The translations under genes and the position numbers were made by a program. From a virus, in IMG/VR virus record IMGVR_UViG_3300035523_000066, positions 1-21,015 of that record: a stretch of 21,015 nucleotides of DNA. One strand, given 5' to 3'. The notes beneath the pieces were generated by a model. It ran no database searches and was not told where the DNA came from. It worked only from the letters and a program-made list of their open reading frames with translations. Shown in pieces: positions 1 to 21,015 of the stretch; the first letter of the stretch is position 1; every line of letters starts with the position of its first letter.

Positions 1-2
1 GG

Positions 3-296
3 CCGGAAAATCCAATTCCCGGCGCCGATTCCAAAACGGCTATATTATTGGCAATTAAAGCAGCGAAGCCAATTGTGGCCGCAATCAAAGATCCTGTACA
101 GCGCAAACAGGCCAGTGATATGATGGCAAAAACCTTCCGGGAACAGCTTCAAATTATACCCAGTGGAGTTAATCCCTATGCTGCCATGACAAAACCGGCT
201 AAACCATCTACCGCAACAGATAGTAAGCCGGATGAAGGCGAGCTGGGGGAATACCTCAAGAAAAAATTCAATCCTCATTACAAGGATAAAAAATAA
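3..296 (+). CDS. C-terminal part of probable prohead protease/scaffold protein (5' truncated)
   Basis: The reading frame is open from the first bases of the window and ends at 296, so the start lies upstream. The visible 97 residues are Ala/Lys/Pro-rich: a helical stretch (SKTAILLAIKAAKPIVAAIK), then a Pro/Thr-rich linker and a very basic tail ending KDKK. In phages with this head layout the gene before the cement and capsid genes is usually a DUF2213-type prohead protease with a scaffold-like C-terminus. The composition fits such a scaffold tail. No catalytic residues fall in the visible part, so this assignment rests mostly on position. A separate small head protein is the alternative. The next gene follows after 12 bases with its own AAGGAGG site. 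Confidence 0.55.
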   Translation, partial: PENPIPGADSKTAILLAIKAAKPIVAAIKDPVQRKQASDMMAKTFREQLQIIPSGVNPYAAMTKPAKPSTATDSKPDEGELGEYLKKKFNPHYKDKK

Positions 297-308
297 GGAG
301 GGCTACTG

Positions 309-821
309 ATGCCTATTCAAACAATTGGAAAGACTTTGCAAATTGGTTATCCTGGCAGCTTTTCGCGTAATGCTGACTGCATTATTGCCAGCAGGGCAAT
401 CAAGGCAACTGATTCGGTTGGTCCTGCTTTTGGCGATCCGGTTATTTTGAACACTGACAATACCTATAGTAAATTTGGCGCAGGAAATACCGCGGTGCAG
501 TTTGCCGGTGTGGCGGTTCGGGAAGTAAAGCAGTCTGTTGATTATTATAATCCTGCAGGAAGATATCTCCCGGGAGAACCGGCAGACACTATTCTTCGTG
601 GAGCTGTATGCATTAAGATTAACAACGGAACTCCGACGGCAGGTGGTACCGTATATATCCGGATTGCCGCCAATGGCGCGATTCCTGCCGGTGTAGTTGG
701 TGGTTTTGAAGCGGTGGCGGATGGAGCCAATACCATTACTTTGACGAATGCCGTGTTCTCCACTGGTAGTATCGACAGTAATAATGTTGCGGAAATCACG
801 ATCTTAACGAGAAAAGCATAA
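309..821 (+). CDS. Capsid cement/decoration protein (gp24-like structural cement)
   Basis: This 170-residue protein is rich in Gly, Ala, Thr and Asn with many short beta-strand-like segments and no membrane segment. That is the profile of the small structural cement proteins encoded just before the major capsid gene in DUF2184-capsid phages. Such proteins bind the outside of the shell and stabilise it after expansion. Phrases such as GDPVILNTDN, FAGVAVREVKQ and GGTVYIRI resemble the strand-turn-strand repeats of this family. ATG at 309 is preceded by TAAGGAGG at suitable spacing. It lies between the scaffold-like gene and the capsid gene with short gaps and is probably cotranslated at high level. 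The family assignment is from memory of the pattern; the structural role is well supported by context. Confidence 0.72.
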   Translation: MPIQTIGKTLQIGYPGSFSRNADCIIASRAIKATDSVGPAFGDPVILNTDNTYSKFGAGNTAVQFAGVAVREVKQSVDYYNPAGRYLPGEPADTILRGAVCIKINNGTPTAGGTVYIRIAANGAIPAGVVGGFEAVADGANTITLTNAVFSTGSIDSNNVAEITILTRKA

Positions 822-834
822 GGAGGGACTCGCA

Positions 835-1857
835 TTGTTTAATTTTAGTAATTTTATTGGTGGCGGCAGTGCACCAACCACTACACTGCAAATACCTGGT
901 TCACTTCGGGCGCAAGACGCAGCTACAGCTGGCGGTCTTGCGTTTTTAGTTGGGGAACTTGAAAAACGGGATCCGAAATTGCGGGAACCTATGTCGTCGG
1001 TAACCTATGCTCGGGATATTGTCATCAGAACCGGTGGAGGCTGGGTGGAAAACACATCGGCCTATAACGTCAGTTATGCATCGTCTGCTGGCGAGGATGG
1101 CGGCCTTATCGGAGGCCAGACAAACAATATTCCGATTATGCAGGCGGATATTGGAAAAGACATTTTCAAAACATTTTCCTGGGCGCACATTCTGAAAGTT
1201 CCTTTTGTGGATCAGTCTAAATTGCAGTCCATTGGCCGGTCGTTGGATGATATCTTAGATAAAGGCATTCGCCTTTATCATGATAAAACCTTGGATCGTA
1301 ATGTTTATGTGGGTTTTCCGAAATACGGTACCTACGGTATTGTTAACCATCCGGGCGTGACGGCCGGATCCGCTCCTGTTGGCGCCGCCACGACAACAAC
1401 CTGGAAAACCAAGACGCCTGATGAAGTACTCAATGATGTGAATTTGATTATGACTGATACATGGGCAGATTCCGAATATGACTTAACCGGTATGTCAAAT
1501 CACATTTTGATTCCTCCCGAGCAGTATGCCTGGTTGGTGAAAACTCTAATCAGTAGCGCTGGCAATCAATCCATTCTTCAGTTTTTGCTGGAAAATAACA
1601 TCGGCAAAAATCAGGGAGTGGATTTATTTATTGCTCCTTCGCGCTGGTGCATTGGCGCTGGTACTGGTGGCACTGATCGTATGGTGGCCTATGCAAACAA
1701 CGAAGACCGCCTGCGTGTGCAGCAGACTGTTCCCCTGTCTCGCGTAATGACGGCGCCGAGTATAGAGCAGTTGGGATACTTGTCGGCATATGCCGGGCAG
1801 TTTGGACAGATTGAAGTATTAGCCTACACCTGCATCCAGTATATGGATGGAATTTAA
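835..1857 (+). CDS. Major capsid protein (DUF2184 type, HK97 fold)
   Basis: This 340-residue protein matches the DUF2184 major capsid family in length and sequence style. It has an N-terminal arm with the segment GGLAFLVGELEKRDPKLREP, a central region (GWVENTSAYNVSYASSAGEDGG) and a C-terminal segment with PLSRVMTAPSIEQLGYLSAY followed by EVLAYTC. It should form the icosahedral shell. Translation starts at TTG 835, set 7 bases after a perfect AGGAGGG at 821-827; no ATG in frame is as well placed. The upstream cement gene ends at 821, and a well-spaced AAGGAGG overlaps this gene's 3' end for the next gene. No delta domain or protease site is obvious; cleavage, if any, cannot be read from the sequence. 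Confidence 0.9.
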   Translation: MFNFSNFIGGGSAPTTTLQIPGSLRAQDAATAGGLAFLVGELEKRDPKLREPMSSVTYARDIVIRTGGGWVENTSAYNVSYASSAGEDGGLIGGQTNNIPIMQADIGKDIFKTFSWAHILKVPFVDQSKLQSIGRSLDDILDKGIRLYHDKTLDRNVYVGFPKYGTYGIVNHPGVTAGSAPVGAATTTTWKTKTPDEVLNDVNLIMTDTWADSEYDLTGMSNHILIPPEQYAWLVKTLISSAGNQSILQFLLENNIGKNQGVDLFIAPSRWCIGAGTGGTDRMVAYANNEDRLRVQQTVPLSRVMTAPSIEQLGYLSAYAGQFGQIEVLAYTCIQYMDGI

Positions 1858-1870
1858 GGAGGACTTGTTA

Positions 1871-2146
1871 ATGCGCATTTTTACCAAAAAAGCATTTAAA
1901 TTTAGAGGGGAAGACAAGGCTGTGACAACTGCAGCCTTGTCTTTTGCGGATGTGCCGGATTGGGTAAAGAAGGACCCGATTTTTCCATTGGCCGTTACTG
2001 AAGGTTCTATTGAACTAATCGAAAGCAAGGCCGATGAAAGACAGATTGAAGTAAATGGTACTACTAAGCAAGAATCGGAAACATCTGTTGAATCTGAAAA
2101 ATCGACTGATCCCAAGGGAAGCGACGATAACAAAAAGACAAAGTAG
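1871..2146 (+). CDS. Small acidic head-region protein, unknown function
   Basis: This 91-residue protein has an N-terminal beta-like part (MRIFTKKAFKFRGEDKAV) and the segment VPDWVKKDPIFPLAVTEGSIELIE. It ends in a low-complexity tail rich in Glu, Ser, Thr, Asp and Lys. I do not recognise a named family. Small proteins with this 'DWVKKDP.F.LAV..G.IE' segment are common between capsid and head-completion genes in Firmicutes phages, where some decorate the head; that comparison is from memory. ATG 1871 is preferred over the in-frame ATG 1847, because TAAGGAGG at 1855-1862 is correctly spaced for 1871 and 1847 lies within the end of the capsid gene. It ends directly before the next gene. Confidence 0.75.
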   Translation: MRIFTKKAFKFRGEDKAVTTAALSFADVPDWVKKDPIFPLAVTEGSIELIESKADERQIEVNGTTKQESETSVESEKSTDPKGSDDNKKTK

Positions 2147-2155
2147 GTGTTGCCT

Positions 2156-2656
2156 GTGCAAAATCTAATCAGTACGGCATCAAACTTGCGAGGGGGAACC
2201 AATCCCCCTTATACGCTTGATGATTTTTATGCGAATTATCCGGCGTATGGCCCACGGGAGATAGTGCCTGTAGATCCGGAGGCAGAACCAACGATTCAGT
2301 ACCTTGTTGATCCGCTGATTATGCAAATGTATCTGGATCTAGCCAACGTTTGTCTGCAGGAGTCGCGTTGGCGCTCCTATTGGAAGATTGCCATGGGCTG
2401 GTTTATTGCTCACTTTTTAACGCTGTATTTGCAAAGTGCGACAAATGCTGATAGTCCGGCGGCGCAAGTGATAAGTGCCGGTCAAGCAAGGGGACTGCAG
2501 TCGTCTAAATCTGTTGGAGATGTATCTGTGTCCTATGATTTTAGCACCGCAATGAATGACCTTGATGGTTGGGCAGCATGGAAGTTGACTGTATTTGGTC
2601 AGCAGCTTGCAACTGCAGCGAAACTGACCGGTAAAGGTGGCATGTACGTATGGTAA
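2156..2656 (+). CDS. DUF4054-type head completion (head-tail connector) protein
   Basis: About 166 residues with the hallmarks of DUF4054 proteins: an N-terminal segment YTLDDFYANYPAY, a helical core (YLDLANVCLQESRW, then MGWFIAHFLTLYLQS), and a C-terminal GKVSVSYDFSTA/W-like region (here GDVSVSYDFS, WAAWKLTVFGQQL, ending GGMYVW). The family forms the ring that closes the head below the portal. The start is uncertain: GTG 2147, TTG 2150 and GTG 2156 are in frame. GTG 2156 is favoured because TAGGTG at 2144-2149 sits 6 bases upstream. The stop overlaps the start of the next gene by 7 bases, so the two are probably translationally coupled. Confidence 0.8.
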   Translation: MQNLISTASNLRGGTNPPYTLDDFYANYPAYGPREIVPVDPEAEPTIQYLVDPLIMQMYLDLANVCLQESRWRSYWKIAMGWFIAHFLTLYLQSATNADSPAAQVISAGQARGLQSSKSVGDVSVSYDFSTAMNDLDGWAAWKLTVFGQQLATAAKLTGKGGMYVW

Positions 2657-3225
2657 GAGGCACGGCAAAGGTTACAAGCAGAGGCGATCCTAATATACTG
2701 AAAAAGATCATGGCCGATATTGGTAACCTTGAAGTCTATGTCGGGATTCCTGAAGAGGAAGCCAGTCGCGAAGGCGAAATTAATAACGCCGAACTGGCTT
2801 ACATCCATACACACGGCATACGGGCTGGATCTATGCGTGCAGAAATGCAGCCAAATTTAGATAATGGTATGGCCTACTCCAAAGCATATGAAATGTATAT
2901 TCAGTCTAACGGCTCTCCACTCTGGCATTCGCCACCGCGCCCGATCATCGAGCCTGCCATCGAAAAAAATAAGGATTCCATTGCCGATAAATTAAAACCA
3001 GCTCTTAAAGCAGGATTAGACGGTGACGAACAAGGAGCGCGGGATGGTTTAGAAAAAGCCGGTATGTTTGCCTCTGGAAAAGTTAAGGATTATTTCACTG
3101 ATCCGGATAACGGCTGGGCAGAAAACAGCCCGGCTACTGTCAAGACTAAAGGCAGCGACCGGCCACTTGTTGATACTGGTGCATTGCGGCAGGCTATTAC
3201 CTATGTGGTAAAGGAGCGTGATTAG
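2650..3225 (+). CDS. HK97 gp10-like / tail completion (neck) protein
   Basis: This 191-residue soluble protein ends with DRPLVDTGALRQAITYVV. That is the typical C-terminal signature of HK97 gp10-like and Mu gpG-like neck or tail-completion proteins (PLxDTGxLRxSIxxxV). The middle carries SPPRPIIEPAIEKNKDSI, another common feature of this group (PPRPFL..A). These proteins join the finished tail to the connector. The gene overlaps the DUF4054 gene by 7 bases (ATG 2650) and is followed without a gap by the next neck gene. The order connector, gp10-like, small neck protein, LIC_12616-like matches other contractile phages with DUF3383 sheaths. Confidence 0.78.
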   Translation: MVRGTAKVTSRGDPNILKKIMADIGNLEVYVGIPEEEASREGEINNAELAYIHTHGIRAGSMRAEMQPNLDNGMAYSKAYEMYIQSNGSPLWHSPPRPIIEPAIEKNKDSIADKLKPALKAGLDGDEQGARDGLEKAGMFASGKVKDYFTDPDNGWAENSPATVKTKGSDRPLVDTGALRQAITYVVKERD

Positions 3226-3576
3226 ATGATTAACGTTGCTGAGATTATCCACGATCCGGATTTTTGTCAGCCGTACACGCTGTACAGGAAAACGACTGTC
3301 CTGGTAGGCGGCAGGCCGCGACATACCGAAAAGATTATCCAGCGAAACGGCGTAATCACTGCGGCTACAACGAAAGACCTGCTGCAAGTTCCCGAAGGTG
3401 ACCGTGTGAAGGGAATCATCGCTGTGTATGACACAGAGCCTTTACAGGTAACAAATGAAACCGGGACGTCAGATGAAATTCTTTGGCATGATGAACGGTA
3501 CCGGCTATTTCAACTGTGGCCGTATAAAGATTATGGTTACTACAAGGCATTGGCAGAGCGAATTGCAGGTGATTAA
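3226..3576 (+). CDS. Small neck/head-closure protein, family not named
   Basis: This 116-residue protein has no recognised motif. Its composition suggests a small beta-barrel: strands around YTLYRKTTVLVGG, RVKGIIAVYDTEPL, and EILWHDERYRLFQLWPYKDYGYY. The segment describing a 'required/reported value then Tyr-rich C-terminus' is common in head-closure (stopper) proteins encoded between the gp10-like and tail-terminator genes. That role is inferred from position. ATG 3226 directly follows the previous stop, with AAGGAG at 3211-3216 nine bases upstream. The following gene starts one base after this stop and uses the end of this gene as its ribosome binding site. Confidence 0.7.
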   Translation: MINVAEIIHDPDFCQPYTLYRKTTVLVGGRPRHTEKIIQRNGVITAATTKDLLQVPEGDRVKGIIAVYDTEPLQVTNETGTSDEILWHDERYRLFQLWPYKDYGYYKALAERIAGD

Positions 3577-3577
3577 C

Positions 3578-4135
3578 TTGTTTTCAACAACGGAACAAAT
3601 AGAAGATTTTTTCTGGCAAGTAACCATGCAATTGCTAGGTTACAATCCTGATGATTTCAATAACCCGGACAACCCGCCAACATTTATGCCGGTTCGTATC
3701 GCTTGGCCAACGGGCGGCGCGCCAGCCTGGAAAATATCTGAAGATGTTGTTTTTATCCGGCTTTTTACTAAAGAGGAAGACGATTATGCTAAACAAATTG
3801 ATAGTATTTACGATGCGGAGCACGGCACGGTTATTAAAAAGTCAGCCCGCACACGTATATGGGAAGTGCAATTCGTTGCCTATGGACCAGAGGCTCAAAC
3901 AGCTGTTAATCAAATTAAAGACGGTGTTTTCCGGCAGGATATCAAACGTCTACTGTCGGCAAACAACGTCTTTTTAATCCCTGATCTACCCCCTTGCCGA
4001 CGTATGCCTGAGTTATTTGCGGGGCGGTGGTGGAATCGTTGGGATGTTACCTTAATGTTTAATGAACTGTATCACTTGCCGGATGAGGATGTGGGGCGCA
4101 TCGAGTCCGTATCAGTTACAACATATAATCGATAG
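3578..4135 (+). CDS. Phage neck terminator protein, gp12-like (LIC_12616 family)
   Basis: This 185-residue protein has features of the LIC_12616/gp12-like neck terminator family. The N-terminus FSTTEQIEDFFWQVTMQLLGY is followed by VRIAWPTGGAPAWKISEDVVFIRLF. A YDAEHGTVIKKSARTRIWEVQFVAYGP region comes next, then a C-terminal AGRWWNRWDVTLMFNELY. Proteins of this family cap the tail tube and dock it to the neck. The reading frame extends upstream to 3455, but that would overlap 122 bases of the previous gene. TTG 3578, preceded by AGGTG about 6 bases upstream and one base after the previous stop, is the better start. Confidence 0.78.
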   Translation: MFSTTEQIEDFFWQVTMQLLGYNPDDFNNPDNPPTFMPVRIAWPTGGAPAWKISEDVVFIRLFTKEEDDYAKQIDSIYDAEHGTVIKKSARTRIWEVQFVAYGPEAQTAVNQIKDGVFRQDIKRLLSANNVFLIPDLPPCRRMPELFAGRWWNRWDVTLMFNELYHLPDEDVGRIESVSVTTYNR

Positions 4136-4147
4136 GAGTGTGAAACC

Positions 4148-5317
4148 ATGGCAGTAAAAACTTTACCGCTTGAAACAGTCATTAATATTATTGTCAACCT
4201 GGCAGCCCGGTCTGCGGTACGAAAAGCGTTTGACTTGGCTTTGCTCATTGGCGATACAAATGTTATTACCCAAGCTGACCGCATAAAAATTTATTCCGGT
4301 ATCAATGAAATGCTGGAAGATGGATTTATCACCACTGACCGCCTGTATAAAGCAGCAGCCCTGCTCTTTGGGCAAGCCAAGAAGCCGCAGCGTGTGGCTA
4401 TCGGCTGCATTAGTATTGTCACCGAAATACCGGAGGGCGGCGGAGAACCAGTCACGCGGCCGGAAACGCCGGTGGAAACCATAGCAGCCTGCCGGGAAGC
4501 AAATGGTGAATGGTATATTGGTATCTACTGCGCAGATGCTACAAAAATTGAGCATCTTGCCGTGGCAGAATATATGGAGGCAATTAAGCCGAACAGCCTA
4601 TATGCTTACACCACTAGTGACGTGGATGTGCTGACCGATGCAGACGAGAATATCTTTGCGGCCATGAAGGCGAAAAATTACCGCCGGTCTATCGGTCAGT
4701 ATTCCAGTAAACACCCGGACGCTATTTGCTCTATTGTCGGCTGGGCCATGGGCGCTATGACCGGTATGGCCGGCAGTGCCTATACACTGGCCTACAGAAC
4801 AGAAGTCGGCGTAGAAACCGAGAACTCATCTGGATTGTTTGCCTCCAGTGCAGTGGAAAAGATTAAGAGCAATAACGGTAATGTCTATATTAACCGCGGC
4901 AGCTATTTTGATATCTTCGAAGAAGGCACGATGGCCGATGGTACCTGGTTTGATGAAATGATTTTCCTGGATAAATACCAAAATGATATGCAGTTATCTC
5001 TGATGGACCTGTTGGTTCAAAACAATAAAATAGCCCAAACCGAAGCCGGTATGACGCAACTCATTGATGCCATAAAAGAAGTCTGCGAAACCATGCAACG
5101 GGTAGGATTTATTGAATCCGGCGTATGGAAAGCGGCGGATCTTTTGGCGCTTAAAAAAGGCGATACACTGCCGAGCGGCTATTTCATACAGTCCGATCCG
5201 ATCGACGAACAGTCCCAGGCGGACCGGGACGCCCGTAAAGCGCCGCCAATATACACATCATTAAAACTTGCCGGCGCAATTCACCATGTTACCGTGCAGG
5301 TAGATGTAAACCGCTAA
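4148..5317 (+). CDS. Contractile tail sheath protein (DUF3383)
   Basis: This 389-residue protein matches the DUF3383 sheath family. The N-terminus LPLETVINIIVNLAARSAVRK is followed by FDLALLIGDTNVI, an ARSLAD-like helical section (EMLEDGFITTDRLYKAAALLF) and QRVAIGCIS. Late in the protein comes YTLAYRTEVGVETENSSGL, and the C-terminus is PIYTSLKLAGAIHHVTVQVDVNR, which in sheaths donates strands to neighbouring subunits. It polymerises around the tube and contracts on infection. ATG 4148 has AGGAG at 4135-4139. The neighbouring tube gene supports the call. A contractile tail sheath also explains the separate hub, spike and wedge genes downstream. Confidence 0.9.
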   Translation: MAVKTLPLETVINIIVNLAARSAVRKAFDLALLIGDTNVITQADRIKIYSGINEMLEDGFITTDRLYKAAALLFGQAKKPQRVAIGCISIVTEIPEGGGEPVTRPETPVETIAACREANGEWYIGIYCADATKIEHLAVAEYMEAIKPNSLYAYTTSDVDVLTDADENIFAAMKAKNYRRSIGQYSSKHPDAICSIVGWAMGAMTGMAGSAYTLAYRTEVGVETENSSGLFASSAVEKIKSNNGNVYINRGSYFDIFEEGTMADGTWFDEMIFLDKYQNDMQLSLMDLLVQNNKIAQTEAGMTQLIDAIKEVCETMQRVGFIESGVWKAADLLALKKGDTLPSGYFIQSDPIDEQSQADRDARKAPPIYTSLKLAGAIHHVTVQVDVNR

Positions 5318-5335
5318 AGAAAGGAGGAGTTTAAT

Positions 5336-5782
5336 ATGCCAGCCTTAAAACATAGCACGTTCAGTTTCACCGACATTGACGCCACGATTTCCCACCCATC
5401 TTATGGTTCCTATACTATCCAAGGCGAGGGTATAGGCGATATGACCATTTCCAAACTAACGGACCGATCTGTCCAGGATGTGGCGGCTGACGGCAACATC
5501 ATGACTTCTAAAATTGCCGGTAACAATGGTAATGTTACCATTAACGCTCAACAGACTTCTACCTTGCATAACTTTTTACAGGGTATGTTCAATTACCTAT
5601 GGGTTGCATCTACCGACGAATGGGCACAAATTAGCCTTACTGTTCGGGCGCCGAAAATGCAAAAGACCTATTACTGTACCGGCGGTTGTTTTGTAAAAGA
5701 GCCGGATGAAGCTTTTCAGTCTCAGGGCCAGCGCGTAGCATGGGGAATCCTGTTCGCGGATATTCAGCGATTGCCGATTTAA
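5336..5782 (+). CDS. Tail tube protein (DUF3277)
   Basis: This 148-residue protein follows the sheath gene, as the inner tube gene does in contractile phages, and fits the DUF3277 family. Recognisable segments are FSFTDIDATISHPSYGSYTIQGEGIGDMTI, the 'TDRSVQDVAADGNIMTSKIAGNNG' region, a Gln-rich turn (INAQQTSTLHNFL) and a C-terminal EAFQSQGQRVAWGILFADIQRLP. The fold is expected to be the beta-barrel of tube proteins that stack into hexameric rings. ATG 5336 is preceded by AAAGGAGG at ideal spacing, in keeping with high expression. Confidence in tube function is high from context, and slightly lower for the exact family. Confidence 0.88.
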   Translation: MPALKHSTFSFTDIDATISHPSYGSYTIQGEGIGDMTISKLTDRSVQDVAADGNIMTSKIAGNNGNVTINAQQTSTLHNFLQGMFNYLWVASTDEWAQISLTVRAPKMQKTYYCTGGCFVKEPDEAFQSQGQRVAWGILFADIQRLPI

Positions 5783-5797
5783 GGAGGAATACAAACA

Positions 5798-6253
5798 ATG
5801 TCAAAACGGGAAACGGAAAAAATCGTTACAATTTCCAATCGTAAATTTAAAGTTGAGAAATTTGATGCCCTAACCGGCAGTTATATTGCATTCATTCTGG
5901 CAGAAAAGTTCCTGCCTATGGGACTGGAAGCAAAGGCAGGGCTTACAAATATGCCTAAAGGAAGGGAATTGTTATCACGGCAAGAATTTGCACAGTTACA
6001 AAAAGACTGCCTTAGTGTTGTTAGTGAAAGCCTGCCCGCTGGTTCTCGACCAGTCATTGCCGAAAACGGTTTATGGGGTGTAAGCGATATTGCAAAAGAT
6101 ACACGCCTGGTATTACTGTTGACTGTTCATGCCCTGGCATTTAATGTCGCTGGTTTTTTCGACGGCGAAGGCTTGCAGGAATTGAAAGCAGGCCTTGCGG
6201 ATATTTTCCCTGCGAATATGCTAACGTCAATGGATACGCCTACGCACCCGTAA
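5798..6253 (+). CDS. Tail assembly chaperone, zero-frame product (gpG-like)
   Basis: This 151-residue protein begins with an acidic/basic strand (KIVTISNRKFKVEKFDALTGSYIAFILAEKFLPM), the typical opening of tail assembly chaperones in this phage group. An Ala/Leu-rich helical region with RLVLLLTVHALAFNVAGFF follows. It should bind the tape measure protein before tube polymerisation. ATG 5798 has AAGGAGG at 5781-5787. Near its 3' end the -1 frame opens into a further coding stretch (to 6405), and two X XXY YYZ heptamers sit in the overlap, at 6154-6160 and 6205-6211. A longer gpGT-like fusion of about 202 residues is therefore likely to be made as well. Position directly before the tape measure gene supports this. 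Confidence 0.85.
   Translation: MSKRETEKIVTISNRKFKVEKFDALTGSYIAFILAEKFLPMGLEAKAGLTNMPKGRELLSRQEFAQLQKDCLSVVSESLPAGSRPVIAENGLWGVSDIAKDTRLVLLLTVHALAFNVAGFFDGEGLQELKAGLADIFPANMLTSMDTPTHP
6205..6211 (+). promoter_or_regulatory. Candidate -1 ribosomal frameshift site in the tail chaperone gene
   Basis: In the zero frame the codons TTC CCT are preceded by T, giving the heptamer T TTC CCT, which fits the X XXY YYZ rule for -1 slippage. After slippage translation continues through [19 protein letters not shown] into the extension ending at 6405. A second heptamer, T TTT TTC at 6154-6160, also fits the rule and has no -1-frame stop before 6405. I cannot say which is used; 6205 is favoured because the extension's conserved-looking part begins soon after it. 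Confidence 0.5.
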
Positions 6254-6261
6254 CGGCTGGC

Positions 6262-6405
6262 ATGTGGAAGCAGCATGAAGTTTGGGACGGAACTTATACT
6301 CTGGATGATTTGATGGACGCGCATGAAATACTGGCCGTCAAGCAAGAAAATCAGCGGCGCGCGGAAGAATATGCAGAGCAACAAAGGGAGTTGAAGCATT
6401 CGTGA
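6262..6405 (+). CDS. Tail chaperone extension (DUF6889-like), probably made by -1 frameshift
   Basis: In the -1 frame relative to the chaperone, a clear coding stretch runs to the stop at 6403-6405. From ATG 6262 it gives 47 residues starting [20 protein letters not shown] and ending in a charged helix with repeated Glu, Gln and Arg. The pattern GMW-K-HE-DGT-DDL-DA-E resembles the small DUF6889 proteins found after tail chaperones. Coding similarity seems to begin before the ATG (YAPVTAG), and no ribosome binding site precedes 6262. Both suggest it is the T part of a gpG-gpGT frameshift pair rather than a separately initiated gene. Its stop overlaps the tape measure start by 3 bases (GTGA), suggesting coupling. 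Confidence 0.68.
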
Positions 6406-9002
6406 TTGGTGAAGTGATTAAGGAATACCTGGTCAGCCTTGGCGTGCAAATTGATAGACCCGGCTTTACTCAAATGCAAAGCACCCTGAACCAGACTAGC
6501 GGTACGGTAGCTTCCGCCACATCCGGATGGACCAAAAACTTTGTTACTGCCGGAACCATCATCGGTACGGCTCTGGCCAGTGTCACTGCCTCCATCGCCG
6601 GTGTTATGACGGCAGCAGCCAAACAGGATCTGTCTATGGAGAAATACGCCAGGAATATGCTGATATCCAAAAGTGCTGCTCTGGAAATGAAAACGGCCAT
6701 GGATGCGCTGGGAGAATCAGTACAGGATATTCAGCTTACGCCGGAATTGATGGGTCGCTACCGGGCGCTGGTTTCTGACGGGCGCAATATGAAAGTCGGC
6801 GGCGATTACGAAGGGACGATGAAAAATTTCCGGGACCTTATTTTTGAGTTTACCCGGTTGAAACAGGAAGCCAGTTATGCTTTGCAGTGGGTAGGGTATT
6901 ACCTGATGAAACATTTGTCGAAGCCATTGGCGGATGCTAAAGAGTCGTTTCGTTCCTTTAATGATAACTTGATAAAAACAATGCCCGTGTGGACAGAAAA
7001 AGTCGCACGGGCATTGGTCTATGTGATCAATATCGGCAAGCACTTCCTGGAGCTATTAAAGTCTATTGGAAAAAGCATCTATGAGGTTTGGGATGCCTTT
7101 CCACGTGGAATTAAAATTGCCACGGCTGCACTGGCCGGATTTTTTATGCTGCTCAGGGCCTCGCCACTGGGCCGGATGCTTGCCTTAGTCAGTTCGCTTC
7201 TTCTGTTGGTCGATGATTATTTTGGCTATATGGAAGGCAAGCAGGCTGCCATGGGTTCTGTTTGGGATAAACTGAACGCCTATATGGAAATTGCCAAGCA
7301 GAAAATGACCGAATGGGGCGAGAAGCTGGAACCCATTTGGGATAGTTTCGTCGGGTATCTCGAAACAGCCAGGAGCGGCGTGGTTGACCTGGCAGGGACA
7401 TTTTCTGACTGGATACAAGAAATCCAGCAATCGAAGGAAGTCAATGAATTTGTTGCCGTTATAAAGGAATTGGGCAGCGCATTCTATGACCTTGGTTCTG
7501 GTATCGTGGAGCTTGTCGCGGACGCCTGTAAGGATTTACTTGCGTCTTTCAAAGGCCACGATATCGCCACAAAATTTACCGACCTCATGGAACGATTAAA
7601 GGGCATCCTATGGGCGCTGCTTGAAGCATTAGGCGATTGTATTGAAACACTTGGAAAGTGGTTCAGTGAAATCGCCAAGTCGGAGGGAATGCAGGATTTG
7701 ATTGACGCTGTAGTAGAGTTGGTTGGCGCGTTGCTGGATTTATTTAACGCCCTAATTGATCTGGTTACAGTAGCCTTTTCCGGTTTTTTTGGTGAGTTGG
7801 GGAAAACCCAGAAAGCGTATACCTTCCGGGAGGCTGTTCGTGCTGTGGTTGGTGTGATTTCGGCCATGGTCCGAATCATTGCCGATGTGATCGAGAGCCT
7901 GGCTAAGTTCTTCAAAATGATGGCTGATAATAGGCTTTTCAAAGAATTTTGGAAAGGCATCGCGCAGGCCGTGAAGGTGTTCGGTGATGTAGTATTCGGC
8001 GTAATTGCGTCTGTAGGTAAATTAGGCCAGGCACTTTTAGCGCTGGTCCGCGGGGATTATAAGCAAGCAATGAAGCTGGCGGGAGATGCATTGTTTGGTA
8101 AGGCTGAGGCCGAAGGGAAAAGAGACAATTGGCAAGGTGGTCATACTGAGGGGTTAGGCGATGGAGAAACAGCAGCAGAGCCTTATATCCAGGAGGCGGC
8201 AAAACAATATAACCTTAACCCTAATTTGTTACGAGCGCTCATTAAGCAAGAATCAGGATTTCAGCCGGGCATCGTATCCCCTGCCGGCGCAATTGGATAT
8301 TCACAGTTAATGCCGGAGACTGCTAAGGGATTAGGAGTCAATCCCTGGGATCCACACGAAAATATTTTAGGTGGAGCTGAATATCTCAGGCAGCAATTAG
8401 ATACTTTTAACGGTGATATTGAAAAGGCATTAGCCGCTTATAATGCGGGGCCACAGGCTGTTATAGATTATAAAGGTATACCGCCTTACGCTGAAACACG
8501 TAATTATGTTGATTTAGTATTAGCTAATTTGCAAAATTACGAGCAACGGACTGTATATGACGAACAGAGGAATAATAACAATAAGGAATCGGTAACACCT
8601 GATCAACCCGTATTAAAAAATCCACCCGAGGGTATGCATGAACCTACATGGATTGATCGGTATCAGGAATGGTGGCAACGGTTATTGCAATCTTCTGCGG
8701 GTGCAGAGTCGGACACAGCTACTTTAGCTCGACCTTCATCCTATTTAGTGAATGGTTTTGCAAACGCTGATCCAATGTTGTTGAGCAGCCTCATGGGAGG
8801 TAGTTATCCGGCATATGCGCAAAGTTCTGGAAGCGTTATTAACATCACTAATCATGTCGAAGTTGGCGGTGTGGAAGTGGCGAACACTAACGCATCGAGC
8901 CAGGAAATTGGCAGGGCTGTAGGGAAGGAAACTGTATCCAGTTTAAATGACAGAGCTACCTATGTTCTACAAAATAGGGTACTGAATGGGATACAAGCAT
9001 AA
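6402..9002 (+). CDS. Tape measure protein with embedded lytic transglycosylase domain
   Basis: This is the longest gene (866 residues). The N-terminus ([18 protein letters not shown]) and a hydrophobic segment at about residues 46-73 (ATAGT-, [12 protein letters not shown]-type) are typical of tape measures. Long amphipathic helices fill residues 80-560. Residues about 598-708 form a soluble lytic transglycosylase domain: [20 protein letters not shown] with catalytic Glu617, then [17 protein letters not shown] and [12 protein letters not shown]. The C-terminus ([15 protein letters not shown]) is a conserved tape measure end. It sets tail length and, after ejection, can open the cell-wall layer. 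GTG 6402 overlaps the preceding stop; GGGAG lies 11 bases upstream. A strong terminator follows the stop. Confidence 0.93.
6979..7016. repeat. Long-armed inverted repeat inside the tape measure gene
   Basis: The 11-base arms CAATGCCCGTG (6979-6989) and CACGGGCATTG (7006-7016) are perfectly complementary. Inside them GAC (6992-6994) and GTC (7002-7004) can add three pairs around an A-rich loop. It encodes part of the helix [19 protein letters not shown]-rich hairpin of this size in a coding sequence is unlikely by chance, but no T-run follows, so it is not a standard terminator. Confidence 0.8.
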
Positions 9003-9003
9003 T

Positions 9004-9031
9004 AAAAAGAGCGGTATTAGTCGCTCTTTTT
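9004..9031. terminator. Strong bidirectional intrinsic terminator
   Basis: AAAAAGAGCG (9004-9013) and CGCTCTTTTT (9022-9031) form a perfect 10-bp stem with an 8-base loop. The A-tract and T-tract make it work in both directions. It lies 1 base after the tape measure stop and overlaps the last codons of the convergent gene at 9017-9550, so it can end both transcripts. Late transcription must read through it or restart for the baseplate genes. Confidence 0.85.
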
Positions 9032-9550
9032 ATTATAAGTACTTCTAGCTAAAACAATATCATAATTCAGAGCAATATATTTTTGTAGTACGTCTATAGT
9101 GTAACTTCTAGAATCGGAAAGATTAGACCATCTAAGATCATTAATTGATTTTTTACTTTCGTTTAATATATTGTTATTTCTGTCGAAATCAACGAATCTT
9201 AAAGTAGCATATTTATTATTTTTCATGTCATATATGATGCAATTGTATGAGTACAAAAATTGGTCATATTTTGTCGAATTACCGTAGTTCTTTTTATACA
9301 CAAAAATTCGGTTATTAACACCATCAGGAGTATATTCTATTTTAACCCAAGCAGCAACTTTATCTGTATCTACACCATTTTTTGTATCGATAAAACAGAC
9401 GCTGTTCTTATCGATGTATTCTGAGCTTAAAGGACCTTTAAAAACTAATTCGAAATCAGGTTCATAGGTTTTCACTGCTTCCGACAGCGCCGTCCCCACC
9501 CACGCGATCACGAACAGCATTGTCAACAGCGCAATCCATAGCTTTTTCAT
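9017..9550 (-). CDS. Secreted adhesin-E-like protein (moron)
   Basis: This 177-residue protein has a clear signal peptide (MKKLWIALLTMLFVIAWVGT, then ALSEA) and no lipobox. The mature part has the layout I associate with surface-adhesin E-type domains. It has an 'IDKNSVCFIDTKNG' strand pair, WVKIEYTPDG, a Cys-containing SYNCIIYDMKNNKYATLRFVDFDRNNNIL block, and a C-terminal Tyr/Leu-rich helix. Two cysteines could pair once exported. ATG 9550 is chosen over the upstream in-frame start at 9616 because AAAGGA lies correctly spaced before it and it begins the signal peptide. It is convergent with the tape measure gene and shares its terminator. Role probably lysogenic conversion of the host envelope (inference); the family call is moderate. 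Confidence 0.75.
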   Translation of the reverse strand: MKKLWIALLTMLFVIAWVGTALSEAVKTYEPDFELVFKGPLSSEYIDKNSVCFIDTKNGVDTDKVAAWVKIEYTPDGVNNRIFVYKKNYGNSTKYDQFLYSYNCIIYDMKNNKYATLRFVDFDRNNNILNESKKSINDLRWSNLSDSRSYTIDVLQKYIALNYDIVLARSTYNKKSD

Positions 9551-9574
9551 ATTATCACGTTCCTTTTTATTTAT

Positions 9575-9594
9575 GTTATAACAAAATTTAACAA
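9575..9594 (-). promoter_or_regulatory. Promoter of the adhesin-E-like gene, shared 19-base element
   Basis: Read on the minus strand, 9594 to 9576 is TTGTTAAATTTTGTTATAA, followed by C, giving an extended -10 (TGTTATAAC). The same element with 17 of 19 bases identical stands before the DUF2513-like gene. Distance from the -10 to the start codon is about 25 bases, with the AAAGGA ribosome site between. TGTTATAACA is itself palindromic, so a weaker plus-strand promoter for the gene at 9615 may use the same bases. Confidence 0.6.
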
Positions 9595-9614
9595 TAAAGG
9601 AGAATACTAATGAC

Positions 9615-9992
9615 ATGAACTCTCTTTATTTAAGTCAAAAAAATTTAGAGGAAATGATCAACTCAAAGCAGTACGTGATTACTGGCGTACTTGAAACTGG
9701 TGAAATCACGCTTTCCGTTGTAAGCCTCAACGAAAGAGATATCCTTGATAAATTATTATCATTAGAATCAGGATCTGCCGTGCCGTCGGAATGCGAGGAT
9801 AAAATCATTAGCGGTTTATATAAATTATCAGAGCTTCACGGCAATAACTCAAAAGAGCTTATTAAGGCATGGGAGCAAATAACGATTAATAGCCGTACTG
9901 ACGACAGATCAAAATTTGATTTTAGCTGGAAAACAGTTGAGCTTTGCCCTAAAAATGGGCTACAGATTAAGAAATTTAGAGACTATGGATGA
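9615..9992 (+). CDS. Unknown 125-residue moron protein
   Basis: I do not recognise this protein. It is soluble, mixed in character, with an N-terminal helix (LYLSQKNLEEMINSKQ), a short beta hairpin (YVITGVLETGEITLSVVSL), then helices (ERDILDKLLSLE, DKIISGLYKLSELH, SKELIKAWEQI) and a charged C-terminus. No signal peptide or membrane segment is present. ATG 9615 follows AAAGGAG (to 9602) by 12 bases, slightly long; ATG 9610 is out of frame and stops after two codons. It is divergent from the adhesin-E-like gene over a 64-base gap. Its last 33 bases overlap the convergent DUF2513-like gene with no terminator between. Confidence 0.65.
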   Translation: MNSLYLSQKNLEEMINSKQYVITGVLETGEITLSVVSLNERDILDKLLSLESGSAVPSECEDKIISGLYKLSELHGNNSKELIKAWEQITINSRTDDRSKFDFSWKTVELCPKNGLQIKKFRDYG

Positions 9993-10308
9993 TGCGACAT
10001 TTACTACCACATCAAGGGCGACAGTCCCTAAAGGCTTAACAGTTTCTTTGGTTTTGTGCCATACATCTTGGCTACGAATATTGTTTAAAAAAGAATGACC
10101 TTTTGGTGTCAAATCAATGATGTAATCGTTGCTAAAAATAATTAGATTCGCATCAGATAAATAGGCGATGTGATATTTTATTGTAGAATAATCGTAACTG
10201 GCGAAGGTAATTCTCATGGACTTGGGGAATGATGTAATTCCTGTCTCTGTCGCAAATGTCCTCTAGTGTTAGAAGTAAATCCCTGATTAAATCATAATCT
10301 AATCTCAT
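9960..10308 (-). pseudogene. DUF2513-like phage protein, frameshifted
   Basis: The N-terminus reads MRLDYDLIRDLLLTLEDICDRD from ATG 10308 with AGGTGG upstream, then runs into a stop after about 50 codons. The next frame carries the rest: YSTIKYHIAYLSDANLI, IIDLTPKGHSFLNNIRSQDVW and ALDVVVNVASSIVSKFL, a typical DUF2513 C-terminal half. The whole is 349 bases, one more than a multiple of three. Removing one base from the run GGGG at 10224-10227 (CCCC on the coding strand) joins the halves as IIPKSMRITFASYDYS. DUF2513 proteins are common small phage proteins of unknown function. A sequencing error in the four-base run is an alternative to true decay. The C-terminal half alone could start at ATG 10217. 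Confidence 0.75.
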
Positions 10309-10334
10309 TGTCCACCTGCTTTCAGTTTATTTTT

Positions 10335-10354
10335 ATTATAACAAAAGTTTACAA
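10335..10354 (-). promoter_or_regulatory. Promoter of the DUF2513-like gene, second copy of the shared element
   Basis: On the minus strand, 10354 to 10336 reads TTGTAAACTTTTGTTATAA followed by T, giving a perfect extended -10, TGTTATAAT. It ends 27 bases before the start codon at 10308, with AGGTGG between, almost the same geometry as at 9575-9594. No good -35 is visible. The TTGTWAAM part may be a regulator site. It also lies upstream of the divergent gene at 10377. Confidence 0.6.
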
Positions 10355-10376
10355 AATAACACGGGAGGTAAATAAA

Positions 10377-10571
10377 ATGACTATTAACGTTATAGCTGGT
10401 AGTGAATCAGCAACTAAGGAAATCGTTCATAATATTATTAAAATATTGGCATTCCAATGTCTGACAATAGAAGAAGCGAATAGGGTTATTGATGAGGTAA
10501 AAAGACAAATTGCAAGTATTTCGGTTATGAATGCCTATGAGGTGCTTTATCGCGACAACCTACCTAAATAA
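10377..10571 (+). CDS. Unknown 64-residue moron protein
   Basis: A small protein of unknown function, probably all helical: a short N-terminal strand (MTINVIAGSES), then two helices (ATKEIVHNIIKILAFQ and TIEEANRVIDEVKRQIASIS). It has no membrane segment or known motif. ATG 10377 is favoured over an upstream in-frame start at 10308 because GGGAGG at 10363-10368 is correctly spaced and the upstream stretch is promoter DNA. It is divergent from the DUF2513-like gene. Its last 25 bases overlap the end of the minus-strand gene at 10547-10873, so the two mRNAs would be complementary at their 3' ends. Confidence 0.6.
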   Translation: MTINVIAGSESATKEIVHNIIKILAFQCLTIEEANRVIDEVKRQIASISVMNAYEVLYRDNLPK

Positions 10572-10873
10572 AATCCGATAATAAGCATAACGACCTGCCA
10601 GATACGAGGCTCCCACTTATCCCGAATGGCTTTTCTTTTTTGTTCTTGTAACGCAGGAAGATATCCAAAAGCATCGGGTTTTACGAAAACCTGCATATTA
10701 TCGACTTTTATTAAATTTAATTTTTCTAAAGCCGCAAGGGCGGCCTGAAATTCGATCAAAGAAACTCCTGGAGTATCATTATCGTTCCATTGACCGAAAT
10801 TTATGTTTGTATTTGGCTTTTTTGCTATTTCTAAGATTAACGTTAAAACCTTTTCATTCGTTTTTGAGTCCAC
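10547..10873 (-). CDS. Winged-helix-like protein with C-terminal membrane anchor
   Basis: This 108-residue protein has an N-terminal part that looks like a small winged helix (NEKVLTLILEIAKKPN, then VSLIEFQAALAALEKLNLIKV, then a hairpin DNMQVFVKPDAF). A charged linker (LQEQKRKAIRDKWEPR) and a single membrane segment (IWQVVMLIIGFYLGRL) at the very end follow. It might sense or regulate at the membrane, but I recognise no family. GTG 10873 is preferred over the in-frame GTG 10882 because GGGAGG lies 8 bases before 10873. It is divergent from the Dit-like gene and convergent with the 64-residue gene. Confidence 0.65.
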   Translation of the reverse strand: MDSKTNEKVLTLILEIAKKPNTNINFGQWNDNDTPGVSLIEFQAALAALEKLNLIKVDNMQVFVKPDAFGYLPALQEQKRKAIRDKWEPRIWQVVMLIIGFYLGRLSR

Positions 10874-10901
10874 AGGTATCACCTCCCATCAAAGCGATAC
10901 T

Positions 10902-10931
10902 TCGACAAAAACCAAGATTTCCCTGTAATAT
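10902..10931 (+). promoter_or_regulatory. Weak candidate promoter for the baseplate genes
   Basis: TCGACA (10902-10907) is one mismatch from TTGACA and lies 18 bases from TAATAT (10926-10931), two mismatches from TATAAT. It sits just before the Dit-like gene. A promoter here would restart late transcription after the terminator at 9004-9031 and the island. Read-through or antitermination would make it unnecessary. Confidence 0.3.
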
Positions 10932-10952
10932 CCATTAAGAAGGTGATTCAAT

Positions 10953-11741
10953 TTGGGTGTAAAAAAAGGCCTAACCGTAGATGGCTATAACTATTTCTCA
11001 GACGTCCTCTCGGGCGATAAACAACCGGGATGGATGGATTTCTCGCAGCAAATTGCCAAACTTACTGGCAATTATGATCTCCTTAGTATGGTATCCGGAA
11101 TTGCCAATCTGGATACTTTTTTATTTCGCACACCCAAATGGCCGATTGGCGGCGTTTATTTTGATGGCATTATGCGGACTGAGCACGTTAGCCGCGTGAA
11201 GCCAACACAGTACCCCGTTCAAACCGGTGTAACGATGACAGATCATGCCATCATAGAACCGGCAGAGCTAACGATTGAGATCATGATGACGGATTGCCAT
11301 ACAAAAAACTTTGCTTTCAATAATCCATTTTTGGACATGGCCTATCAACAACTTCAAAAAATTAAAGCTTTTTCCAACTGGTTACCCATTGACCGAAGCA
11401 TTCCCGCCGGGGATGGTCGTTCAGCCAAAACCTGGATGACGCTGAAAGCTATGCAGTTATCGCGGCAGCCTATTGTAGTAGAAACGCGGTTACAGACCTA
11501 CCAGAACATGCTCATAGAAGAATTGTCAGCGCCCGATGATGTAAAAACCCTGCACGCCTTAAAAGCAACGATCCGTTTAAGGGAAATCATTGTGGCCTAT
11601 GTGGCCGAAACACAAACCAGTGCCAGAGTGGCGGCATATAAGAAAACGAATGGTGGCCAGGTGTCGGCACAGGTTCAGCCTGTCGATAAAACGGCACTTG
11701 CTGCGGGAAACGGCGTGATAAGAAAGGTGTTTGATAAATAA
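10953..11741 (+). CDS. Dit-like baseplate protein
   Basis: This 262-residue protein resembles the Dit-like N-terminal domain family of contractile phages. The key stretch is GGVYFDGIMRTEHVSRVKPTQYPVQTGV, followed by TDHAIIEPAELTIEIMMTD, a strand-rich domain that rings the tube at the baseplate. The middle (MLIEELSAPDDVKTLHALKATIRLREIIV) is typical of the same group, where a second region describes how other baseplate parts attach. The C-terminus is Ala/Gln/Lys-rich. TTG 10953 is supported by AAGGTGATT about 8 bases upstream. It is the first gene after the island and overlaps the next by one base, reopening the late operon. Confidence 0.78.
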   Translation: MGVKKGLTVDGYNYFSDVLSGDKQPGWMDFSQQIAKLTGNYDLLSMVSGIANLDTFLFRTPKWPIGGVYFDGIMRTEHVSRVKPTQYPVQTGVTMTDHAIIEPAELTIEIMMTDCHTKNFAFNNPFLDMAYQQLQKIKAFSNWLPIDRSIPAGDGRSAKTWMTLKAMQLSRQPIVVETRLQTYQNMLIEELSAPDDVKTLHALKATIRLREIIVAYVAETQTSARVAAYKKTNGGQVSAQVQPVDKTALAAGNGVIRKVFDK

Positions 11742-12082
11742 TGCTATCTATTGTACCAATTCAACCGATTCCAAACCGGGTATTTAGTAGTAAAATCCCG
11801 ATCGACGGCCAGAATCAAACCCTGCAGTTTGAGCTTCAGTACAACGAATTGGCCGGTTACTGGTTGGCGACCATCCGGGATGCAAGTGGCAATGACCTGC
11901 TATCTTGCTTGCCGGTTATCCCTGCGCAAAACATCCTGGAACAGTACGAATACCTTGGCATTGGCAGCGCCTATATCGTGCCAGTGCAGACCGTCAAGGA
12001 GCAATGGCCGTCATTGGATACACTGGGTAGTACCTGGTATCTGGTCTGGGGTGATACTGACGGGAGTGATTTGAGTGGCTGA
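11741..12082 (+). CDS. Baseplate plug protein (Pam3 gp18-like)
   Basis: A 113-residue, strand-rich protein. The opening IPIQPIPNRVFSSKIPIDGQNQTLQFELQYNELAGYWLATIRDASGNDLLSCLPVI pattern (here beginning IVPIQPIPNRVFSSK) is characteristic of the small baseplate plug proteins of DUF6983/Pam3 gp18 type. The C-terminal SLDTLGSTWYLVWGDTD is also typical. In those phages it closes the tube between Dit-like and hub proteins. Its ATG (11741) overlaps the last base of the Dit-like stop, and its own end overlaps the hub gene by 8 bases. The three are therefore probably made together. Call made on pattern and position. Confidence 0.78.
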   Translation: MLSIVPIQPIPNRVFSSKIPIDGQNQTLQFELQYNELAGYWLATIRDASGNDLLSCLPVIPAQNILEQYEYLGIGSAYIVPVQTVKEQWPSLDTLGSTWYLVWGDTDGSDLSG

Positions 12083-13136
12083 TGAACGGAGTGGCTGGCT
12101 CTACGGGCGTAAATGGAAAGTTACCATATATAAGCCGGCTTACAAAACCACAAAAAGTGTTGATGGTGCAACATCTATCACCACTGAGGACCCGGAACAC
12201 AGTACCGCTGTTGATGTTTCCTTGCTGCGCTGTGTGTTCAAAGTGGAATCTCAAATAGAAACACAGGTTGCTGTCTGTACGCTGGAAGTGTACAACATGA
12301 ACCCTACCACCGAAGGGGATATCATCCGGGAAGGGTTTCAGGTATCCATTGAAGGCGGCTATGAAGAAGGCCAGTACGGTGAAATTTTTACCGGTGACAT
12401 CGTGCAAGTCATTCGAAATCGGGAAAACGGCATTGATTATAAGCTGGAAATCCTGGCGCTCAGGGGTAGCAGTATGTTTGACTTGAATTATACCAAATGC
12501 AGCATCGCTGCCGGCAGCAAGCCGCGGGATATTATTGACGCACTGACCCGGAATGCCCGGCAAACGATTACCATAGGAGAAATCAGTCCCAATCTATCCG
12601 AACAGACCTTACCACGTGGTAAGGTCCTTTTTGGTACACCTAGCAGTTATTTGAGAGATTTGGCCATTGGTAATGATGCTTACTACTGGGCCGGTGAAGA
12701 TGGAAGTTTGATAGTTAAAAAAATTAGTGATGAAATCCCGGCGGATCAGGTTTTAGTTTTGTCACCAGGGGATCCCAACAAAGACAAAAATGATAAAGCA
12801 TATTATGGTACCGGCCTTATTGGTACTCCTCAGTACGGCGATGATGGTATCCATATAAAAATGTTGCTTGATTGCCGGATAAAGCTATTGTCGCTCATTA
12901 AAATTGATAACGAATGGATCAGGAGATCCCTGCTTAGTCTCAGTGTGGGCGGTGGAAACAACAACCTGGCCCAGCAGAGCCAGTTCGACCAGGATGGCGA
13001 ATACCAGGTTTTTAAGATGATCCATCAAGGCGACACTTGGGGAGACACATGGACAACTGAGGTTGTCGGTATTGGTCGAAATGGCAGAGGCGGTCTTTTA
13101 GTATCTCAAGAAACTGCCGAACAAACCCCGCGTTAG
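12075..13136 (+). CDS. Baseplate hub protein (gp27-like)
   Basis: This 353-residue protein follows the layout of gp27-like/XkdQ-like hubs. It has an N-terminal strand domain (KWKVTIYKPAY, VSLLRCVFKVESQIETQVAVCTLEVYNM) and a domain with FQVSIEGGYEEGQYGEIFTGDIV. DYKLEILALRGSSMFDL comes next, then a helical segment with PRDIIDALTRNARQTITIG, and a C-terminal domain ending in WTTEVVGIGRNG. The trimeric hub joins tube to spike. GTG 12075 overlaps the plug gene by 8 bases. A 22-base perfect palindrome followed by a T-run lies in the codons for EQTLPRGKVLFG. It could shape or stop the mRNA but does not break the frame. Confidence 0.82.
   Translation: MADERSGWLYGRKWKVTIYKPAYKTTKSVDGATSITTEDPEHSTAVDVSLLRCVFKVESQIETQVAVCTLEVYNMNPTTEGDIIREGFQVSIEGGYEEGQYGEIFTGDIVQVIRNRENGIDYKLEILALRGSSMFDLNYTKCSIAAGSKPRDIIDALTRNARQTITIGEISPNLSEQTLPRGKVLFGTPSSYLRDLAIGNDAYYWAGEDGSLIVKKISDEIPADQVLVLSPGDPNKDKNDKAYYGTGLIGTPQYGDDGIHIKMLLDCRIKLLSLIKIDNEWIRRSLLSLSVGGGNNNLAQQSQFDQDGEYQVFKMIHQGDTWGDTWTTEVVGIGRNGRGGLLVSQETAEQTPR
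12605..12632 (+). terminator. 22-base perfect palindrome plus T-run inside the hub gene
   Basis: Positions 12605-12626 form a perfect palindrome whose half-site is GACCTTACCAC, centred on CACGTG. It is followed by CTTTTT (to 12632). As RNA it would fold to a long stem with a tetraloop-sized centre, then a short U-run, so it looks like an intragenic terminator or attenuator. It could also be a binding site for a dimeric regulator. Its function is not known from sequence. Confidence 0.5.
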
Positions 13137-13150
13137 GAGGAATGCCCTAT

Positions 13151-13744
13151 ATGCCAAAACTCAACGAACGAACACAAGATCCGGTCGAACTGTATCAGCG
13201 TTTTCGTGATGCGATTCAGTCAGGAATGCGCGTGGCTGCACCCGGTATGATTCAGTCGGTAGATCTTGAAAAACAGACTTGCACTGTACAGCTCGCCATC
13301 CGGGAAAAACTTAATTTTAACGGCAATTTAGAATGGACGGAAATTCCGCTGCTTCTAGATGTGCCGCTTTTTATTTACTCTGGCGGTGGCTATTGCATGA
13401 CATTGCCTATTCAGAAAGATGATGAATGTCTGGTTATCTTCGGTGACAACTGCATGGACTCCTGGTGGCAGTCGGGTGGCGTGCAGAATCAGATCGAGCG
13501 CCGGCGCCATGATTTGTCTGATGGCTTTGCTATTGTTGGTTTTCGGAGTCAGCCACAGACGGTAAAAAACTATTCTACTAATACAGCACAGCTTCGCAAC
13601 GCTTCTGGCAGCGCCTACATTGAAATTGCAGGGGACACGATTAATATTGTCTCATCCAACACCACGATAGACGGGCGGTCTTTTCTTGGTCATACCCATG
13701 GCGGTGTAGAGCCTGGCGGCGGCAAAACAGGGGGAGTGACATGA
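13151..13744 (+). CDS. Gp138-family membrane-puncturing spike protein
   Basis: This 197-residue protein has the Gp138 N-terminal OB-like domain: GMRVAAPGMIQSVDLEKQTCTVQLAIRE, then LLLDVPLFIYSGGGYCMTLPIQKDDECLVIFGD and SWWQSGGVQNQIERRRHDLSDGFAIVGF. A C-terminal strand repeat (GSAYIEIAGDTINIVSSNTTIDG) ends in HTHGG at His181 and His183, the usual metal-binding tip of such spikes. It pierces the host outer layer on contraction. ATG 13151 is preferred over ATG 13142 because AGGAGG (13135-13140) is only one base from 13142 and ten from 13151. It follows the hub gene and overlaps the next gene by 4 bases (ATGA). Confidence 0.88.
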   Translation: MPKLNERTQDPVELYQRFRDAIQSGMRVAAPGMIQSVDLEKQTCTVQLAIREKLNFNGNLEWTEIPLLLDVPLFIYSGGGYCMTLPIQKDDECLVIFGDNCMDSWWQSGGVQNQIERRRHDLSDGFAIVGFRSQPQTVKNYSTNTAQLRNASGSAYIEIAGDTINIVSSNTTIDGRSFLGHTHGGVEPGGGKTGGVT

Positions 13745-14091
13745 TCTACAGAAAACTTGACGAAAACGGCGACTATGTATTTGGCCGGAATCAGAACAGC
13801 TATCTGCAGGACGCCAGCGCCGTTAATCAGGCGGTTGTAACCCGGTTACGGCAGCTCATCTATGAATGGTGGGAAGACCTCGAAGACGGGATTCCGGTTT
13901 GGCAGAAGATTTTAGGCAATCGCAACAAGCAGGAGGCTGAACAGATTATCAGGGAACGAATTCAGAAAACGAAATATGTTAAAAGCATTCTGTCATTTGA
14001 ACCTACTTGGGATAATGAAACCCGAACGCTTACCATTCAGACTTCGATTGATACCGAATTTGGCCAAACGGACATAAACGAGGTGATATAA
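13741..14091 (+). CDS. Baseplate wedge protein, gp25-like
   Basis: This 116-residue protein begins with a short strand turn (YRKLDENGDYVFGRNQN), then VNQAVVTRLRQLIYEWWEDLEDGIPVWQKILG and a C-terminal strand pair (VKSILSFEPTWDNETRTLTIQTSI). The order, size and mid-protein 'Q.V.TRL..L..EW..D...G.P....' pattern match gp25-like wedge proteins, which join sheath to baseplate. The N-terminal tyrosine/glycine stretch is the part that in T4 gp25 mimics a sheath strand. Its ATG overlaps the spike stop (ATGA), and its stop overlaps the J gene start (TAATG), which supports a coupled spike-wedge-J unit. Confidence 0.78.
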   Translation: MIYRKLDENGDYVFGRNQNSYLQDASAVNQAVVTRLRQLIYEWWEDLEDGIPVWQKILGNRNKQEAEQIIRERIQKTKYVKSILSFEPTWDNETRTLTIQTSIDTEFGQTDINEVI

Positions 14092-15257
14092 TGGCCTATT
14101 TCGCTCCCTACATTGATGATGCTGGCTTACACATTCCATCATACAACGATATTCGCGATGACTTAATTTCTGAGTTTAAACAGATTTACGGTCAAGATAT
14201 CTACCTTGATAATGACAGCCAAGATTATCAAATGATGTCCGCATTTGCCTTGAAAAACTATGATACCATGCAACTATTACAAATTGTCTACAACAACCGA
14301 AGCCCAAAAACGGCGGTAGGCAGCGCTCTGGATGGGGTGATCAAGCTGAACGGTATCAAACGTAAAGCAGCCAGTTATAGCACCTGCGTTTTAACCCTTA
14401 CCGGTACTGTTGGCGCTACGATTATCAACGGCGTAGCCGAGGACGACGCCGGCATGAAATGGAACCTGCCGGATACGGTTCCGCTGTTAGCCAGTACATA
14501 TCAGGTTAGCGCGGCCTGCACAGAGATAGGGGCCATTGAAGCGTCACCCGGCACAATTACCAAAATTGTTACGCCTACTAAGGGCTGGCTGTCTGTTACA
14601 AATGCCGTGCCTGCCGTTGTAGGGGCGCCAATAGAAATTAATGAAACGCTCCGGCAGCGTCAGTCAGTAAGTGTAGCTATTCCCAGCCAGAACATGTTGG
14701 AGGGGACTATCGCCGGTATATCCGCCATTGCAGGTGTAAATCGGTACAAAGTGTACGACAACGACAGCAACGTGGCTGATGATAATGGTATTCCCGGTCA
14801 TTCCATCGCCGCTGTTGTTGAGGGCGGTCTTGACGCAGAAGTGGCCGAGCAGATTTATTTGCGTAAAGGACCGGGAGGCGGCACTTACGGTGACGTAGGT
14901 GTGGAGTATATCAAATCGGATGGCTTGCCTGTCATCATCCGGTTTTTCCGCCCGAGTTATGGTGTGATTGACGTTGCCTTTACAATCAAAAAAAATGCCG
15001 GATATGTCTCAGAAATAAAAACAAAGATCGAGGCAAAGATCAAGGCTTACATTGAGAATCTGGATATTGGGACGGATGTCACCATAACCGGCGTTTTAGC
15101 GTCTGTGCTGTCGGTTATTGAAAACCTATCTAAACCGCCGTTCTCTGTTGTATCGCTTATGATTGGTCGCCAGGGAGGAACGCTGGACAATACGGATATT
15201 GATATCTCTTTCCGGGAAGTCGGCGCGCTGGGGACGATTACAGTAACGGAGGTGTAA
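14091..15257 (+). CDS. Baseplate J / gp47-family wedge protein
   Basis: This 388-residue protein is a typical baseplate J protein. The N-terminal helical part is PSYNDIRDDLISEFKQIYGQDIYLD, followed by LLQIVYNNRSPKTAVGSALDGVIKLNGIKRK and a strand-rich middle (STCVLTLTGTVGATIINGVAEDDAGMKWNLPDTV). Next come ETLRQRQ, GIPGHSIAAVVEGG and a C-terminal VDVAFTI-like domain with IEAKIKAYIENLDIG, TGVLASVLSVIENL and REVGALGTITVTEV. It forms the wedge that changes shape on attachment. Its start overlaps the previous stop by one base, and the next gene follows after two bases. Confidence 0.9.
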   Translation: MAYFAPYIDDAGLHIPSYNDIRDDLISEFKQIYGQDIYLDNDSQDYQMMSAFALKNYDTMQLLQIVYNNRSPKTAVGSALDGVIKLNGIKRKAASYSTCVLTLTGTVGATIINGVAEDDAGMKWNLPDTVPLLASTYQVSAACTEIGAIEASPGTITKIVTPTKGWLSVTNAVPAVVGAPIEINETLRQRQSVSVAIPSQNMLEGTIAGISAIAGVNRYKVYDNDSNVADDNGIPGHSIAAVVEGGLDAEVAEQIYLRKGPGGGTYGDVGVEYIKSDGLPVIIRFFRPSYGVIDVAFTIKKNAGYVSEIKTKIEAKIKAYIENLDIGTDVTITGVLASVLSVIENLSKPPFSVVSLMIGRQGGTLDNTDIDISFREVGALGTITVTEV

Positions 15258-15259
15258 AT

Positions 15260-15904
15260 ATGGCCCTAAAAGACCGATACTTAAACCTCATTACGAACCA
15301 GCACCGCGATAAGCCCAAATACATGGCCATGCTGTCGGTGCTTCTGCAGCCGAGTGAGGATATTTTTACAGTTGGAGTCTACTTAGATGACGAATTTGAT
15401 CTGGATAATGCGGTAGGAAATCAGCAAGATATCCTTGGGCACATCGTGGGCCAGGAGCGTACTCTTCCCTTCCAGCCAGACAAAGGGTTATCCCCTGTCC
15501 TTGATCAGTACGCATACCGCAACTTGCTAAAGGCGAAAATCGCTAAGAACATGTGGAAGGGCCGCGTGGAAGACTTAAAGACAACCTGGTTGAATCTATT
15601 TGGAAAACCCATTATCATCCAGGATAATCAGGATATGACTATTGATGTGGTCGTTATCGGCGAATTCGATCAGATTACCAAGGATATGATTTTACATGGG
15701 CTAATTGTCCCAAAGCCGCAGAGCGTCGGCATTAAATATTGGTTTGCCGATGATGCTGTTTTTGGTTATGACATGGAAACGAGTATGGTAAAAGGTTATG
15801 ATCATGCGGCGTGGATGACGCAAGAATTACTGCCGAGTTTTGCTTATGATTTGGAAGATGAAGAGCAAAAACTGTTTGGGTATAACCAAGGCTATTGGAC
15901 GTAA
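15260..15904 (+). CDS. DUF2612 baseplate/tail protein (gpI-like)
   Basis: This 214-residue protein fits DUF2612, the tail protein that follows baseplate J in many Firmicutes myoviruses. Visible marks are RYLNLITNQHRDKPKYMAML, the segment VYLDDEFDLDNAVGNQQDILGHIVG, and a helix with YRNLLKAKIAKNMWKGRVEDLKTTWLNLFG. The following strand region is IIIQDNQDMTIDVVVIGEFD, with VPKPQSVGIKYWF. It probably links the wedge to the tail fibre. The C-terminal 60 residues, rich in Tyr, Met and acidic residues, look variable. ATG 15260 has GGAGG just upstream. The short tail fibre gene starts 12 bases later with its own AAGGAGGG. Confidence 0.88.
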   Translation: MALKDRYLNLITNQHRDKPKYMAMLSVLLQPSEDIFTVGVYLDDEFDLDNAVGNQQDILGHIVGQERTLPFQPDKGLSPVLDQYAYRNLLKAKIAKNMWKGRVEDLKTTWLNLFGKPIIIQDNQDMTIDVVVIGEFDQITKDMILHGLIVPKPQSVGIKYWFADDAVFGYDMETSMVKGYDHAAWMTQELLPSFAYDLEDEEQKLFGYNQGYWT

Positions 15905-15916
15905 GGAGGGAAAATA

Positions 15917-16417
15917 ATGGCACAAACAAATTTTAAAGTATTCAATGAAGAAATGAGTTCCGACAGGACTTTTAATGATTCCGAATACAGCCTGGCCACG
16001 CAGAGGCAGGGCGGAGTAATCCCCGGCATGGCATTAAGCCGGCTACACAATAAATTGTATCGACAATCTACCGCCATGGCTAAAGCGATTGCAGACTTTT
16101 TGGTGGTTCAAGGTTATGACGCCATGGATAACAATATTGAAGGTATCACGCTGGGGCTACGAACTGCCATTGAGGGGATTATAGCAGATAAGACTGCAGG
16201 GATGGGTATCAACACCCTGAAACGCAATCATATCTACGCCGTTGGTGACGTAGCCTTTAGTCCCAATCTGCCGACATGGGCGCGGTTAGACTGCATTGTG
16301 GCCGGGACAACAGCAGAGGTGGAGTCAACGTGGGGAACGGTGATCGAAGGGCAGCAGATTGTTGATGGTAGCGCGACATGGCTTATCGCTGATGTCAAGC
16401 ATGCGTTTTACGGGTAA
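15917..16417 (+). CDS. Short tail fibre / tail-tip protein
   Basis: This 166-residue protein begins MAQTNFKVFNEEMSSDRTFND, a common opening of tail fibre N-termini in this type of phage. A collagen-free helical part (LSRLHNKLYRQSTAMAKAIADFLVVQGYDAMDN) follows, then a strand-rich C-terminus (IYAVGDVAFSPNLPTWARLDCIVAG). It lies directly after DUF2612, the usual place for the fibre gene. It is short for a receptor-binding fibre and has no obvious distal domain, so the true receptor-binding or receptor-modifying part may be the SGNH-Cys protein encoded two genes on. AAGGAGGG lies ideally before ATG 15917. Confidence 0.75.
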   Translation: MAQTNFKVFNEEMSSDRTFNDSEYSLATQRQGGVIPGMALSRLHNKLYRQSTAMAKAIADFLVVQGYDAMDNNIEGITLGLRTAIEGIIADKTAGMGINTLKRNHIYAVGDVAFSPNLPTWARLDCIVAGTTAEVESTWGTVIEGQQIVDGSATWLIADVKHAFYG

Positions 16418-16427
16418 GGGAGGGGTG

Positions 16428-16697
16428 ATGATATTGGAAGAGAGTTTATTTTGCCGCTATTGTCCTTGCGCGGGCTGGTGCGATGGAAATCAAGATAGTA
16501 ATCGGCAGCTTACAGGGTATGAATTTATACCAGATCCTGACCATTGCAAGGAAATGTTTAAACGAGAGACAGAGATCACGTATAACACCTTTTTGCAGGC
16601 TGTTTTTGAGCTGCACGGCAGCACGGTAAATAAGGATTGGCATAGATTTTTAGAAAGCGAGGTGAGTGACGATGAAAATTGTATGCCTAGGCGATAG
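16428..16697 (+). CDS. Small cysteine-containing protein, unknown, upstream of SGNH-Cys gene
   Basis: About 89 residues. The N-terminal half has cysteines at 9, 12, 14, 18 and 40 (FCRYCPCAGWCDG, then DPDHC), which could bind a metal, and a helical second half (ITYNTFLQAVFELHGSTVNKDW). A last Cys is at 85. I do not recognise it. GGGAGG near 16418-16423 leaves ATG 16428 close and TTG 16434 at better spacing, so the start is uncertain by two codons. Its 3' end overlaps the hydrolase gene by 26 bases, so it is in the same operon. It may be a tail chaperone or a helper of the modification system, but it may also be an unrelated fibre-region protein. Confidence 0.6.
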   Translation: MILEESLFCRYCPCAGWCDGNQDSNRQLTGYEFIPDPDHCKEMFKRETEITYNTFLQAVFELHGSTVNKDWHRFLESEVSDDENCMPRR

Positions 16698-17922
16698 CCT
16701 AACAGCTGCGTATGGATCATCGGCGCAAATTCCAGATATGGCGGCAGCCGCTCCATACAACTGGGTAACGCTGCTTAACAATTCTACGGCTGATCAATAT
16801 ATCAACTCTGGAGTCAGTGGAGAAAGAATTGATCAGATGCTTGCGAGGTTTAGCACCGATGTGCTGGCAAAATCACCAGATACGTGTATTATACTTGGGG
16901 GGATCAACGATCTATTTCAGCGAAAAACAGTGGCCGAAACTATCGGGAATATCTCTGCGATCGTGAATCTTTGCAAAACCAACAATATAACACCGATTGT
17001 GGGAGTTCCGATCCCGGAATGGACTTTCGCTTGGCGGTTTACCGAGGGTTTTGACGCGGGAAATTATTCGCCTACAGAATACAATTTCTACCTTGAGCAA
17101 TCGGGGGAAATGTCCGCGTTAAGAGAAGCGGTTCGGCAGTATTGCTTGCAAAACAAGGTTATTTTTCTGAATTTGTATAACACTGAATTCTTGACCTCGC
17201 CAACCACACAAGATTCGACTTGCTACCTGTCAGATAAAATCCATCCTAACGAAAAAGGTTACCGGATTATGGCAAAGCATATCGCTAGCACTATCGCACT
17301 CATTAAACATCAAGTCATTCGGGCCGCGCATATTGCCAACCTCCGAACAGCGCTTACGGCGGAACTCACGCGCCGAGGAATGAGCAGCCAGGCCACTTAT
17401 GCGGCAGATCTAACCATAGGAAAACCTATCAAAGCAGTGCATGTACAGGAGCTCATGGATAAGCTTACGAATATAAAAACGGCGGTTTACACGGATAATC
17501 CAATTATTCTAAACAGGACAACAGTAAAGGAATTACATCAAACAGAGATATCAGTAATGACTGATTTGCTGGCAAGTTATCCAAAGCAGGGCGGAATCAC
17601 AAGCTGCAATACAAGTTGCACCGGATTATGTGTATCTTGTACCGGATCATGTACAGGTGGTTGCACAAGCTGCACTGGCTGCAGTGGTTGCGGTGCTAGC
17701 TGCAGTACCAATTGTAATAATGATTGCTATACTGGATGTCATGGAAGTTGTAAATTTTGGTGCAATAGTTGTAATGCCACGTGTACAGCTGCTTGTGATA
17801 GCACCTGCGCATCTTCTTGTGCAGGTAATTGTAACCAAAATTGCTCTACCGGATGTACGTGGCAATGTGCTGCAAACTGTTTGACTTACTGCGAAGCGGC
17901 TAATCTTGCGATAAATCATTAA
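16672..17922 (+). CDS. GDSL/SGNH hydrolase with C-terminal cysteine-rich domain
   Basis: A 416-residue protein in three parts. Residues 1-210 are an SGNH hydrolase: block I GDSLT with Ser9, block II around Gly50 (SGVSGERID), block III GGIND with Asn79, and block V DKIHP with Asp188 and His191. It probably removes acyl groups from a host surface glycan. Residues 211-308 are a helical linker. Residues 312-407 hold 26 cysteines spaced only by two or three residues and rich in Thr, Ser, Gly and Asn; 26 of 96 is extreme. There is no signal peptide, so disulfides are not expected before release. ATG 16672 follows GAGGTG by 7 bases and is preferred over GTG 16666. The radical SAM gene downstream suggests its cysteine tail is the substrate. 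Confidence 0.85.
   Translation: MKIVCLGDSLTAAYGSSAQIPDMAAAAPYNWVTLLNNSTADQYINSGVSGERIDQMLARFSTDVLAKSPDTCIILGGINDLFQRKTVAETIGNISAIVNLCKTNNITPIVGVPIPEWTFAWRFTEGFDAGNYSPTEYNFYLEQSGEMSALREAVRQYCLQNKVIFLNLYNTEFLTSPTTQDSTCYLSDKIHPNEKGYRIMAKHIASTIALIKHQVIRAAHIANLRTALTAELTRRGMSSQATYAADLTIGKPIKAVHVQELMDKLTNIKTAVYTDNPIILNRTTVKELHQTEISVMTDLLASYPKQGGITSCNTSCTGLCVSCTGSCTGGCTSCTGCSGCGASCSTNCNNDCYTGCHGSCKFWCNSCNATCTAACDSTCASSCAGNCNQNCSTGCTWQCAANCLTYCEAANLAINH
17605..17892 (+). repeat. Coding repeat: 26-cysteine C-x2/3-C array
   Basis: From Cys312 to Cys407 of the SGNH protein the spacing between cysteines takes only two values: 20 intervals of three residues and 5 of two. The two-residue gaps cluster in the first third (VS, TS, TG, SG) with one more in the middle (NS). 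Intervening residues are mostly Thr, Ser, Gly, Asn and Ala, with a few Trp, Tyr, Lys and Phe. Cys codons mix TGC and TGT, and DNA-level repetition is modest, so the array looks selected at protein level rather than recently copied. Confidence 0.9.
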
Positions 17923-17939
17923 AAAAAGGAGGGATTAGT

Positions 17940-18383
17940 TTGTTTGAAGCGAACAAACTTGATGTTTTGGCCAATTCAAGAGTGGTAACATCATTGTTAA
18001 CGGGGGAGCAATATTCTACAATTTATGATAATTACGTGAGCGATATTGGGAATATAGATAAATCACGGCTTATTTATAATTTTTATTTGCTCATCAATAA
18101 GTTGCAGCAGGAACATATTGCTTTTTTTGACTACTTGGTAACGCAAATGCCGGATAATGAAGCGGAAATAATTCTTACGAAGTTAATGCTCTTAGCTGAT
18201 GGAAAAAAATTAGATGAAATAAAAGAGTTGATTGACTATTATTATACAAAATTTCCTGTTTGCAAAGATATTCTTTTGATTGAACTTGACTATTTAAGCC
18301 ACAATTTCAGCGATAATTTGGACAAAATTCAAACGCTATTAAAGAAAATTGATGCTCTTTCTTTGGAGGAAACAAATGCTTAA
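17940..18383 (+). CDS. Small helical protein, candidate partner of the radical SAM maturase
   Basis: I do not recognise this 147-residue protein. It is acidic and almost all helical with no signal or membrane segment: helices around YSTIYDNYVSDIG, RLIYNFYLLINKLQQEHIAFFDYLV, EAEIILTKLMLLADG, LDEIKELIDYYYTKF and KIQTLLKKIDALSLEE. It stands between the cysteine-rich substrate and the radical SAM gene and overlaps the latter by 8 bases. In peptide maturation systems that position is often held by a recognition element (PqqD-like RRE). This protein does not look like the winged-helix RRE fold, so it could be a different kind of adaptor. TTG 17940 is favoured by AAGGAGGG at 17926-17933. Confidence 0.65.
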   Translation: MFEANKLDVLANSRVVTSLLTGEQYSTIYDNYVSDIGNIDKSRLIYNFYLLINKLQQEHIAFFDYLVTQMPDNEAEIILTKLMLLADGKKLDEIKELIDYYYTKFPVCKDILLIELDYLSHNFSDNLDKIQTLLKKIDALSLEETNA

Positions 18384-19533
18384 ATATTTTAGACGTCCAC
18401 AGCAAAATGAACTAGCTGATAACCTAACCTTTATCGTTACCGATGACTGCAACCTGCGCTGCCGATATTGCTATCAAACAGATAAACAGCCACGCGATAT
18501 GAGTGTTGAAACAGCTTTGCAAACAGCAGATTACTTTTTTGATATATACCAAAATAAGTATGACAAAGTAGTATTTGACTTCATTGGAGGTGAGCCGTTC
18601 GTTAGAATTGATCTTTTAGACAATGTAATTCCATACATGATAAAGAGATTCGAGCGGCAAAAAGCAAATGGTAAATGGAAGTCGATGCTGCTGGGATTTT
18701 CCACGAATGGTACCTGCTTTGGTGATGAACGGGTGAGGGATTTAATCGCAAAATATGGGAATTACATGTCTGTCGGATTGAGTCTGGATGGTGTAAAGGC
18801 CATCCATAACTACAACCGCGATAATTCATTCGATGAGGTAATGCGGTGGTTTGCGTACTGGCGGCAAACCTTTCCTAGGTCCAGTACTAAGTCAACATTG
18901 AACCACGAAGCAATACCCTATGTATTTGAAAGTATAAAATTCTTGACCAGTACTTGCCTTAATGAAATCTACATGAATACGATATATGAGGATTGTTGGC
19001 AGGAGGGGGACGATCAGATATTTTATGATCAACTCAAACAAGCAGCCGACTATATACTGACCAACAAAATCTACAAACAAAAATATGTATCTCTCTTTGA
19101 TACCAATATGTTAGTGGATGCAAATACGGACTGCAACTGGTGCGGTACCGGCAGTTGCATGTTGGCGGTGGATTATCAGGGTGATATATTCCCGTGCATG
19201 AGATTTAAGACATTATCCAAAATGGAACCACTGGCAATTGGGAATATAAAGGATGGTATTGACTATAAAAAGCTACTGCCGTTCTATTTCTGCCACAATA
19301 CGAAAAACAAACCAGATTGCGAGAACTGCGAAGCCCGTCAGGGCTGCCCGAACTGCACTGCATTTTGTTATAACGAAACGGGTAGCATCTTTGACAGGGT
19401 ATCGTATATGTGTAAAATGCATGTCGCGCGCAAAAAAGCCAATGAATACTATTGGAATCGGATGGCAGAAATCGAAGGAGTTAATCTAGCGGAATTGTTA
19501 ATAACAGAGCTAGACTCTATTCTTATGGGGTGA
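18376..19533 (+). CDS. Radical SAM/SPASM peptide maturase
   Basis: A 385-residue enzyme. The radical SAM cluster motif CNLRCRYC gives Cys25, Cys29 and Cys32, and GGEP (71-74) is the SAM-binding loop. The C-terminal SPASM domain has Cys261 and Cys274 around the G-x4-C signature (YQGDIFPC), Cys253 and Cys256, and the pattern Cys315-x2-Cys318-x5-Cys324-x2-Cys327-x3-Cys331 ending with Cys346. It should hold one SAM cluster and two auxiliary [4Fe-4S] clusters. SPASM enzymes of this architecture make thioether or C-C links in ribosomal peptides; families acting on CXXX-repeat peptides are known. ATG 18376 is preferred over an upstream in-frame TTG 18349 because GGAGG lies 6 bases before it. Confidence 0.92.
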   Translation: MLKYFRRPQQNELADNLTFIVTDDCNLRCRYCYQTDKQPRDMSVETALQTADYFFDIYQNKYDKVVFDFIGGEPFVRIDLLDNVIPYMIKRFERQKANGKWKSMLLGFSTNGTCFGDERVRDLIAKYGNYMSVGLSLDGVKAIHNYNRDNSFDEVMRWFAYWRQTFPRSSTKSTLNHEAIPYVFESIKFLTSTCLNEIYMNTIYEDCWQEGDDQIFYDQLKQAADYILTNKIYKQKYVSLFDTNMLVDANTDCNWCGTGSCMLAVDYQGDIFPCMRFKTLSKMEPLAIGNIKDGIDYKKLLPFYFCHNTKNKPDCENCEARQGCPNCTAFCYNETGSIFDRVSYMCKMHVARKKANEYYWNRMAEIEGVNLAELLITELDSILMG

Positions 19534-19559
19534 TTTATGAATAGATCAAGGGAGCCTTG

Positions 19560-19580
19560 CTGACTTATGTCAGTATTTTT
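19560..19580 (+). terminator. Short hairpin and T-run after the radical SAM gene
   Basis: CTGAC (19560-19564), loop TTAT, GTCAG (19569-19573), then TATTTTTT. It is a 5-bp stem, so probably only a moderate terminator, but it lies in the only real gap (19534-19613) between the modification cassette and the lysis genes. Confidence 0.45.
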
Positions 19581-19613
19581 TATGTTTATTTTGATGGGAG
19601 TGGAGGTCTTAGA

Positions 19614-19796
19614 ATGGTACAAGAAGTGTGCATGGAACATAGTGGGCAATGCGAAGCAATCTCGACACTTAAAAAGAATGATGCTGATATTTTTAAGCGT
19701 CTGCGCGAGGTGGAAATGGCTGTATGGAAAGCCGCAGGAGTTAGTGGGCTAGCAACAGCCATACTAGTCGTCGTGTTGGAAAGGGTGATGAAATGA
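19614..19796 (+). CDS. XhlA-like holin-accessory protein
   Basis: A 60-residue protein with an N-terminal charged helical part (ISTLKKNDADIFKRLREVE) and a C-terminal membrane segment (VSGLATAILVVVLERV). That is the layout of XhlA (hemolysin-type) proteins, which cooperate with holin in Bacillus and Clostridium phages. ATG 19614 follows GGAGG at 19602-19606 by 7 bases; the frame stays open upstream to 19557, but without a ribosome site. It overlaps the holin gene by 4 bases (ATGA). A different frame over the same bases is not supported. The family call is moderate because the protein is small. Confidence 0.7.
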   Translation: MVQEVCMEHSGQCEAISTLKKNDADIFKRLREVEMAVWKAAGVSGLATAILVVVLERVMK

Positions 19797-20137
19797 TAAC
19801 CGAATATCAGATTGTGTTATGTGCCGCTGGGGTAATCCTGGCGGCTAATATTTTGGCTATGGCGCTGTTTGTGCTGTATGCCAAAATGCCCGAAAGCAAG
19901 ATAAAAGAGACAATTCGAAACATCATTTTTGAGTTAGACCGATTTGCGGACAACATGGAGAACGCTGAAAAACGCCGGACAGCGATTCAGCAGATCAACG
20001 AGGTTTTGGGATGGCGCCGCGTTTTGGTACCAGGTGCGCTCATCGGCTGGGTAATTGACGCGGAAGTGGCCGCTATTCGCAAAATGCAGCAGACTACAGA
20101 TTGTCCAAATTTACATGAGGAGAGTGATGGTAAATGA
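19793..20137 (+). CDS. LLH-family phage holin
   Basis: This 114-residue protein has one clear N-terminal membrane segment (YQIVLCAAGVILAANILAMALFVLY), then a charged helical part (IKETIRNIIFELDRFADNM, then AEKRRTAIQQINEVLG), with a C-terminal half ALIGWVIDAEVAAIRKMQ that matches LL-H-type holins. These set the time of lysis by making membrane lesions that let out the amidase. Its start overlaps the XhlA-like stop and its stop overlaps the amidase start by 4 bases, so accessory protein, holin and lysin are coupled in a single lysis cassette. Confidence 0.78.
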   Translation: MITEYQIVLCAAGVILAANILAMALFVLYAKMPESKIKETIRNIIFELDRFADNMENAEKRRTAIQQINEVLGWRRVLVPGALIGWVIDAEVAAIRKMQQTTDCPNLHEESDGK

Positions 20138-20676
20138 AAATATTTATTAACCCCGGCCATGCGCCGGATGGTAATCCAGATCCCGGAGCATGTAATCCAA
20201 GCACCGGACTACGTGAATGTGATGTGGCGGCAATCATTGGTGCGAAGACCGCCGAATATCTAAATGCGGCCGGATATGAAACGCAAGTGTTGCAAAGCGA
20301 TTCGCTCAGTGAGGTTGTGGGTACGGCCAATGCTTGGCCGGCTGACGCATTCGTAAGTATCCATTGCAATGCAGCCAATACGACAGCCCGGGGCGCGGAA
20401 ACTTGGTACTGCTACAATTCCGGTGCAGGAAAAAGATTGGCGCTGCGCATCCAAAGTCAGATCGTCAACTCACTTCTGATTGTCGATCGTGGAGTCAAGT
20501 ATGCCATGCCTGGTCGAAACGGTCTGTACGTCCTGACCAATACGGATATGCCGGCGGCACTCGTGGAAACGGCGTTTATTGATAACGCCGATGACGTGCA
20601 GCTGCTCGCTGATCCGGAGCGACAGAACGAGTTGGCCCGGGCGATTGCCAGAGGAATTAGTGATTATTTTTCGTGA
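20134..20676 (+). CDS. N-acetylmuramoyl-L-alanine amidase, endolysin (Amidase_3)
   Basis: This 180-residue enzyme is a single Amidase_3 domain with no wall-binding domain. Zinc ligands are visible: His9 in NPGH, Glu28 in RECD and His77 in SIHCN, with catalytic Glu145 in LVETAFIDN. It cuts the bond between muramic acid and the stem peptide. It has no signal peptide, so it needs the holin upstream. A lysin without a binding domain is usual for phages of diderm hosts, where the wall is thin. ATG 20134 overlaps the holin stop by 4 bases. A gap of 69 bases with a hairpin follows. Confidence 0.92.
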   Translation: MKIFINPGHAPDGNPDPGACNPSTGLRECDVAAIIGAKTAEYLNAAGYETQVLQSDSLSEVVGTANAWPADAFVSIHCNAANTTARGAETWYCYNSGAGKRLALRIQSQIVNSLLIVDRGVKYAMPGRNGLYVLTNTDMPAALVETAFIDNADDVQLLADPERQNELARAIARGISDYFS

Positions 20677-20694
20677 ATAACTCAATATTCCGCA

Positions 20695-20732
20695 CCGCTT
20701 ATTAAACTAGGCGGCTTAATTTTTTTAATAAG
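20695..20732 (+). terminator. Weak terminator or ribosome-site hairpin after the amidase gene
   Basis: Two overlapping foldings are visible. CCGC (20695-20698) can pair with GCGG (20711-20714) before a T-run, as a weak terminator. Alternatively CTTATTAAA (20698-20706) pairs perfectly with TTTAATAAG (20724-20732), whose end lies in the ribosome binding site of the next gene. The pair could form an on/off switch, but both are AT-rich or short. Confidence 0.4.
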
Positions 20733-20745
20733 GAGGCATAAGGGC

Positions 20746-21015
20746 ATGATCAACCTGGAGACTGGCAAATCATTTATCGCAAATAACTGGAAATACCTTT
20801 TAGGCATGATCGTAATTGTAGCCGTGCTTTGGTTTGGCTGGTCGGAGTGGCAGGACTATAAAAATAAACCGATCCCGGCGCCAACCAACACGGTAGTAAC
20901 ACTTCCGCCGCAAGTCATCCATACCAATACTGAAACCGTACGAGAGGTAGCGGTGCAAGCTCCAAGCCAGCAGGGAGCCGTTCTGACGTTCGTGGAGCGC
21001 CAAGGGAAAATGATT
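20746..21015 (+). CDS. Membrane-anchored protein, 3' truncated; possibly spanin-like
   Basis: From ATG 20746 the frame is open to the window end (90 codons seen). It has a short N-terminus (MINLETGKSFIANNWK), one membrane segment (YLLGMIVIVAVLWFGW), then a Pro/Thr/Val-rich exported part (KPIPAPTNTVVTLPPQV) with the segment VAVQAPSQQGAVLTF. AAGGAGG at 20730-20736 is 9 bases upstream. I recognise no family. One N-terminal anchor plus a rod-like outer part directly after lysin fits an inner-membrane spanin for a diderm host, but other lysis or envelope proteins are equally possible. Confidence 0.65.
   Translation, partial: MINLETGKSFIANNWKYLLGMIVIVAVLWFGWSEWQDYKNKPIPAPTNTVVTLPPQVIHTNTETVREVAVQAPSQQGAVLTFVERQGKMI

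Follow-up and report, generated by a model that had tools for sequence, protein, structure and literature searches.

Arrangement of the locus

The window, that is, the whole stretch of DNA that was analysed, comprises 21,015 nucleotides and covers positions 1 to 21,015 of the IMG/VR virus record IMGVR_UViG_3300035523_000066. Matches to PHROGs and Pfam place head, tail sheath, tape measure, baseplate and DUF2612 proteins in its upstream part. Three tandem genes, encoding an SGNH-Cys protein, a 147-aa protein and a radical SAM/SPASM enzyme, lie between the tail and lysis genes of this contractile-tailed phage. The features are listed below with the evidence for each.

15917-16417, + strand: tail-fibre-like protein, the last clear tail gene upstream (phrog_11303 tail fiber, 5.4e-6)
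16428-16697, + strand: 89-aa ORF that runs into the start of the SGNH gene (ORF only, within 16359-16697)
16672-17922, + strand: SGNH hydrolase, recognition-like domain and Cys array in one protein, the proposed substrate
16684-17298, + strand: SGNH/GDSL hydrolase domain (PF13472, 5.9e-26; GDSL, GxND and DxxHP blocks)
17311-17583, + strand: divergent copy of a conserved helical domain of ~100 aa with an E..RR motif, proposed to serve recognition (HMM, 23.9 bits, E 2e-6)
17605-17892, + strand: Cys array, 26 Cys in 96 aa (20 CX3C and 5 CX2C)
17940-18383, + strand: 147-aa helical protein, a possible adaptor (ORF; predicted all-helical)
18376-19533, + strand: radical SAM/SPASM peptide maturase, TIGR04115-like (TIGR04115, 2.9e-90; PF04055, 3.3e-14)
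20134-20676, + strand: Amidase_3 endolysin, the downstream lysis gene (PF01520, 1.9e-41)

An earlier reading of the sequence alone had described the three genes in this order, with an 8-base overlap between the second and the third, and had placed them between the tail fibre and lysis genes. The ORF list of the window agrees with it in coordinates, order and overlap, and the flanking tail-fibre-like and Amidase_3 genes agree with the placement. A strong ribosome-binding site precedes each start (gcgagg for 16672, aggaggg for 17940 and ggagga for 18376), and the layout is operon-like. The first ORF has a further in-frame GTG at 16666, while the second starts with TTG. The 89-aa ORF belongs to no PHROGs or Pfam family and has no homologue among the related loci.

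The 147-aa protein showed no significant match in NCBIfam, PHROGs or Pfam, and no homologue was found among all ORFs of the related loci or in phage records. The single-sequence AlphaFold model is all-helical and of low confidence (pLDDT 46.5), too poor for use. The idea that this protein is a TIGR04116-like partner of the enzyme was rejected, as it does not match that family. Of the three-gene RiPP-like unit that had been proposed, the pairing of array and enzyme is conserved in relatives; the 147-aa protein has no counterpart there.

The SGNH-Cys protein

The first gene encodes 416 residues that comprise an SGNH domain, a short helical region and a C-terminal Cys array. The hydrolase domain belongs to the SGNH/GDSL family (PF13472, 92.5 bits vs a cut-off of 32.9), with GDSL at aa 7, GxND at aa 77 and DxxHP at aa 188, and also resembles the phrog_6102 lipase (4e-21) and phrog_5240 tail fiber (3e-9) families. 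No separate known tail-attachment domain was recognised in the protein. The array occupies aa 312-407, opens with CNTSCTGLC and proceeds in CX3C or CX2C steps only. The SGNH domain and the 26-Cys array of the sequence-only reading thus both hold, by family match and catalytic blocks for the one and by a count of Cys spacings for the other. The intervening residues are chiefly G/S/T/N/A, with only two D and no E.

The Cys codons of the array are mixed (12 TGC, 14 TGT), the Gly, Ser and Thr codons also vary, and TRF returned only a weak 34-base match on the array DNA. The array is therefore a selected protein sequence, and an artefact of a DNA tandem repeat was ruled out. Residues 301-369 match phrog_6085, an unnamed phage family, at 7e-5. 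The target models TIGR04114 and TIGR04117 did not match the SGNH-Cys protein up to an E-value of 1.

The radical SAM enzyme and its known relatives

The enzyme was claimed to be a radical SAM/SPASM maturase, and both hallmarks are present: the cluster motif CX3CX2C at C25/C29/C32, together with GGEP, and the SPASM-type residues C256, C274, C315, C318, C324, C327 and C346. All ten of these Cys are invariant across 13 aligned sequences. The best NCBIfam family is TIGR04115, the radical SAM enzyme of the CXXX-repeat system, which the window enzyme matches over its full length (2-359 of 359) with 303.3 bits; this falls short of the curated cut-off of 350 bits. Two phage enzymes from other loci exceed it (L018, 652 bits; L037, 466 bits). 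TIGR04115 enzymes are expected to neighbour a CXXX-repeat target, and here the 26-Cys array lies in the next gene but one. Judged by these matches, the window enzyme is related to the CXXX system and probably works like it, though it is no formal member.

In the CXXX-repeat system, the TIGR04115 maturase acts with a TIGR04114 or TIGR04117 target and the accessory proteins TIGR04116 and TIGR04119. The likeness extends to the proposed substrate, the CX3C/CX2C array of the window being of similar composition. However, the proposed target in the window is a 416-aa hydrolase rather than a short peptide, the unit is located among phage tail genes, the enzyme is under the cut-off, and no TIGR04116 or TIGR04119 protein was found in the window.

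The second-best family is PapB (NF047865), at 167.8 bits far below its cut-off of 340. The PapB/PapA ranthipeptide system shares the four-residue Cys spacing in an ordered array, but acidic residues are rare in the array of the window. NCBIfam also places SCIFF- and QhpD-type maturases high, the SCIFF maturase TIGR03974 with 90 bits vs a cut-off of 425. The best relative of solved structure, by sequence, is a SCIFF maturase (PDB 5WGG, 5e-21). The radical SAM/SPASM architecture is common to both enzymes, whereas the SCIFF substrate is short and has six Cys.

Pairing of the array and the enzyme in other phages

Single-sequence scans with the enzyme (viral and genome collections) and with the SGNH-Cys protein (viral contigs) gave no close relatives, nor did megablast against phage records. 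IMG/VR was scanned with a profile of three sequences, which fetched 59 viral radical SAM loci. A Cys-array gene lies near the related enzyme in 44 of them, and these array genes hold from 8 to about 160 Cys. The remaining 15 comprise four in which the enzyme is cut by or near a contig end, one with a weak, different radical SAM gene and no array nearby (L063), and ten TAG-recoded loci that mostly form one related group. An enzyme gene found equally often without a Cys-rich neighbour had been named beforehand as evidence against the proposal; what was found is an array in 44 of 59 loci, with one TAG-recoded group as the exception.

Ten viral loci had seemingly broken radical SAM frames. Decay of these genes was considered and rejected, as the frames are open once TAG is read as Gln. 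The TAG-recoded loci L043-L049, L052, L053 and L055 have kept the enzyme and mostly a TIGR04116-like protein too, with no array within their flanks. L015, L029, L030 and L033 are also TAG-recoded phages that bear the enzyme.

The reciprocal scan used as query the domain of ~100 aa found in front of most arrays and fetched 39 loci. The radical SAM enzyme is present in 35; three of the others end near the array, which leaves 35 of 36 where a judgement can be made. The exception, L165, carries arrays and no radical SAM gene within its 31.8-kb record. It has two array genes (7296-8606), one of them with an internal stop, and decay after loss of the enzyme is possible. As a control, 96 loci were fetched by a baseplate protein: five have both array and enzyme (three of them distinct), 91 have neither, and one alone never occurs (hypergeometric 1.6e-8; 7e-6 once near-copies are removed). 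Taken together, the reciprocal scans and the baseplate control establish the pairing as real, conserved and widespread among phages.

These data bear directly on the view that the array is unmodified, forming disulfides or binding metal, and that the enzyme has a different substrate. The TAG-recoded group with the enzyme and no array within its flanks, and the arrays of L165 without an enzyme, would fit such a view. It is nevertheless very improbable in the face of a near-perfect co-occurrence in both directions, the baseplate control included, and of an array-enzyme pair that recurs in differing gene orders.

In many related loci, a neighbour of the enzyme gene encodes a protein of ~100 aa. 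A model built from 21 phage relatives of this protein matches the TIGR04116 protein of L002, a Bacteroidetes-like locus, at 2e-7, and this match appears to tie the phage systems to those of the hosts. The same model finds nothing in the window.

Several further features of these loci were recorded. A second, near-pure Cys-array protein without the helical domain adjoins the domain-bearing one in L018 (6787-7581), L025 (6674-7258), L061 (6587-7225) and L087 (8583-9215). LAGLIDADG-bearing inteins are present in four phage radical SAM genes (L050, 6858-9206; L041, 2362-4734; L054, 6780-9167; L067, 6804-9143). The insertion point is in each case immediately ahead of a cluster-binding Cys in CX3CX2C, the second in L050 and the third in the other three. 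Two radical SAM genes in tandem occur in the jumbo phage phiEaH2 of Erwinia (L288); jumbo phages with such a pair, of which phiEaH2 was the one looked at, were set aside as a different system, given the low identity and the lack of an annotated Cys-array neighbour.

A helical domain in front of the array

An HMM of the domain was built from 23 other phage proteins with their arrays masked, and it matches aa 214-304 of the SGNH-Cys protein. At the cut-off of a wider masked scan, the model matched array proteins only. The alignment has an invariant Glu and two invariant Arg (E..RR), all kept in the window copy, which is otherwise divergent (15-28% identity to relatives). The aligned arrays open with C-x3-C-x-G-x-C directly after the domain; in some phages, the domain is placed after the array. 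AlphaFold predicts a small helical domain at moderate confidence (pLDDT mostly 70-87), and a search with this model gave no convincing PDB match and one weak viral match. The SGNH-Cys protein has the traits of the class, namely the E..RR domain, an array beginning CxxxC[TS]GxC behind it and a radical SAM gene nearby. With moderate confidence, since the match is remote, it may be assigned to the class of proteins that combine this domain with an array. We infer that the domain guides the enzyme.

Enzyme phylogeny and host systems

The enzyme tree groups 52 phage and prophage rows into a single clade (SH-aLRT 99) and sets the host-peptide enzymes of Bacteroidetes and Clostridia in a separate one. 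The enzymes of the window, of L058/L060 and of Margulisbacteria fall outside both on long branches. The AU test does not reject a placement of the window enzyme inside the main phage clade (p 0.156). The nearest host enzyme, from Maledivibacter, is 40% identical and adjoins a short Cys peptide. Such neighbours are typical of the host relatives: CXXX peptides with Tat-like SRREFF leaders in Bacteroidetes, and short Cys peptides in Clostridia. The Cys-array proteins of Margulisbacteria/Termititenax (L090-L095 except L093) measure about 500-670 aa, contain 79-122 Cys and begin with an unrelated N-terminal region; they adjoin a separate radical SAM lineage.

Association with the tail

The sequence-only reading regarded the substrate as tail-associated, and the relatives carry this point further. 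In other phages, the genes just upstream of the unit belong to baseplate wedge, tail fibre and collagen-like tail families. The window and the system-bearing phages share homologous baseplate and DUF2612-like genes, and L007 has a homologue (4e-51) of the tail-fibre-like protein at 15917-16417. L060 has the array at the C-terminus of a tail-collar fibre protein (PF12571, 1.8e-40), L058 at that of a tail fibre protein (PHROG tail fibre, 2.6e-32). The array is combined with an F5/8C-like domain in L040 and with a glycine-rich domain in L050; in L041, the helical domain and array follow an N-terminal region without family assignment. The fusion to an SGNH domain fits a pattern in which arrays are joined to surface-acting parts of the tail. 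A search for SGNH or fibre proteins with such Cys tails near SPASM enzymes had also been suggested; the profile scans yielded the two fibre fusions, and an SGNH fusion was not seen in the relatives. Gene position and fibre fusions in the relatives make a tail-associated substrate well supported, and the array protein of the window is probably part of the virion.

The alternative is that the modified array protein is no virion part and is instead soluble, set free by lysis or produced within the infected cell, for example as a secreted esterase-RiPP or as a competitor-killing or exclusion factor. The host relatives of the enzyme do pair with short, exported-looking CXXX peptides, and the ancestral use may have been secretion. 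However, the genes next to the unit in the window include no recognised exporter or protease, the array of two phages is fused directly to a tail fibre protein, and the upstream genes are tail genes. A soluble product is therefore considered unlikely.

Proposed mechanism

The explanation that best accounts for the whole is that the radical SAM enzyme crosslinks the array of the SGNH protein, guided by the helical domain, to form a rigid tail stalk; we give it an even chance of being correct. The enzyme would modify the C-terminal array in the cytoplasm before the virion is assembled, and the helical domain in front of the array, with its E..RR motif, would guide it in the manner of a RiPP leader. 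Each Cys, or each repeat, would probably receive one intramolecular thioether link, and the resulting series of links would give a rigid stalk stable to proteases and redox. In a reducing, anaerobic cytoplasm, such a stalk could not rely on disulfides. The modified protein would then be built into the tail, at the tip or in the fibre region, and its SGNH esterase would act there on surface glycans of the host. That the array is the substrate of the neighbouring enzyme, that the chemistry is thioether formation and that the role is mechanical are each put forward here as probable.

The nature of the chemistry deserves separate consideration. We know of no TIGR04115-type product, and the literature searched yielded none. 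This leaves room for another modification of the array, such as epimerisation, C-C links or Cys conversion, that would serve adhesion or metal binding and not stiffness. The intervening residues, mainly G/S/T/N/A and rarely D/E, are unlike those of PapB substrates and would suit such a reading. On the other hand, profile scores place PapB, which forms thioethers, nearest among the characterised families, with SCIFF- and QhpD-type enzymes also high, and on balance we hold a different modification to be improbable.

PapB forms Cys thioethers to Asp/Glu in CX3D/E motifs (PMC9413430). The scarcity of acidic residues in the array of the window means that this CX3D chemistry does not carry over, and it was rejected as a direct analogy. 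For the thioether links proposed here, the acceptors may be carbons of Gly, Ser, Thr or Asn. Several observations count against the crosslinked stalk: the rarity of acidic acceptors, the missed TIGR04115 cut-off, the long branch of the enzyme, the lack of a TIGR04116-like partner, the remoteness of the helical-domain match, the TAG-recoded group without a nearby array and the lack of a separate known tail-attachment domain in the SGNH protein.

Novelty and significance

The sequence-only reading knew of no described system of this kind, and this has to be withdrawn in part. The enzyme type is catalogued as TIGR04115, whose cut-off L018 and L037 pass, and phrog_6085 already covers the array. 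The proteins of phrog_6085 and the related phage Cys-array proteins have arrays like that of the window but lack the SGNH domain. The SGNH/GDSL esterases and tail fibres of phages (phrog_6102, phrog_5240) are alike in the SGNH region, but none was seen with a Cys array or a radical SAM enzyme. The system in phages is much wider, and the SGNH fusion is one special instance of it. No account of TIGR04115, CXXX repeats or phage tail modification by radical SAM enzymes was found in the open literature searched. Some phages may crosslink parts of their tails in a manner not described before.

It is about an even bet that many phages, often of the gut or rumen, crosslink structural tail proteins by a dedicated radical SAM enzyme and a RiPP-like recognition domain, with an esterase-bearing stalk as the form seen here. 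If so, RiPP-type radical chemistry would have a new use, building virus particles and not peptide antibiotics alone. It would explain covalently stabilised tail parts in phages of anaerobes, in which disulfides are barred before lysis, and it would give a function to TIGR04115 enzymes and to phrog_6085, neither of which has one assigned.

Follow-up and report, generated by a model that had tools for sequence, protein, structure and literature searches.

The window, by which we mean the whole stretch of 21,015 nucleotides analysed here, originates from a 21-kb virus record without a host genome. On its plus strand it encodes a protein of 416 residues, P0001 (translation of 16672-17919), in which an SGNH hydrolase domain is joined through a linker to a cysteine array (Table 1). 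Only 17 bases separate P0001 from P0002, which in turn overlaps P0003; the three genes form a tight operon with their own ribosome-binding sites, and the array lies ~0.5 kb upstream of the enzyme gene P0003. Tail sheath and baseplate wedge proteins are encoded among the genes around the operon, which is placed in the tail module of a contractile phage, between baseplate and tail-fibre genes on one side and holin and amidase genes on the other. Contractile phages usually keep their fibres and receptor-binding proteins at such a position, and P0001, encoded within the tail module, is located like a tail fibre or receptor-binding protein. Further upstream, after a long tape-measure-like gene, the tail module is interrupted by several short, moron-like ORFs on the minus strand (9017-10882), one of which has a signal-peptide-like start.

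Table 1 Features of the array operon and its surroundings, in positions of the window
Feature	Position	Strand	Basis or remark
Baseplate genes (wedge-type, DUF2612), upstream	13741..15904	+	phrog_120 3.8e-28, phrog_6 2.5e-56, PF11041 9.4e-31
Tail-fibre-like protein, upstream	15917..16417	+	phrog_11303 5.4e-6
Small ORF, 88 aa, CxxCPCxxxC motif	16431..16697	+	directly 5' of array gene
P0001 residues 1-204, SGNH/GDSL hydrolase domain	16672..17283	+	PF13472
P0001 residues 205-311, helical linker (LD-type) ahead of array	17284..17604	+	LD profile, AlphaFold2
P0001 residues 312-407, Cys array, 26 Cys, gaps 2 or 3 only	17605..17892	+	translation
P0001 C-terminal tail, 9 aa, plus stop	17893..17922	+	translation
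P0002, 147 aa, predicted all-helical	17940..18383	+	TTG start, AGGAGG ribosome-binding site
P0003, 385 aa, radical SAM/SPASM enzyme, probable array maturase	18376..19533	+	PF04055, TIGR04115
Holin-like protein, then N-acetylmuramoyl-L-alanine amidase, downstream	19793..20676	+	phrog_6918 0.0022; PF01520 1.9e-41, phrog_435 8.2e-58

The array protein and its neighbouring enzyme

The hydrolase part of P0001 matches the Pfam family PF13472 (residues 5-199, E 5.9e-26), and blocks that we take to be the GDS, GxND and DxxH motifs are readable in it. P0001 shares the SGNH fold with phage tail-associated SGNH/GDSL acylhydrolases such as gp33 of Iodobacter phage PhiPLPE, whose gene adjoins that of a virion protein, and its hydrolase part shows 22.6-39.8% identity to phage SGNH proteins among the 20 matches listed. 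P0001 adds a linker and an array to the hydrolase. A single-protein search with P0001 revealed no close relative, and no homologue combining the same SGNH domain with a maturase.

For the linker, AlphaFold2 predicts three helices (block pLDDT 46-84); the best Z in a fold comparison against 68 chains was 3.5, and a sequence search of the PDB gave no match under E 0.1. The linker scored 17.0 bits against the LD profile, compared to 8.2 bits for the best of 1000 shuffled sequences, which is a weak match to the main LD family of adaptors and counts against the explanation preferred below. Most viral arrays are preceded by a domain of ~100 residues with the pattern LKAKVKAExxRR..GS...Y...P..G..I..EH..KI, and for eight array proteins Pfam returned no match, be it to an adaptor-type domain or otherwise. 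A profile of 21 adaptor sequences retrieved 48 ORFs at E<0.01 in the scanned loci, all 48 with an array, a count that includes the 21 seeds, which bear arrays by construction. Four distinct viral proteins (at loci L141, L143, L146 and L169) have a similar domain behind the array instead of before it. Because only the seed genome was matched in a linker search across 391 genomes of one class, the linker domain is rare in that class.

The closest relative of linker and array is encoded at locus L130, with 36% identity over 138 residues spanning the linker and the array start (E 9e-15) and with the first eight array gaps (3,3,2,3,3,2,2,2) identical to those of P0001. The L130 protein is without an SGNH domain and has a self-processing Hint domain directly behind its array (2627-3739 of L130). 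In an enzyme tree, the window groups with L130 (SH-aLRT 92), both on long branches; L178, L179, L181-L185, L188, L194 and L204 were left out of this tree, as were short, near-duplicate and low-scoring rows. Because L130 keeps the linker and the array without the SGNH domain and the enzymes are joined in the tree, the hydrolase looks like a swappable cargo on the adaptor and array.

The array had been described in a first-pass annotation as 26 cysteines in 96 residues with only two spacings, which the translation bears out: five gaps comprise two residues and twenty comprise three, in the order 3323322233333323333333333. With 26 cysteines in a 96-residue span and cysteine at both ends, the chance of all 25 gaps being 2 or 3 by random placement is 3.6e-18. 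An artefact of DNA tandem repeats is ruled out by the mixed cysteine codons (14 TGT, 12 TGC) and by Tandem Repeats Finder, which reported one 34-base stretch with 72% match and nothing else in the array region. Asp accounts for 2 of the 70 residues between the cysteines and Glu for none, and neither CC nor CXC motifs, as in metallothionein, were found in the window array. The idea that the cysteines line up along a helix face or one side of a solenoid found no support, as AlphaFold2 predicts almost no structure for the array, most of which has a pLDDT <50. The prediction leaves the array undefined and shows no rod; as it stands, this counts against the preferred explanation, and with respect to a modified rod we read the model as speaking neither for nor against. 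The array part of P0001 also matches PHROG 6085 (7.4e-5), as do 12 of 18 other array proteins tested; in that library, PHROG 6085 has no assigned function, no name and no link to a maturase.

P0003 matches PF04055 above the cut-off (3.3e-14) and PF13186 with 18.0 bits, just under the cut-off of 21.5. As in radical SAM/SPASM peptide maturases, a CX3CX2C motif (Cys 25, 29 and 32) and SPASM cysteines are present; in an alignment of five, the former and the C-terminal Cys 256, 274, 315, 318, 324, 327 and 346 are invariant. Its best profile match in the PDB is 5wgg (1.6e-44), presumably the SCIFF maturase CteB. The nearest NCBIfam model is TIGR04115 ('radical SAM peptide maturase, CXXX-repeat target family'), matched over residues 15-359 with 303.3 bits. 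This score is below the cut-off of 350 bits, which counts against the preferred explanation; the phage enzymes of L083 (341.5) and L003 (300.6) are below it as well. The ranthipeptide maturase PapB is the second-best model (167.8 bits), and a cyclophane-forming maturase is among the near matches. In viral contigs, a single-protein search gave no close relatives of P0003. Radical SAM genes of 791-796 residues are present at L189 (4780-7167) and L176 (2362-4734), and at L189 we read an intein-like stretch after the CxxC of the cluster motif.

The kind of system found here, a CXXX-repeat target with a radical SAM enzyme, is already recorded in NCBIfam (TIGR04114, TIGR04115, TIGR04116, TIGR04117 and TIGR04119); no mention of these accessions was found in the literature searched. 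As in that system, a TIGR04115-type enzyme stands beside a Cys-repeat protein in the window, and the array start SCxxSCxGLC is common to the window and the Bacteroidota-type locus L002. However, the enzyme falls short of the TIGR04115 cut-off, the window yielded neither a TIGR04116 nor a TIGR04119 partner, and P0001 matched neither TIGR04114 nor TIGR04117, its only NCBIfam matches at E<=1 being two of hydrolase type. The missing TIGR04116-type partner also counts against the preferred explanation. Moreover, the target of the NCBIfam system is a Tat-exported cell protein, whereas the window has an SGNH-fused array in a phage tail module. The first-pass annotation had further suggested a modified or metal-bound array beside a maturase, on an SGNH protein; the neighbour's proximity to the 'CXXX-repeat target' model supports this, as does the co-occurrence of such enzymes with such arrays in phages and bacteria.

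A likeness also exists to the ranthipeptides PapA/PapB (freyrasin) and SCIFF/CteB (thermocellin), whose SPASM maturases are the next-best relatives of P0003 and whose cysteines are repeated at a fixed distance, as in the window array. According to the accessible text of PMC9413430, PapA has CX3D/E motifs in which PapB joins Cys to Asp/Glu by thioether, in line, tolerating spacings of 0-6. The P0001 array does not follow the CX3D/E pattern: the residue four positions on is usually Cys, and Asp/Glu are rare. Furthermore, the putative substrate in the window is a domain of a tail protein, whereas that of a ranthipeptide maturase is a free peptide. A literature search, with most subscription journals outside its reach, revealed no paper on the phage-tail use of an array with an SGNH hydrolase, and nothing relevant to the array system was found in the accessible text of PMC12750041 and PMC6143709.

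Arrays and enzymes in viral and bacterial relatives

An enzyme-first profile search covered the best 80 of 159 relatives from IMG/VR and the best 80 of 419 from GTDB. Loci were scored with a three-sequence enzyme profile, near-identical contigs being included in the counts, and an array was counted if it comprised at least 8 Cys (6 in two scans) with at least 80% of gaps at 2 or 3. The linkage of array and enzyme recurs: among these best-ranked relatives, an array was present in 110 of the 127 loci with an enzyme of at least 150 bits and in 0 of the 33 below. The 17 high-scoring loci without an array, ten of them viral and seven from bacterial genomes, count against the preferred explanation. 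Six of the viral ones (L178, L179, L182, L183, L185 and L188) have TAG stops inside the enzyme frame, two (L197 and L204) lie on contigs whose end or start falls inside or beside the enzyme gene, and the other two are L142 and L205. Two to six in-frame TAG codons, apparently reflecting TAG recoding, are found in the radical SAM genes of L178, L179, L181-L185, L188 and L194. No Cys array of this kind was found near these genes, even with stops read through; L194 has a single 6-Cys stretch on the other strand.

The arrays of the viral relatives (best 80 of 159) range from 8 to 92 Cys. Gaps of 3, 2, 4, 1 and 0 residues occur 1840, 463, 27, 6 and 5 times in 71 distinct viral arrays, so that 98% are 2 or 3, in arrays chosen for gaps of at most 4 with 80% at 2 or 3. 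The residues between the cysteines are small (G 28%, S 22%, T 18%) and rich in G/S/T/A/N, whereas Asp (4.6%) and Glu (1.3%) are rare, which counts against a PapB-type acceptor. CXX units are mostly C[ST]GC, and none of the non-Cys positions is fixed. In the first-pass annotation, the small residues of the window array had been put forward as candidate thioether acceptors. As to whether homologues conserve the spacing, a point raised earlier from the sequence, the fine register is kept within a lineage: L138 and L170 agree in every one of their 27 gaps, even the irregular ones, at an inter-Cys identity of 46% and with 12 of 28 Cys codons differing silently. Four pairs of jumbo phages keep 21/21, 15/15, 21/21 and 21/21 Cys with 6-8 silent codon changes, at an inter-Cys identity that is also high (88-96%). 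Across lineages, both the number of cysteines and the register vary freely.

An adaptor-first scan of IMG/VR with five adaptor sequences yielded 22 loci, all with an array and 18 with an enzyme match, two of the latter being split (L314 and L320). Half of these contigs (11/22) were already in the enzyme search; the 11 new ones comprise 11 with an array and 7 with an enzyme match. Three of the four loci without an enzyme end at or within ~1 kb of the array, while 12 kb of the fourth, L323, contain an adaptor and a 26-Cys array but no radical SAM gene, which counts against the preferred explanation. Most arrays retrieved by a CXXX DNA-pattern scan of IMG/VR look like simple DNA repeats, and only L048, L066, L065 and L083 appeared protein-like by eye among the matches listed, with L045 a doubtful case. 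An enzyme match accompanies the arrays at L083 and L065, and L066 has a partial second radical SAM gene; no enzyme was found near the L048 array in 6.8 kb.

In the bacterial relatives (best 80 of 419), the array protein carries a twin-arginine signal (SRREFF-like) in 24 of 45 array loci, and a TatC-like gene is present in 17 of the 45, weakly so in one (L239). No twin-arginine motif was found on the viral array proteins. Tat carries folded proteins. Judging from the Tat signals and the folded state of Tat substrates, the bacterial arrays are probably complete in the cytoplasm before export. The loci L210-L242 are mostly Bacteroidota clusters in which Tat-signal array proteins, TatA, TatC, a second maturase-like protein and a TIGR04116-like protein adjoin. 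The locus L002, from a record filed under phages, belongs to the bacterial kind, with matches to TIGR04116, TIGR04119 and, below cut-off, TIGR04117.

Baseplate or tail-fibre genes lie beside the system in five of five further loci tested (L170, L131, L144, L155 and L186) and in three of five of a second set (L130, L202 and L132), L192 and L137 giving no such match. Relatives also fuse arrays directly to tail-fibre proteins. Among ten array proteins surveyed for other N-domains, L207 is a tail-collar fibre protein (PF12571 N-domain, 1.8e-40) with an 8-Cys array at its end, and L206 and L202 are tail-fibre proteins with terminal arrays of 8 and 10 Cys, respectively; L174 has weak F5/8C and tail matches, and no tail domain was found in the other six.

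Each of the six jumbo phage genomes examined (phiEaH2, STsAS, Phobos, pEa_SNUABM_43, SPN3US and EarlPhillipIV) has a pair of arrays, of 15-21 Cys, and a pair of radical SAM genes, located beside a virion structural protein gene. The Cys-array ORFs are located at 2247-2480 and 2722-2889 in SPN3US (L293) and at 1267-1491 and 1734-1895 in phiEaH2 (L009); in RefSeq, the frame of at least one of the two jumbo-phage arrays is missing or unmatched by an annotated gene. In SPN3US, the arrays are downstream of an adjoining gene with the length of gp168, matched on size only. The accessible text of PMC5694885 describes gp168 as a virion protein and candidate for baseplate or tail fibre and contains no mention of gp163-gp167. 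A related radical SAM gene is present in Campylobacter phage CP220, with no CXXX array in the stretch examined, which counts against the preferred explanation. A 123-residue ORF of CP220 (L294, 15947-16183), ~7 kb from the radical SAM gene, contains 27 Cys, with a gap of exactly two residues between each and the next.

Proposed function of the array and alternatives

We infer that P0003 acts on P0001 by thioether chemistry and that the product is a rod present in the virion; the whole reading, in which P0001 is a distal tail protein whose array is cross-linked by P0003 into a stiff rod or tip, we hold with slightly better than even confidence. P0001 would be a tail-fibre or baseplate protein of a contractile-tailed phage, built from an SGNH hydrolase, a helical adaptor and the 26-Cys array. 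In the reducing cytoplasm of the infected cell, P0003 would bind the adaptor and/or the array start, then run along the array and install intramolecular cross-links from the Cys sulfurs. Since the protein ends shortly after the array, these would most likely be S-C thioethers formed inside it. The enzyme family, the Tat-exported cousins and the frequent lack of a Cys-free partner segment argue for cross-links that lie inside the array and are made before assembly; because Asp and Glu are too rare in the arrays, the sulfurs would be joined to small residues or to the next Cys. A flexible Gly/Ser/Thr/Cys stretch would thereby stiffen into a rod or tip resistant to redox changes and proteases, which would be built into the tail and carry or present the hydrolase at the cell surface. 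A more specific version, quite improbable in our view, is a sulfur ladder in which the radical SAM enzyme joins each Cys sulfur to a carbon of the next Cys, giving a continuous, length-adjustable tail-tip rod on the virion in several phage lineages and leaving Cys and its spacing as the sole invariant features. Here, the next Cys is favoured as acceptor because many arrays reach within a few residues of the C-terminus and because no inter-Cys position is fixed.

Instead of being cross-linked, the array might bind metal as Fe-S clusters, Zn or Cu, the enzyme being secondary or involved in building the metal site, which would result in a metal-stiffened or redox-active tip. Many reduced cysteines in the cytoplasm would suit such a role, and CXX and CXXX spacings can ligate metal. 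However, adjacent-Cys (CC) and CXC spacings are typical of metallothioneins, and gaps of 0 and 1 make up 11 of the 2341 gaps in the viral arrays, which were selected for gaps of at most 4 with 80% at 2 or 3. The Cys numbers also show no clear preference for even values (31 even, 22 odd) or multiples of four (17, 12, 14 and 10 cases leave remainders of 0, 1, 2 and 3, respectively), and the SPASM peptide maturase found time and again beside the array would have no clear role in metal binding; we therefore consider metal binding unlikely.

Disulfides that form outside the cell after lysis would fit the oxidising surroundings in which virions live. The enzyme would then make another change, e.g. 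epimerisation or C-C links, in keeping with the other chemistries among radical SAM/SPASM maturases and the cyclophane former among the near matches of P0003. This appears improbable given the odd Cys count in 22 of 53 distinct viral array proteins, the Tat signals of the bacterial relatives, which suggest folding before export, and the nearest enzymes, which are thioether formers. Bacteriocins are a frequent product of radical SAM maturases that act on Cys-rich peptides, and the Hint domain behind the L130 array would likewise agree with an antibacterial peptide system borne by the phage (a moron), from which the array would be released as a modified toxin and not kept in the virion. The fusions to SGNH and tail-fibre proteins, the array length of up to 92 Cys and the position in the tail module make such a toxin very unlikely; nor was an exporter, immunity or protease gene noticed on reading the 3 kb around the array.

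If cross-linking into a tail rod proves true, radical SAM cross-linking would supply a protein component of the virus particle, and would do so in such distant lineages as jumbo Salmonella/Erwinia phages and metagenome phage contigs. A purpose would thereby be found for the radical SAM genes of phages, to which the records examined assign no role, and a natural, length-tunable cross-linked rod would become available for materials and peptide engineering. The idea is testable in culturable phages such as SPN3US.

Small genes next to the array and the enzyme

P0002 matched no family at E<=0.05 in Pfam, NCBIfam or PHROG, and AlphaFold2 models it with helices only (pLDDT 47). Its assignment to the TIGR04116-like gene-B family was rejected, as there was no NCBIfam TIGR04116 match and the profile score was not above that of shuffled sequences; the profile does recognise a TIGR04116 member (28.6 bits), and with it the 88-aa ORF was not above shuffles either. 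Kinship of P0002 with like-placed genes was also rejected: phmmer gave no match at E<=0.01 among 37 larger ones, conserved columns are absent from an alignment of 17, and nothing above 3.7 bits was found in L130. Two small genes, one in L158 and a near-identical one in L180, weakly matched P0002 by phmmer (17 bits), which a profile did not confirm. We can only guess at a role for P0002 as chaperone or recognition partner. The 88-aa ORF, for which no Pfam or PHROG match was found, is possibly a small accessory protein of the array system, judging from its sole phmmer match among the relatives' predicted genes, the gene before the radical SAM gene in L130 (22 bits, E 7e-6).
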